From assembly GCF_014174275.1 (NCBI RefSeq), contig NZ_JABEQK010000006.1, positions 1 through 64,000 on the forward strand: a DNA stretch of 64,000 bases, in the 5' to 3' direction. Below the pieces are notes generated by a model that saw only the letters and a list, made by a program, of their open reading frames with translations, ran no database searches and was not told the origin of the DNA. The number at the start of each line of letters is the position of its first letter. Position 1 is the first letter of the stretch. Shown here piece after piece: positions 1 through 64,000 of the stretch. Source of the DNA: Gluconacetobacter takamatsuzukensis. Lineage in GTDB: Bacteria; Pseudomonadota; Alphaproteobacteria; Acetobacterales; Acetobacteraceae. The position numbers were made by a program, and so were the translations under genes.

Positions 1-2547
1 ACCCAGGGCACGTGGCGCTATTCCACCGATGGCGGCGCGAGCTGGACCGTCCTGCCGTCCGACCTCTCCAGCACCAACGCGCTGGTGCTCGGCAGCAACG
101 TGCAACTCGACTTCGTGCCGGTGGCCAACTTCAACGGCCAGCCCGGCGCCCTGACGGTCCAGGCAATCGACAGCAGCAACAACGATACCGGCGCGGCGCC
201 GGTCTATACGGATGGCGGCACCCCCGTCTATGGCGCCGACCTGGCCGGCACCACGACCGTGCGGGCTGGCGTCGACGTCAACAATGCCGGCGGCACCTCC
301 TCGATCAGCGCCACCACCGCGCCCCTGACCATCCAGGTCGCCCCGGTCAACGATGCACCGATCGTGGTCGCGGGCAAGGAAACCGAGACCCTGGCGGCAG
401 GCATCGAGGACGAAACCGCGCCCCCGTCCGCCACCGTCCACGACCTGTTCAACCCCAGCTTCAACGACGCCACCGACCAGCAGCCCGGCTCCACCGCCAA
501 CACCCTCGCCGGCGTCGCCATCACGGCCGACACCGCCACCCCCGATCAGGGCACCTGGAAATACTCCACCGATAACGGCCGGACCTGGACCGCCCTACCG
601 TCCGACCTGTCCCCTACCAACGCTCTGGTCCTGCCGCAGAGCGCCCAGCTCCTGTTCGACCCGGCACCCAACTATAATGGCCAGCCCGGCGGCCTCACCG
701 CCACCCTGATCGACAGCTCCACCGACGTCCCGGTCTATACCGACGCCAACGGCAACCCCGTCACCGGCGCCCAGATCACCACCGCCCAGACCGGCGTCGA
801 CGTCTCCCATCCAGGCACCAACACCGCCCTCAGCGTCGCGTCCGTGGACCTCAACACCAGTGTCGCCCCGGTCAACGACGCTCCGATCGCCACCGGCAGC
901 GCCACCCTGTCTGCCGGCACCGAGGACACGACCGGCCCGGCGCAGACGGTCCAAACCCTCTTCGGCGGCAATTTCTCCGACACCGTCGACCAGCAGCCCG
1001 GCTCCACCGCCAACACCCTCGCCGGCGTCGCCATCACGGCCGACACCGCCACCCCCGATCAGGGCACCTGGAAATACTCCACCGATAACGGCCGGACCTG
1101 GACCGCCCTGCCGTCCGACCTGTCTCCCACCAACGCTCTGGTCCTGCCGCAGAGCGCCCAGCTCCAGTTCGACCCGGCATCCAACTATAACGGCCAGCCC
1201 GGCGGCCTCACCGCGACCCTGATCGACAGCTCCACCGACGTCCCGGTCTATACCGACGCCGCGGGCAACCCCGTCACCGGCGCCCAGATCGCCACCGCCA
1301 CCACTGCCCAGACCGGCGTCGACGTCTCCCGTCCAGGCACCAATACCGCCCTCAGCGTGGCATCCGTGGACCTCAACACCAGTGTCGCCCCGGTCAACGA
1401 CGCACCAATCGCCACCGGCAGTGCCACCCTGACCGCTGGCACCGGGGACACGACCGGTGCGGCACATACGGTCCAAACCCTCTTCGGCGGCAATTTCTCC
1501 GACACCGTCGACCAGCAGCCCGGCTCCACCGCCAACACTCTCGCCGGCGTCGCCATCACCGGCGATACCGCCACGGCAAGCCAGGGAACATGGCGCTATT
1601 CCACCGATGGCGGTAAAAGCTGGCAGTCTATTGATCCGGCTACACTTTCGCCGTCTTCAGCCATCATATTGCCGGCCACCGCCCAACTGAGCTTCCAGCC
1701 GGCGTCCAATTTTAGCGGCAGCCCCGGAAAACTGACGGTGGCGTTGATCGAAACCGGCTCGACGCTGATCAATGGAACGGACATGTCCCGGGCCGATGTC
1801 AGCGGCCTGATGACCGATCCCACCAGTGCGGTTTCCAACACAACCGTCGACCTCGCCACAATGGTTGCCAATACCCGACCGCAGGGCGTCCCGGCCCTGC
1901 CCGGCGCAACCGGCAGCAACGGGGAAAGCCCCGCATCAACGGTGACATCGTCGGTCGACAGTTCGTTCAATACCATCTTCCAGCGCGGCGTGGCCGCCGC
2001 GCATCAGAACTGGATATTCGGAACGGCCATCAATCATTTCATCGTTGTCGACCAGCAAGGCAGCACAACAGTACCAATGGGCGCGTTCCTGACCGACGAC
2101 GGAACCGAAAGCCAGCTCGAACTCACCGCCACGCTGACAGATGGCAGTCCGTTACCTGACTGGCTCTCGTTCGACTCGCGCAGCCGGATCTTTACCGGGA
2201 CCGCTCCGGAAGAGGCGTTCGGCTCCCTCGACATCAAGGTGCGCGGCCGCGATCTCTTCGGACACGAAGCCGAAGTCGGCATTCATATCGTCATCGGCCA
2301 CCAACACCAGTTGCTCGACCTGCAAGCAGTGCCGCAGGCCATCCATCAGACGTTCGACACCATCCAGACGACCGTCAACAGGCTGATGCTCGACCCACAT
2401 CTTGCTTCGTTCAACGATCAACCATCTACGCATTCACAGGGAAAACCCTCTCTACGCAGCCAGTTGCGGCATTTGGGCGCCAAGGCGCACCAGCGCGATG
2501 CCCGTGCCCTGCTCGATAAGCAGACACCCCACCATGCATTGCTCTGA
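1..2547 (+). CDS. giant repeat protein with Ig/cadherin-like domains, 3' part (adhesin-like)
   Basis: Open from the first base, so the 5' end lies outside the window; 848 residues are visible. It consists of repeats of about 171-174 residues, each ending in the VAPVNDAPI motif that typifies cadherin-like/VCBS repeats of large bacterial surface proteins. Each unit also carries QQPGSTANTLAGVAIT and GTWKYSTDNG segments. The later part differs: around nt 2050-2310 a segment with LPDWLSFDSRSRIFTG resembles dystroglycan-type cadherin (putative Ig, He_PIG) domains. The last 75 residues are polar and contain no RTX nonapeptides, so the export route is not evident. The likely role is cell-surface adhesion or biofilm; this is inferred from domain type only. 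Neighbouring DNA repeats are nearly identical, so repeat number may vary or be mis-assembled. Confidence 0.8.
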   Translation, partial: TQGTWRYSTDGGASWTVLPSDLSSTNALVLGSNVQLDFVPVANFNGQPGALTVQAIDSSNNDTGAAPVYTDGGTPVYGADLAGTTTVRAGVDVNNAGGTSSISATTAPLTIQVAPVNDAPIVVAGKETETLAAGIEDETAPPSATVHDLFNPSFNDATDQQPGSTANTLAGVAITADTATPDQGTWKYSTDNGRTWTALPSDLSPTNALVLPQSAQLLFDPAPNYNGQPGGLTATLIDSSTDVPVYTDANGNPVTGAQITTAQTGVDVSHPGTNTALSVASVDLNTSVAPVNDAPIATGSATLSAGTEDTTGPAQTVQTLFGGNFSDTVDQQPGSTANTLAGVAITADTATPDQGTWKYSTDNGRTWTALPSDLSPTNALVLPQSAQLQFDPASNYNGQPGGLTATLIDSSTDVPVYTDAAGNPVTGAQIATATTAQTGVDVSRPGTNTALSVASVDLNTSVAPVNDAPIATGSATLTAGTGDTTGAAHTVQTLFGGNFSDTVDQQPGSTANTLAGVAITGDTATASQGTWRYSTDGGKSWQSIDPATLSPSSAIILPATAQLSFQPASNFSGSPGKLTVALIETGSTLINGTDMSRADVSGLMTDPTSAVSNTTVDLATMVANTRPQGVPALPGATGSNGESPASTVTSSVDSSFNTIFQRGVAAAHQNWIFGTAINHFIVVDQQGSTTVPMGAFLTDDGTESQLELTATLTDGSPLPDWLSFDSRSRIFTGTAPEEAFGSLDIKVRGRDLFGHEAEVGIHIVIGHQHQLLDLQAVPQAIHQTFDTIQTTVNRLMLDPHLASFNDQPSTHSQGKPSLRSQLRHLGAKAHQRDARALLDKQTPHHALL
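475..1600 (+). repeat. near-identical tandem repeats inside the adhesin gene
   Basis: The segment beginning GACCAGCAGCCCGGCTCCAC occurs at 475, 988 and 1510, giving periods of 513 and 522 bp. The 9-bp difference is three extra codons near 1290. The units at 475 and 988 match almost base for base over more than 150 bp, which points to recent duplication or gene conversion. The unit entering the window at base 1 is an older, diverged version. Confidence 0.9.
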
Positions 2548-2587
2548 TATTCATGAACCGCCAGACACCGGCACCGCCGAGCCCTAT

Positions 2588-2615
2588 CCAGTGCAATAAT
2601 ACCAGTGCAATAATA
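2588..2615. repeat. 14-bp perfect tandem duplication
   Basis: CCAGTGCAATAATA is present twice head to tail, 2588-2601 and 2602-2615, just downstream of the adhesin stop and upstream of the ELM1-family stop. It may be a slippage product or a scar of a lost insertion. No terminal inverted repeats are visible around it. Confidence 0.8.
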
Positions 2616-2686
2616 CTTGAAACCGGAAGGGCGGTTCATCGGCACGGGTGAGCGAGATCAGCGCACCCGTATTTTCGGTCAGGCTT

Positions 2687-3655
2687 TCAGCCGAGACGGA
2701 GCCGCTGCCGCATCGTCTCCGCCACCTCGATCGTGTCATCCAGCGGCGTCACCGCCCAGTCCTCCATCCGCCCCGCGAACCGGCGGATACGCCCGGCGGC
2801 AGCCAGTTCGCGCAGGAACAGCCCGATCCGCCGCGACCGGCCCGGCAAATCCACGACCATCACGGGGGCCATACCCGCCACGGCCTCGGACACCATCGAA
2901 ACACTGTCCTGCGTCACTACGACAGCATCGGCGCAGGCCAGCAACCCCAGATAGGGATTGTCCCCGCACATGTCCCACACCCACCCGCCGAGGGGCGACA
3001 GGGCATCGCGGACAATCCGGCACACACCCTCTCCCGTCCGCCGCGACGGCGTCACCGCCACACCGACCCCATCCCGGCGCATCATGTCCGACAGTTGCGC
3101 CGCCAGACGTGTCGCCACCGCCTCGTCCAGCCGGAAACGGCCATTAGAGCCGCCCAACAACACAGCTACCAGCGGACGCGGCAGATGCCCCAGGCGCGGC
3201 TGCCATTCCACTCGCGCCGCCGCCAGCCGTTCGGGCGAAACCCCATGCAGCGCGGTACGCGACAGCAACACATTGGGGCCGCTGATTTCATCATGCCGGT
3301 TGGCAACCACCAGATCGAACCGATCCAGCCGCATGCGGGGATTCTGGATCTGCACCACCCGTCGCCCCGGCCCGCGCAGGGCAGCGCCAACCGCCCCACC
3401 CGTACCGCCAACGCTGAACACCAGCCCAGCCGCCCCCGCATCAATCGGATCGACAGCCCGCAACGGCACGGGCCACCACGCAGCAGGCACCCGGCCCCAC
3501 AGCCCCCTTGCCCGCACCGGACAGAAAAACGGATCCAGCCCCGCGCGCGCCGCCAGCCCGAAGGCCTGCGACCGCATCCCGGCCAGATCTTCCGCCACCA
3601 CCGCCACCGCGCGATCCGCAGAAGGCAGGCCGGAGGGTGCGTCATACATGCTCAT
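2687..3655 (-). CDS. ELM1-family (COG3660) putative sugar-nucleotide-binding protein
   Basis: The 322-residue product resembles the mitochondrial fission ELM1 / COG3660 family of bacteria, which has a glycosyltransferase-B-like fold and no settled biochemical role. Visible family features are an N-terminal AEDLAGMRSQAFGLAARAG segment, VVQIQNPRM, a glycine-rich VLLGGSNGRF, VTPSRRT, and a C-terminal VVTQDSVSMVSEAVA like the nucleotide-sugar binding part of GT-B enzymes. I chose the ATG at 3655 because upstream sequence in this frame runs into the divergent helicase gene; an ATG two codons in (3649) is also possible. It is divergent from the helicase with 104 bp between the starts. A decayed copy of its last 45 or so codons is at 10020-10155. 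Confidence 0.75.
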   Translation of the reverse strand: MSMYDAPSGLPSADRAVAVVAEDLAGMRSQAFGLAARAGLDPFFCPVRARGLWGRVPAAWWPVPLRAVDPIDAGAAGLVFSVGGTGGAVGAALRGPGRRVVQIQNPRMRLDRFDLVVANRHDEISGPNVLLSRTALHGVSPERLAAARVEWQPRLGHLPRPLVAVLLGGSNGRFRLDEAVATRLAAQLSDMMRRDGVGVAVTPSRRTGEGVCRIVRDALSPLGGWVWDMCGDNPYLGLLACADAVVVTQDSVSMVSEAVAGMAPVMVVDLPGRSRRIGLFLRELAAAGRIRRFAGRMEDWAVTPLDDTIEVAETMRQRLRLG

Positions 3656-3759
3656 CGCGCCATCTGCCGTCCCTGGCCACCAACCGTCAATGCCGAGGCC
3701 ACTCCCCGGAACATTCGCTTTCTTCCCCCCAGTCGCCACACACGGTATCCCTTCATACG

Positions 3760-4956
3760 ATGACCGACACTCCTCCCCCTGCCGACCCGACCAGCACCGA
3801 CGCCCCCACTTTCGCGCAGTTGGGCCTACAACCGCGTATCCTGGCCAATGTCGCCCGCGCGGGCTACGCCGCGCCCTCCCCGATCCAGGCCCTCGCAATC
3901 CCACCGATCCTGGCCGGAAAGGATGTGGAGGCCCTGTCGCGCACCGGCAGCGGCAAGACCGCCGCTTTCGCCCTGCCCCTGGTCCAGAAGCTGCTCGCCA
4001 CCCCCCGCCCCGCGACGACGGAGCAGGACGGCGTCCCCGGCACGGTGCGAACGCTGATCCTGTCGCCGACCCGCGAACTGGCCAGCCAGACCGCGTCCGC
4101 CATCCGCACCTGCGCCCATGGCTGCCAGTTGATGATCGGCCTGGCCATCGGCGGCGTCCCCAAGGACCGCCAGACCCGGGCCCTGCGCGGGGGCGCCGAC
4201 ATCCTGGTCGCCACCCCCGGCCGCCTGCTCGATCATCTGGCCGACGGGACGATCGGCCTCGACGAGACCACCTGCCTGATCCTGGACGAAGCGGACAGGA
4301 TGCTGGAACTGGGCTTCATCGAGGATATCCAGGCCATCGCCGAACGCCTGCCGACCCGGCACCAGACCTTGCTGTTTTCCGCGACCATGCCCCCTGCCGT
4401 CGCCACCCTGGCCCGCCGCCTGCTTCACCGGCCGTTGCATGTCGCCCCGCCCGAGGCCACCACCCCGCCCCCCCGCATCCGCCAGCAGGTCGCCTTCGTC
4501 GCGGCCACGCGCAAGAACGCCACACTGATCGCATTGCTGAAACGCGACCCGCCGGACAAGACACCGGACAGGGTCATGGTGTTCACCCGCACGAAACAGG
4601 CCAGCGACACCGTCGCCCGCGCGCTGGAATCCGCCGGCCTGTCCGCAGCGGCCCTCCATGGCGATCACAGCCAGGCCCGGCGCGACCGTACGCTCGCCGC
4701 CTTCCGGCGCGGCACGTTGCGCGTACTGGTCGCAACCGACGTGATGGCACGCGGCATCGATGTCGAAGACGTGACACTGGTGGTGAATTACGACATCCCC
4801 GAACAGCCCGAGGCCTATATCCACCGCATCGGCCGCACCGCCCGCGCCGGCCGCCGCGGCACCGCCCTGTCCCTGTGCGCGCCGGAGGAGCGGCAATTGC
4901 TGCGCGAGATCGAACGCCAGACCAGCGCCAGGATCACGGCCATCGATCCCTCCTGA
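3760..4956 (+). CDS. DEAD-box ATP-dependent RNA helicase (RhlE-like)
   Basis: The 398-residue product has the full superfamily 2 helicase core: Q-motif region FAQLGL...PSPIQ (18-43), Walker A SRTGSGKT (60-67), PTRELASQ, TPGRLLD, DEAD at 176-179, SATM, then RecA domain 2 with GIDVEDVTLVVNYDIP and HRIGRTARAGRRG. It stops soon after motif VI and lacks the long basic C-terminal tail of many RhlE proteins. It likely unwinds RNA duplexes in ribosome assembly or mRNA decay. The ATG at 3760 starts the domain in register; the open frame further upstream overlaps the divergent ELM1 gene and is not needed. A degenerate copy of its 3' end is at 10170-10343. Confidence 0.9.
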   Translation: MTDTPPPADPTSTDAPTFAQLGLQPRILANVARAGYAAPSPIQALAIPPILAGKDVEALSRTGSGKTAAFALPLVQKLLATPRPATTEQDGVPGTVRTLILSPTRELASQTASAIRTCAHGCQLMIGLAIGGVPKDRQTRALRGGADILVATPGRLLDHLADGTIGLDETTCLILDEADRMLELGFIEDIQAIAERLPTRHQTLLFSATMPPAVATLARRLLHRPLHVAPPEATTPPPRIRQQVAFVAATRKNATLIALLKRDPPDKTPDRVMVFTRTKQASDTVARALESAGLSAAALHGDHSQARRDRTLAAFRRGTLRVLVATDVMARGIDVEDVTLVVNYDIPEQPEAYIHRIGRTARAGRRGTALSLCAPEERQLLREIERQTSARITAIDPS

Positions 4957-5019
4957 GCGCTTGCCAAACATACGTGCCGGCGGCGATCGCCCACCAACCC
5001 GCATTTACGGGCAAGCGCT
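4956..5019 (+). other. hairpin directly after the helicase stop, conserved in a second copy
   Basis: AGCGCTTGCC (4956-4965) pairs perfectly with GGCAAGCGCT (5010-5019) around a 44-nt loop. In the degenerate copy the equivalent arms, 10345-10354 and 10396-10405, still pair, with two compensatory double changes and one G-T wobble. A second shared pairing, CAGGTC/GACCTG, follows at 5038-5043/5071-5076. It may be a transcript 3'-end structure or a small RNA. There is no T-run, so it is not a classic intrinsic terminator. Confidence 0.5.
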
Positions 5020-5120
5020 GGCCGCGTCATGGCATTGCAGGTCCGATGCAACGCTACCAATCATCTCCATGACCTGTCCGACCGCTCTCGTGATGCATGA
5101 CGATGGCCCGTCCGGTACGG

Positions 5121-5318
5121 TCAGCAACGCATCGCGCCCCACGCGCTGTCGAAGCTGACGACTAGCCCCCTCCAAGCCGTCAGCGGCAGATCAATCAGCT
5201 CTGGCGCGGCCTCGCACCGTGAGCTGGCCACACGCTGCCGATCATGGAAATACACCCACTCGATCGCATCCAACCCGTCCGCGCCACCGGGATACAGCGC
5301 CAGCGCCGTGACGAACAC
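5121..5318 (-). CDS. unrecognised 65-codon reading frame, possible gene fragment
   Basis: The peptide contains ALALYPGGADGLDAIEWVYF and ends FDSAWGAMRC. I do not recognise a family. Its composition looks protein-like rather than shadow-like, and no real gene lies opposite. It sits at the left edge of the accessory island and could be the remnant of a larger gene cut by the rearrangement that made the island. A ribosome binding site is not obvious. Confidence 0.3.
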   Translation of the reverse strand: MFVTALALYPGGADGLDAIEWVYFHDRQRVASSRCEAAPELIDLPLTAWRGLVVSFDSAWGAMRC

Positions 5319-5669
5319 GCTCTCCAGATCTTACCCTGCCGTCGGAACTGTAGCACGAACCATTGCCGCCTGCCTGGCAGCCATTAGTTAAGGGAGTCCA
5401 GCAAAAGGCGTTTTCATGTCTCGGAAACGGCCACCCCAACATCACCGCTCACCAGCCCCGTCCCAATGCACTGAATACGGAACACGCGTGAAGACCCGAT
5501 CACGAAAAACCGGCTTTCATGTGCAGTATGGGGTCAATCTTTATTTCGATCGTCCCGTGGAATCCGGAACTTGACATGAACATTAAATCGATCGACAAAA
5601 TTTTTTTACATCGCCTCGGAATCACTTTTCGGCTATCGAACGTCGAACACGAGAAACGGATATATCACT
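5319..5669. other. intergenic, AT-rich lead-in to the glycan island
   Basis: There is no convincing gene here. The base composition falls from GC-rich to AT-rich at about 5500, marking the island edge. A promoter for the downstream aminotransferase is expected here, but I could not single out a -35/-10 pair with confidence. Confidence 0.5.
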
Positions 5670-6818
5670 GTGTTCACAGCAAAATCTGCGCCTCATTCGT
5701 TTGATCAGCCCATTTACGTCACACGCCCCATGCTCCCGCCTGTGGAGCAACTCGCTTCACGCATGGCCGAAATCTGGGACGCACAGTGGCTGACCAATGG
5801 TGGCCCCAAGCATGCCGCGCTGGAAACAGCGCTCGGCACTTATCTCGATGCAGCCAACATCTCCCTGTTCAACAACGGAACCATCGCCTTGATCACCGCT
5901 TGCCAGGCTTTACGTCTGTCAGGTGAAGTCATCACGACGCCGTTCACGTTCGCCGCCACCCCCCACGTGCTGTCGTGGAACAATATTACACCGGTATTCG
6001 CCGACATCGATCCGGTGACGATGAATCTCGATCCCCGCAATATTGAGCCGCTGATCACAAATCGCACCAGCGCGATTCTGGCGGTCCATGTTTTTGGTAC
6101 GCCGTGCGATGTGGAAGGTATGCAGACAATTGCCGACCGCCATGGCCTGAAAGTAATCTACGACGGTGCCCACGCATTTGGAACGACCGTTGGCGGTCGA
6201 TCGGTGACAAGCTTCGGCGACGCCACCATGCTGAGTTTCCATGCCACAAAGCTGTTTCATACGGCAGAAGGTGGGGCTCTGGTCGTTCAGAATAGCGAAA
6301 TCAAAAAACGCGTGGATTTCCTGAAGAACTTTGGCATTCAAGACGAAACGACCGTGTTGATGCCCGGTATCAACGGCAAGATGAGCGAGCTTCATGCCGC
6401 CCTCGGATTGTTGACGCTGAACATGGTAGCCGACGAACGCAAACGTCGGCAGGTCATCGCCGACATATACCGCGAACGCCTCGGCGATCGACCGGAGTTG
6501 GTGATGCCTCCAGTCGTGGAGGGAGCAACTCTTAGCCAGCAATATTTCGCCATTCGCGTAAGGAATAGCGAAAGCCGAGTATCCCGAGACTATTTATTCG
6601 ATAAATTGCGTCAATATAATATTTATACAAGAAAATATTTTTATCCTCTATGCAGCAATTACAGTTGCTATCGCATGTTACCCAGCGCGCAGGACCACCT
6701 CCTGCCAGTCGCACAGCAGGTCGCTGAAGAAGTCCTGTGCCTCCCGTTTTATGGCGGCTTGAGTGCCCAGGATGTCCACCGTATCTGTGACGCCATCTTA
6801 TTCATTCTCGCTGCCTGA
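5670..6818 (+). CDS. DegT/DnrJ/EryC1/StrS-family sugar aminotransferase
   Basis: The 382-residue PLP enzyme belongs to the family that transaminates nucleotide-linked keto-deoxysugars. Family landmarks are IYVTRPMLPP near the start, WLTNGGPKHAALE, NNGTIALITA, ITTPFTFAATPHV, VYDGAHAFG-type segment, and the PLP-lysine in SFHATKLFHTAEGGA (Lys194). It most resembles the VioA/FdtB type that makes 4- or 3-amino-dideoxyhexoses, but the exact sugar cannot be read from sequence. It likely starts at GTG 5670: the conserved N-terminus precedes the first in-frame ATG. It opens the glycan island, and the hexapeptide acyltransferase at 9343 could act on the amino group it installs. Genes for the 4-keto-6-deoxy precursor are absent from the window. 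Confidence 0.85.
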   Translation: MFTAKSAPHSFDQPIYVTRPMLPPVEQLASRMAEIWDAQWLTNGGPKHAALETALGTYLDAANISLFNNGTIALITACQALRLSGEVITTPFTFAATPHVLSWNNITPVFADIDPVTMNLDPRNIEPLITNRTSAILAVHVFGTPCDVEGMQTIADRHGLKVIYDGAHAFGTTVGGRSVTSFGDATMLSFHATKLFHTAEGGALVVQNSEIKKRVDFLKNFGIQDETTVLMPGINGKMSELHAALGLLTLNMVADERKRRQVIADIYRERLGDRPELVMPPVVEGATLSQQYFAIRVRNSESRVSRDYLFDKLRQYNIYTRKYFYPLCSNYSCYRMLPSAQDHLLPVAQQVAEEVLCLPFYGGLSAQDVHRICDAILFILAA

Positions 6819-6868
6819 CCGCAGAGACCATTCCTGCTCTCATATTAAAACCGCCGGAGACTGCCTTC

Positions 6869-7936
6869 ATGCCTCGCGTCAGTATCATTATGGCAAGCTA
6901 TCAGCACCGTCCCTTCGTTGCTGCGGCAATCCATAGCGTTCTCAGGCAGACTTATCAGGACTTCGAAATCGTCGTTACTGACGACGGGTCAGTAGACGGC
7001 ACTCCGGACGTCATAGCCTCAATTCAAGATCCGCGCATAAAATTAAGACGTTTTGAAACGAATCGTGGAGCCTGCAGCGCGGGAAACGACGCTCTGAATC
7101 GCGCAACAGGAGAATATATTAGCAATCTGAGTTCGGATGACGTCTACTTGCCGCACAAACTCGAAAAGCAAGTAGCCTATCTGGATGCGCACCCTGAAAT
7201 AGGAGCCGTTTTCGCCTATCCAATCTTCATCAATGAAGACGGAGCGGTTATTGAAAATCAAATATCCACATTTAATCACAAGGTTTTCCTTGCCCCCAAC
7301 CGCAGCCAGGTTGATTGGCTACGGCATTTTTTCTTTGTAGGGAATTGTCTCTGCCATCCGACCATTCTAATACGGCGACGCTGCTACGAGGAGCTCGGCG
7401 TCTACGACGAGCGTTTGGCGCAACTTCCCGACTTCGACATGTGGATCCGCCTGCTCGCCGCATATCCTATTCACATTATGGCCGAACCGATGATCGGCTT
7501 TCGTATCCTCAACAACAATGGGAATGTCAGCGCGCCCAAGGCGCAAAATATTGTCCGCGTCGCATGGGAAACGACACGTGTGCTTCGTCAGTACGCAAGA
7601 CTGCCCGGCGATCTCTTTGCTGCCGTATTTTCTCCGGAACTGGAAGCGTTGAACATCAATAAATCCGTCAACCCCGCCATAGCACTCGGGCGCATCTGCA
7701 TGGCGACGAATATCACCCATTTGCATAGCCTAGGCCTTGAATTACTTTACAACGCCCTCCCTCCCCAATCGGAAGAGCATTCTCCCTCTGGAATCACTTA
7801 TAGAGAATATCTAAATTACACAGGGAATTCTGACATTTACAATACTCTCATCAAAGAAAAATTCCAGGCGCTGGAAAACACGTTGCATAATATAATCGCA
7901 ATGTCTCCGCTGGATACAAAAAAAATACCGCAATAA
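6869..7936 (+). CDS. family 2 glycosyltransferase
   Basis: The 355-residue product has a GT-A fold N-terminus: VSIIMASYQHRPFVAAAIHSVL, EIVVTDDGSVDGT (first aspartates binding the nucleotide sugar) and YISNLSSDDVYLPHKL (DXD-like SSDD). Downstream, PDFDMWIRLLA matches the acceptor/base region of GT2 enzymes. It probably transfers a sugar in surface polysaccharide or glycoprotein synthesis, in the cytoplasm. It starts at the ATG after GGAG (about 6853) and follows the aminotransferase by 50 bp, probably in one operon. The last 100 residues are unassigned and AT-rich codons are common, consistent with acquisition by transfer. Confidence 0.9.
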   Translation: MPRVSIIMASYQHRPFVAAAIHSVLRQTYQDFEIVVTDDGSVDGTPDVIASIQDPRIKLRRFETNRGACSAGNDALNRATGEYISNLSSDDVYLPHKLEKQVAYLDAHPEIGAVFAYPIFINEDGAVIENQISTFNHKVFLAPNRSQVDWLRHFFFVGNCLCHPTILIRRRCYEELGVYDERLAQLPDFDMWIRLLAAYPIHIMAEPMIGFRILNNNGNVSAPKAQNIVRVAWETTRVLRQYARLPGDLFAAVFSPELEALNINKSVNPAIALGRICMATNITHLHSLGLELLYNALPPQSEEHSPSGITYREYLNYTGNSDIYNTLIKEKFQALENTLHNIIAMSPLDTKKIPQ

Positions 7937-7970
7937 ACAAGACTGGGGATAGAGAACTTCGGCACCAATT

Positions 7971-8150
7971 ATGCCCTCAGTTGCTAACCGCACGAATGCC
8001 GAAGATGCGGCCTCTGTCCTGAACCGCCCGGTCTACCGCGAGGCACCAGGCTGGCACCGGGACTACAATGAAAGTCCTTTTCACTCGGCTCTCGACCTCA
8101 TAACGCCAAAAGAATATGCTGTCAGGATAAAATTTTGCTGGCCCATATAG
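7971..8150 (+). CDS. 59-residue hypothetical peptide, possibly a truncated gene
   Basis: An ATG frame runs 59 codons to TAG, with residues such as VYREAPGWHRDYNESPF and ALDLITPKEY. I recognise no family. It follows the glycosyltransferase by 34 bp in the same direction, so it could be the stump of a third operon gene whose rest was lost. No clear Shine-Dalgarno sequence is seen. Confidence 0.25.
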   Translation: MPSVANRTNAEDAASVLNRPVYREAPGWHRDYNESPFHSALDLITPKEYAVRIKFCWPI

Positions 8151-8151
8151 G

Positions 8152-8198
8152 GGCGACGAAGCCTAAAGACCGGATTCGCAATCCGGTCCATCGTCGCC
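8152..8198. repeat. nested inverted repeat (8-bp outer, 9-bp inner perfect arms)
   Basis: The inner arms GACCGGATT (8168-8176) and AATCCGGTC (8180-8188) flank CGC. The outer arms GGCGACGA (8152-8159) and TCGTCGCC (8191-8198) enclose them. It is followed by a 9-bp tandem CGTTTCAGG at 8202-8219. It lies in the 386-bp gap between the glycosyltransferase and the methyltransferase. It could be a terminator, a cruciform-forming mobile-element end, or a recombination site. The remainder of this gap shows nothing else. Confidence 0.75.
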
Positions 8199-8322
8199 AG
8201 ACGTTTCAGGCGTTTCAGGCGCACGACTACACCGGATACCCCAGCGCCGGCAGAACAATCGACCCAGATCCTATTGCCATGCGAATTGACCTAATCTTCT
8301 TCTACCAATTCGGAACGATGTC

Positions 8323-8889
8323 ATGAATAAACTCACGGACGGCTTTTATACATCAGCACTCTCCACTGGACGCTTACATCTTGGTTGCGGGCGCAACGTG
8401 ATGCCTGGCTGGACGAATGTAGATTATGAACCACAACCAGATGCATTTCGCTGGGATCTTGTGGAAGATCTTCCTCTACCGAATGCATGTGTTCAATATA
8501 TATTTTCCGAACATTTTATTGAACATATCTCCTATTCGGAGGGACAGAAATTGCTTCGGGAATGTAAACGCATCCTCAAGCCAGGTGGCGGGCTACGTCT
8601 CAGCACTCCAGATTTAGCATTTCTTATCAATCAGTACACCCAAGGAAGAATAAACGAGTGGCATGATATGGGTTGGGCGCCCTCTACACCATGCGCAATG
8701 ATTAACGAAGGTCTGAGATTGTGGGGACATCAGTATGTTTATGACCAACAGGATCTTCATCGTTCGCTAGCCTTGGCTGGCTTTTCGAGGATCGAGACGG
8801 TCCAGTGGCGAAAGAGTAATAACGCGACATTCAATGATCTGGAGATTCGCCCATATCATCATGAAATTATAGTTGAGGCGTGGGTATAA
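8323..8889 (+). CDS. SAM-dependent methyltransferase (class I)
   Basis: The 188-residue protein has a Rossmann methyltransferase motif I RLHLGCGRN (17-25), an acidic NVDYEP after strand 2, EDLPLPNACVQYIFSEHFIEHI (motif typical of Methyltransf_11), and LRECKRILKPGGGLRLSTPD. Such short enzymes often sit in O-antigen or capsule clusters and methylate sugars or act on polysaccharide intermediates. The substrate here is unknown. It starts at ATG 8323 and lies in the AT-rich island, 434 bp after the glycosyltransferase. A separate promoter is likely. Confidence 0.85.
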   Translation: MNKLTDGFYTSALSTGRLHLGCGRNVMPGWTNVDYEPQPDAFRWDLVEDLPLPNACVQYIFSEHFIEHISYSEGQKLLRECKRILKPGGGLRLSTPDLAFLINQYTQGRINEWHDMGWAPSTPCAMINEGLRLWGHQYVYDQQDLHRSLALAGFSRIETVQWRKSNNATFNDLEIRPYHHEIIVEAWV

Positions 8890-8919
8890 GCAGCGAGATT
8901 TTATACGGAGGATTGATCT

Positions 8920-9190
8920 TCACGAATCTGTCCCATACGACTTCACATGCAGAAACGATACATCGTCGATGCGCCGAGCAAAGCGGGAAGTACGTATCGG
9001 ATTCAGATAACGCAAGACGTTTTCCGTGCGGTTGAATTCTGGCGAATAAGGCGACAGGTGCGGCAATGGCCCGATGGGCGACCTGCTCGTTGATCTCCAA
9101 CCGGATGCAGATTCATCGGTGACTGAGCGTGGTCGTCGCACCATACCCAGTCACCGACCGCGAGCAGTCGGTTACGAAACAAAACCATGA
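8920..9190 (-). pseudogene. IS630-family transposase relic (C-terminal part)
   Basis: On the minus strand, a short frame contains LSPYSPEFNRTENVLRYLNP, matching the hallmark (L)PPYSPELNPxExxW segment of IS630-family transposases, which carries the catalytic glutamate. Neighbouring frames contain further pieces (e.g. LFRNRLLAVGDW), so the reading frame is broken by frameshifts. The N-terminal DD part and terminal repeats are not visible. It cannot encode an active enzyme. It shows past IS activity inside the glycan island. The rest of the 8890-9342 gap has no gene. Confidence 0.75.
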
Positions 9191-9342
9191 TCTACCTGCA
9201 CTGTAAGTATGCAGCGACACGGCTTTCCTAATCAACGCTTCGAATTCACCTCAGGCGCATAGCATACAATTTCATATTTACACTCAATATTGTCACTCGG
9301 GTAGAGGAACAGAACCACATCGCGAAAGAACAACAATAAACA

Positions 9343-9945
9343 TCAAAAATTTTCTTTCCGCATCTGCTCTTCCAGGACCAAAAGATCTTTACTCCGAGAT
9401 TTAATTCTTTTTGCAGGAGAGCCAAAATAAACTCCCCATTCCCCCAAAGACTTCGTAACCAACGATAAAGCACCTACCGCGGAACCTTCTCCAACACGAA
9501 CACCCGGCAGAACAACACTACCCGATCCCACTATAACGTGCTTTTCCAAGACAACTGGTCCAATATTTATTTTCAAATATTTCCTCGGAATCGTTGGATT
9601 GGTGAGAGACTTCCCCGAATAGTCGTCCGTTCCAGAATAAATACGGACCCCTTGGGATATGCCAGAAAAATCTCCAAGAGTAATGCCACCGACACATCCC
9701 AAATAGGCACTACCTCCAATGTGAATATAATTCCCCAGCGTTAGCAATCCAGAATGCGCAGCAATAACAACATTGCCGTCGATTCGTACGTTTCTTCCTA
9801 TTTCTATATTTTCGATCCCTATGATTGTACAATTTTTTGCAATCCTGACACATTCACCTACACTCTTGAATCCGAATTTTCTTAATTCGACTGTTTCAAA
9901 ATAACCCGGATCGAATGGATTAGGCGCTTTTTCAGAATGTGGCAT
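9343..9945 (-). CDS. hexapeptide-repeat (LbH) acyltransferase
   Basis: The 200-residue protein is built from imperfect [LIV]-G-X4 hexapeptides (IIGIENIEIGRNVRIDGN, ITLGDFSGISQGV, VILEKHVIVGSG-like, VLPGVRVGEGSAVGA), giving the left-handed beta-helix of acetyl/acyl-CoA-dependent transferases. The C-terminal GVYFGSPAKRIKSRS matches the common end of the WbbJ/LacA/NeuD-type group. It probably O- or N-acylates a sugar. N-acylation of the amino sugar made by the island aminotransferase is plausible but unproven. It is transcribed opposite to the other island genes and has a strikingly AT-rich composition, which supports horizontal origin. Confidence 0.8.
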   Translation of the reverse strand: MPHSEKAPNPFDPGYFETVELRKFGFKSVGECVRIAKNCTIIGIENIEIGRNVRIDGNVVIAAHSGLLTLGNYIHIGGSAYLGCVGGITLGDFSGISQGVRIYSGTDDYSGKSLTNPTIPRKYLKINIGPVVLEKHVIVGSGSVVLPGVRVGEGSAVGALSLVTKSLGEWGVYFGSPAKRIKSRSKDLLVLEEQMRKENF

Positions 9946-10019
9946 CGTTCACTGCCTTAAAATAAAACTTATCGCATGACATTATAGGCATGCAATCCAT
10001 CGATGCGCTATCACCTCAT

Positions 10020-10155
10020 TCAGAAGCAGTCGCCGACGCCTCACCGTTGCCATTTCGCTGGTATCGTCCATGGGCGCCACCGGCCCCATCTCCATCCCTC
10101 CTATAAATGGGCGGATGCGCCCGGCAGCGCTTGTCCGCAGTTCCCCAGCATGGCA
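10020..10155 (-). pseudogene. decayed 3' end of the ELM1-family gene (partial duplicate)
   Basis: The minus-strand translation AAGRIRPFIGGMEMGPVAPMDD lines up with AAGRIRRFAGRMEDWAVTPLDD of the intact gene at 2687-3655, followed by SEMATVRRRRLL against IEVAETMRQRLRL. Only about the last 45 codons remain and the stop context is degraded. It keeps the same relative orientation to the adjacent helicase remnant as in the intact pair. Confidence 0.8.
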
Positions 10156-10169
10156 ATAGCAACTAAGCT

Positions 10170-10343
10170 CGACGCGGCTGTAAGCTCGCGGCGGTTCCAA
10201 CTGCATTACGCTGCGCATACTGATCGCAACCGGCACAATGACGCCCGGTATCGATGTCGAAGATGTGACGCTAGTGGTGAACTTCGACATTCACGGGCAA
10301 TCCGAACCTATATTCTCAAACTCATGGCCATCGATCCTTCCTG
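10170..10343 (+). pseudogene. decayed 3' end of the DEAD-box helicase gene (partial duplicate)
   Basis: The frame contains GIDVEDVTLVVNFDI, almost identical to the intact helicase, preceded by sequence matching TLRVLVATD. It then skips the motif VI region and rejoins at the last codons MAIDPS-stop equivalent (AIDPS at 4938-4956). Internal deletions remove most of the gene. Similarity to the intact locus continues downstream through about 10510. Confidence 0.8.
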
Positions 10344-10510
10344 AGTGCCTGTCTACATGCGCGCCGACGGCGATCGTCCACCGTTCCCCATGTTCAGACA
10401 GGCGCCGAGCGCGCTACGGCATTGCAGGTCTGGCGCGACGCTATAAAATCGTCTTCATGACCTGTCCGACCGCTCACGTGGTGCATGACGATGGCCTGCC
10501 CGGCACCTGC
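10344..10510 (+). repeat. second copy of the post-helicase structured segment
   Basis: This matches 4956-5121 downstream of the intact helicase. Arms at 10345-10354 and 10396-10405 still pair, and CAGGTC (10425-10430)/GACCTG (10459-10464) is retained. The frame from ATG 10457 reads MTCPTAHVVHDDGLPGT, against MTCPTALVMHDDGPSGT from ATG 5069. This short frame ends at 10540, overlapping the next start by ATGA. Confidence 0.65.
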
Positions 10511-10536
10511 CTCCCGGACGCGCGGGGTCTGACAGG

Positions 10537-11574
10537 ATGAGCTGCGGCACAGGCTCCCGGCCCGGCGCGTCGCCCCGCGTCCGCGCCCGCCCGAAATTCC
10601 TCGAAACCCTGCCGCCGCCGCCGCCGGCACTGCCCGCTTTCGCCCAGGAGATCACACCGCCGGACCTCTCGCCCTGGCTGACCGATCATTGCGGTATTCC
10701 CGGCGTGGTGCATCACGAAGCCCCCCGCCCCGGCCCTCACGTCGTGCTGACGGCTCTGGTCCATGGCAACGAATTCGCGGGCGCCATCGTGCTGGACCGG
10801 CTGCTGCGCGAGCGGATCCGGCCAAACCGGGGGCGCCTGTCCCTGATCTTCGCCAATCTGGAAGCCTTTGCCCGCTTCACGCCCGACAATCCCATCGCCT
10901 CGCGCTTCGTCGAGGAAGACATGAACCGGGTATGGAGCCGGCAGATCCTGTCCAGTCCACGCCATTCGGTGGAACTCGACCGCGCGCGGGCGATCCTGCC
11001 GGTGATCGAAACCGCCGACATCCTGATGGACCTGCACTCGATGCTCTGGCCCGGCGCCCCGCTGATCCTGGCGGGCGCGACCGAGAGCGGGCGCCGCCTC
11101 TCGACGATGATCGGCGACCCGCCACTGGTGGTCGCCGACCACGGCCACAAAGCCGGCCCACGCCTGATCGACTATGAACGCTTTGCCGACCCCGACAGCC
11201 CCTACGCCGCCTGCCTGCTGGAAGCCGGCGCGCACTGGACGGCCAATACGGTCGAAACAACGGACAGCGCGGTCCGCGCGCTGCTGCGGCATTGCGGTTT
11301 GCTGCCCGCCGGCACAACGCCCCCAGCCACCACCTGCCGCCAATTGATGGTGACTGATATCGTAACGGCCCACACCCCGGGCTTCCGCTTCGTCAGGCCC
11401 TTCCGGGGCGGCGAAGTCATCCGCCGCCGGGGCACTCTGCTGGCCCAGGACGGCCCGGACGAAATCCGCACCCCCTATCCCGATTGCATGCTGGTCATGC
11501 CCAACCTGCGCCCCAGCCGAGGACAAACCGCAGTCCGGCTGGCCCGAAGGCTCCCCGCCCGGTCACGAATATAG
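10537..11574 (+). CDS. succinylglutamate desuccinylase/aspartoacylase-family metallohydrolase
   Basis: The 345-residue protein belongs to the zinc carboxypeptidase-like AstE/AspA group. Zinc ligands are seen in VHGNE (His76, Glu79) and DLHS (His167), with ANLEAF and DMNRVW forming the substrate-binding segments. Members deacylate N-acyl amino acids. The true substrate is not evident, and no arginine-succinyltransferase pathway genes are near. A proline-rich stretch (26-33) precedes the domain, so translation might begin later. The ATG at 10537 overlaps the stop of the short upstream frame (ATGA). In the ancestral arrangement it probably followed the ELM1-helicase region directly. Confidence 0.8.
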   Translation: MSCGTGSRPGASPRVRARPKFLETLPPPPPALPAFAQEITPPDLSPWLTDHCGIPGVVHHEAPRPGPHVVLTALVHGNEFAGAIVLDRLLRERIRPNRGRLSLIFANLEAFARFTPDNPIASRFVEEDMNRVWSRQILSSPRHSVELDRARAILPVIETADILMDLHSMLWPGAPLILAGATESGRRLSTMIGDPPLVVADHGHKAGPRLIDYERFADPDSPYAACLLEAGAHWTANTVETTDSAVRALLRHCGLLPAGTTPPATTCRQLMVTDIVTAHTPGFRFVRPFRGGEVIRRRGTLLAQDGPDEIRTPYPDCMLVMPNLRPSRGQTAVRLARRLPARSRI

Positions 11575-11893
11575 CCCCCTCATCGACAACAGCTGCTCTC
11601 TACCCGCAGATCGGTTCGGCCCGAATGTCCAAAAGCTCTTCGCCTGTCGATTGAACGTTCCGAGACTCAGTCGATATCAGCACAGATAATCGTCCCACCG
11701 GTTATCGGAGATCAAGGAAACATCGGAAATGAAAGCAAAAAAACAGAAATCACATGACAAAAATAAACAAAAATAAATAAATTTTATTTTCACCCATCAA
11801 ACTTCCCCGATACAAAACCGACATGCAAAATTAAGGATAAAATTTATATTATCAAGAAAATATAGGGGATTTTTCAACATAATGGAGACCGCC
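11575..11893. promoter_or_regulatory. AT-rich regulatory region before the gluconate dehydrogenase operon
   Basis: No gene is present. From about 11700 to 11880 the sequence is very AT-rich, in contrast to the GC-rich surroundings, with runs such as AAAATAAATAAATTTTATTTT (partly self-complementary). This is likely the promoter and regulator-binding region of the operon. GGAG at 11886-11889 is the ribosome binding site that fixes the start at 11894. Confidence 0.55.
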
Positions 11894-12589
11894 ATGAAAC
11901 GACCCTCGTCAACCCGACGCCGCTTCCTGGCTGGTCTCCTGGGTTCCACATCCTTCTGGCTTTACTCCGGTCATGATGTCTGGGCCGGTAGCCTGGCGAC
12001 GGAGACCCATCCCTACACGCCCCGCTATTTCACCCCGGAGGAATGGCGCTTCCTGAACGCTGCATGCGAACGGATCTTTCCGACGGATGCACACGGCCCC
12101 GGCGCGCGCAGCCTCGGCGCGCCGGAATTCATCGACCGCCAGATGGACACGCCATATGGGCACGGGGCGTTGTGGTACATGTCCGGGCCCTTCCTGACTG
12201 CACCGGCCAATCTCGGTTATCAGCTTTCCCTTACTCCGCGCGACATCTATCGGCAGGGCATCGCGGGGGCGGACGCCTATACCCGCCAGCACCATGACGG
12301 CCGAGGCTTTGCCGACCTCGATGCACAGGCACAGACGGCGCTCCTGAAAGATCTGGAACACGGCGAAATGTCGCTTGGTGCCGTTCCGGCGCACCTGCTC
12401 TTCGAACAATTGCGCCAGAACACGCTTGAAGGCGTTTTTTCCGATCCCCTGTACGGCGGCAACAAGGGCCTCGCAGGCTGGACCCTGCTCGGCTTCCCCG
12501 GGGCCCGCGCCGATTTCATGGATTGGGTCAATCAGGAGGGCGCACCCTACCCGTTCGGCCCCGTCTCGATTTCCGGCGAAACGGCCTGA
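11894..12589 (+). CDS. gluconate 2-dehydrogenase-type gamma (small) subunit
   Basis: The 231-residue protein is the small subunit family of membrane-bound FAD dehydrogenases (gluconate 2-dehydrogenase subunit 3). It begins with a twin-arginine signal, SSTRRRFLAGLLG, so it is probably folded with the catalytic subunit and exported through Tat, carrying the large subunit along. Typical family segments are FTPEEWRFLNAACERIFPTD, GAPEFIDRQM and LAGWTLLGFPGARADFMDWV. GGAG six bases upstream selects ATG 11894 over the ATG four codons earlier. It is the first gene of the three-gene operon and is followed by the large subunit after a 14-bp gap. Confidence 0.9.
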   Translation: MKRPSSTRRRFLAGLLGSTSFWLYSGHDVWAGSLATETHPYTPRYFTPEEWRFLNAACERIFPTDAHGPGARSLGAPEFIDRQMDTPYGHGALWYMSGPFLTAPANLGYQLSLTPRDIYRQGIAGADAYTRQHHDGRGFADLDAQAQTALLKDLEHGEMSLGAVPAHLLFEQLRQNTLEGVFSDPLYGGNKGLAGWTLLGFPGARADFMDWVNQEGAPYPFGPVSISGETA

Positions 12590-12603
12590 GGATTTTCAGT
12601 ATC

Positions 12604-14382
12604 ATGAACGCAGGAAAAACCGACGCGATCATTATCGGCGCAGGCTGGGCCGGCGCGATTCTCGCCAAGGAACTGACGGAAGCAGGCCTCTCAGTCACCG
12701 TTCTCGAACGTGGGGACGATCGCGCAACAGCGGTGGAGGGAGACTATCCCGGCTCCATCGACGAACTCAGGGGTGCCATCCGTCATCGCCTGTTCCAGAA
12801 CCTGTCACAGACGACCGTCACCATTCGCAATACGATCGGGCAGGTCGCGGTGCCCTATCGTCGCCTCGCCGCCTTTCTGCCCGGCGAAGGTGTCGGCGGG
12901 GCGGGACTTCATTGGTCCGGGGTCCACTTCCGCGTCGCACCCGACGACCTCGCCCTGCGCAGCAACGTCATCGCCCGCTATGGCAGGAACTTCATTCCGG
13001 AAGGCATGAACCTTCAGGATTACGACGTGACCTACGAGGAACTCGAACCCTTCTTCGACAAGGCGGAAAAAGTCTTCGGCACGTCTGGCGAGCCCCACAC
13101 CATCAAGGGAAAGATCGCGGGCAAGGGCAATACCTTCGCACCCGACCGGTCCGACGCCTTCCCCCTGCCCGCGATGAAAGACGTCTATTCCGCAAGCCTC
13201 TTCAAGACCGCCGCGGCCAATGTCGGCTACCACCCCTATTCCCTGCCCGCGGCCAATGCCTCGGCCCCGTATACAAACCCCTACGGCGCGCAGATGGGGC
13301 CATGCAATTTCTGCGGATATTGCAGCGGGTACGATTGCTACATGTATTCCAAGGCATCCCCCAACGTGAACATCCTGCCTGCCTTGCGCCAGGATCCGAA
13401 ATTCACGCTGATCACCAAAGCCCATGTCCTGAAAGTCAATCTCGACAGCGACCGGAAGAAGGCAACCGGCGTCACCTATCTGGACCTGCGCACCAATCGG
13501 CAAGTCTCACTGGACGCCGATCTCGTCATCATCAGCGCCTTCCAGTTCCATAATGTCCACCTCATGCTGCTGTCCGGCATCGGCCGGCCTTACGACCCGA
13601 TCGCCAACACCGGCACGGTGGGGCGCAATTTCGTCTACCAGACGATCACGACCTCCCGCGCCTGGCTTCCCTCCACGCACTATACCAACCTGTTCGTCGG
13701 TGCCGGTGGGGCCGGCGTCGCCATCGACGATTTCAACAGCATGAATTTCGATCACGGGCCGCTGGGCTTCGTGGGCGGCTCGCCCGTCTGGGTCAATCAG
13801 GCCGGCGCCAAGCCCATCGCCGCCGCCATCGGCGGACCAGGCGGCAAGGCCCCGACCTGGGGCGAAGGCTACAAGGACGCGATGGTGGAAACGTACCGCC
13901 ACTCGCTCACGATCGACGCGCACGGCAGCAACATGGCGTACCGCGACGTCTATCTGGACCTCGATCCGACCTACACCGACGCCTACGCCCAGCCTCTGCT
14001 CAGAATGACGTTCACGTGGAAGGATAACGATATCCGCATGAACCAGTATGTCGTGAGCAGGATCGAACCCATCATGAAGGAAATGGGGGCAACACGCTAT
14101 TCCCTGGCAAAACTGGAAACCGGCGAACTCTTCGATACGCGCCGCTACCAGACGACCCACCTTGGCGGCGGAGCCGTCATGGGCGCCGACCCGAAGACGA
14201 GTGCCGTCAATCGCTATCTCCAGAGCTGGGACGTCCCGAACGTCTTCGTCATCGGTGCCAGCGCGTTCCCCCAGGGCATGGGGTACAATCCAACCGGCAT
14301 GGTCGCGGCACTGGCCTACTGGTCGGCCTACCATATCCGCACGATCTATCTGAAAAACCCCGGCCCCATGGTGCAGGCATGA
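12604..14382 (+). CDS. gluconate 2-dehydrogenase-type FAD (large) subunit, GMC oxidoreductase
   Basis: The 592-residue GMC-family flavoprotein oxidises a sugar acid or polyol in the periplasm. An FAD-binding Rossmann motif GAGWAGAILAKELTEAG occupies residues 12-28. Cysteines 234, 237, 240 and 245 in CNFCGYCSGYDC match the motif that holds the [3Fe-4S] cluster in gluconate and fructose dehydrogenases. Near the C-terminus, HLGGGAVMGADP and GASAFPQGMGYNPTGMVAALAY are the GMC active-site region. The N-terminus resembles gluconate 2-dehydrogenase more than fructose dehydrogenase, but 2-ketogluconate or sorbitol as substrate cannot be excluded. It starts at ATG 12604 after GAGGA. The stop overlaps the cytochrome start by four bases. 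Confidence 0.9.
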   Translation: MNAGKTDAIIIGAGWAGAILAKELTEAGLSVTVLERGDDRATAVEGDYPGSIDELRGAIRHRLFQNLSQTTVTIRNTIGQVAVPYRRLAAFLPGEGVGGAGLHWSGVHFRVAPDDLALRSNVIARYGRNFIPEGMNLQDYDVTYEELEPFFDKAEKVFGTSGEPHTIKGKIAGKGNTFAPDRSDAFPLPAMKDVYSASLFKTAAANVGYHPYSLPAANASAPYTNPYGAQMGPCNFCGYCSGYDCYMYSKASPNVNILPALRQDPKFTLITKAHVLKVNLDSDRKKATGVTYLDLRTNRQVSLDADLVIISAFQFHNVHLMLLSGIGRPYDPIANTGTVGRNFVYQTITTSRAWLPSTHYTNLFVGAGGAGVAIDDFNSMNFDHGPLGFVGGSPVWVNQAGAKPIAAAIGGPGGKAPTWGEGYKDAMVETYRHSLTIDAHGSNMAYRDVYLDLDPTYTDAYAQPLLRMTFTWKDNDIRMNQYVVSRIEPIMKEMGATRYSLAKLETGELFDTRRYQTTHLGGGAVMGADPKTSAVNRYLQSWDVPNVFVIGASAFPQGMGYNPTGMVAALAYWSAYHIRTIYLKNPGPMVQA

Positions 14383-15710
14383 AGCATCGTGCGTTCCGGC
14401 CCGCGACCATTCTGGGTACCGCCGCGCTTCTCCTGCTTGCCCACCTGCCGCAGGCGCATGCGGAGGGTTCGGACAATCCGGTTGCCAGGGGGCACTATGT
14501 CGCGGACGCCTCCGATTGCAGCGCATGCCATACGGTCAAGGGCGGCCCCCCGTTCGCGGGCGGAATGGCTTTCAAATTGCCGATGGGGTCGATCTATTCA
14601 TCCAATATCACGCCAGACCCCACCCATGGCATCGGTGCCTGGTCGGAGGCGGAATTCGCCCGCGCCGTGCGAGAAGGCGTACGCCGGGACGGCACAAGCC
14701 TCTACCCGGCCATGCCGTTTCCATCCTATGCCCGCATCAGCGACAGCGACATGCACGCGCTCTACGTCTATTTCATGAAAGGCGTGCAGCCCGTGGCCAG
14801 GGCAACTCCAGCCGCCGACATTCCGTGGCCCCTGTCCATGCGCTGGCCGATGTCCGTCTGGAAGACCGTGTTCGCCCCCGCCGTCCAGTCCGCGCAGCAG
14901 GATGTCAATCGCCCCTTCCCCGACCCGGCCATCGCCCGTGGCGCATATCTGGTGGAAGGGCCAGGCCATTGCGGCGCCTGCCATTCCCCACGCGGCCTCG
15001 CCTTGCAGGAGAAAGCCCTGTCCGGCAGCGCGGGCACGCTCTTCCTGTCGGGCGGCGCCCCGATCGACGGCTTCGTCCCCACCAGCCTGCGCCAGGATCG
15101 GCGAACCGGTCTGGCATCCTGGTCGGAGGACGACATCGTTGCATTCCTGTCCACAGGACGGAACCGGAAAGGGGAATCGTTCGGCGGCATGACGAACGCC
15201 ATCGTCCACGGCACGCAGCACCTCACCCCGGAGGACCTGCACGCCATGGCCCGCTATCTCCTCACGCTCGGCCCCAGCCATCCCGCCGCACCGGCATGGC
15301 ATTACGATCCGGCAGCCGCGGCAGAACTGCAACGGGGCGATGCCACAGCGCGCGGAGCCAGATTATACGTCGATCATTGCGCCGCCTGTCACCGCACGGA
15401 CGGAAAGGGCTACGCGCCCGTCTTTCCGCCACTGGCGGGCAACCCCGTGATCATGAGCGACCAACCGGACTCGCTGGTGCATGTCGTTCAAAGCGGCGCG
15501 GCACTTCCCGGCACAGCCAGGGCCCCTTCCGCATTCGTCATGCCGGCCTATGGCCGGATGCTGAGCCCGCAGCAGATCGCCGACGTCGTGACCTTCATCC
15601 GAGCAGCCTGGGGCAACAATGCTCCCCCCGTCGATGCGGCGACCGTGGCCGAGCTCCAGAAATCCGCCCCGCCCCCCGTCCTCGACGGCAAACCCGTTCC
15701 CCTGAACTGA
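14379..15710 (+). CDS. triheme cytochrome c subunit of gluconate 2-dehydrogenase-type complex
   Basis: The 443-residue protein has a signal peptide (hydrophobic ILGTAALLLLAHL, cleavage near AHA-EG) and three c-type heme sites: CSACH at 47-51, CGACH at 198-202 and CAACH at 334-338. This is the usual three-domain membrane-associated cytochrome that takes electrons from the FAD/3Fe-4S subunit and reduces ubiquinone. The start overlaps the upstream stop (ATGA), so translation is probably coupled. The three genes together build the complete dehydrogenase complex on the periplasmic face. Confidence 0.92.
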   Translation: MKHRAFRPATILGTAALLLLAHLPQAHAEGSDNPVARGHYVADASDCSACHTVKGGPPFAGGMAFKLPMGSIYSSNITPDPTHGIGAWSEAEFARAVREGVRRDGTSLYPAMPFPSYARISDSDMHALYVYFMKGVQPVARATPAADIPWPLSMRWPMSVWKTVFAPAVQSAQQDVNRPFPDPAIARGAYLVEGPGHCGACHSPRGLALQEKALSGSAGTLFLSGGAPIDGFVPTSLRQDRRTGLASWSEDDIVAFLSTGRNRKGESFGGMTNAIVHGTQHLTPEDLHAMARYLLTLGPSHPAAPAWHYDPAAAAELQRGDATARGARLYVDHCAACHRTDGKGYAPVFPPLAGNPVIMSDQPDSLVHVVQSGAALPGTARAPSAFVMPAYGRMLSPQQIADVVTFIRAAWGNNAPPVDAATVAELQKSAPPPVLDGKPVPLN

Positions 15711-15759
15711 CAGGCGAAACGCCGTCGCTCGCCACGTCGATCGGCGGCAAGGCCTCGAC

Positions 15760-15784
15760 GCGCGCCGGCACTCAACCGGCGCGC
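15760..15784. terminator. hairpin between convergent cytochrome and glyA genes
   Basis: GCGCGCCGG (15760-15768) and CCGGCGCGC (15776-15784) form a perfect 9-bp stem with a 7-nt loop, placed between two convergent stops. It is likely a bidirectional terminator, though it lacks a T-tract. Confidence 0.6.
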
Positions 15785-15798
15785 GCGGGCCGACCTGC

Positions 15799-17097
15799 TC
15801 AGCGATAGATGGGGAAGCGCGCGCAGAGTGCCTTCACCTTCTCATGCACCGCCTGCTCGGTCACGGCGCACCCCTCATCGCCCTTCTCGGCCACGGCCGT
15901 CAGAACCTCGTCGATCATCACGCCGATCGCACGAAACTCCTCGACACCGAAGCCACGCGCGGTCGCGGCCGGGCTGCCCAGACGGATGCCCGACGTCACC
16001 GCCGGCTTCTCCGGATCGAACGGCACGGCATTCTTGTTCGCCGTGATCCCGGCGCGCTCCAGGGCACGCTCGGCGGCACGACCCGTCACCTTCTTGGGCC
16101 GCAGGTCGACCAGCAGCAGATGGCTGTCGGTGCCGCCGGTCACGATGTCGAAGCCGCGCGCCAGCAGCGTCTCGGCCAGCACGTTGGCATTGGCCGCCAC
16201 CGCTTCCTGATAGGTGCGGAATTCCGGCTGGAGGGCCTCACCGAACGCCACCGCCTTGGCGGCGATGACATGCATCAGCGGTCCGCCCTGCAGGCCGGGG
16301 AAAACCGCCGAGTTGATCTTCTTCGCCAGATCGGCATCGTTGGTCAGGATCAGCCCGCCACGCGGCCCGCGCAGCGTCTTGTGGGTGGTGCTGGTCACGA
16401 CATGGGCGTGCGGCACCGGCGAAGGATACAGGCCGGCGGCCACCAGACCTGCAAAATGGGCCATGTCGACCATCAGGAAGGCCCCGACCTCGTCCGCGAT
16501 GGCGCGGAAACGCGCGAAATCGATCACGCGCGGATAGGCCGAGCCCCCCGCCACGATCAGCTTCGGCCGCTCGGCACGCGCCAGGCGCTCCATCTCCTCG
16601 TAATCCAGCAGGCCGTCCTCGCGGCGAACGCCGTACTGCACCGCGTTGAACCATTTGCCGGAATAGTTCGGCGCGGCCCCATGCGTCAGATGGCCACCCG
16701 CCGCCAGGCTCATGCCCAGGATGGTGTCGCCGGGGCTGACCAGCGCCATGAAGGCGGCCTGGTTGGCATTGGCCCCCGAATGCGGCTGCACATTGGCGAA
16801 CCCGGCACCGAACAGCGTCTTCACCCGCTCGATCGCCAGGGCCTCGACCTTGTCGACCTCGACGCAGCCACCGTAATAGCGCCGGCCCGGATAGCCCTCG
16901 GCATATTTGTTGGTCAGGACGCTGCCCTGGGCCTCCAGCACTGCCTGCGAGACCATGTTCTCACTGGCGATCAGCTCGATCCCGTCACGCTGCCGCTCCA
17001 GCTCGCCGGCGATCATCCCCGCCACGGCCGGATCACGGTCCGCAAGGGGGGCACGGAAATAGGACTGCAACCCGCTCTGGCTCAAATGGTCCGGCAT
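15799..17097 (-). CDS. glyA: serine hydroxymethyltransferase
   Basis: The 432-residue PLP enzyme interconverts serine and glycine with tetrahydrofolate, supplying one-carbon units. Landmarks are [61 protein letters not shown], and the PLP-lysine motif [13 protein letters not shown]. Length and sequence are ordinary for the family. I placed the start at ATG 17097, after GGAG, instead of the longer frame to 17220, whose extra residues do not fit the family. It is divergent from the permease gene. Confidence 0.95.
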
Positions 17098-17304
17098 CGT
17101 TATATTCTCCAAACTTTCGTGCAACGCTTCAGCCAGTCCCCGGAAGAATTCCCGTCGCCCGTGCCCACGCGTCATTGCAATTTTGCGCATTCTAGCGTCT
17201 CCACGCCGACGAGGCCACACGCCGAATAACCGACATCCGCCCGCCGGCCGCGCCGCGACCCGGTTTGTTCCTGTCCGACATTCCCTTATCAGGAGACGCC
17301 CTGC

Positions 17305-18765
17305 ATGGCGCAGCCGCCAGTCACCCGTTCCAGCTCAAGCCTGCTTCGCCGCAAACGAATCGAAATTCCCTCCGATACGCAGGGCCTGCGGCGGGTCCTC
17401 GGCCCGGCCAGCCTGATCGCGCTGGGAATCGGCTGCACCATCGGCGCCGGCCTGTTTTCGCTGACCGGCATCGCCGCGTCCGAAAATGCGGGTCCCGCCG
17501 TGGTGCTGTCCTATATCGTCGCCGCGGTCGCCTGCGGCTTCGCCGGCCTGTGCTACAGCGAACTGGCCAGCATGATCCCCATCGCCGGCAGCGCCTACAG
17601 CTATGCCTACATGGCGCTGGGCGAGGTCGTGGCCTGGATCATCGGCTGGGACCTGGTGCTGGAATATGCCGTCGGCGCCGCCGCCGTGTCGGTCAGCTGG
17701 TCCCGCTACGTCGCGTCCTTATTGGGCAGTTGGGGCATCTCCCTCCCCCCCAGGCTGCTCGCCTCGCCCTTCGAGACGGTCGTGCTGCCCGACGGCAGCC
17801 ACGTCACGGGGCTGATGAACCTGCCGGCGGCCTTCATCATCTGCGTCGTCTCGGCGCTGCTGATCCGCGGCGTGTCCGAATCGGCCCGCGTCAACGCCGT
17901 CATCGTGGTGGTGAAGCTCGCGATCATCGTCGCCGTCGTCGCGTTCGGCCTGCCCTATATCAAGACGGCGAACTACGTCCCCTTCATCCCGGACAATACC
18001 GGCACGTTCGGCCATTTCGGCCTGTCGGGCATCATGCGCGCGGCCGGCACCATCTTCTTCGCCTATGTCGGATTCGACGCCGTCTCCACCGCGGCGCAGG
18101 AGGCCCGCAATCCCGGGCGCGACATGCCCATCGGCATCCTGGGCAGCCTGCTGGTCTGCACCGTCGCCTATGTCCTGTTCTCGCTCGTGCTGACCGGCCT
18201 GGTGAATTACAAGGACATGCTGGGCGACGCCGCCCCGGTCGCCACCGCGATCGACCAGACCCCCTTCGCCTGGCTGAAGCTGGCGGTGAAGCTGGGCATC
18301 ATCTGCGGCTTCACCTCGGTCCTCCTGGTCCTGCTGCTAGGGCAGAGTCGCGTGTTCTACGCCATGTCGCGCGACGGGCTGCTGCCACGCCTGTTCGCCT
18401 CCATCCATCCGCGCTGGCGCACGCCGTGGTATTCCAACCTGCTGTTCATGGTCCTGACCGGCGGGCTGGCGGCGTTCCTGCCCATCGACCAGCTCGCCCA
18501 CATGACGTCGATTGGCACCCTGCTGGCCTTCGTCATCGTCTGTATCGGCGTCATGTTCCTGCGCCGCAGCGCTCCGGACATGGAACGCCGCTTCCGCGTG
18601 CCCGGCGGCCCGATCATCCCCATCCTCGGCATCGTCTGCTGCACCGCGGTCATGCTGTCGCTGGACGGGCTGACCTGGATCCGGCTGGGCGTATGGATGG
18701 CCATCGGCATGCTGATCTATTTCGGCTACAGCCGGCGCAACAGCCACCTGGCGCACGACGCCTGA
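17305..18765 (+). CDS. APC-superfamily amino acid permease (CAT/YfnA-like)
   Basis: The 486-residue inner-membrane protein has about 12 hydrophobic segments. The first helix region [22 protein letters not shown] has the GIGAGIF-like motif of APC transporters, and [23 protein letters not shown] is typical of the cationic amino acid transporter branch. It probably imports amino acids with protons. The substrate is unknown. AGGAGA at 17291-17296 supports ATG 17305. Confidence 0.85.
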
Positions 18766-19860
<1,095 letters not shown>

Positions 19861-19889
19861 GCCGGCGGCGGCGCCCCGTCACGCGCACG

Positions 19890-19921
19890 TCACAAATCGT
19901 CGTTTTCATGGCGGTTTGTGA
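19890..19921. promoter_or_regulatory. 7-bp inverted repeat between hemB and bpt
   Basis: TCACAAA (19890-19896) and TTTGTGA (19915-19921) are perfect arms separated by 18 bases in the 185-bp gap. The arms could form a hairpin ending the hemB transcript, or an operator for the downstream gene. The spacing is long for a typical dimer site. Confidence 0.35.
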
Positions 19922-20045
19922 TGCAAGGCGGTGCCTTTGCCGTTACCATCGGTCCGGACCGGTGCCTCGCGACGCTTCAGGTTATCGTACGGGGCCCCTG
20001 TCACCATCGGCCCGTATGGGGCGCTGAAGCCTGTCGAGGAGGCGT

Positions 20046-20825
20046 ATGACCTATACATCGCCGCGTCGTCCGCAGCTTTTCTACACGACCGCCCCCATGC
20101 CATGCCCCTATGTTTCCGGCCGCATGGAGCGCAAGGTCGTGACCGACATCGGCGGCCCGGACGCCGAACGGCTGCACAACCGCCTGTCCCGCGCCGGCTT
20201 CCGGCGCAGCCACACCATCGCCTACGCGCCGGTCTGTCCGTCGTGCAATGCGTGCGTGCCCATCCGGGTCCCGGTCGCGACCTTCAGCCCGGACCGGACG
20301 CAGCGCCGCACCTTGCGCCGCAACGCGACGATCGAAGGGTTCGAGGTCCCGGCCCACGCCACCACCGAACAATTCGTCCTGTTCCAGCGCTACCAATTCG
20401 CCCGCCACGCGGAAGGCGACATGGCGGCGATGAATTTCTACGATTACCGCGCGATGATCGAGGACACGCCCGTCGATACGGCGATGGTCGAATTCCGCAC
20501 GCAAGAAGACCAGCTGGTCTGCGTCAGCCTGATCGACCGGCTGGATGACGGGCTGTCGGCGGTCTACAGCTTCTACGATCCCGGCATGGAAGAGCACTCG
20601 CTGGGCTCATACGCCATCATGCACCTGATCGCCTATGCCGGGCGCCTGGGCCTGCCCTATCTCTATCTGGGCTACTGGATCCGCGACAGTGCCAAGATGG
20701 CCTACAAATCCCGCTTCCGCCCGGCGGAAATCCTGCATCACGGCAGCTGGACGGCACTCGACCCGACCAACCTGCCCGCCAGCGGCGGCAACGCGACCCG
20801 CTTCCCCGCCGGCCTGCCGGAATAG
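20046..20825 (+). CDS. bpt: aspartate/glutamate leucyl(arginyl)-tRNA-protein transferase
   Basis: The 259-residue enzyme transfers leucine (or arginine) from tRNA to the N-terminus of proteins beginning with Asp/Glu, marking them for ClpAPS degradation (N-degron pathway). Family features are CPYVSGRMERKVVTD, LSRAGFRRSHTIAYAPVCPSCNACVPIRVPV with its cysteines, and LPYLYLGYWIRDSAKMAYKSRFRP. It ends as usual soon after. It starts at ATG 20046 after a GAGGAG-like site. Confidence 0.9.
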   Translation: MTYTSPRRPQLFYTTAPMPCPYVSGRMERKVVTDIGGPDAERLHNRLSRAGFRRSHTIAYAPVCPSCNACVPIRVPVATFSPDRTQRRTLRRNATIEGFEVPAHATTEQFVLFQRYQFARHAEGDMAAMNFYDYRAMIEDTPVDTAMVEFRTQEDQLVCVSLIDRLDDGLSAVYSFYDPGMEEHSLGSYAIMHLIAYAGRLGLPYLYLGYWIRDSAKMAYKSRFRPAEILHHGSWTALDPTNLPASGGNATRFPAGLPE

Positions 20826-20852
20826 CAGGCCGGCGAGGCCGGAAACCCGCCC

Positions 20853-23072
20853 TTACGCCTTCGGTCGAGGCTTGCGCGTCGCCCAGGCCGGCGCCGCCCG
20901 GCCGACATCCGCCCGCTTGCCCACATAATCGCGGAAATCGGCAAAGGGCCGCACCCGCGCCGGATCGGGCCACGCCACGCCCCCCGTGGACGAAAGGATG
21001 CACGCATCCAGCAGCCCGCCATCTTTGTATTTCTGCAAGGCCACGCCCAGCCCCCGCGCCATTTCCGGCAACTGCGCCACCGGAAAGACCAGCATGCGGT
21101 GATTCTGGCCCAGCACCACCACATGGTCGCCCTCGACCGGCAGGCAGATGCGCGCGCTCTCGTCATCCTTCAGGTTCAGCACCTGCCGCCCGGTGCGCTT
21201 TTCCGCCACCAGATCCTCGTCCCGGACCACCAGCCCACGGCCGGAACTCGACACCAGCAGATGCCGCTCGCCCTCGCGCACCGGAAACACCGCAATCACG
21301 TCCTCGTCGTTCGACAGCTCGGCCAGCAGACGGATCGGCTGGCCGTCGCCCCGGCCGCGCGGCAGGTCCGACGCCCGCAGCGTAAAGGCCCGTCCATCGG
21401 TGGCGAAGAAGCACAGCCGATCGGTGGACTGGCATTCCACCGACAGGCGGAACCCGTCCCCCTCCTTGAATTTCTGGGCCGCCGGATCGACCCCATGCCC
21501 CTTGACGGTCTTGACCCATCCATTGGCCGACAGGATCAGCGTCAGCGGCTCGCGCTCCACGGCCTCGACCACCGACACATCGATGGCGCGCGGCGGCGCC
21601 GCCAGCTCGGTGCGCCGCGCACCCAGCGCGCCGCTGCCGAACGCCTTGCGGATCTCCTTGATTTCCCCGCCGATCGTCTTCCAGCGCAGGGCCTCGCTTT
21701 CCAGCAGCGCGGTCAGACCCGCACGCTCGGCGGTCAGGTCGGCATGTTCCTTGCGGATCTCGATCTCTTCCAGGCGGCGCAGGCTGCGCAGCCGCATGTT
21801 CAGGATCGAATCCGCCTGCAATTCGGTCAGCGAGAAAGCCGCCATCAGCCCGGCCTTCGCATCGTCCTCCTCGCGAATGATGCGAATCACCTCGTCGAGG
21901 TTCAGATAGACCGCCAGGAACCCGTCCAGGATCTCCAGCCGCCGATCCACCGCCTGCAACCGGTAGCGGCTGCGGCGCTGCAACACCTCGTGCCGATGGT
22001 CCAGCCACGCCTGCAACACCTCGCGCAGGTCGCGCACGCCGGGCACCCGGTCGGCCCCCAGCACATTCATGTTCAGGCCGAACCGGCTCTCCAGCGGCGT
22101 GGCGCGGAACAGCGTCTCCATCAGCACTTCAGGCTCGACGCCACGCGTCTTCGGCTCCAGCACCAGACGGATGTCGGTGGTGCTCTCGTCGCGGATATCG
22201 CCCAGAAGCGGCAGCTTCTTCTGCTCCATCAGGTCGGCGACCAGCTCGATCAGGCGCGATTTCTGCACTTGGTACGGAATTTCCGTCACCACGATCTGCC
22301 AGGTGCCGAACCGCCCCTGCTCCACTGCCCAGCGGGCGCGGATGCGGATGCTGCCGCGCCCGGTCTCATAGGCCTGCAACAGCGTCGCGCGATCCTCGAC
22401 CACCACGCCACCGGTCGGAAAATCCGGGCCCGGCATCAGCGCCAGCAGATCGGCCACGCTGGAATCGGGCTTGCGGACCAGCAGCATCGCCGCGTCGCAG
22501 ATCTCACCGACATTATGGGGGGGAATGTTGGTGGCCATGCCCACCGCGATTCCCGCCGCGCCATTGGCCAGCAGGTTCGGAAAGGCCGCCGGCATCACGA
22601 CCGGTTCCTCTTCCTCGCCATCGTAGGTCGGACGAAAATCGACCGAATCCTCGTCGATTCCCTGCAACAGCGCACGGGCGACCTCGGTCATCCGGGCCTC
22701 GGTGTACCGCATGGCCGCCGCGTTATCACCGTCGATCGAGCCGAAATTCCCCTGCCCCTCGACCAGCGGGTAGCGCACGGCAAAATCCTGCGCCAGCCGC
22801 ACCAGCGCCTCGTAGACCGAGGCATCGCCATGCGGATGGTATTTACCGATCACGTCACCGACGACGCGGGCGCATTTCTTGAACCCCGAACTCGGGTCCA
22901 GCCGCAATTGCCGCATCGCGTAGATCATCCGCCGATGCACCGGCTTCAGCCCATCGCGCACGTCGGGCAGCGACCGCGACATGATGGTGGACATCGCATA
23001 GGCCAGGTAGCGTTCGCTCAACGCTTCCGCGAGGGGGGTCTCCTCGATATGGCCACTGGTTTCCACTGACAT
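20853..23072 (-). CDS. parC: DNA topoisomerase IV subunit A
   Basis: The 739-residue product is the DNA-cleaving subunit of topoisomerase IV, which decatenates daughter chromosomes together with ParE. It has the catalytic tyrosine region [11 protein letters not shown], the quinolone-determining segment [20 protein letters not shown], and a shortened C-terminal beta-pinwheel with repeats such as [12 protein letters not shown] prefer ATG 23072, with GGAGGAG at suitable spacing, over GTG 23078, which is almost on top of that site. It lies downstream of recO, 90 bp apart, same strand. Confidence 0.93.
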
Positions 23073-23162
23073 GCGCACTCCTCCTGTCCGGAGGAACAGA
23101 TAGAGAAAACGCAGGATTTGTCCATCAGGCGGATGCAGGGCCAGTCGCCGGCCAACCGCCGC

Positions 23163-23912
23163 TCAGTCCGGCGCGGCCATCGCCCCGATCATGTCCGCCA
23201 GCCGCAGCCGCGCCGCCGGCAACGGCCGGTGATGCTGGCCGAAAGCGTCGCGGGCCAGAAAATGCCCCGTCAGCCGCAACCCGTCCTGCCAGTCGGTGCT
23301 GGTGCCCGGATCGGCCTCATCCAGAAACAGCGGCGGCAGGCGCAACAGGCGCGGCCGCCACGTCCCCGCCCCGGCGTCGCTGACCGCCCGCCCGGTCCGG
23401 GGCGACACCCAGGCCAGCCCGCCCGTCGCCCCCGTCACCGCACAGGCCGACAGATCGAGGCCATAGCCCAGGTCGCCCAGCAGGCAGGCTTCCCACCGCA
23501 ACAGCGCGGCCATGCCGTTCCAGCCCGCCATCTCGGGGTCGAGGCTGATCAGCGCGAAGAAGCGGGTCAGAAGATGAAAGATGCGCGGATGGGGCTCGCG
23601 CTCCGGCAGGCTGCCATCGGCCACCGCGCAGACCGAGGCCAGCATGGCCAACGCCAGCGGTGCGGCCATCACCCGGGCCGCCGATCCATGCACCAGTTCG
23701 CCGGAAAGATTGCCCAACTGCTCGGGCAGGCGCCCGCGCCACACGGCACGGACCAGATTGCCCGGTTGCCACAAGGCCCGCCCGGCGCGCGCGGAACCGC
23801 CGCGCGACAGACCGTGGAACAACCCGTGCTCCTCGGTCAGCAGATGAACGATGGCGCTGCTCTCGCCATACGGGGCGGCAGACAGCACAAGGGCGGGTGC
23901 CTCCCATTCCAT
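23163..23912 (-). CDS. recO: DNA repair protein RecO
   Basis: The 249-residue protein is a mediator that loads RecA with RecF/RecR. It has the N-terminal OB-fold segment WEAPALVLSAAPYGESSAIVHLLTEEHGLFHGLSRG and the helical C-terminal domain with FFALISLDPEMAGWNGMAALLRWEACLLGDLGYGLDLSAC. Length is typical. It is the gene after tsf, 42 bp away, on the same strand, so it may be cotranscribed with rpsB-tsf. Confidence 0.9.
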   Translation of the reverse strand: MEWEAPALVLSAAPYGESSAIVHLLTEEHGLFHGLSRGGSARAGRALWQPGNLVRAVWRGRLPEQLGNLSGELVHGSAARVMAAPLALAMLASVCAVADGSLPEREPHPRIFHLLTRFFALISLDPEMAGWNGMAALLRWEACLLGDLGYGLDLSACAVTGATGGLAWVSPRTGRAVSDAGAGTWRPRLLRLPPLFLDEADPGTSTDWQDGLRLTGHFLARDAFGQHHRPLPAARLRLADMIGAMAAPD

Positions 23913-23954
23913 CAGGAAGGCCCCGCCCCGCTCATGCCGTATGCCGGGCGCCGA

Positions 23955-24860
23955 TCAGGCGCCGGCGGCCTTCGCGACTTCCGCCGCGAAGTCGTTTTCT
24001 TCCTTCTCGATGCCCTCGCCGAGCTGGAAGCGCTCGAAGCCGATCAGCTTCGCGCCGGCCTTCTTGACGATCTCGCGCACCCGGCTCTCACCGTCATGCA
24101 CCCACACCTGCTCCAGAAGAACGACTTCCTCGTAGAACTTGCGGATACGGCCATCGACCATCTTCTCAATGATCGCCTCGGGCTTGCCCGACGCACGCGC
24201 CTGCTCGACCAGCACGGCGCGCTCGCGCTCCAGCGAGGCCGGATCGACACTGTCGATATCCAGCGCGGCCGGACGGGTGGCGGCAACATGCATGCCGATC
24301 TGGCGACCCAGGGTCTCAAGCGCCTCGCTCTCCGACGGCGCCTCGATGGCGGCCAGAACGCCGATCTTGCCCAGGCCCGGACGAACGGCCGAGTGGATGT
24401 AGCTGGCCACGACGCCCGACGGCACGCTCAGCACGCGGGCGCGGCGGATCGACATGTTCTCGCCGATGGTCGCGATCAGGTGCGTCAGTTCGTCGGCAAC
24501 CGTGCGGCCGCTCTCGAGCACGACTTCCTTGATCTTCTCCAGGTCCTCGCCAGCGGTCAGCGCGGCCTTGGCCACGGCCTCGACGAAACCCTGGAAGCTC
24601 TCGTTGCGGGCAACGAAATCGGTCTCGGCGTTCACTTCGACGATCGCGGCGCGGTTCGCGGCCGAAGCCACGGCAACCAGCCCCTCGGCCGTGACACGGC
24701 CCGACTTCTTCGCCGCGGCGGCCAGACCCTTCTTGCGCAGCCAGTCGATGGCCGCCTCGATCTCGCCGGCGGCCTCGTTCAGGGCCTTCTTGCAATCCAT
24801 CATGCCGGCGCCGGTCTTCTCGCGAAGTTCCTTCACCAGGGCAGCGGTAATCTCCGCCAT
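23955..24860 (-). CDS. tsf: translation elongation factor Ts
   Basis: The 301-residue guanine-nucleotide exchange factor for EF-Tu has the N-terminal UBA-like domain [22 protein letters not shown] and the hallmark [16 protein letters not shown]. Length is typical for alphaproteobacteria. It follows rpsB by 121 bp with two hairpins in between, as in other bacteria where an rpsB-tsf operon is partly attenuated. Confidence 0.96.
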
Positions 24861-24874
24861 ATCCGTCTCTCCTC

Positions 24875-24897
24875 AAGGCAGGGGCGCGCCCTGCCTT
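24875..24897 (-). terminator. hairpin between rpsB and tsf (proximal to tsf)
   Basis: AAGGCAGGG (24875-24883) and CCCTGCCTT (24889-24897) form a perfect 9-bp stem with a 5-nt loop, 15 bp upstream of the tsf start. It could act as a partial terminator or as an mRNA processing or stabilising structure adjusting tsf expression. A T-run is lacking on the transcribed strand. Confidence 0.5.
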
Positions 24898-24932
24898 CCG
24901 GCCGGACGCGCCCGCGCTTTCATCATCATCAA

Positions 24933-24960
24933 GACCCCGTCCCGTGGATGGGCCGGGGTC
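24933..24960 (-). terminator. hairpin just after rpsB
   Basis: GACCCCG (24933-24939) and CGGGGTC (24954-24960) pair around a 14-nt loop, 22 bp after the rpsB stop. It is likely an attenuating or 3'-end-protecting structure of the rpsB message. Confidence 0.5.
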
Positions 24961-24981
24961 CCTTCAGTCGATCCGCCGGGA

Positions 24982-25770
24982 TCAGACCGCCGGGGCGGTC
25001 TCGGCTTCTGCCGCCGCAACTTCGGCGGCCGTGTCGATCGGCAGTTCCTCGGCAGCGCCGAAATCCTCGCCCGACGCGCCCAGCTCGGCCGAAATGCCGT
25101 CCAGCACCGCGCCCGACACCAGCTCGCAATACAGCGCGATGGCGCGGATGGCGTCGTCATTGCCCGGAATCGGGAAGGTCACGCCACGCGGGTCGGAATT
25201 GCTGTCCAGGATCGCGACGACCGGAATGCCCAGCTTGTTGGCTTCCTCGACCGCCAGCTTCTCCTTGTTCGTGTCGATCACGAACAGGATGTCCGGCAGG
25301 CCGCCCATTTCCTTGATGCCACCCAGCGAACGCTCCAGCTTCTCGCGGTTGCGGGTGATGTCCAGGATTTCCTTCTTCGTCAGGCCGTGCGTGTCGCCGC
25401 CCAGCATGTCGTCGATCTGGCGCAGGCGCTTGATCGAACCGGTGATGGTCTTCCAGTTCGTCAGCATGCCGCCCAGCCAGCGGTGGTTGACGTAATACTG
25501 GCCCGAACGCTTCGCGGCTTCGGCGATCTGGTCGGCGGCGGCGCGCTTGGTGCCGACGAACAGGACGCGGCCGCCACCGGCGACGGTGTCACGGATCGCC
25601 TTCAGGGCGCGGTCCAGCATCGGGACGGTCTGCTGCAGGTCGATGATATGGACCTGGTTGCGCACGCCGAACAGGAACGGCGCCATGCGCGGGTTCCAGC
25701 GACGGGTATGGTGTCCGAAATGGACGCCGGCTTCCAGCAGTTGGCGCATGGTGAAATCGGGCATAGCCAT
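24982..25770 (-). CDS. rpsB: 30S ribosomal protein S2
   Basis: The 262-residue protein begins [20 protein letters not shown], the standard alphaproteobacterial S2 start, followed by [13 protein letters not shown] and the characteristic [34 protein letters not shown] placed the start at ATG 25770 (AAGGA ten bases upstream); the longer frame reads into the structured leader. The acidic C-terminal tail ([13 protein letters not shown]) is an ordinary extension. Confidence 0.97.
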
Positions 25771-25798
25771 GGCGGCTGTATCCTTGGTCTTCTGGTTG

Positions 25799-25875
25799 TT
25801 CCTCCGCGAGGCCCCCGTCCCGCTTGGGGACACCAGAGGAATTGCCTCGCGTGCGAATTGCCGGTGTTTCCACCG
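25799..25875 (-). promoter_or_regulatory. structured rpsB leader: GNRA hairpin plus H-type pseudoknot (candidate)
   Basis: In RNA sense (minus strand): CGGUG-GAAA-CACCG at 25875-25862 is a hairpin with a GNRA tetraloop. Next, GCCTCGCG/CGCGAGGC (plus-strand 25844-25851 with 25805-25812) forms an 8-bp helix. GAGGAA/TTCCTC (25836-25841 with 25799-25804) forms a 6-bp helix that interleaves with it, making a pseudoknot. A small hairpin GTCCC/GGGAC (25817-25821/25827-25831) sits inside. CTGGT (25792-25796) can alternatively pair with ACCAG (25832-25836). Autoregulation by S2 is known in other bacteria; here it is inference. Confidence 0.5.
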
Positions 25876-25937
25876 ACGGGGGTCCTATGGCCATTTTTGT
25901 CCCGCAATGCAAGCGGAACGTGGCAGAAAACCGCCTC

Positions 25938-28900
25938 TCAGCCCTGCTCCACGCGCGCCACACCCGCCACCGCCCGGATCGCCTGGGCCATGCGCGGTGT
26001 CACCCGATAGGCTCCGCGCAACGTGACCTCGACATCCCGCGTCTCGGCCACCGATGGCAGCAGCACGACCCTACCGCGCCCCCCCCGGCTATCGGCCAGG
26101 ATATCGTGGATCGGCGACACCGCATCCTCACGGTCGAACCAGATGCGCAGTTCCGCCGCCGCGTCGGCCGCCGCCTGTTCCAGCGACACAACGTCACTGG
26201 CCGTAATGCGCAGCGCCTCGCCATCCAGTCGCAGATCCGCCGTCACCAGGATCGCGCTCCCGGCGGTCAGGATCTCGCGAGTGCGCGACAGAACCTCGGA
26301 AAACAGCGTGACCTCGCACCCGCCGCTGGAATCCGACAGCCGCACCCAGGCCATCTTGCTGCCGGTGCGCGTCGGCCGCTCCTTTCGGTCGACCACGCAC
26401 CCCGCGATCTTCACGCGGGTCAGCCCCGCCTGCGCCGCCGCCTCCAGCCCCGTCGCCCGCACCGCCCCCAGCCGGCGCAGCAACGGCCCATAGGAATCCA
26501 GCGGATGAGCGGTCAGATGAAAGCCTATGGCCTCCGCCTCCATCCCCAACCGCTCGAATTCCGGCCAGTCGGCCACGTCGGGCAGCCGCAACGGCTCGGG
26601 CGCCGGCGTCGCGCCACCACCGCCGAACAGGCCGATCTGCCCGCTGGCCGCCTCCTCCGCCTGCGCATTCGCCCGGCGCAGCACGGTTTCCGCCGCCATC
26701 GCGACCAGATGCCGGTTCGGCGTGATGGTATCGAAGGCCCCGGCCTTGGCCAGATTCTCGATCTGCATCTTGTTCAACTGGCGCGGATCGACCCGCGCCG
26801 CCAGATCGGCCAGATCCGCGAACGGCCGCACGCCGCGCGAGGCCGCCAGTGCCTCCATCGCCGAAAACCCGACCTTCTTCACCGCCGCCAGCGCATACCG
26901 GATGCCCAGCCGCCCGTCCTCCAGCCGCTCGACGGTAAAATCCGCGCCCGAGGCATTGATGTCGGGCGGCAGCACCGGAATCCCCAGCCGCTCGGCTTCC
27001 TGCCGCAGGGCCGCCAGCTTGTCGGTCTTTTCCCGCGCCAGCGACATGCACGCGGCCAGGAAGGGCACCGGATGGTTCGCCTTCATCCACGCCGTCTGGT
27101 ACGACACCAGCGCATAGGCGGCAGCATGGGATTTATTGAACCCATAATCCGCGAACTTGGCCATCAGGTCGAAGACCTCGACCGCCTTTTCCCGGTCGAT
27201 GCCCCGCCCCACCGCACCTTCGGTAAAGATCTCGCGCTGCGTATCCATCTCGGCGCGGATCTTCTTGCCCATCGCGCGACGCAGCAGGTCGGCGCCGCCC
27301 AGGCTGTAGCCCGCCATCTTCTGGGCGATCTGCATCACCTGCTCCTGATAGACCATGATGCCGTAGGTCTCTTCCAGGATCGAGCGGATCTCCTCGTGCG
27401 GCGGCTCCCATGCTTCCCCATGCTTGCGGCGGCAGTAATCGGGAATATTCGCCATCGGCCCCGGCCGATACAGCGCCACCGCCGCGATCAGGTCTTCCAG
27501 CCGTGTCGGGCGCATCTGTTTCAGCACGTCGCGCATGCCGGCACCTTCGAACTGGAACACGCCGCCGGTATCGCCGCGCGCCAGCATCTCGTAGGTCAGC
27601 GCATCGTCCAGCGGCAGGGCCGACAGCTCCACCGTCTCGCCCAATCCCTTGAGAAACTGCACCGCGCGTTGAAGGATCGTCAGCGTGGTCAGGCCCAGGA
27701 AGTCGAACTTCACCAGCCCCGCCTGCTCGACGAACTTCATGTTGTATTGCGTTACCAGCATGTCGCTCTTCGGATCGCGATAGAGCGGCACCAGTTCGAC
27801 AAGCTGGCGGTCGCCGATCACCACCCCGGCGGCATGGGTGCTGGCATGCCGATACAGGCCTTCGAGCTGCTGGCCGATCTCCAGCAGCCGGCGGATCGCC
27901 TCGTCGTCGTCCCGCATTTCCTGCAACCGGGGCTCGCCCTCTATCGCCTGTTTCAGGGTCACGGGCTTGGCCGGATTGTTCGGAATCAGTTCCGCGACCT
28001 TGTTGACCATGCCGAACGGCAGGCCCAGCACCCGGCCCACATCGCGCACGGCGGCCCGCGCCTGCAATTTTCCAAAGGTGATGATCTGCGCCACCCGGTC
28101 GGGCCCATATTCCCCCCGCACGTAGCGAATCACCTCGTCCCGCCGGTCCTGGCAGAAATCGATATCGAAATCGGGCATCGACACGCGCTCGGGGTTCAGG
28201 AACCGCTCGAACAGCAGGTTGAAGGGAATCGGATCGATATCCGTGATCGTCAGCGCCCAGGCGGCCAGCGACCCCGCCCCCGATCCACGCCCCGGCCCCA
28301 CCGGAATATCATGCGCCTTCGCCCACTGGATAAAGTCGGCAACGATCATGAAATAGCCGGGGAACCCCATCTTCGCGATGATGTCGAGCTCGAAGGTCAG
28401 CCGGTCGCGATAGACCTGCCTGGTCTCCTCGTCCATCGTCATCCGCGCAAGGCGATGCTCCAGCCCCTCGGCCGCCATCGCGCGCAGCGTTTCCTCCTCG
28501 GTCGCACCAGGCTGCACCTTGGGGCAGACTGGCAGCAGCGGCTTGCGCGTCTCGACCCGCACCGCGCAGCGCCGGGCGATGGCCAGCGTGTTGTCGCAGG
28601 CCTCCGGCAGGTCCGCGAACAATTCGCGCATCATCTCGGGCGGCTTGAACCAGTGCTCCGGCGTCACGCGCCAGCGGTCGCGCTCCGCGATCGTCCGGCC
28701 CTGCGCGATGCACAGCAGCGCATCATGCGCCTCGTACATTCCCGGATCGGGAAAGAAGCATTCATTGGTCGCCACCAGCGGCAGGCCCAGCCGGTCGGCC
28801 AGCGCGATCATGCCCGGCTCCACCGCCTGCTCGACCGGCAACCCATGGCGATGCAGTTCCACCGCCAGCCGGTCGCCGAACGCCTCGCGCAAAGTCTCCA

Positions 28901-29366
28901 GCAGGCGCGCGGCCTCCTCCTGCTGCCCATCGGCCAGCAGACGAAACAACGGCCCCCGCGTGCCCCCGGTCAGCAGGATCAGCCCTTCGGCCCGCGCGCA
29001 CAGCGTCTCCAGCGGCACGGTCGGTTCCGCGGTATCGCCCTGCAAAAACCCCTGCGAGGACAGATATTGCAGGTTCATCAACCCGATATCGTTCTGCGCC
29101 AGCAGCACCACCGGCTCGGCCGGCAGCCCCGGCTTGTCCCCGCGCGGCGGCAGGCCGATCTGGCAGCCGATGATCGGCTGCACCCCCTTGCCCGAGCAAT
29201 ATTGCGAGAATTCAAGCGCGCCGAACAGATTGCCCGTATCGGTGATCGCCACCGCCGGCATCCGCATGTCCTTCGCCAGACCGGCGATATCCGGCACCCG
29301 GATCGCCCCCTGGCTCAGCGAATAGGCGGAATGGACACGGAGATGGACGAAATCGGCATAGGACAT
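25938..29366 (-). CDS. dnaE: DNA polymerase III alpha subunit
   Basis: The 1142-residue replicative polymerase begins with a PHP domain (FVHLRVHSAYSLSQGAIRV, AITDTGNLFGALEF), followed by the C-family catalytic core with PDFDIDFCQDRR, GPGRGSGAGSLAAW and YGFNKSHAAAYALVSYQTAW. An OB fold (RTGSKMAWVRLSDSSGGCEVTLF) comes near the C-terminus. Length is usual for proteobacterial DnaE1. The reading frame is intact. It is followed on the same strand by rpsB. Confidence 0.97.
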   Translation of the reverse strand: MSYADFVHLRVHSAYSLSQGAIRVPDIAGLAKDMRMPAVAITDTGNLFGALEFSQYCSGKGVQPIIGCQIGLPPRGDKPGLPAEPVVLLAQNDIGLMNLQYLSSQGFLQGDTAEPTVPLETLCARAEGLILLTGGTRGPLFRLLADGQQEEAARLLETLREAFGDRLAVELHRHGLPVEQAVEPGMIALADRLGLPLVATNECFFPDPGMYEAHDALLCIAQGRTIAERDRWRVTPEHWFKPPEMMRELFADLPEACDNTLAIARRCAVRVETRKPLLPVCPKVQPGATEEETLRAMAAEGLEHRLARMTMDEETRQVYRDRLTFELDIIAKMGFPGYFMIVADFIQWAKAHDIPVGPGRGSGAGSLAAWALTITDIDPIPFNLLFERFLNPERVSMPDFDIDFCQDRRDEVIRYVRGEYGPDRVAQIITFGKLQARAAVRDVGRVLGLPFGMVNKVAELIPNNPAKPVTLKQAIEGEPRLQEMRDDDEAIRRLLEIGQQLEGLYRHASTHAAGVVIGDRQLVELVPLYRDPKSDMLVTQYNMKFVEQAGLVKFDFLGLTTLTILQRAVQFLKGLGETVELSALPLDDALTYEMLARGDTGGVFQFEGAGMRDVLKQMRPTRLEDLIAAVALYRPGPMANIPDYCRRKHGEAWEPPHEEIRSILEETYGIMVYQEQVMQIAQKMAGYSLGGADLLRRAMGKKIRAEMDTQREIFTEGAVGRGIDREKAVEVFDLMAKFADYGFNKSHAAAYALVSYQTAWMKANHPVPFLAACMSLAREKTDKLAALRQEAERLGIPVLPPDINASGADFTVERLEDGRLGIRYALAAVKKVGFSAMEALAASRGVRPFADLADLAARVDPRQLNKMQIENLAKAGAFDTITPNRHLVAMAAETVLRRANAQAEEAASGQIGLFGGGGATPAPEPLRLPDVADWPEFERLGMEAEAIGFHLTAHPLDSYGPLLRRLGAVRATGLEAAAQAGLTRVKIAGCVVDRKERPTRTGSKMAWVRLSDSSGGCEVTLFSEVLSRTREILTAGSAILVTADLRLDGEALRITASDVVSLEQAAADAAAELRIWFDREDAVSPIHDILADSRGGRGRVVLLPSVAETRDVEVTLRGAYRVTPRMAQAIRAVAGVARVEQG

Positions 29367-29392
29367 ACCGGCAATTCTATCACAAGGCAGGC

Positions 29393-29514
29393 GTTCTTTT
29401 TTTGAAAAAAAGAACCAAAAAACGTCTGATCCATTCAGGAGCTTTGTGCTTGCGCCTGAGAATGTCCCGAACGGATCAAAAGTCTTTTTGCTTCTTTTTC
29501 TTCAGAAAAAGAAG
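29393..29514. repeat. inverted pair of A/T-rich hairpins downstream of lolD
   Basis: GTTCTTTTTTT (29393-29403) and AAAAAAAGAAC (29405-29415) form an 11-bp palindrome. CTTCTTTTT (29491-29499) and AAAAAGAAG (29506-29514) form a second. The two halves extend as inverted copies of one another: AAAAAGAAG plus CAAAAAGAC...GATCC on one strand mirrors AAAAAAAGAACC plus AAAAAACG...GATCC on the other. This suggests a palindromic mobile repeat unit (BIME-like) that may double as the lolD terminator. Confidence 0.65.
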
Positions 29515-29527
29515 AGGACTCTTCCCC

Positions 29528-30223
29528 TTAAAGACTCAGATCCACCAACTGCCCATCACGCAGGGTCACAACCCGATCCATCCGCGCCGCCAGCTCCTCG
29601 TTATGGGTCGCAATCAACGCCGCCACCCCCTGCCCGCGAACCATATGCAGCAACTCGTCGAACACAGCCCCAGACGTATTCACGTCCAGATTCCCCGTCG
29701 GCTCATCGGCCAGCAGAATGCCCGGCCGGTTGGCCAGGGCCCGGGCAATCGCCACACGCTGCTTCTCCCCACCCGACAGCCGCCCGGGCAGATGATCCAG
29801 CCGATGCGCCAGCCCGAACGAGCCCAGCAGCGCCTCCGCCCGCACCCGCGCATCGGCACGGCTGACCCCGGCGATCAACTGCGGCAGCACCACATTCTCC
29901 CGCGCCGTGAATTCCGGCAGCAGATGATGCGCCTGATAGACAAAGCCGATCATGCGGCGACGGATCGCGGTGCGTTCCAGATCGCCCAGCCGCCCGGCAT
30001 CCTGCCCGCCGACGATCACCTCGCCCGCATCGGGCGATTCCAGCAGCCCCGCCAGATGCAGCAGCGTCGATTTGCCGGTTCCCGAAGGTGCGACCAGCGC
30101 CACGATCTCACCTGCCCGCAGGGTCAGGTCGACACCGCGCAGCACATCCAGCCGCTCGTCGCCACTGCGAAAGGTGCGGCGCACATCGCGCAGCACCAGC
30201 GGGGTCGCGGATGCATCATTCAT
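29528..30223 (-). CDS. lolD: lipoprotein-releasing ABC transporter ATPase
   Basis: The 231-residue ATPase energises release of outer-membrane lipoproteins from the inner membrane. It has Walker [10 protein letters not shown] (first glycine replaced by alanine, as is usual in alphaproteobacterial LolD), the Q-loop [11 protein letters not shown] typical of LolD, signature LSGGEKQR, Walker [13 protein letters not shown] and H-loop ATHNEEL. I use ATG 30223, which overlaps the upstream permease stop by 8 bp, indicating translational coupling. Confidence 0.93.
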
Positions 30224-31466
30224 GGCGCAGGGCCTCCACCGGATCAGTCCGCGCGGCACGCCACGACGGATAGAGCGTCGCCAGCAGCGACAGCACCAGC
30301 GCCATGCCGATCACCTCGAACACCTGCGGCCAGACCAGCTTCGCGGGCAGCCGCTCCAGGTAATAGATCTCCGGATTGAACAGGTTGGTACCGGTCAGCG
30401 ATTGCAGGAACTGGCGAATGCGCTCGATGTTCAGGCAGAACACGATCCCGATCGCGGTGCCGATCGCCGTCCCCGTCACCCCGACCGAGGCCCCGCACAT
30501 CAGGAAGATGCGCATGATCGCCCCGCGCGTGGCACCGATGGTGCGCAGCACCGCAATGTCGCCGGTCTTGTCCTTCACCATCATGATCAGCGACGAGATC
30601 ACGTTGAACGCCGCCACCAGCACGATCAGCGTCAGGATCAGGAACAGCACGTTCTGCTCCACCTGCACCGCACCGAAGAACGCATTGTTGCTCTGCGTCC
30701 AGTCCAGCACCCGCACGCGCGGATCGCCGACAACCGCCTGCTCGATGGCCTGACGCACCGGCCGCACATTCGTCGGGTCCTGCGTCATCACCTGGATCTG
30801 CGTCACCTGCCCCGGCATCTCGAAATAGATCTGCGCGGCGGCCAGCGGCAGAAACACATAGCCCACATTGTAATCGTTCATGCCGGCATCGAAGATGCCG
30901 ACCACATGATAGGCCCGGATGCGCGGCATGGTGCCGAACGGCGTCGCCGCCCCGTTGGGCGAGATCAGCGTGATCTTGGACCCCACCGACAGCCCCGCCC
31001 GCTCGGCCAGCGTCACACCGATGATGATCGCATCATTTCCGACAAACTTGTCCAGCGACCCGGCAACCAGCGAATCGCTGACCTCATGCAGGTCCCGCAG
31101 CCCCTGCATGCTCATGCCCCGCACCATGCCGCCGGCATTGTACGAGCCCGAATTCAGCAGCGCCTGCCCCTCGATCAGCGGCGTCGCATTCACCACCCCG
31201 GGCACCTGGCGCACGGTGGCGGCCAGATCGTCGTAATCGCCGATGGTCCGCGTCACGCCGAACAGGCTCAGGTCACCGTTCAGGCCCAGGATCCGCCCCA
31301 TCAGGTCGGCCTTGAACCCGTTCATCACCGACATGACGATAATCAGCGTCGCCACACCCAGCGCGATGCCGACCAGCGAGAAAATGGCGATGACCGATAC
31401 AAACCGCTCGCCCTTGCGGGCGCGCAGGTACCGGCCGGCAACCGCCCGTTCGAACGGACCGAACAT
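30216..31466 (-). CDS. lolC: lipoprotein-releasing ABC transporter permease (LolC/LolE family)
   Basis: The 416-residue inner-membrane protein has the four-helix MacB/FtsX architecture: a first helix [29 protein letters not shown], a long periplasmic domain, then three helices ([21 protein letters not shown], ..., [27 protein letters not shown]). The N-terminal [20 protein letters not shown] is the Lol signature. Only one permease gene accompanies lolD, so the transporter may use two copies of this protein (LolF-like) unless a partner lies elsewhere. It follows proS by 3 bp. Confidence 0.9.
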
Positions 31467-31469
31467 GGA

Positions 31470-32786
31470 TCAGCCCCCGAGGATACGCGCCAGGGCCTCA
31501 TCCACCGGCAGTTCCAGGCGCGTGCCGTCGGCGCGGCGCTTCAGTTCGACCACGCCCTCCTTGGCCCCGCGCGGCCCGACGATGACCTGCCACGGATGGC
31601 CCATCAGGTCGGCATCGGCAAACTTCACACCCGCGCGCTCGCCCCGGTCGTCGTACAGGAAGGTCTCCGGCGACGCGGCATAGATCTTCTCGCAGATGGC
31701 GTCGCAGGTCGCATCGCCCGATTTCAGGTTCAGGATCGCGGCGCGGAACGGCGCCACGCTGTCGGGCCAGATGATGCCATTCTCGTCATGGCTGGCCTCG
31801 ATGATCGCGGCCACCAGGCGCGAGACGCCGATCCCGTACGACCCCATCTCCGGATAGAGCGGCGCCCCATCCGGCCCGCTGACGGTAATCCCCATCGATT
31901 CGGTATATTTGCGGCCGAAATGGAAGATATGCCCGACCTCGATGCCCCGGCCCTCGCGCCGGCGCTCGTCCGGCACATCCGCCCAGGCGGCCTCGTCATG
32001 CTTCTCGTCCGTCGCGGCATAGAACGACGTCATGCGGGTAAAGAACCGGTCCAGCGATTCCCGGTCGTCGATATCCACCGCCTCCGACAGCCAGTCCTGC
32101 GCCTCGAACGCACTGTCGAAGAACACACCGCTTTCGCCGGTCGGCGCCAGAATCAGGAATTCATGGCTCAGTTCGCCGCCGATCGGCCCGGTATCGGCCA
32201 CCATCGGGATCGCCTTCACGCCCAGCCGCTGGAAGGTGCGCAGATAGGCCAGCATCATCCGGCGATAGGTATCGACCGCCGAGGCATAATCGGCATCGAA
32301 GCTGTAGGCGTCCTTCATCAGGAACTCGCGCCCGCGCATCACGCCGAAGCGCGGCCGGACCTCATCGCGGAACTTCCACTGGATATGGTACAGCGCCTGC
32401 GGCAACTCGCGGTAGGATTTGACCACCTGCCCGAACAGGTCGGTGATCATCTCCTCGTTGGTCGGCCCGTACAGCAGCTCGCGCTCATGCCGGTCCTGGA
32501 TGCGCAGCATCTCCGGGCCATAGGCGTCATAACGGCCCGACCGCTTCCACAATTCGGCGGACTGGACGGTCGGCATCAGCAATTCCTGCGCCCCGATCGC
32601 ATCCTGCTCCTCGCGCACGATACGCGCGATGTTCTGTAGCACGCGCCATCCCGCCGGCAACCAGGCATAGATCCCCGCCGCCGTCTGGCGGATCAGCCCG
32701 GCCCGCAACATCAGCCGGTGGGAAATGACCTGCGCCTCGGCAGGATTCTCCTTGAGAGTGGGCAGGAAGCCGCGCGACAGACGCAT
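31470..32786 (-). CDS. proS: prolyl-tRNA synthetase (short alphaproteobacterial form)
   Basis: The 438-residue class II synthetase charges tRNA-Pro. Motif 2 and 3 segments are seen in [23 protein letters not shown]-like and [16 protein letters not shown]. The editing insertion present in the E. coli type is missing, which is normal for alphaproteobacteria. It ends with an anticodon-binding domain containing [24 protein letters not shown]. The frame and length are normal. It heads the proS-lolC-lolD operon. Confidence 0.95.
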
Positions 32787-33208
32787 ACCGTTATCAACCT
32801 CGAAAAACCGGCGCAGCGCCGGGTGGATCGTTATTCAGGACAAGAGGAATACGCCAGAATCCCCGCCGCCGCCATGTCTGCCGATGCGGCCCGCGCACAC
32901 CCAACTGTGAAGGGTTCAGTCCGCCCGGGCCTGTTCAACAAGCGCGTGAGGCAGGTGACAGGCCCAGCCAGGACTCATAAAGTGCGCCCACCCAATCCGG
33001 AGGAAACGCCGGGTTTAGGGAAAAAACGTCCAGGGCCGGCAGGAAGGGCAACAGCGCACCTTTCTGCCGCAACCCTCGCAAAGCCCCCGATGTCCCGGAT
33101 CCGCAACCGCCCGGATTCAGATCGCAGGCGACACCCGGTCAATCGACAGGATGACCGGCCGCCCGGTCCCTGGAATCCGCATGCGCATTCCAGAGACCCG
33201 AGAGTCGA
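32787..33208. other. 422-bp gap between proS and rnj
   Basis: No gene is recognisable. It contains the CTGGAAT/ATTCCAG hairpin near rnj, and GGGCCTGT (32927-32934) pairing with ACAGGCCC (32958-32965). The proS promoter should lie here. Confidence 0.5.
33170..33193 (-). terminator. hairpin downstream of rnj
   Basis: CTGGAAT (33170-33176) and ATTCCAG (33187-33193) pair around CCGCATGCGC, 16 bp beyond the rnj stop. It is a plausible transcript end without a clear T-run. Confidence 0.45.
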
Positions 33209-34855
33209 TCAGACCCGCAGCAGATGCACGTCGACCAGCGGCCGCTTCTGCAGTTTCCGTCCCAGCGCACGCCGCAGCGCCGTCTTCGCCGCCTCACGGA
33301 ACGTATTGTCGTCCCGGCGCAGCTCGTCGGGGATCTCGTCCAGCGCATTGCCGAATTCTTCCGTCAGGCGGGTGGTCTCGGAATCCTCCGGGTCCAGCAG
33401 CCCGGGCGCGCTCACCTTCGGGTCGCCGATCAGATAGCCTTCGTCATCCACCGCGAAGCTGCCCATCACGATGCCGTTGAACAGCATGCGCCGGCGCGCG
33501 GCCAGCACGCCGCCATTCATCGGCAGCAGCCGCCCGCCATCCAGCACCAGCCGGCCGGTCGGCGCGGTATCCACCACCTCGACCGTGCCCGGTGCCAGGT
33601 TCAGGATGTCGCCATCCTCCAGCAGGATCGGCAGCACGCCCTTTTCGCGGGCAATGGCGGCATTGGCCGTCAGATGGCGCCATTCGCCATGCACCGGCAC
33701 CGCAAAGCGCGGCCGCACCAGGTCGAACAGCTTCCGCACATCGCCGCCCGTGGCATGGCCGGACACATGGACCAGATGGTCACGGTCGGTCAGCACCCGC
33801 ACGCCGCGCCGGGTCAGGTTGTCCTGCACCTGCATCACCGCCTGCTCGTTGCCGGGGATCATGCGGCTGCTGTAGATGACCGTATCCCCCTCACCCAACG
33901 AGATGTTGGGGTGGCTGTCGCTGGCAATGCGCGACAGGGCCGAACGCGGCTCGCCCTGGCTGCCGGTGATGATCATCACCACTTCGTTGTCGGGCAGCGA
34001 ATTGGCTTCCTGCTCGGACAGAAAGGGCGGCACATCGGCCAGATAGCCGCATTCCCGTGCCGACACGTCCAGGTTGCGCAGCGAACGGCCAACGATCACA
34101 ACCGACCGGCCGGCCGCCTGCGCCGCCTTGGCGATGGTCTCGATACGGGCCACGTTGCTGGCAAAGCAGGTCACGGCAATGCGTCCGCTCAGCGACCCGA
34201 TCAGGTCGGTCATGCTCCGCCGCACATCCGATTCCGACGCCGAGGGCCCCTGCGTCATCACATTGGTGCTGTCGCACACCATGGCCAGCACGCCCTCGTC
34301 GCCCAGGGCTTCGAAGGCCGCGATATCGGTGGGCGGGCCCACCATCGGCTGGGGGTCGAATTTCCAGTCGCCGGTATGCACCACGATGCCATGGGGCGTG
34401 CGCAGCACTACCGCCTGGGCCTCGGGCACCGAATGCGTCACCGGGATGAAGCGCAGGTCGAACGGTCCGACATTGAAGGCACCGCCAGGGGCGATGACAT
34501 GGATCTTCACCTGCTGGTTCAGATGCGCCTCGCCCAGCTTGCGGCGCAGCACCGAGGCCGCGAAGGGTGTGGCATAGATCGGGCAGCCCAGGCGCGGCCA
34601 CAGATGGGCCACCGCCCCCAGATGGTCTTCATGCGCGTGGGTAATGACCAGCCCCGCTAGATCGGCCTTGCGGTCGACGATAAAGACCGGGTCCGGCATC
34701 AGGATCTCGGCCTCGGGCGTATCGTTGCCGGAAAAACCGATGCCGCAATCGATCGCCAGCCAGGTGGACCCCAGCCGGTAGAGATTCAGATTCATGCCGA
34801 TCTCGCCCGTTCCGCCCAGGGGCAGAAAGGCCAGACCATCATTGGTGTCGTTCAT
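33209..34855 (-). CDS. rnj: ribonuclease J
   Basis: The 548-residue metallo-beta-lactamase/beta-CASP nuclease degrades and matures RNA with 5'-exo and endonuclease activity. The start LPLGGTGEIGMNLNLY, zinc site THAHEDHLGA, VTHSVPEAQAVVLRTPHG and GDWKFDPQP, and the beta-CASP segments TGSQGEPRSALSRIA and HVSGHATGGD match RNase J. Length is as in other alphaproteobacteria. It lies between birA and proS on the minus strand. Confidence 0.93.
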   Translation of the reverse strand: MNDTNDGLAFLPLGGTGEIGMNLNLYRLGSTWLAIDCGIGFSGNDTPEAEILMPDPVFIVDRKADLAGLVITHAHEDHLGAVAHLWPRLGCPIYATPFAASVLRRKLGEAHLNQQVKIHVIAPGGAFNVGPFDLRFIPVTHSVPEAQAVVLRTPHGIVVHTGDWKFDPQPMVGPPTDIAAFEALGDEGVLAMVCDSTNVMTQGPSASESDVRRSMTDLIGSLSGRIAVTCFASNVARIETIAKAAQAAGRSVVIVGRSLRNLDVSARECGYLADVPPFLSEQEANSLPDNEVVMIITGSQGEPRSALSRIASDSHPNISLGEGDTVIYSSRMIPGNEQAVMQVQDNLTRRGVRVLTDRDHLVHVSGHATGGDVRKLFDLVRPRFAVPVHGEWRHLTANAAIAREKGVLPILLEDGDILNLAPGTVEVVDTAPTGRLVLDGGRLLPMNGGVLAARRRMLFNGIVMGSFAVDDEGYLIGDPKVSAPGLLDPEDSETTRLTEEFGNALDEIPDELRRDDNTFREAAKTALRRALGRKLQKRPLVDVHLLRV

Positions 34856-35122
34856 AATCTATCCTTTTGTACCAACACGAATCATGACGGGAAAACAGTC
34901 CCTTCATGGGAATATGCATATAGGGGCGGCCGCATGGCCCTCGGTGGGCCTGCCGGCATCTCTCCCCTCGCGGACAGCAATCCTGTCCATCAGACTCCAA
35001 CGCCCCTCCTGGGGGCAATCCCGCCGCGTCCGGCCGCGCGGTCCGGCGGATCGGAGCCGGGAACCATCCGTTCCCGCTCGACGATCATCGACCCCGTGCG
35101 ACCCTAAAACCCTGACCGGCCG

Positions 35123-35908
35123 TCAGGTTCCCGTGCCCCCCGACGCCCCGGCGGCGTCGCGGTCCAGCAGCAGGATCTCGCCGGTCGAAATCCGTTTCAC
35201 CCCCTCGGCACAACGCAGCAGGAGCATCCCCTGCGCGTCCAGGCCGACGAACGAACCTTCTAACTGCCCGCTTTCGCCGCGCACTACAAGTCTGGTGCCT
35301 ACAGGGTGGGCACGCTCCAGCCATGCCGTGCGCAGAACATCGAACCCACGGTCCCGCCAGACAGCCTGCCAGCGATCCAGTTCGGCACAGATCCCACGGG
35401 CCACAAGCTCGGGCTCCGGCGCGGTTCCGTAGTCGGCGACACAGGCCAGCGCCCGCCCGGCAATCGAAGGCACCGCCCGCAGATTGGCCCCGAACCCGAT
35501 GACCAGCCACCGCCCCGTGGCATCGCTCCCGCTCTCGATCAGGATACCGGCGGTCTTGCGTCCGGCCAGCAGCAGATCGTTGGGCCATTTCAGCCGCAAC
35601 AGGGCCGGATCGTCGATCCACGGCAGGATCGCCCCATGAAAGGCCAGCCCGGCCACGAACGGCCAGAGCCCGACCGCCCCATCCACCCCGGCGGGGCGCA
35701 GCAGAACCGAGAAAGCCAGATTGCCGCCGGGGTCCTGCCAGTCGCGCCCCCGGCTCCCCCGGCCGCTGGTCTGCCGGCGGGCCATGACCGCCAGCCCCGC
35801 CTCCGCTCCCTGCCCCGCCTGCGCGATGCAGTAATCGGAGGTCGAGCCCAGCTCGTCATATATCTCAAGGCGCCAGGCCGTCCCGCCCGGCGCCGTACCC
35901 GCACTCAC
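35123..35908 (-). CDS. birA: biotin-[acetyl-CoA-carboxylase] ligase
   Basis: The 261-residue enzyme attaches biotin to acetyl-CoA carboxylase. It has the biotinyl-5'-AMP loop GRGSRGRDWQDPGGNLAFSVLLRP and WPNDLLLAGRKTAGILIE. There is no N-terminal DNA-binding domain, so it is not a repressor. GTG 35908 overlaps the nuoN stop (GTGA), so the gene is coupled to the nuo operon, a common alphaproteobacterial arrangement. Confidence 0.92.
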   Translation of the reverse strand: MSAGTAPGGTAWRLEIYDELGSTSDYCIAQAGQGAEAGLAVMARRQTSGRGSRGRDWQDPGGNLAFSVLLRPAGVDGAVGLWPFVAGLAFHGAILPWIDDPALLRLKWPNDLLLAGRKTAGILIESGSDATGRWLVIGFGANLRAVPSIAGRALACVADYGTAPEPELVARGICAELDRWQAVWRDRGFDVLRTAWLERAHPVGTRLVVRGESGQLEGSFVGLDAQGMLLLRCAEGVKRISTGEILLLDRDAAGASGGTGT

Positions 35909-37329
35909 CTGAACAGGGCCTGTGCCGCCGCCTGGGCCGCCGTCGAAACCGGCCCCAGCACGATCAGGAACCCGGCCGTGGCAATCCCCATCCCGACCGA
36001 GACGAAGGACAGCGACAGCGGCCGCCGGTCGAGCGGCGCCGCCGCCTCGTCGAAGAACATCACCTTGATGATGCGCACATAGTAATAGGCACCGATCACG
36101 CTGCTGACGACACCGACCGCCGCCAGACCGAACAGATGGGCATTGATCGCGGCATAGAACACCATCAGCTTGCCGAAGAACCCGGCCAGCGGCGGCGCCC
36201 CCGCCATGCTGAACATGAAGATCGCCATCGCCGTCGCCAGCCCCGGATCGGTACGGCCCAGCCCGGCCAGGTCGGCAATCCCCGTCACCGCACGCCCCTT
36301 GCGACGCATGGCGATGATCACGGCAAAGGCCCCGACATTCATCAGCAGATAAGTGGTCAGATAGACCAGTGTCCCGCGCATGCCCTCTTCGGTACCGGCC
36401 GACAGGCCCATCAGCGCATAGCCCATATGGCCGATCGAGGAATAGGCCATCAGCCGCTTGATATCGGTCTGTGGAATGGCCGCCAGCGAGCCGAACAGCA
36501 TCGACACGATCGAAATGGCCTCAATCAGGATCTGCCATTGCGGCGCGACGTGGCCGAACGGCCCCGCCATCACCCGCAGCAGCAGCGCAAAGGCCGCGAT
36601 CTTCGGCGCACCGGCCATGAAGGCCGTCACCGGCGTCGGCGCACCCTGGTAGACGTCAGGCGTCCACATATGGAACGGCACCGCCGAGAGCTTGAAGGTC
36701 AGGCCCGCCAGCATGAACACGATGCCGATCATCAGCCCCATCGGCACGGCCGAGGTGGCACTGAGCGCCGTCTGGATGGCGCCATATTCCATGGTGCCGG
36801 CAAAGCCGTAGACCAGCGCCGAACCGTAGAGCAGCAGGCCAGAGGCCAGCGAACCGAGCACGAAATATTTCAGCCCCGCCTCGGCGCCCCGCACATCGTC
36901 CCGCGCGAAGGCGCAGAGGATGTAGATGGCCAGCGACGACAGTTCCAGCCCGATGAACAGCGTCATCAGATTACCCGACGATGCCATCATCATGGTGCCG
37001 AGGGTCGAGAACAGCAGCAGGACCGGGAATTCGAACCGCTCCACCTTCAGTTCCCGCGCATAGCCCACGGTCAGCATCGTCGCCAGCGCACCGCCGGCCA
37101 GGCTGAGCAGCTTCATGAAGCGGGCAAAGCTGTCATTGACGAAGATGTGGTTGTAGCCGGTCCCGTCCGGCGACACCACGACCAGGAACGCGGTCAGGAC
37201 GAAGGCGCCGATCGTCAGCATGGAGCAGGAGAGGAAGGGCTGCCCCTTCTTTTGCACCACCCCGAAGACGAGGATCGCGAGGCCGCACAGCGCCAGGACG
37301 ATTTCCGGCAGAGCAAGTGTCCAGTTCAT
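35905..37329 (-). CDS. nuoN: NADH-quinone oxidoreductase subunit N
   Basis: The 474-residue antiporter-like membrane subunit of complex I begins MNWTLALPEIVLALCGLAIL and includes GLELSSLAIYILCAF, the discontinuous-helix region VPFHMWTPDVYQGAPTPVTAFMAG and AYSSIGHMGYALMGL, typical of NuoN rather than NuoM or NuoL. The upstream open frame to 37527 overlaps nuoL and does not fit, so ATG 37329 is the start. The gene normally preceding it, nuoM, is absent: nuoL ends 23 bp upstream. Confidence 0.95.
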   Translation of the reverse strand: MNWTLALPEIVLALCGLAILVFGVVQKKGQPFLSCSMLTIGAFVLTAFLVVVSPDGTGYNHIFVNDSFARFMKLLSLAGGALATMLTVGYARELKVERFEFPVLLLFSTLGTMMMASSGNLMTLFIGLELSSLAIYILCAFARDDVRGAEAGLKYFVLGSLASGLLLYGSALVYGFAGTMEYGAIQTALSATSAVPMGLMIGIVFMLAGLTFKLSAVPFHMWTPDVYQGAPTPVTAFMAGAPKIAAFALLLRVMAGPFGHVAPQWQILIEAISIVSMLFGSLAAIPQTDIKRLMAYSSIGHMGYALMGLSAGTEEGMRGTLVYLTTYLLMNVGAFAVIIAMRRKGRAVTGIADLAGLGRTDPGLATAMAIFMFSMAGAPPLAGFFGKLMVFYAAINAHLFGLAAVGVVSSVIGAYYYVRIIKVMFFDEAAAPLDRRPLSLSFVSVGMGIATAGFLIVLGPVSTAAQAAAQALFR

Positions 37330-37352
37330 CGGTTCAAACCCGTTCCCGGAGA

Positions 37353-39293
37353 TCAATGGAAGACCAGCAGGGTGGAGACGAGCACCACCAAGCCGATCAG
37401 CATCGTGAAGGCATAGATCGCGATCGAACCGGTCTGGGTCCGCACCGCCTGCGCGGCGGTGCCCGCCGTCATCCGGGCCAGACCGTGGGGAATCCCCTCG
37501 ATCACCCCTTCGTCCGCGCCCTTCCACAGCAGGTTGGCCAGCGCGCGATACGGCCGCACGAACAGATGGTCATACAGTTCGTCGAAATACCATTTGTTCA
37601 GCAGGAACAGGTAGATCGGCCGCAGGCTGGTCGCGAACGACGCCGGAATGGTCGGGCTGGCCACATAGCACAGATAGGCAACCAGAATCCCCAGCACCCC
37701 GGCAAAGGTCGGCACCAGCGCAATCAGTTCCGGCGTCTGTTCCAGTGTCGCGATGATGGTATTGCCCGGCGCGTTGACGATCGCCCCGTTCCAGAAGGCC
37801 GCCTGGCCCTCGCCGACATAGTACGGCGCCAGCAGCAGGCCGGCCAGTACCGCGCCGACCCCCAGCAGGACCAGCGGCAGCGTCATCCACGCCGGGCTCT
37901 CATGCGCGCCCTCGTGCAGGTGGGCATCGCGCGGCGTGCCGTGGAAGACCAGGAAGATCAGGCGCCAGCTATACAGCGCGGTGATGAAGGCGGTGACACA
38001 GCCCAGCGTCCAGCCATAGAAGCCCAGGCTGCTATGGGCCATCCAGGTCGCCTCCAGGATCGCATCCTTGGACCAGTAGCCGGCGAACGGGAAGATCCCG
38101 GCCAGCGCCAGGCTGCCCAGCCACATCGCGCCATAGGTCAGCGGGATCTTCTTCCACAGCCCGCCCATGCGGAACATGTTCTGTTCGTCATGCACGGCAT
38201 GGATCACCGACCCCGCACCCAGGAACAGCAGCGCCTTGAAGAAGGCATGCGTCGTCAGGTGGAACATCGACGCCTGATAGGCCCCGGCCCCAACCGCCAT
38301 GAACATGTAGCCCAGCTGCGAGCAGGTCGAATAGGCGATGGTGCGCTTGATATCCGGCTGCACCAGCCCGACCGTGGCGGCGAAGAAGCAGGTCGTCGCC
38401 CCGATGAACAGGATGAACGCCTTGGTATCGGGGGCGAACTCGACCAGCGGCGACATCCGCGCCATCAGGAACACGCCCGCCGTCACCATGGTCGCGGCAT
38501 GGATCAGGGCGGAGACCGGCGTCGGCCCCTCCATCGCGTCCGGCAGCCAGGTGTGCAGGAAAAGCTGCGCCGACTTGCCCATCGCGCCGACGAACAGCAG
38601 CAGGCAGATCGTCTCGTAGATCCGATGCGTGCCGAACAGCGTATAGGTATCGTCACCATGCGCCGGCACCAGCGCGAAGATATTGTCGTACGTCACCGAG
38701 CCGAATTCGACGAACAGCAGCGCGATCCCGACCATGAAGAACAGGTCGGCAACGCGGTTGACCACAAAAGCCTTGATCGCGGCGGCGCAGGCGCTGGGGC
38801 GGTCGTACCAGTAGCCGATCAGCAGGTAGCTGGCCAAGCCAACGCCTTCCCAGCCGAAGAAGAGCTGGATCAGGTCGTTCGACGTCACCAGCATCAGCAT
38901 GGCGAAGGTAAACAGCGAGAGGTAAGAGAAGAACCGATAGGTCGGGATCGTCTCATGCCCCATATAGCCGATGCTGTAGATGTGCACGAGGGCCGAGACC
39001 GCCGTGACCATGGCGACCATCGACAGCGACAGCGTGTCCAGCCGCAGCGTCCAGGCGGCATGGAAGCTGCCGGCGCGGATCCAGTCCGCCAGTTGCACCA
39101 CCACCGGCATGCCGCCGGCATGCATCGCGGTAAACAGCGCGCCGCTGCCGCACAGGGCCGCGATCACCATCACGGACGTGGTCAGCGCCTTGGCCGGCCC
39201 GTCGCCCATCATCCGTCCGAACAGGCCCGCCACCATGCAGGCGAACAAGGGTGCCAGGACCGCGATCTCGAAGAGGGTAGATGCCGTTTGCAT
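37353..39293 (-). CDS. nuoL: NADH-quinone oxidoreductase subunit L
   Basis: The 646-residue distal antiporter-like subunit of complex I has LIQLFFGWEGVGLASYLLIGYWYDRPSA, FLHTWLPDAMEGPTPVSALIHAATMVTAGVFLMAR and YSTCSQLGYMFMAVG. The C-terminal tail with KWYFDELYDHLFVRPYRALA corresponds to the lateral helix that clamps along NuoM and NuoN. The protein is complete. In known structures NuoL docks on NuoM, whose gene is missing here. Confidence 0.96.
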   Translation of the reverse strand: MQTASTLFEIAVLAPLFACMVAGLFGRMMGDGPAKALTTSVMVIAALCGSGALFTAMHAGGMPVVVQLADWIRAGSFHAAWTLRLDTLSLSMVAMVTAVSALVHIYSIGYMGHETIPTYRFFSYLSLFTFAMLMLVTSNDLIQLFFGWEGVGLASYLLIGYWYDRPSACAAAIKAFVVNRVADLFFMVGIALLFVEFGSVTYDNIFALVPAHGDDTYTLFGTHRIYETICLLLFVGAMGKSAQLFLHTWLPDAMEGPTPVSALIHAATMVTAGVFLMARMSPLVEFAPDTKAFILFIGATTCFFAATVGLVQPDIKRTIAYSTCSQLGYMFMAVGAGAYQASMFHLTTHAFFKALLFLGAGSVIHAVHDEQNMFRMGGLWKKIPLTYGAMWLGSLALAGIFPFAGYWSKDAILEATWMAHSSLGFYGWTLGCVTAFITALYSWRLIFLVFHGTPRDAHLHEGAHESPAWMTLPLVLLGVGAVLAGLLLAPYYVGEGQAAFWNGAIVNAPGNTIIATLEQTPELIALVPTFAGVLGILVAYLCYVASPTIPASFATSLRPIYLFLLNKWYFDELYDHLFVRPYRALANLLWKGADEGVIEGIPHGLARMTAGTAAQAVRTQTGSIAIYAFTMLIGLVVLVSTLLVFH

Positions 39294-39300
39294 GGCCCGC

Positions 39301-39624
39301 TCAGCCCTTCATCATGGTGATGTCTTCGACCTCGATCGAACCGCGATTGCGGAAATAGACCGTCACGATCGCCAGCCCGATGGCGGATTCGGCCGCCGCG
39401 ATGGTCAGGACGAACAGGGTGAAGACCTGCCCGGACAGATCGCCGAGCGCAGAGGAAAACGCGACGAAATTCAGGTTCGCCGACAGCAGGATCAGTTCGA
39501 TCGACATCAGGATGATGATGACGTTCTTGCGGTTCAGGAAAATGCCGAACACACCCAGAACCAGCAGGATGGCACTGACCGTCAGATAGGGCCCGATGCC
39601 GATGCTTCCCAGTCCGCCGGTCAT
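39301..39624 (-). CDS. nuoK: NADH-quinone oxidoreductase subunit K
   Basis: The 107-residue protein has three transmembrane helices. [46 protein letters not shown]-type sequence carries the conserved membrane glutamates (IELIL; and [11 protein letters not shown]) used in proton translocation. It overlaps nuoJ by 4 bp and is followed by nuoL after 7 bp. Confidence 0.96.
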
Positions 39625-40400
39625 TGCGCCAGCCCTCCATGATTGTCGGCGCCGTGCCCGCTCTCGGGCGCCCCGTCGGCCGGGGCCGCCCCGGCCGGCT
39701 TGCCCTGGGGCACGGGCTCGGCCGTCACCCCGTACGATCCGGGAACCGACGCGATGTAGTAGGATTGCTCGGGCCGGCGGAAGCCGCCATTGGCGGCCAC
39801 CCCCTGCCCCAGCGGCACGGTCATCATGGCGAGCGTATCCGCCGCCGTGCGCTCGTGCTGCCGGTCGATGTTCTGCCGGCGCCCCATCGGCCGTTCGCGC
39901 AGCGTCAGCACGATGGCACCGATCATCGCCACCAGCAGCACCAGGCCGCAGGCCTCGAACAGGAAGACATAGTGCGTATACAGCACGTCACCCAAGGCCG
40001 CTGTATTGGTTCGGCCCGGCGCCGCCACCACATGCGGAACCGAGGCGATATCGGCCGCCACCTGCCAGTGGCTGAAGGCCAGCGCCAGTTCCGCCAGAAG
40101 CACCAGTCCCACGGCCGCCCCGAAGGGCGCGTAACGCTGCAACCCTTCGCGCATCTGCGCGAAGCGGACATCCAGCATCATCACGACGAACAGGAACAGC
40201 ACCGCGACGGCGCCGACATAGACAATGACCAGGATCATCGCCAGGAATTCGGCACCCGCGACCAGGAACAGACCCGCGGCATTGAAAAAGGCGAGGATCA
40301 GGAACAGCACGGAATGAACGGGGTTGCGCGCGCTGACCACCATTCCGGCCGACAGGACCAGTACCGTCGCGAACACGTAGAAGACGATTTGGGTCATCAT
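39621..40400 (-). CDS. nuoJ: NADH-quinone oxidoreductase subunit J
   Basis: The 259-residue membrane subunit has five predicted helices in the first 175 residues, including [53 protein letters not shown]-type sequence with the pi-bulge region of ND6. The last 80 or so residues are a hydrophilic tail ([20 protein letters not shown]), longer than in E. coli and as seen in several alphaproteobacteria. Confidence 0.94.
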
Positions 40401-40457
40401 CGGTGACCTTCCTGCCGCATGGCTCTTTTCTCCCGCTGCCTCACTGGCTCGGCGGCC

Positions 40458-40946
40458 TCAACGATAGGGCGCATCGAGTTCCAGCCGTCGTGCCAGGACA
40501 CTTTCCCAGCGGTCGCCGTTCGCGAGCAGCTTGTCCTTGTTGTACATGAGTTCCTCGCGCGTCTCGGTCGCGAACTCGTAATTCGGCCCCTCGACGATCG
40601 CATCGACCGGGCAGGCTTCCTCGCACAGGCCGCAATAGATGCATTTCGTCATGTCGATGTCGTAGCGCGTGGTGCGCCGCGACCCGTCATCGCGCGGTTC
40701 GGATTCGATCGTGATCGCCTCGGCCGGGCAGGTCGCCTCGCACAGCTTGCAGGCAATGCAGCGCTCCTCGCCGTTCGGATAGCGGCGCAGCGCATGTTCA
40801 CCGCGGAAACGGGGCGACAGCGGCCCCTTTTCGTAGGGATAGTTGATCGTCACCTTGGGTTTGAAGAAGGCCCGCAGCGTCGCTCCCATGCCGGCCACCA
40901 GCTCGGCCAGCAGGAAGGAACGGACCGTTCGGTCAAGAGTGCCCAT
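40458..40946 (-). CDS. nuoI: NADH-quinone oxidoreductase subunit I
   Basis: The 162-residue subunit binds clusters N6a and N6b through two CxxCxxCxxxCP motifs: [12 protein letters not shown] and [13 protein letters not shown] chose ATG 40946, which overlaps the nuoH stop by one base (TGATG). It links the peripheral arm to the quinone site. Confidence 0.96.
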
Positions 40947-41971
40947 CAGCTCGCTCCTCCCTGGGGCAACAGCCCGGTGGCCAGCAGGAAGCCCGCCGTC
41001 AGCACCATCCACACCAGCGAGAGCGGGAGGAACACTTTCCACCCCAGCCGCATCAGCTGGTCGTAGCGGTAGCGCGGGAACGTCGCGCGCACCCAGATGA
41101 AGACGAACAGGCAGAACAGGATTTTCGCAATCAGCCACAGCGGCCCCGGGATCCAGGTAAAGGGCGCGATCCCGATCGGCGGCAGCCAGCCACCGAGGAA
41201 CAGGATGCTGACCATGCCCGACATCAGGAACATGTTGGCATATTCGCCCAGGAAGAAGAGGCCGAAGGCCAGCGCCGAATATTCGACGAAGAATCCGGCC
41301 ACCAGTTCACTCTCGCCCTCGGGCAGGTCGAACGGCGCGCGATTGGTTTCCGCCAGCGCCGAGATGAAGAAGATGATGAACATCGGGAACATCGGCAGGC
41401 AGAACCAGACATGGCGCTGCGCCAGCACGATGTCGTTCAGGTTCAGGCTACCCACCGCCAGCAGCACCGACACGATCACCAGGCCGATCGAAACCTCGTA
41501 CGACACCATCTGCGCCGCGGCACGCAGGCCGCCGAGAAAGGCATATTTCGAATTCGACGCCCAACCCGCGATCAGCACGCCATAGACACCCAGCGACGAG
41601 ATCGCGAGCAGATACAGCACCCCGACATTGATATTGGCGATCGCCCACCCGTCATTGGTCGGGATCACCGCCCAGGCGGTCATGGCCAGCGAAAAGGTCA
41701 GGAACGGCGCGAACAGGAACAGGAACCGGTTGGCCCCAGACGGGATCACCGTTTCCTTGGTGATCATCTTGATCGCGTCGGCAAAGGCCTGGAGCACGCC
41801 GAACGGGCCATTGACGTTCGGCCCCTTGCGGAGCTGCATCGCCGCCATGACCTTGCGTTCGGCCAGCGTCAGATAGGCCACGCCCAGCAGAAGCGGCACC
41901 AGAACGGCCAGGGCCTCGAGAACCGTCAGGATCACCTGGCCGATCATTGTGTGCAGAAAGAAATGCGCCAC
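40946..41971 (-). CDS. nuoH: NADH-quinone oxidoreductase subunit H
   Basis: The 341-residue ND1-type subunit has eight membrane helices and helps form the quinone-binding pocket. Recognised segments are [65 protein letters not shown] and [21 protein letters not shown]-like. Length is normal. Confidence 0.96.
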
Positions 41972-41977
41972 GTCGCC

Positions 41978-44044
41978 TTACTCCGCCGCCACGGTCCGGG
42001 GATGGACATAGATCCGCGAACATTCACCCATCGTCGGGCTGGCCCGGCAGATCGGATCCGTCTGATAATAATCGTCGAACACCGGGCGGAACGGCGCCGG
42101 CAACACCGCGCCACCATCCGACGGCCCGGGCAGCGCCGCCGCATCCACCGCATCCAGCCCGCCGATCACCCGGAAGACCGGATTGACCGTGGCCAGCCGC
42201 TCGCGCAGCACCTCCACCGTGTCGTAGGGCAGCGTATGGCCCACGACTTCCGAGAAGGCGCGCAGGATGCGCCAGTCCTCGCGTGCGTCGCCCGGCGGCA
42301 TGACCGCCCGGAACGACCGCTGGACCCGCCCCTCGGTATTCACATAGGTGCCCGATTTCTCGGCATAGGCCGCACCGGGCAGGATCACATCCGCCCGCGC
42401 CGCCGCCGCGTCGCCATGATGGCCCTGATAGATGACGAACGTCTTCGGCCCGATCTGCGCGGTATGGAACTCGTCCGCCCCCAGCAGCCACAGCACGTCG
42501 ACGCCGCCGCTCATCATCCCGGCGGCACTGCGCCCGCCCTTGCCCGGCACCAGCCCCAGGTCCAGACCGGCAACCCGGCTGGCCGCGCGATGCAGGACAT
42601 TGAAGCCGTTCCAGCCGGCGCCGATCGCACCGGTCTCGACCGCCAGCGCCCAGGCCGAAGCCAGGATTGCCCGCGCATCGGGCCGCGTCAGCGCCCCATG
42701 CCCGACGATGATCATCGGCTTCTTCGCCGCCTTCAGCGTCGCGGCGAAGGGATGCGTGCCGTCGCGCAGAGCGGCCAGCACATCCGGCCCCTCGCCCAGC
42801 ACGTCCGCCGAGTAGGTCGGGTCGGCCGTCGGCGTACCGATCAGCCCGATCGGGAAACCGCCCCGGCCCGCCGCCAGAAAGCGCTTGCGAATGCGCGCAT
42901 TCAGCACCGGCGCTTCCTGGCGCGGGATCGAACCCACCACCAGCAGCGCATCGGCATCCTCGATCCCGGCAATGGTGGTGCCGAACGTGTAATAGGCCCG
43001 CTGCGACAGATCGTAATCCGCGCCATCCTGGCGGCAGTCGATATTGGGCGAACCCAGCGCAACCATCAGGTCCTTCAGCGCCAGCATGCTCTCGGCGTCG
43101 CACAGATCGCCGGCAATGGCGCCGATCCGGTCGCCCGGCACGCCATCCAGCCGCCGGCCGATGGCCACGAACGCATCCTGCCAGGAAACAGCCTGCAACT
43201 TGCCATGGACCCGCACCCAGGGCCGGTCCAGCCGCCGATGCTTCAGCCCATCGACCGAGAAACGCCCCTTGTCGGCCAGCCATTCCTCGTTCACCGCGTC
43301 ATTGACGCGGGGCACGGCCCTCAGCACGGCGCTGCCGCGCACCTGCAGGCTGATATTGGTCCCCACCGCATCGCTGACATCGATCGAATCCGTCCGCTTC
43401 AGCTCCCACGGCCGGGCGGTGAAGGCATAGGGTTTCGAGGTCAGCGCGCCCACCGGGCAGATGTCGATCAGGTTGCCCGACAGTTCCGAGGTCAGCGCCT
43501 TCTCGACGTAATTGGTGACTTCCATGTTCTCGCCGCGCGAGACCGCACCCAGTTCGGGCACGCCCGCGATCTCGGTCGCGAAACGGATGCAGCGCGTGCA
43601 CTGGATGCAGCGCGTCATCACGGTCTTCACCAGCGGGCCGAGATATTTGTCCTTCACCGCGCGCTTGGCTTCCTGGTAGCGCGAATGATCGGCACCGTAG
43701 CCGAAGGCCTGGTCCTGCAGGTCGCATTCGCCGCCCTGGTCGCAGATCGGGCAATCCAGCGGATGGTTGATCAGCAGGAATTCCATCACCGCCCGTCGCG
43801 CCTTGCGCACGATCTCGGTGTCGGTCAGGATTTCCATCCCCTCCGCCACCGGAAACCCGCAGGACGCCACCGGCTTGGGCGCCCGCACGACCTGCACCAG
43901 GCACATGCGGCAATTGCCCGCCACCGACAGGCGCTCATGGAAACAGAAGCGCGGGATTTCCTTGCCGGCCGCCTCGCACGCCTGCAACGCGCTGGACCCG
44001 TTGGGAACGTCGACCACGATCCCGTCGACGGTTACTTTCACCAT
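41978..44044 (-). CDS. nuoG: NADH-quinone oxidoreductase subunit G
   Basis: The 688-residue iron-sulfur subunit has an N-terminal 2Fe-2S ferredoxin domain (HERLSVAGNCRMCLV, N1b), the histidine-ligated 4Fe-4S cluster N5 region (NHPLDCPICDQGGECDLQD) and N4 (CIQCTRCIRFATEIAG), then a molybdopterin-oxidoreductase-like domain without cofactor. ATG 44044 begins MVKVTVDGIVVDVPNG. It starts 5 bp after nuoF ends. Confidence 0.95.
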   Translation of the reverse strand: MVKVTVDGIVVDVPNGSSALQACEAAGKEIPRFCFHERLSVAGNCRMCLVQVVRAPKPVASCGFPVAEGMEILTDTEIVRKARRAVMEFLLINHPLDCPICDQGGECDLQDQAFGYGADHSRYQEAKRAVKDKYLGPLVKTVMTRCIQCTRCIRFATEIAGVPELGAVSRGENMEVTNYVEKALTSELSGNLIDICPVGALTSKPYAFTARPWELKRTDSIDVSDAVGTNISLQVRGSAVLRAVPRVNDAVNEEWLADKGRFSVDGLKHRRLDRPWVRVHGKLQAVSWQDAFVAIGRRLDGVPGDRIGAIAGDLCDAESMLALKDLMVALGSPNIDCRQDGADYDLSQRAYYTFGTTIAGIEDADALLVVGSIPRQEAPVLNARIRKRFLAAGRGGFPIGLIGTPTADPTYSADVLGEGPDVLAALRDGTHPFAATLKAAKKPMIIVGHGALTRPDARAILASAWALAVETGAIGAGWNGFNVLHRAASRVAGLDLGLVPGKGGRSAAGMMSGGVDVLWLLGADEFHTAQIGPKTFVIYQGHHGDAAAARADVILPGAAYAEKSGTYVNTEGRVQRSFRAVMPPGDAREDWRILRAFSEVVGHTLPYDTVEVLRERLATVNPVFRVIGGLDAVDAAALPGPSDGGAVLPAPFRPVFDDYYQTDPICRASPTMGECSRIYVHPRTVAAE

Positions 44045-44049
44045 CGTTC

Positions 44050-45387
<1,338 letters not shown>

Positions 45388-45402
45388 TGCCGTCTCTCCC
45401 GC

Positions 45403-46041
45403 TCAACCCTGATCCGCCGGACTGTCCGCCAGCGTCTTGCGCCCGCCGGCCGGCGCCGAGCCCACCCGGTCGATCGTCGGTCCCGGCGCCGGGCGTTCCC
45501 CGCGACGCAGCGCCTCGATCAGCTCGATCGTGCGCGGCCCGTCCAGATCCTCGTAGAAATCGTCGTCAACCTGCAGGATCGGCGCATTGGCGCAGGCCCC
45601 CAGGCACTCCACCTCGGTCAGGGTGAACAGCCCGTCGGCGCTCGACTGGCCGAAACCGGAAATCCCGGTCGCCTTCTTGCAGGCCGCGACCACATCGTCC
45701 GACCCCCGCAGCCAGCACGAGGTCGTGGTGCAGACCTGAAGATGATACCGCCCGATCGGCTTGGTATTGAACATCAGGTAGAAGGTCGCCACCTCGTAGA
45801 CACGGATCGGCGCGACCTCCAGCCGGCGCGCGATCTCGTCCATCGCCACGCGCGGCACCCAGGCGCTGCCGGTCTGCCGGCCCATCTGCTTCTGCACGAC
45901 ATACAGAAGCGGGAGCGTGCCGCTGGCCTTACGCTCGGGCGGATACTTGGCCAGGATCGCCGCGATCTGCTCTTCGCTCTCGGCATCGAAGGCGAAGGAG
46001 TCGGGCTGTTCGATCTGGTCGATGGGGGAATGAGCGGACAT
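45403..46041 (-). CDS. nuoE: NADH-quinone oxidoreductase subunit E
   Basis: The 212-residue thioredoxin-fold subunit binds the 2Fe-2S cluster N1a through CTTTSCWLRG and CLGACANAPILQV. ATG 46041, six bases after the nuoD stop, gives the standard N-terminus. A longer frame upstream overlaps nuoD and is not used. The C-terminal 35 residues are an Ala/Pro-rich extension. Confidence 0.95.
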   Translation of the reverse strand: MSAHSPIDQIEQPDSFAFDAESEEQIAAILAKYPPERKASGTLPLLYVVQKQMGRQTGSAWVPRVAMDEIARRLEVAPIRVYEVATFYLMFNTKPIGRYHLQVCTTTSCWLRGSDDVVAACKKATGISGFGQSSADGLFTLTEVECLGACANAPILQVDDDFYEDLDGPRTIELIEALRRGERPAPGPTIDRVGSAPAGGRKTLADSPADQG

Positions 46042-46046
46042 CTCTG

Positions 46047-47297
46047 TCACCTGTCTATCTCGCCGAACACCAGGTCCAGCGACCCGATGATCGCGACCGC
46101 GTCGGCCAGCATGTGGCGGCGCGACATCTCGTCGATCGCCTGCAGATGGGCAAAGCCCGTGGGCCGGATCTTGCACCGGTACGGCCGGTTGCTGCCGTCC
46201 GCGACCAGATAGACCCCGAATTCGCCCTTGGGGCTTTCGACCGCCGTATAGGTCGCCCCCGGCGGCACGTGGTACCCTTCGGTGAACAGCTTGAAATGAT
46301 GGATCAGCGCTTCCATCGACCGCTTCATTTCCCGGCGCGGCGGCGGGGTAATCTTGTGGTCTTGGATCTTGACCGGCCCCGGCTTGATCTGCGCCAGGCA
46401 CTGCTCGACGATCTTCACGCTCTCGCGCATCTCGGCCACGCGCACCAGATAGCGGTCATAGCAATCGCCTTGGCGCGTGACGGGGATGTTGAACGTCACC
46501 TTGTCGTAATTGTCATACGGCTGCGCGCGGCGCAGGTCCCACGGCACGCCCGAGGCACGCAGGCAGGGGCCGCTGAAACCCCAGGCCAGCGCCTGCTCGG
46601 TGGTGAACACGCCGATCCCGACCGTCCGCTGCTTCCAGATCCGGTTGTTGGTCAGCAGCGTTTCCAGGTCGTCGATCCAGCGCGGGAAGTCCCGCGCCCA
46701 TTCCGCGATCCGCTCTTCCAGCCCCGCCGGCAGGTCGCGCGCCACGCCGCCCGGACGGAAGTAATTGGCATGGAAGCGCGCGCCCGATGCCGCCTCGTAG
46801 AATTCGATCAGCTTCTCGCGCTCTTCATATCCCCACAGCGCCGGGGTCAGCGCACCGCAATCGAGCCCGAACGAGGTCAGGTTCAGGATATGGTTCAGGA
46901 TGCGCGTCATTTCGGCGAACATCACGCGAATCCATTTCGCGCGGTCGGGGATCTCGATCCCCAGCAGCTTTTCCGTCGCCAGTGCGAACGCCTGCTCCTC
47001 GCACATCGGCGAGACGTAATCGAGCCGGTCGAAATAAGGCAGCGCCTTGGGATAGGTCTTGTATTCGATCAGCTTCTCGGTGCCGCGATGCAGCAGCCCG
47101 ATATGCGGGATGGCGCGGGCGACGACCTCGCCCTCCATCTCCAGCACCAGGCGCAGCACGCCATGCGCCGACGGATGCTGCGGGCCGAAATTCAGGGCGT
47201 GGGAATCGATCTCCACGGTCCGGATTTCCGCCTTGGCGGCCGCGTCTGCCGACAGCAGCTCTTCGGGAATATCCTCGTGAAGGACAATGTCGCTCAT
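46047..47297 (-). CDS. nuoD: NADH-quinone oxidoreductase subunit D
   Basis: The 416-residue 49-kDa-type subunit lines the quinone cavity. Conserved segments are [22 protein letters not shown] (with the quinone-site histidine), [19 protein letters not shown] and the C-terminal [10 protein letters not shown] and D are separate genes here. Confidence 0.97.
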
Positions 47298-47349
47298 CGT
47301 CCGCTCTCCCTCACCTTGCGCGCCCTCGCCATGTCTCTGGATGGTCCCG

Positions 47350-48015
47350 TCATCGCGGCAGCTTCAGCCCCTGGCGGGATTCATGCGCCTTCTCGTCGCC
47401 CGGCAGGGTCAGGATGCCCTCCCACGGCGACTCGAAATCGAAATTGCGGAAATCCTGCGTCAGCTTCACCGGCTCGTAGACCACCTGGCGGCGATCCTCG
47501 TCGTACCGCATCTCGACATAGCCGGTCAGCGGGAAGTCCTTGCGCAGCGGATGCCCCTCGAACCCGTAATCGGTCAGGATGCGGCGCAGGTCCGGCTGCC
47601 CCGAGAACAGGACGCCGTACATGTCATAGCACTCGCGCTCCCACCAGGTGGCACACGGCCACAGATGATGCACCGACGCCACCGGATTGGTCTCGTCCGT
47701 GGTCACGATCACCCGGATCCGATGGTTATGCGTCACCGACAGCAGGTTGTAGACGACATCGAATCGCTCGGCCCGCGCCGGGTAATCGACCCCGCACAGA
47801 TCCATCAACTGCTCGCAGGCATAGCGCGGATCGTCGCGCAGCAGGCCCATCAGCGCCAGCAGCCGGTCGCGGCTGGTCCGCACGACCAGCTCGCCATCCT
47901 CGATCGCGGCCGAATGGATACCCGGCACGCCGGTCGACAGCGCAAAGGCCAGGGACCCCAGCGCGCCACGCGCCAGGGACACCTTCGTCATCAGTTCGGT
48001 GCCCGGTTCAGCCAC
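47350..48015 (-). CDS. nuoC: NADH-quinone oxidoreductase subunit C
   Basis: The 221-residue 30-kDa-type subunit has the signature [40 protein letters not shown]. The frame can start at GTG 48015, overlapping the nuoB stop by 8 bp, or at ATG 47991. I cannot decide between them; neither has a strong ribosome binding site. Confidence 0.94.
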
Positions 48016-48583
48016 GGAGAATCGTCCCTGTCCTGCGGATTTTCTTCTGCAACTGCAGGATGCCGTAGATCAGCGCCTCCGCCGTCGGCGGGCAGCCGGG
48101 GACATACACATCCACCGGCACGATCCGGTCGCATCCGCGCACCACGGAATAGGAATAATGGTAATAGCCGCCGCCATTGGCGCAGGACCCCATCGAGATC
48201 ACCCAGCGCGGCTCGGCCATCTGGTCGTAGACCCGGCGCAGGGCCGGCGCCATCTTGTTGGTCAGGGTGCCCGCCACGATCATCACGTCCGACTGGCGCG
48301 GCGACCCGCGGGGGATGATGCCCATCCGGTCCAAATCGTAGCGCGGCATGTAGGCGTGGATCATTTCCACCGCGCAGCAGGCCAGCCCGAAGGACATCGG
48401 CCACAGGCTGCCGGTGCGCCCCCAGTTGACCAGCTTGTCGAGGTTGGCAACGACGAACCCCTTCTCGGTGATCTCGCCGGTAATACCCTTGATGACGGCA
48501 TCCTGCTCCGGCCCCGGGGGCAGCATGTCGCGGTTCCAGGCTATCGCGCCCTGCCCGTCACCTGTCGCATCAGCGGTACTCAT
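48008..48583 (-). CDS. nuoB: NADH-quinone oxidoreductase subunit B
   Basis: The 191-residue subunit carries cluster N2, the last iron-sulfur centre before quinone. The ligands are in GLACCAVEM (adjacent cysteines), [11 protein letters not shown] and [11 protein letters not shown]. The N-terminal 35 residues are a variable extension. Confidence 0.97.
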
Positions 48584-48604
48584 GCCTCGTCTCCTCCCCT
48601 AGGC

Positions 48605-48970
48605 TCAATCCCAGTCCAGCGCGCCCTTGCACCATTCGTAAATGAACCCCACCGTCAGGATGCCCAGGAACCCCATCATCGACAGAAAGCCGAACAGGCC
48701 GATCCGCGACAGGCTGACCGCCCAGGGGAACAGGAAGGCAACCTCCAGGTCGAAGATGATGAACAGGATCGCCACCAGATAGAACCGGACATCGAAACGA
48801 TGCCGCGCATCGTCGAACGCCTCAAACCCGCATTCATAGGCCGAGACCTTCTCGGCATAGGGCTTCTGATGACCGAAGAGCAGGGAGCTTCCCAGCATCG
48901 CGCCGGCGATAATGACCGCCAGGACACCGAAGACGAGAACTGGAAAATAATCCGCGAGAACGGACGTCAT
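48605..48970 (-). CDS. nuoA: NADH-quinone oxidoreductase subunit A
   Basis: The 121-residue ND3-type subunit has three membrane helices. The conserved loop [39 protein letters not shown] is plain. GGGAGA before ATG 48970 is its ribosome site. It is the first gene of the nuo operon. The 288-bp gap up to tRNA-Asp should contain the promoter. Confidence 0.96.
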
Positions 48971-49258
48971 GGCGTGTCTCCCTGACTGATGGCACGCGTG
49001 CTGCGGGCGTCACGACGAAACAGGGCGTCGTCATGCTCAGGAGGTTAGACCCATCGTCCGGATGCGACCAGACCGCGACGCGCCATCGGGGGATGAACAT
49101 TCCCGTGATGATGAATACGCTATGCGGATATGCGCGTTACGGACGACTTGTCTTGCCGCCGGCCAAAATATTGATGGGCCGGCCCAGATCCGATTATTGG
49201 AAAAATGCACCTTCAACAGGTGCCATAGGGTCGATCATTATTAAACATGAAACGACCG

Positions 49259-49335
<77 letters not shown>

Positions 49336-49448
49336 GAAGGCGTGAGGCGGTGTTTAACCATGCTGCCCGGATGCGTCAACCGGACGATCGTCATTTTGTC
49401 CGGCATCCCGCCGGTGCGGGACAGTCATCCGGCACCGGACCGGCATGG

Positions 49449-49523
49449 TGGTGGGCGATGACGGGATCGAACCGCCGACCCTCTCGGTGTAAACGAGACG
49501 CTCTACCGCTGAGCTAATCGCCC
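49449..49523 (-). tRNA. tRNA-Val (TAC)
   Basis: The complement gives acceptor GGGCGAT/ATCGCCC, D-arm GCTCAGCGGTAGAGC, anticodon loop TTTACAC with TAC, and a T-loop GTTCGATCC. CCA is encoded at 49451-49449. It lies between hup and tRNA-Asp. Confidence 0.97.
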
Positions 49524-49599
49524 CCAGACAAGGCTGGCCCGTCGGGGCCAGCCGGGGGCAGGCAGACGCGCCGCCTGCCCCGGTCCTGTCAGCGCGTGA

Positions 49600-49884
49600 T
49601 CAGCTCACGGCTTCCTTCAGGTTCTTGCCCGGCTTGAAACGCACCGAGGTCGAAGCCGGAATATCGATTTCCTCGCCCGTGCGCGGATTGCGGCCCTTGG
49701 CCGCCTTGCGGGTCGCCGTCACGAAGGTGCCAAAGCCCACCAGACGGACTTCCTGCTTCTTCGACAGGGCCTTCTCGATCGCGTTGAACACGGCGTCGAC
49801 CACTTCGCCAGCCTTCGCCTTCGGCAGATCGGCATCATCGGCCACAGCGGCGACGAGTTCCTGCTTGTTAAGTGGCTTCTCCAT
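49600..49884 (-). CDS. hup: DNA-binding protein HU
   Basis: The 94-residue nucleoid protein begins MEKPLNKQELVAAVADDADLPKAKAGEVVDAVF and has the DNA-binding arm GFGTFVTATRKAAKGRNPRTGEEIDIPAS and FKPGKNLKEAV end. I chose ATG 49884; extra codons upstream do not fit the family. It follows lon on the same strand, a usual alphaproteobacterial order. Confidence 0.96.
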   Translation of the reverse strand: MEKPLNKQELVAAVADDADLPKAKAGEVVDAVFNAIEKALSKKQEVRLVGFGTFVTATRKAAKGRNPRTGEEIDIPASTSVRFKPGKNLKEAVS

Positions 49885-50055
49885 TTTACGCCTTTCTTTC
49901 TCTGTGCACGCGCCGGAACCGAGCTCTCGCCAACGCCGCATTGGCCCGCACTATGCAGCCGTTTTTTGCCGCGTCAACCGAGCACGCAGCCCCGATCGGC
50001 CGAAAATCCGGCCAAACCGGGGGGTTGGTGCCATTTTGACACAATCAATGCGGTC

Positions 50056-52569
50056 TCAATGCGGCAGGGACGCAGCAGCCATTCCCGTGGCAGGGGCCGG
50101 GCTGGCCACCGCGTCTTCCGACTCCTGGCTCCATTCGATCGGCTCAGGCCGCCGCGCCAGCGCCTGGCCGATCACGTCGTCGACATGCGACACCGGGATA
50201 ACGCGCAGCCCCTTCTTCACCGTCTCGGGAATATCGACCAGGTCCTTCTCGTTGTCCTTGGGGATGAACACGGTCTTGATCCCCGCGCGATGGGCGGCCA
50301 GCAGCTTCTCCTTCAGCCCGCCGATCGCCAGCACCCGGCCGCGCAGCGTGATCTCGCCCGTCATCGCCACGTCGCGCCGCACCGGAATGCCGGTCAGCAC
50401 GCTGACCAGCGACGTCGCCATCGCAATGCCGGCCGACGGTCCGTCCTTCGGAGTCGCTCCCTCGGGCACATGCACGTGCAGGTCGCGCTTCTCGAACAGG
50501 GTCGGCTTGATGCCGAACGTCACCGCCCGGCTACGGACATAGGACAGCGCCGCCGCGACACTCTCCTGCATCACGTCGCCCAGCTTGCCGGTATGCTTGA
50601 TCGCCCCCTTGCCCGGCACCATCACGCTTTCGATGGTCAGGATCTCGCCGCCGACCTCGGTCCAGGCCAGCCCGGTCACCACGCCGACCATGTCCTCGGC
50701 CTCGGTCTCGCCATAGCGGAACCGCTTCACGCCCGCGTATTTTTCCAGGTTCTTGCGGGTGATCGCCACCTTCTTCGTCTTGCCGGTCACGATCTCGCGC
50801 ACCGCCTTGCGGGCCAGGGTCGCAATCTCGCGCTCCAGGTTGCGCACGCCGGCCTCACGCGTGTAGCTGCGCACCAGCTCGCGCAGCGCATCGTCGCTGA
50901 CCGACCATTCGTCGGCCTTCAGGCTGTGCGCCTCCGCCTGCTTGTTCAGCAGGTGGCGCTTGGCGATCTCGACCTTCTCATCCTCGGTGTAGCCCGACAG
51001 GCGGATGATCTCCATGCGGTCCAGCAGCGGCTGGGGCATGTTCAGGCTGTTGGCGGTCGTGACGAACATCACATCCGACAGGTCGTAATCGACCTCCAGA
51101 TAATGGTCGGCAAAGGTCCCGTTCTGCTCCGGGTCCAGCACTTCGAGCAGGGCGGAGGACGGGTCCCCGCGCCAGTCGGCCCCCAGCTTGTCGATCTCGT
51201 CCAGCAGGAAGAGCGGGTTGGAGGCCTTCGCCTTTTTCATCCCCTGGATGATCTTGCCGGGCATCGAGCCGATATAGGTCCGCCGGTGGCCGCGAATCTC
51301 CGCCTCGTCCCGCACGCCGCCCAGCGACATGCGCACGTAATGCCGCCCCGTCGCCTTGGCGATCGACCGCGCCAGCGAGGTCTTGCCCACGCCCGGCGGC
51401 CCCACCAGGCACAGAATCGGCCCTTTGACCTTCTGCGCCCGGCTCTGGACCGCCAGATATTCCAGGATCCGCTCCTTGACCTTCTCCAGCCCGTAATGGT
51501 CGGTATCGAGCACCTTCTCGGCCTCGGCCAGGTCGCGGCGCACCTTGGAGCGCTTCTTCCACGGCAGGCTCAGGATCCAGTCCAGATAGTTCCGCACCAC
51601 CGTCGACTCGGCCGACATCGGGCTCATCGCGCGCAGCTTCTTCAGCTCGCCCATGGCCTTGTCGCGCGCTTCCTTGGGCAGGCGGGCCTTGGCGATCTTT
51701 TCCTCGAGCTCGGCGGTCTCGTCCCGCCCCTCGTCGCCCTCGCCCAGTTCCTTCTGGATCGCCTTCAGCTGCTCGTTCAGATAGTACTCGCGCTGGGTCT
51801 TCTCCATCTGCCGCTTGACGCGGTTGCGGATGCGCTTTTCCACCTGCAGGACGCCGATCTCGGCCTCCATATGCGCAAACACCCGCTCCAGCCGGGCATT
51901 GACGCCGGGGATCTCCAGGATCTCCTGCTTTTCGGCGATCTTCAGGTTCAGATGGCTCGCGATCGTGTCGGCCAGCTTCGACAGATCCTCGATCTGGTTC
52001 AGCGAAACCAGCACCTCGGGCGCGATCTTCTTGTTCAGCTTGATATATTGCTCGAACTGCGAGACCACGGTGCGCCCCAGCGCCTCGCCCTCGTTATCGG
52101 CGGCAGGCTCCTCGGCAACCGGCGTGATCTCGGCCTCGAAATGCCCGTCGATATCGTGCAGCGCGGTAATCCGCGCCCGGCGCACACCCTCGACCAGCAC
52201 CTTCACCGTGCCGTCGGGCAGCTTCAGCAGTTGCAGGATCGTCGACACCGTGCCGTAGCGATAGATGTCGTCGGCCGACGGATCGTCCTGCGAGGCATTC
52301 TTCTGCGCGACCAGCAGGATCTGCTTGTCATGCTTGGTGACCGCCTCCAGCGCCCGGACCGATTTCTCGCGCCCGACGAACAGCGGCACGATCATGTGCG
52401 GAAAGACGACGATATCGCGCAGCGGCAGCACCGCCATCGTCTCGGAATCGGAGATCCCCGCCCCCTCCACATCGGAGTCGGCAGCGCTCACCGGCAGGTC
52501 ATGCTTCTCGACGGCAGCCTCGGGGCCGCTCTCGGGACGATCGGAATCGGGTCGGTTGGATTTGGGCAT
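50056..52569 (-). CDS. lon: ATP-dependent protease La
   Basis: The 837-residue serine protease degrades misfolded and regulatory proteins. It has an N-terminal substrate domain starting [21 protein letters not shown], Walker [18 protein letters not shown], Walker [10 protein letters not shown] and the proteolytic Ser-Lys dyad in [14 protein letters not shown] 40-residue acidic leader precedes the domain. Length is normal for the family. Confidence 0.97.
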
Positions 52570-52791
52570 ATCGTGTGACCTCCTTAAGGACGATCGCGGG
52601 CGGGCGCCCGATCGCGGCGCGCCCCACCCGGTGTCATCACTGACGCAATGACGGATAACATCATGTCGTCATTCGAGGCCGCCACGGCAAGGCCCCGGAC
52701 GACGGGAAGAAATCGGGGCGCCACCCGCATGGGGCACACCCCCGATGCGGGACGGAAATCCCGGAAGGAAAGACCGGAGAGGAACGACCGG

Positions 52792-54051
52792 TCAGGCCGA
52801 CTGTTCCGCCGGCTTTTCCTTGCCATAGACATAGACCGGGCTGGTCTTGTTCTCGGCGACCTCCTTGTTGATCACCACCTCTTCCACGTTCTCCAGCCCC
52901 GGCAGGTCGAACATGGTGGACAGCAGGATGCTCTCCATGATCGCCCGCAGGCCGCGCGCACCGGTGCGCCGGGCGATCGCCCGCAGCGCGACCTGCTTCA
53001 GCGCGTCCTCGGTAAAGGTCAGCTTCACCCCTTCCATCTGGAACAGGCGGGCATACTGCTTCACCAGCGCATTCTTCGGCTTGGTCAGGATCTCGATCAG
53101 CGCCGCCTCGTCCAGGTCCTCCAGCGTCGCCACCACGGGCAGACGGCCGATGAATTCGGGGATCAACCCGAATTTCAGCAGGTCCTCAGGCTCGACATCG
53201 CGCAGGATCGCACCCGTCCGCCGCTCGTCGGGCGACTGGACATCGGCACCGAAGCCGATCCCCGAACCCTTGCCGCGCGCGCCGATGATCTTGTCCAGCC
53301 CGGCAAAGGCACCGCCGCAGATGAACAGCATGTTGGTGGTATCCACCTGCAGGAATTCCTGCTGCGGATGCTTGCGGCCACCCTGGGGCGGGACCGAGGC
53401 CACAGTCCCTTCCATGATCTTCAGCAGCGCCTGCTGCACGCCCTCGCCGCTGACATCGCGCGTGATCGACGGATTGTCGGACTTGCGCGAGATCTTGTCG
53501 ATCTCGTCGATATAGACGATGCCGCGCTGCGCCCGCTCCACATTGTAGTCGGCGGCCTGGAGCAGCTTGAGGATGATGTTCTCCACATCCTCGCCCACAT
53601 AGCCGGCCTCGGTCAGCGTGGTCGCATCGGCCATGGTGAACGGCACGTCGAGAATCCGCGCTAGCGTCTGGGCCAGCAGCGTCTTGCCCGACCCGGTCGG
53701 CCCGACCAGCAGGATGTTCGACTTCGCGATCTCGACGTCGTTGTTCTTCTGGCTGTGGGCCAGGCGCTTGTAATGGTTGTGGACCGCGACCGACAGCACC
53801 TTCTTCGCATGGAACTGCCCGATCACGTAATCGTCCAGAACCTTGCAGATCTCCTTGGGAGTCGGCACGCCGTCGCGCGACTTCACCAGATGCGTCTTGT
53901 GCTCCTCACGGATGATATCCATGCAGAGTTCGACACATTCGTCACAGATGAAGACAGTCGGACCAGCGATCAGCTTCCGGACCTCATGCTGCGACTTGCC
54001 GCAGAACGAGCAATACAACGTGTTCTTGGAATCGCTGGACTTGTTATTCAT
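52792..54051 (-). CDS. clpX: ATP-dependent Clp protease ATPase subunit ClpX
   Basis: The 419-residue AAA+ unfoldase feeds ClpP. It has the N-terminal zinc-binding domain ([11 protein letters not shown]...CDECVELC), Walker [13 protein letters not shown], Walker B VYIDEIDK, and the ClpP-binding loop with IGFGAD. ATG 54051 has GGAG five bases upstream; the GTG at 54057 overlaps that site. Confidence 0.97.
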
Positions 54052-54260
54052 AACCACTCCTACCCCCGGATTGCCAGCCCGCGCGGGGCCCGGACCGGGG
54101 TCGAAAATCTTGACTCAGGATAGGGCTTCCATCAAGCCTGCCCAAGCCGGCGGGTACCGCCGAAGAGAAAAAACCGCACCCGCCCCTAGTGCGCCGGATC
54201 CGAAACCTGAAAGATCCCGGATCCGGGACACTAAATAAACCAATAGTTTAGCGACCAGTC

Positions 54261-54899
54261 TCAGCTCTTGGCGACCGCTGTCGAGGCATGATTGCGCACC
54301 ACCTCGTCCACGATGCCGAAAGCCAGCGCCTCGTCAGCCGACATATAGCTGTCGCGCTCCAGCTTGCGCTCGATCTCCTCGAGCGTCTGGCCGGTATGGG
54401 TCTCGTAGATCTCGTTCAGGCGCTGGCGGATCGTCAGGATCTCGCGCGCCTGGATTTCGATGTCGCTGGCCTGCCCCTGCGCGCCGCCCGAGGGCTGGTG
54501 CACCATGACGCGGGCGTTCGGCAGGGCGAAACGCCGCCCCTTCTCGCCACCCGCCAGCAGCAGCGACCCCATCGAGGCCGCCTGGCCGATGCACACCGTG
54601 CTGACCGGGCTGCGGATGTACTGCATGGTGTCGTAGATGGCCAGGCCGGCCGACACCACGCCACCCGGGCTGTTGATATAGAACGAAATCTCCTTGGTCG
54701 GATTCACGCTCTCGAGATACAGGAGCTGCGCCGACACCAGGGCAGCCACCTGATCGTAGACCGGTCCGGTCAGGAAGATGATCCGTTCCTGCAACAGGCG
54801 GGAATAGATGTCGAAAGCCCGCTCCCCGCGCGAGGTCTGTTCGACCACCATGGGTACTAGGGCGTTGCTGAAGATCTCCACGGGATCCCGATCCCTCAT
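54261..54899 (-). CDS. clpP: ATP-dependent Clp protease proteolytic subunit
   Basis: The 212-residue peptidase has the catalytic serine in [14 protein letters not shown], the histidine in [17 protein letters not shown], and the aspartate further on. ATG 54899 gives [35 protein letters not shown], the usual start. clpX follows after 209 bp. Confidence 0.97.
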
Positions 54900-55099
54900 A
54901 GTCTCATTCCCGTTCCTGAAAACGCGAAGACCCGACTCACCATCCCCGGGGGCGCCTTGGGCGTCCATCGGGAAAGGTGGCCGGGTCGTTCCCCGGTTAC
55001 CTCACACAAGATAGAGATAAACCGAGCGGATACCACCCCACCGCCATCATTTCGCGGCGATAAAAGCGATGGGGGGCCGATGGCGGGAAGCCGGACCGA

Positions 55100-56437
55100 T
55101 CACAGATCGGCGGGCGGGATCTCGGCCAGTTCCTCGGGCGTCACGTCCTTGTCGGTCACCGTGGCCAGCTCGATCACATAATCGACGACCTTGTTTTCGA
55201 AGATCGGGCCACGCAGGCTCTCGGCCGCCTGCGGGTTCTTGCGGAAGAAGTCGAACACCGCCTGTTCCTGGCCCTGATAGCGCATGGCCTCGGCGCGGAT
55301 CGCCTGCAGCATCTCGTCCTGCGAGACCGTGATGGCGTTCGCACGGCCGATCTCGGCCAGCAGCAGGCCCAGCTTCACCCGGCGCTCGGCGATCTTGCGG
55401 TAATCGGCCCGCAGGGTCTCCTCGTCCTTGCCCAGGTCTTCCTCGTCCAGCTGGCCTTCCTTGCGGTCGGATTCGACGCGCTGCCAGATCTGGCCGAACT
55501 CGGCATCGACCATGCCCTGCGGCGCTTCGAAATCGGTCTTCTCGGACAGCGCATCCAGCAGCTCGCGCTTGATGCGCAGGCGCGAAAGCTGCTCGTATTC
55601 CTGCTCGACCTGCTTGGTGATCAGCTCGCGGACCTGCTCCAGCCCCTCGAAGCCCATCTTCTTGGCCAGCTCGTCGTCGATTTCGACATCGACCGGGCGC
55701 TTCAGCCCCTTGGCCTTGATGTCGAAGGTCGCTTCCTTGCCCGCCAGGGCCTCGGCCGAATAATCGGCCGGGAAGGTGACGGTGATCACCTTCTCCTCGC
55801 CCGGCGACAGGCCCTCGATCTGCTCGGCGAAACCGGGGATGAAGCCCGCGCCGCCGATCTCGACATTCACGTCGTCCGCGGTGCCGCCTTCGAACGGCAC
55901 GCCGTCCAGCTTGCCCACGAAATCGACGACCACGACATCACCATGCGCCGCCGGACGGATCTCTTCGACCGTCACGAAGTTGCGCTGGCGGCTCGCAATG
56001 TCCTTCAGGGCCTTGTCGACCGTCTCGGCATCCGCCGTCGCCTTCAGGCGCGTCAGTGCCAGGTCCGACAGGTCAGGCTGCGCGATCTCGGGCAGCACTT
56101 CCATCTCGACCTTGAATTCCAGGTCGGCCTTGCCGTCCACCTCGGCGCCCGAGACCAGGTCGACCCGCGGCTGCAGCGCGGGGCGAAGGTTGCGTTCCTC
56201 CAGCAGCGTACGCGTGGCGTCGCTGACGGCCTGCTCCAGCACTTCACCCTGCACGGCGGCGCCGTAGCGCTGCGTGACGAGGCTCAGGGGCACCTTGCCG
56301 GGACGGAAACCCGGCAGGCTCATGGACTGCCCCATCTCCTTCAGGCGGGCGGTCCGCTTGCTCTCCAGTTCGCCGGCGGGCACCGTGACGGTGAAACCGC
56401 GCTTCAGGCCGTCGGAAAGCGTTTCAGTAACCTGCAT
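55100..56437 (-). CDS. tig: trigger factor
   Basis: The 445-residue ribosome-associated chaperone has the N-terminal ribosome-binding signature GFRPGKVPLSLV, the FKBP-type prolyl isomerase domain (GDVVVVDFVGKLDGVPFEGGTADD, GFIPGFAEQIEGLSPGEEK) and a long helical C-terminal domain. The start may be ATG 56437 (MQVTETLSDGLKRGF) or ATG 56449 four codons earlier. I prefer the former on family grounds. It precedes clpP-clpX-lon, the usual protein quality-control cluster. Confidence 0.95.
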   Translation of the reverse strand: MQVTETLSDGLKRGFTVTVPAGELESKRTARLKEMGQSMSLPGFRPGKVPLSLVTQRYGAAVQGEVLEQAVSDATRTLLEERNLRPALQPRVDLVSGAEVDGKADLEFKVEMEVLPEIAQPDLSDLALTRLKATADAETVDKALKDIASRQRNFVTVEEIRPAAHGDVVVVDFVGKLDGVPFEGGTADDVNVEIGGAGFIPGFAEQIEGLSPGEEKVITVTFPADYSAEALAGKEATFDIKAKGLKRPVDVEIDDELAKKMGFEGLEQVRELITKQVEQEYEQLSRLRIKRELLDALSEKTDFEAPQGMVDAEFGQIWQRVESDRKEGQLDEEDLGKDEETLRADYRKIAERRVKLGLLLAEIGRANAITVSQDEMLQAIRAEAMRYQGQEQAVFDFFRKNPQAAESLRGPIFENKVVDYVIELATVTDKDVTPEELAEIPPADL

Positions 56438-56570
56438 CTGCCAGGCCATCCTCTCGGTCAGAACTTACAAAGAACGCACGTGTCCACCCCGGCCGGCGAC
56501 ATCCGCACGCAAAAAACCGGCGCGGGCAACGGCCGCACAGCGCCCGCTCCCCCCACCCATTCAACCAGTC

Positions 56571-56630
56571 TCCAGTGCCCTTCCGATTCCGGAATGCGCT
56601 TGTGCCTTCCAGAAGCGGAAGGGCACTGGA
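56571..56630 (-). repeat. 14-bp perfect inverted repeat between tRNA-Leu and tig
   Basis: TCCAGTGCCCTTCC (56571-56584) and GGAAGGGCACTGGA (56617-56630) are perfect arms with a 32-nt loop. The loop itself contains the palindrome TTCCGGAA and GCTT/AAGC. It may terminate tRNA-Leu transcription or be a dispersed palindromic repeat. The AGTGCCCTTCC arms lie outside any gene. Confidence 0.7.
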
Positions 56631-56701
56631 CTCAATCCCTTGGCGGCCTGCCGATCCAGGACATTCTCGCGAGAACCCTCAGGCAGGACACTGGGCCGGG
56701 C

Positions 56702-56786
<85 letters not shown>

Positions 56787-56815
56787 ATCGACGCCCGGCC
56801 TCCAAGCGCGCGGCT

Positions 56816-58288
56816 TTAGCGCACACCGCCAGATCCGGCAAGCCGACAATGGCGCGAGTCCCCCAGCGCGACCGCCCGCGCCCGCGCCGCACCCAGATGC
56901 CGGTCGAACTGCTCGGCCACCGGCCACGGGCCGGCCTGCATCCCGGCCTCGCCATGGATCCACACCCCGGCACAGGCCGCATCCCAAGGCTCCATCCCCG
57001 CCGCCAGCAGGGCCGCGATGATCCCGGTCAGCGTATCGCCCGACCCGGCAGTGGCCAGCGCCGCCGTGGCATGGTCGTTGATCGCCACCCGGCCGTCCGG
57101 CGCCGCGATCACGGTATCCGGCCCCTTCAGCACCACCACGGCCCCGATCCGCCGCGCGGCCTCCCGCGCCGCCTCCAGCCGCCCCTTCGCCGGCGCCCCG
57201 AAAACGCGGGCAAACTCTCCCTCATGCGGCGTGATCACACCCACCCCGGCCAGCCGCTCCGGCTGCCCGGCCGCCCACGCAAACGCACCGGCATCCGCCA
57301 GCACCACCCGCCCCGCCCCCAGCAGCGCAGGCAGCACCCGGCCGACTTCTTCTTCCGTCAGCCCCGGCCCGCAAACCCACACCTTTCGCCGCCGGTCCTC
57401 CAGCAGGGCGGACAGTTCGCCGTCATCCACCACCAGCCCCGGCTCGGCCATCCGGTACAGCCCCGCCGCGTCCCCGGCCGCCAGCCGCACCAGCCCGGCC
57501 CCGGCCGTGCGCGCCGCCCCGGCGGCCAGCCGCGCCGCCCCGGGCATCCTGCCGCCCCCGCAGATGCTGACCACGCCCCGCGCGTATTTGTGACTGTCCA
57601 CCGTCTGGCCCGGTACCTGCCACAGCCCCGGCGCGTTGCGCCAGGTGCGGACGGCCACCGCATCCCACACCGCATCCGGCATGCCGATATCCGCCACCAC
57701 CAGCCGCCCCAGCATCTCGCGTCCCGGCAGCAGCAGATGCCCCGGCTTGGCCCGCACGAACGTCACGGTCATTTCCACCGAGGGCGCGTAGCCCAGCACC
57801 AGCCCCGTCGCGCCATCGATGCCGCTGGGCATATCCACCGCCACCACCCGCCGCGCCGCCGCCAGCACCGCTGCCAGCTCCGGCTCGATCGCCCTACTGA
57901 GCCCGGCGCCGAACACCGCATCGATCACCAGATCGGCCCGCGCGACCTCGTCCACCGTAAAAGCCACCCGCGGTCCCTGCCATTCGGCAGCCGCCGCCGC
58001 CGCATCGCCCCCCGGCCGAGGCAACGCCAGGCTCGCCACGGCAACCGGCCACCCCGCCTGCGCCAGGCGCCGCGCCGCGACATACCCGTCCCCGCCATTA
58101 TTCCCCGGCCCGCACAGCACCAGCACCCGGCACGGCGCGACATGACGCATCACGGCGCGCGCCACCGCCCGCCCGGCATGCTCCATCAGGTCGCGCATCG
58201 GCACCGTCCGGCTGCCGGCCCTGTCGATCAGGGCCATCTCGGCGGGGTCGGGCAATAGCAGCGCGGTCGGGGACGGAAGCTGGTCCAT
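56816..58288 (-). CDS. nnr: bifunctional NAD(P)HX epimerase / ADP-dependent dehydratase
   Basis: The 490-residue metabolite-repair enzyme restores hydrated NAD(P)H. The N-terminal YjeF epimerase domain has GPGNNGGDGYVAARRLAQAG and VIDAVFGAGLSRA. The C-terminal ribokinase-like dehydratase domain has VVLKGPDTVIAAPDGRVAIN and the catalytic GSGDTLTGIIAALLA. ATG 58288 has GGAGGAGA upstream, so I preferred it to the longer frame. It is divergent from the CopD-like gene. Confidence 0.93.
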   Translation of the reverse strand: MDQLPSPTALLLPDPAEMALIDRAGSRTVPMRDLMEHAGRAVARAVMRHVAPCRVLVLCGPGNNGGDGYVAARRLAQAGWPVAVASLALPRPGGDAAAAAAEWQGPRVAFTVDEVARADLVIDAVFGAGLSRAIEPELAAVLAAARRVVAVDMPSGIDGATGLVLGYAPSVEMTVTFVRAKPGHLLLPGREMLGRLVVADIGMPDAVWDAVAVRTWRNAPGLWQVPGQTVDSHKYARGVVSICGGGRMPGAARLAAGAARTAGAGLVRLAAGDAAGLYRMAEPGLVVDDGELSALLEDRRRKVWVCGPGLTEEEVGRVLPALLGAGRVVLADAGAFAWAAGQPERLAGVGVITPHEGEFARVFGAPAKGRLEAAREAARRIGAVVVLKGPDTVIAAPDGRVAINDHATAALATAGSGDTLTGIIAALLAAGMEPWDAACAGVWIHGEAGMQAGPWPVAEQFDRHLGAARARAVALGDSRHCRLAGSGGVR

Positions 58289-58439
58289 CGGGCAATCTCC
58301 TCCGGTCGGGGGCGGCACCTCGGGGGCGACCCGCGCGCCGCCGTCTTGCGCGCCGGGGCGGAATTGGCGATCAAGCATACCATCGACGTCCGCGCCACGT
58401 CACGCGGACCATCCCCAATCCCCACGGCCGGGAGCTGAC

Positions 58440-58892
58440 ATGACCTCCTCGATCCTCTGGAGCCTCGTGCTCGCGATCCACCTGCTCGGCATGACCGCCT
58501 GGGTCGGCGGCATGGTCTATGCCGTGTTCGTCCTCCGCCCCAGCCTGGGGCTGCTGGACGCAACCCAGCGCGCATCGGTCCACCTGCAGACCCTCACCCG
58601 CTTCTTCCGCGTCGTCTGGCACACGATGCCCACGGTCCTGGTCACAGGCTGGCTGATGATCCTGCACGAGGGCGGTTTCGCCGCCATCCCGTGGCAGGTC
58701 AACGTGATGCAGCTCCTGGGCCTGGCCATGGCCGGCGTGTTCGCGCGCATCTATTTCGGCCCGTTCCAGAAGGCCCGCCGCGCCATCCGCCCCCAGCCGG
58801 CCCTGTTCGACACCATCCGCTCGCTGGTCACGGTCAATATCGGCCTCGGCGTCCTGACCATTCTCGCCGCCGCCATGGCCCGCGGCCTCTAG
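58440..58892 (+). CDS. CopD-like four-helix membrane protein
   Basis: The 150-residue protein is mostly hydrophobic with four predicted helices. A histidine in each of two helices (LAIHLLGMTAWVGGMVYAVFVLRP and VVWHTMPTVLVTGWLMIL) is typical of CopD/cytochrome-b-like membrane proteins; they could bind heme or copper. The CopD domain assignment is by resemblance, and the function is unknown. Confidence 0.7.
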   Translation: MTSSILWSLVLAIHLLGMTAWVGGMVYAVFVLRPSLGLLDATQRASVHLQTLTRFFRVVWHTMPTVLVTGWLMILHEGGFAAIPWQVNVMQLLGLAMAGVFARIYFGPFQKARRAIRPQPALFDTIRSLVTVNIGLGVLTILAAAMARGL

Positions 58893-58937
58893 GCCGGCGC
58901 GGCAGCGCCGCTCCCGGCGACCCGGCGCGCGCGGCCC

Positions 58938-60770
58938 CTACAGAACCGGCAGCGGCGCCGCCCCCATGGTGGTGATGCGCCCGGCATTGAGGATCGACGC
59001 CGAGTTGATCAGCGACAGGTGCGAGAACGCCTGCGGAAAATTCCCCACCTGCCGCCCGGTGGTGGCGTCATATTCCTCGGCCAGCAGCCCCAGGTCGCTG
59101 CACAGCGCCAGCAGCCGGTTGAACAGGGCATGGGCCTCCTCCATCCGCCCCTGGGCGACATAGGCATTCACCAGCCAGAACGAGCAGGCGATGAACGATC
59201 CCTCATCCCCCGCCACCCCCTCGACCACATGATCGGGCAGATAGCGGCGGACAAACCCATGCTCGTCCAGCAATTCCCGCTCGATCGCCGCGATGGTGCC
59301 GCCCACGCGCGGGTCCTCGGCCGGCAGGAACCCCACGACCGGAATCAGCAGCAATCCCGCATCCAGCCCGGTGCCGCCGAAATACTGGACGAAGCTGTTC
59401 TTGTCCGCGTTGAAGGCCTCGCGGCACACCGTGTCGTGGATATCCTGCCGCAGGGCCTTCCATTCCTCCAGCGGCGCCTCCAGCCCGTATTTCTCGACAT
59501 CGCGAATCGCCCGGTCGAACGCCAGCCAGCACGAGATCTTGGACACGGTGAACTGCCGCCGTCCCCCGCGCACCTCCCACATTCCCTCGTCCGGCTCCTT
59601 CCAGATCGTCGCCAGATGCTGCAACAGCCCCACCTGCAACCGCCAGCCGTCGGTGATGGCGCACAGGCGCGTCTGCCGGGCGACATGCAGGGCGGCGATC
59701 GCCTCGCCATACACGTCGAGCTGTAGCTGCCCCGCCGCCGCATTGCCCACCCGCACCGGCTTCGAGCCCTCATAGCCCGGCAGCCAGCCCGCCTCCCATT
59801 CGTTCAGCAGCCGCTCGCCGGCGATGCCGTACATGATCTGCACCTGGTCGGGGCTGCCCGCGACGGCCGCCTGCAACCAGTCGCGCCACGCCATCGCCTC
59901 GTCGTAATAGCCGCCGGCCATGATCGCGATCAGCGTCAGCGACGCATCGCGCAGCCAGCAATAGCGATAATCCCAGTTGCGCCCGCCCCCCAGCTCCTCG
60001 GGCAGCGAGGTGGTGGGCGCCGCCACGATCCCCCCCGTCGGCTGGTAGATCAGCGCCTTGAGCGTCAGCAGCGAACGCCGGACGATGGAGGCATGCTCCC
60101 CCTGATAGGTGCAGCGCCCGATCCAGTCCGACCAGAACTGCTCCGTCCGGTGCAGCGCCGCCCGCGCATCGATGGGCTGCGACAGCGCACCGTGCGAATC
60201 CATATAGGTCAGCACGAAGGGCACCTGGTCGCCCTCCGACACGATGAAGCGCGACACGGTATGGCGGTCCTCGCCATGCAGGGCCACCGGGCAGCGCAAT
60301 ACGCAGCGCGAAGGCCCGGCGATGGCGCTGATGCCCATATTGTCCGGCAGCCGCGTGACCCAGGGCACCGACAGCCCGTAATCGAAGCGCAGCACCAGCC
60401 AGTTCAGGATCGGCACTGCCCCCCGCCGCCCTTCGATGATCCGGATCAGCGTCGGCTCGGCGGCGCCGATCGCCATGAAGTCCAGAATCGCGACCACCCC
60501 GGTATGGGTCTCGAACACCGTCTCCAGCACCATGCCCTGGTTGCGGTACGACCGCGTCACCGTCACCGGCGTGCCCCCGCGCTCCTCGTCCGGCGCCAGT
60601 TGCCAGTGCCCGTTCTCGCCATCGCCCAGCAGGGCCGCGAAACAGGCCGGACTGTCGAATCGTGGCCAGCAAAGCCAGTCGATCGACCCGTTCCGCCCGA
60701 CCAGGGCGCAGCTGCGTCCATCGCCGATCAGGCCATAATCCTCGATTTTCAACGGCGTGACTGTGACCAC
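58938..60770 (-). CDS. GH15-family glucoamylase/trehalase-like enzyme
   Basis: The 610-residue protein starts LKIEDYGLIGDGRSCALVGRNGSIDWLCWPRFDSPACFAALLGD, the signature of bacterial GH15 proteins. The (alpha/alpha)6 barrel includes RNWDYRYCWLRDASLTL (acid glutamate/aspartate region), GVVAAPTTSLPEELGG-type and EEYDATTGRQVGNFPQAFSHLSLI (catalytic base region). It probably hydrolyses trehalose or alpha-glucans. No signal peptide, so it is cytoplasmic. GTG 60770, with GGAGG four bases before it, fits best; further upstream residues are not conserved. Confidence 0.88.
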   Translation of the reverse strand: MVTVTPLKIEDYGLIGDGRSCALVGRNGSIDWLCWPRFDSPACFAALLGDGENGHWQLAPDEERGGTPVTVTRSYRNQGMVLETVFETHTGVVAILDFMAIGAAEPTLIRIIEGRRGAVPILNWLVLRFDYGLSVPWVTRLPDNMGISAIAGPSRCVLRCPVALHGEDRHTVSRFIVSEGDQVPFVLTYMDSHGALSQPIDARAALHRTEQFWSDWIGRCTYQGEHASIVRRSLLTLKALIYQPTGGIVAAPTTSLPEELGGGRNWDYRYCWLRDASLTLIAIMAGGYYDEAMAWRDWLQAAVAGSPDQVQIMYGIAGERLLNEWEAGWLPGYEGSKPVRVGNAAAGQLQLDVYGEAIAALHVARQTRLCAITDGWRLQVGLLQHLATIWKEPDEGMWEVRGGRRQFTVSKISCWLAFDRAIRDVEKYGLEAPLEEWKALRQDIHDTVCREAFNADKNSFVQYFGGTGLDAGLLLIPVVGFLPAEDPRVGGTIAAIERELLDEHGFVRRYLPDHVVEGVAGDEGSFIACSFWLVNAYVAQGRMEEAHALFNRLLALCSDLGLLAEEYDATTGRQVGNFPQAFSHLSLINSASILNAGRITTMGAAPLPVL

Positions 60771-61023
60771 GGATCCTCCAGAGACAAGACGCCAGAGACA
60801 TGACACCCAGGACCGGCGGCGCCGAAGGGCAACCCCGTCCCCTCCGATGCTCCGCGCTTGATTTTCGTCCCATTTATCGATACGGACAGTCACGCGGAAT
60901 CGGAGGATTCGCCTTCATTTTCGCAAGGCCCTGCTTCGTCGCAGGAAAACAGGCCGAAAAGCCTGCCGAACCACATCGTGGCGGAATGGACGGGACCACA
61001 CCACTGACACGTTCGAGAGAATT

Positions 61024-62667
<1,644 letters not shown>

Positions 62668-62727
62668 CAGCCTGACCGACCCTGCGCGCCGGCAATGATC
62701 CAGCCCGCAGGTCCCGTGCCTCGCGGC

Positions 62728-62748
62728 GGGCGGCCCTCACGGCCGCCC
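62728..62748 (+). terminator. GC hairpin after the second helicase gene
   Basis: GGGCGGCC (62728-62735) and GGCCGCCC (62741-62748) pair around CTCAC, 60 bp past the stop. It is a likely transcript end without a T-run. Confidence 0.5.
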
Positions 62749-62820
62749 CGCTCCGGCATGCGGAAACACATGACAGGCGCGGCCCATACCGGCGCAGGCC
62801 GGCCGGGACAGCTTGGACAC

Positions 62821-64000
62821 ATGAAACCGATGAACATCGAAATCGATATCAGCGCGCTCGGCGCCGACGGCGACGGCATGGCCCGCATGCCGGACGGCGA
62901 ACCGCTGTTCGTCCCCGGCGCCCTGCCGGGCGAGCGTGTGCAGGCCGACCGGATCGACGCCCGCTCGGCCCACCTGCTGTCGGTCCTGCGCCCCAGCCCG
63001 GATCGGGTGGACCCGCCCTGCACCCTGTTCGGACAATGCGGCGGCTGCGCCATCCAGCATTTGTCCCTCCCCGCCGCGCTGGACTGGAAGGCCGAAACGG
63101 TCGTCCACGCCCTGGCGCGCGCCGGCTTTGCCGATCCCCGCGTCACCGCACGGTTCCAGAGTCCGCCCGCCTCCCGGCGCCGCGTCGACCTGGCCATCCG
63201 CCGCCGGCCCGACGGCGTGGCGATCGGCCTGCATGCAAGACGTGGCGACGTCGTCGACCTGACGACCTGCCCGGTCCTCGCCCCTGCCCTGTTCGCCCTG
63301 CTGCCCGCCCTGCGCGACGTCGCCCGCTCGCTGGGCGCGCTGCGGCAGAACGGCGACGTGCTGATCAACCTGCTCGATTCGGGGCCGGACCTGCTGCTGG
63401 CGACCGACGGCCCGCTGGAGCCGAGCGACCGCGCCAAGCTGGCGGAATTCGCGCGCCACCAGCACATCCCCCGCATCGCCTGGCGCCAGGCCGGCACGAC
63501 CGACATACCGGAGACCGCCGCCCAGTCCGGCCCGGTGCATCATGCGTTCTCGGGCGTCACCGTCGCCCCGCCCCCCGGCGCCTTCCTCCAGCCCAGCAGC
63601 GAGGGCGAGGCCGCGATCATCGCGGCGGTCCTGGCGGGATTGCCGCGCAAGCTGGGCCGCCGCGACGCGATCGTCGAACTCTATGCAGGCTGCGGCACCC
63701 TGTCCTTCGCGCTGGCCGAAAAAGCCCGGGTCCTGGCCTTCGAAGGCCACCCCGACGCCGTCGCCGCCCTGCGCCGCGCCACCAGCGGCACCCGAGTCGT
63801 GGCCGAGCAGCGCGACCTGAACCGCCAGCCGATCATGGCCCGCCAGATCGCCGAGGCCGCGGCCGTCGTCCTCGACCCGCCCTATATGGGCGCCGGCGCC
63901 CAGATGGCGCAGATCGTCGACGGCAAGCCGGCCCGGGTCATCTATGTCAGCTGCAACCCGCAGGCGCTGACCCGCGACGCCGCCGGGCTGAAGGCGGCCG
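62821..64000 (+). CDS. TrmA/RumA-type 5-methyluridine RNA methyltransferase, 5' part
   Basis: The gene runs off the window after 393 codons. The protein has a short TRAM-like start (IDISALGADGDGMARMPDGEPLFVPGALPGERV), then cysteines 67, 73 and 76 in CTLFGQCGGC and Cys150 in TTCPVL, which fit the [4Fe-4S] cluster of RumA/RlmD. The methyltransferase domain shows VELYAGCGTLSFAL, DPPYMG and catalytic cysteine YVSCNPQALTRD. It probably methylates a uridine in 23S rRNA or tRNA, but the exact position is not clear. Confidence 0.85.
   Translation, partial: MKPMNIEIDISALGADGDGMARMPDGEPLFVPGALPGERVQADRIDARSAHLLSVLRPSPDRVDPPCTLFGQCGGCAIQHLSLPAALDWKAETVVHALARAGFADPRVTARFQSPPASRRRVDLAIRRRPDGVAIGLHARRGDVVDLTTCPVLAPALFALLPALRDVARSLGALRQNGDVLINLLDSGPDLLLATDGPLEPSDRAKLAEFARHQHIPRIAWRQAGTTDIPETAAQSGPVHHAFSGVTVAPPPGAFLQPSSEGEAAIIAAVLAGLPRKLGRRDAIVELYAGCGTLSFALAEKARVLAFEGHPDAVAALRRATSGTRVVAEQRDLNRQPIMARQIAEAAAVVLDPPYMGAGAQMAQIVDGKPARVIYVSCNPQALTRDAAGLKAA

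Follow-up and report, generated by a model that had tools for sequence, protein, structure and literature searches.

Among the closest described systems is the complex I gene layout of Acetobacter pasteurianus. In strain SKU1108 the complex I cluster spans APT_01737-APT_01725 and nuoM stands apart as APT_00690, so that a separate nuoM is already published for this species (PMC5158111). In strain 386B complex I is assigned to APA386B_556-567 and a separate APA386B_2247, the gene name of which is not given there (PMC3751514). Both strains resemble the strain studied here in having a cluster plus one complex I gene apart, but the passages concerned give locus tags only, without a neighbouring gene, a phylogeny or a statement on other genera. 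In the excerpted proteomic data for A. pasteurianus, four comparisons give values of 0.62, 0.33, 2.16 and 1.78 for NuoM (HN.1610) and of 0.93, 0.31, 2.22 and 2.12 for NuoN (HN.3354), with ten rows of other subunits, HN.3342 to HN.3354; NuoM changes in the same direction as those ten in all four comparisons, save for NuoN (0.93) in the first (PMC10742644). The HN numbers appear to follow genome order. As far as the relevant passages go, two nuo operons are reported in G. diazotrophicus, the common one being lost in Asaia and Gluconobacter, with a tree built on nuoHIJKLN (PMC4596401), one complete complex I is described in G. diazotrophicus (PMC2765452), a Fur box precedes a nuo set including nuoCD and nuoM (PMC9368920) which is probably the second operon described below, and gut Acetobacteraceae gained a gammaproteobacterial complex I (PMC6558740). 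Nuo hits have also been clustered at a spacing of <=250 bp, according to the portion consulted (PMC12361115); gene-cluster surveys of complex I could score genomes of the kind described here as being without nuoM. No account of a clade-wide move of nuoM, of its mutL neighbour or of genomes carrying both copies was found in the literature searched, mostly without subscription papers. The sharing of the state by one clade and the two single-contig sister genomes that have an unlinked nuoM besides the operonic one were likewise not met in those searches.

The window, which is the whole 64,000-nucleotide stretch of Gluconacetobacter takamatsuzukensis DNA analysed, carries a nuo operon on the minus strand in the order A-B-C-D-E-F-G-H-I-J-K-L-N-birA. 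The nuoL gene (37353-39293, 646 aa, full length; TIGR01974, 786.8 bits, cut-off 407.5) and the nuoN gene (35905-37329, 474 aa, ATG at 37329; NF004440, 607.3 bits, cut-off 519) are separated by a spacer of 23 bp (37330-37352), which is the site of nuoM in relatives with a canonical L-M-N operon. The coordinates thus confirm the observation, made in the earlier note, of 23 bp without nuoM between the nuoL stop and the nuoN ATG, and a canonical nuoA-N operon, with nuoM between nuoL and nuoN, is not present in the window. The remaining genes are nuoK (39301-39624), nuoJ (39621-40400, 259 aa), nuoI (stretch scanned, 40458-40949), nuoH (40946-41971), nuoG (stretch scanned, 41978-44053; TIGR01973, 726.7 bits, cut-off 470.05), nuoF (44050-45387), nuoE (stretch scanned with a putative start, 45403-46068; TIGR01958, 159 bits, cut-off 142.4), nuoD (46047-47297, separate from nuoC), nuoC (47350-48015), nuoB (48008-48583) and nuoA (48605-48970), with birA (35123-35908) directly after nuoN as in operonic relatives. 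NCBIfam models identified NuoJ, NuoK, NuoL and NuoN, and NuoB to NuoI and BirA each scored above at least one cut-off; nuoE fell below the cut-off of the longer NuoE models, and NuoA matched NuoA models only below their cut-offs (best 104.1 bits, cut-off 155). With that reservation for NuoA, the family models uphold the claim that the other nuo genes are present in standard order on one strand. The best family model for NuoJ (39621-40400, minus strand) spans residues 2-202, with about 57 C-terminal residues lying beyond it. When plasmids were searched with the L-N segment, five records were obtained, in which the matches were short or weak.

The genome of the window strain, a 35-contig draft of 3.78 Mb and 99.98% completeness, was searched for further antiporter-like genes. 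The PF00361 profile found seven antiporter-like places and the NDH_I_M model two places above its cut-off of 263.8 bits, on contigs C1 and C11. The gene on C1 (C1:125092-126600) is an intact nuoM of 502 aa with a GTG start, unlinked to the window operon. Its product scored 545.9 bits against NDH_I_M (C1:125107-126549), and its best match was NF004499, the NADH-quinone oxidoreductase subunit M equivalog, at 595.3 bits (cut-off 585). The gene starts 179 bp past mutL (L008:6029-7912; MutL domains matched), and the protein is 97-98% identical to those of seven named Gluconacetobacter species. All 14 complex I subunits are therefore encoded, 13 in the window (NuoA below model cut-offs) and NuoM on C1. 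The best match among solved structures was chain M of PDB 8qby (450.8 bits over residues 5-499), which we take to be the Paracoccus complex I. Given the intact C1 nuoM in the same genome, the enzyme most likely retains the usual three antiporter-like subunits, and the locus almost certainly represents an ordinary three-antiporter complex I (NDH-1) with a nuoM that has left the nuo operon. Thirteen subunits would come from the window operon and NuoM from the unlinked gene behind mutL, and in the window strain NuoM would take its customary place between NuoN and NuoL. Assembly of E. coli complex I is reportedly not dependent on nuo gene order, to judge by the title of Oppermann 2022; that system is the E. 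coli nuo operon with altered order and is likened to the present case by title only. The lone NuoM would be part of the assembled complex; an indirect indication comes from A. pasteurianus, in which NuoM abundance in the excerpted data follows that of the operon subunits (PMC10742644).

Within the genus, coordinates placed the NuoL and NuoN matches side by side at near-constant spacing in 14 of 14 genomes, the window strain included, and an additional NuoM above cut-off lay away from both operons in 13 of them; the exception, G012, is an assembly of 1310 contigs. The junction is present in the single-contig genus member G013 and in the finished records of G. diazotrophicus (NC_011365.1) and Commensalibacter melissae (CP033087.1). 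For named relatives the lone NuoM was used as query and the best 80 of 120 relatives were taken. Among these best 80, 70 nuoM loci were lone (no adjoining nuoL or nuoN) and 10 operonic. Of the lone loci, mutL was directly upstream (120-202 bp) in 53 and 2.0-3.4 kb upstream in five, and it was absent from the examined flank in 12, one of which, L043, has a flank of only 214 bases. The reverse check of 30 genomes chosen from the 70 found a window-type NuoL in all 30 and nuoN directly after nuoL with no intervening nuoM in 29, the contig of the thirtieth ending inside nuoL; the gap was 12-148 bp in the 16 loci for which it was computed. The adjacency of nuoL and nuoN, which the earlier note had proposed to compare across Acetobacteraceae, is shared by the lone-nuoM relatives. 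Acetobacteraceae with the canonical nuoL-nuoM-nuoN-birA order share with the window K and L before and N and, where the contig extends, mostly birA after, but nuoM is still in the operon and their NuoMs are 50-56% identical to the lone NuoM of the window strain.

The surroundings of the lone gene vary in places. In two Gluconacetobacter species (L026 and L027) mutL and nuoM are separated by about 2 kb that includes an additional frame of some 600 residues. The A. nitrogenifigens group (L042, L044, L045, L047, L064, L065 and L077) has different nuoM surroundings without mutL, so that nuoM or its former neighbours were relocated again. By eye, the frames before nuoM in A. nitrogenifigens itself (L042) are presumably MlaA-, MlaC- and glutathione transferase-like and the frame after it uracil-DNA glycosylase-like; the first two upstream frames were present in seven of 12 loci compared.

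In an alignment of 25 lone NuoMs, the key residues of the proton path that match E. coli E144, K234, K265 and E407, and are discussed in a passage of PMC9271201, were invariant. The equivalent of E. coli M_K173 varied, being Gln in 16, Arg in three and Lys in six of the 25, whereas Lys was invariant in the 18 operonic rows of the family, the 21 rows of the class, nine rows of E. coli-like or other type and two extra ones. This site is residue 168 of the lone NuoM (L004:1105-2613, translated); the loci examined from Gluconacetobacter, Komagataeibacter, Novacetimonas and Acetobacter have Gln there, and a small number of the remaining lone NuoMs have Arg. In E. coli, deamino-NADH oxidase activity was retained at 91% in K173R, 70% in K173C and 50% in K173E, and Gln is not among the changes named in the passage concerned (PMC3046159). 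When the window strain was compared with G. diazotrophicus, dN/dS was 0.15 for the lone nuoM, 0.14 for nuoL and 0.11 for nuoN, and when it was compared with G. johannae 0.17, 0.15 and 0.13, respectively, the lone nuoM being slightly higher than the other two in both pairs. These sequence ratios indicate that the lone nuoM is under purifying selection.

A sample of 110 family genomes, taken out of a larger set, was examined with a NuoN threshold of 1e-100. Window-type NuoN was present in 89 genomes; nuoM lay beside it in 75 and elsewhere in 13, and was not found in one, G094, which is 73% complete. One of the 13, G064, probably reflects a contig break, leaving 12 genomes from 11 genera. The other 21 genomes were without window-type NuoN, and the 15 of these placed in a 42-row RpoB tree formed one clade (support 99), so the joint absence of the unlinked nuoM and the operon among them is one event. 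Nine of the 15 have another complex I type, in which 12 of 12 NuoMs adjoin an E. coli-like NuoL, six have no NuoM match, and a lone-type NuoM was found in none of the 15. G017, G025, G030, G047, G099 and G103 were left out of that tree; G017, G030 and G103 have one NuoM each, the gene being partial in G017 and G103. The operon loss reported in the consulted part of PMC4596401 is in line with this tree and with the NuoL reverse check.

These results bear on the three options offered in the earlier note, of which relocation stands while the other two fall. The idea that the enzyme works with two antiporters, NuoL contacting NuoN directly and fewer protons being pumped, has in its favour the adjacency of nuoL and nuoN in an operon without nuoM. 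At gene level, however, it is refuted by the intact nuoM with its key residues in the same genome, where two NuoMs exceed the family cut-off, by the purifying selection on the lone gene, by its occurrence in 13 of the 14 genus genomes searched and by the absence of the lone type from the placed genomes that are without the operon, and we consider it very improbable. That the assembly dropped about 1.5 kb might be suspected of a draft, but the same junction in the reverse-checked genomes, finished records included, and in a single-contig member of the genus makes such an artefact scarcely conceivable; the opinion that the junction is a real state and not a gap was correct.

A different question is which NuoM serves the window complex. 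The genome has a second NuoM at C11:46529-47983 (NDH_I_M, 508.1 bits) within a second complex I operon (L009, G000:C11:31001-50500), which has a fused nuoCD and its own NuoL2-M2-N2 and is E. coli-like in the NuoM tree. The C11 NuoM could in principle supply the window complex, the lone NuoM then being a spare. However, in seven of the 12 lone-nuoM genomes of the family sample no further NuoM was found at 1e-90, and in the NuoM tree the lone protein falls among those of Alphaproteobacteria, well away from the E. coli-like group, so this arrangement is most unlikely. A second NuoL was likewise not found at 1e-60 in 18 of the 30 reverse-checked lone-nuoM genomes. Supply of NuoM to the window complex by the unlinked C1 gene is thus the preferred reading, and it removes a false alarm, since nothing suggests a shortened complex I in these bacteria. 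The relocation is real, conserved and functionally ordinary bioenergetics of modest evolutionary interest. It provides a natural example of a 14-part complex whose central membrane subunit comes from an unlinked gene across a large clade, and near relatives with operonic or both copies make stoichiometry and co-regulation without an operon testable.

The NuoM tree had 75 rows, including 25 lone NuoMs chosen to span genomes, and these formed one clade (support 100/100) with the NuoM of the window strain inside it. In an RpoB tree of 26 genomes (30 were requested and four had no match), the 11 lone-nuoM genomes were also one clade (100/99). The lone-nuoM state is common to Gluconacetobacter, Novacetimonas, Komagataeibacter, Acetobacter, Commensalibacter, Lichenicoccus and further Acetobacteraceae, which are one clade. 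Its sister in the RpoB tree (97/93) is the pair G112 and G168, both single-contig genomes, which carry an operonic NuoM plus an unlinked NuoM. In the NuoM tree the unlinked NuoM of G112 branches off first within the lone clade, and its gene is flanked not by mutL but by a 293-aa frame that matches no Pfam family and by a GluQ-like tRNA synthetase (PF00749). Between G112 and G168 dN/dS was about 0.04 for the unlinked and about 0.02 for the operonic nuoM, so both copies are under purifying selection.

The simplest reading is that nuoM was copied and the operonic gene then lost in acetic acid bacteria, although the protein trees are not cleanly in agreement. Replacement of the G112 operon with the unlinked nuoM left over, or transfer of the unlinked gene, would fit as well. 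It is possible but rather doubtful that a second, unlinked copy took the place of the ancestral operonic nuoM, G112 and G168 being a living intermediate of operon escape or the remnant of an operon replacement that failed to eliminate the unlinked gene; if true, the G112/G168 lineage may assemble complex I using either of two central pump subunits. AU tests on a NuoM set thinned to 34 rows, with groups defined after the first tree had been inspected, rejected a clade of lone NuoMs with the operonic NuoM of G112 (p-AU 0.00036), the same clade minus the unlinked G112 copy (p-AU 1.2e-6), pairing of the two G112 copies (p-AU 2.0e-5) and all operonic family NuoMs on one side (p-AU 0.00058).

The lone clade stood in the NuoM tree with four rows, G065, G036, G080 and G108 (99/99). 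The fixed-tree analysis used 44 rows, L160, L202 (no NuoN) and, because NuoL was too short, L162 and L163 being dropped and eight of 21 class rows kept, and a further 13 rows were dropped for a joint NuoL+NuoN tree of 31 rows. In the joint tree the lone-nuoM genomes stood with the same four fast-evolving operonic rows (support 97); the lone NuoM therefore agrees with its own NuoL and NuoN. In a quick tree of NuoN only, including the bad row L202, G065 was the one row of the four that stood close, G036, G080 and G108 taking other positions, and in the RpoB tree G112 and G168, and none of the four, are next to the acetic acid bacteria. One clade with G112 was not rejected for NuoL+NuoN (p-AU 0.058). 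In a tree of 39 rows, from which the four fast rows had been removed along with two extra ones, the lone clade lay beside the other operonic family NuoMs. Long-branch attraction may be at work in these NuoM-origin trees. The branch to the lone clade on the fixed tree was 0.61 for NuoM, 0.29 for NuoL and 0.135 for NuoN, although among the operonic rows of the family NuoM changed more slowly (0.87) than NuoL (1.15) and NuoN (1.00); the long NuoM branch would suit either an older split or a faster rate. Among 289 genomes of the class no near donor from outside the family was seen, the best match there being 55% identical (G453).

Other antiporter-like genes were also encountered. Contig C11 carries, on the minus strand, genes for an MrpD-like protein of 592 aa (L010:7072-8850) and an MrpB-like neighbour (L010:9247-10062), both below curated cut-offs. 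A second NuoM is also found in the family genomes G024, G114 and G170 (loci L200 in G024, L201 in G114, and L246, L247 and L248). In G024 and G114 the gene is without adjoining nuoL or nuoN, and the two proteins form their own clade, with Asn replacing K265.
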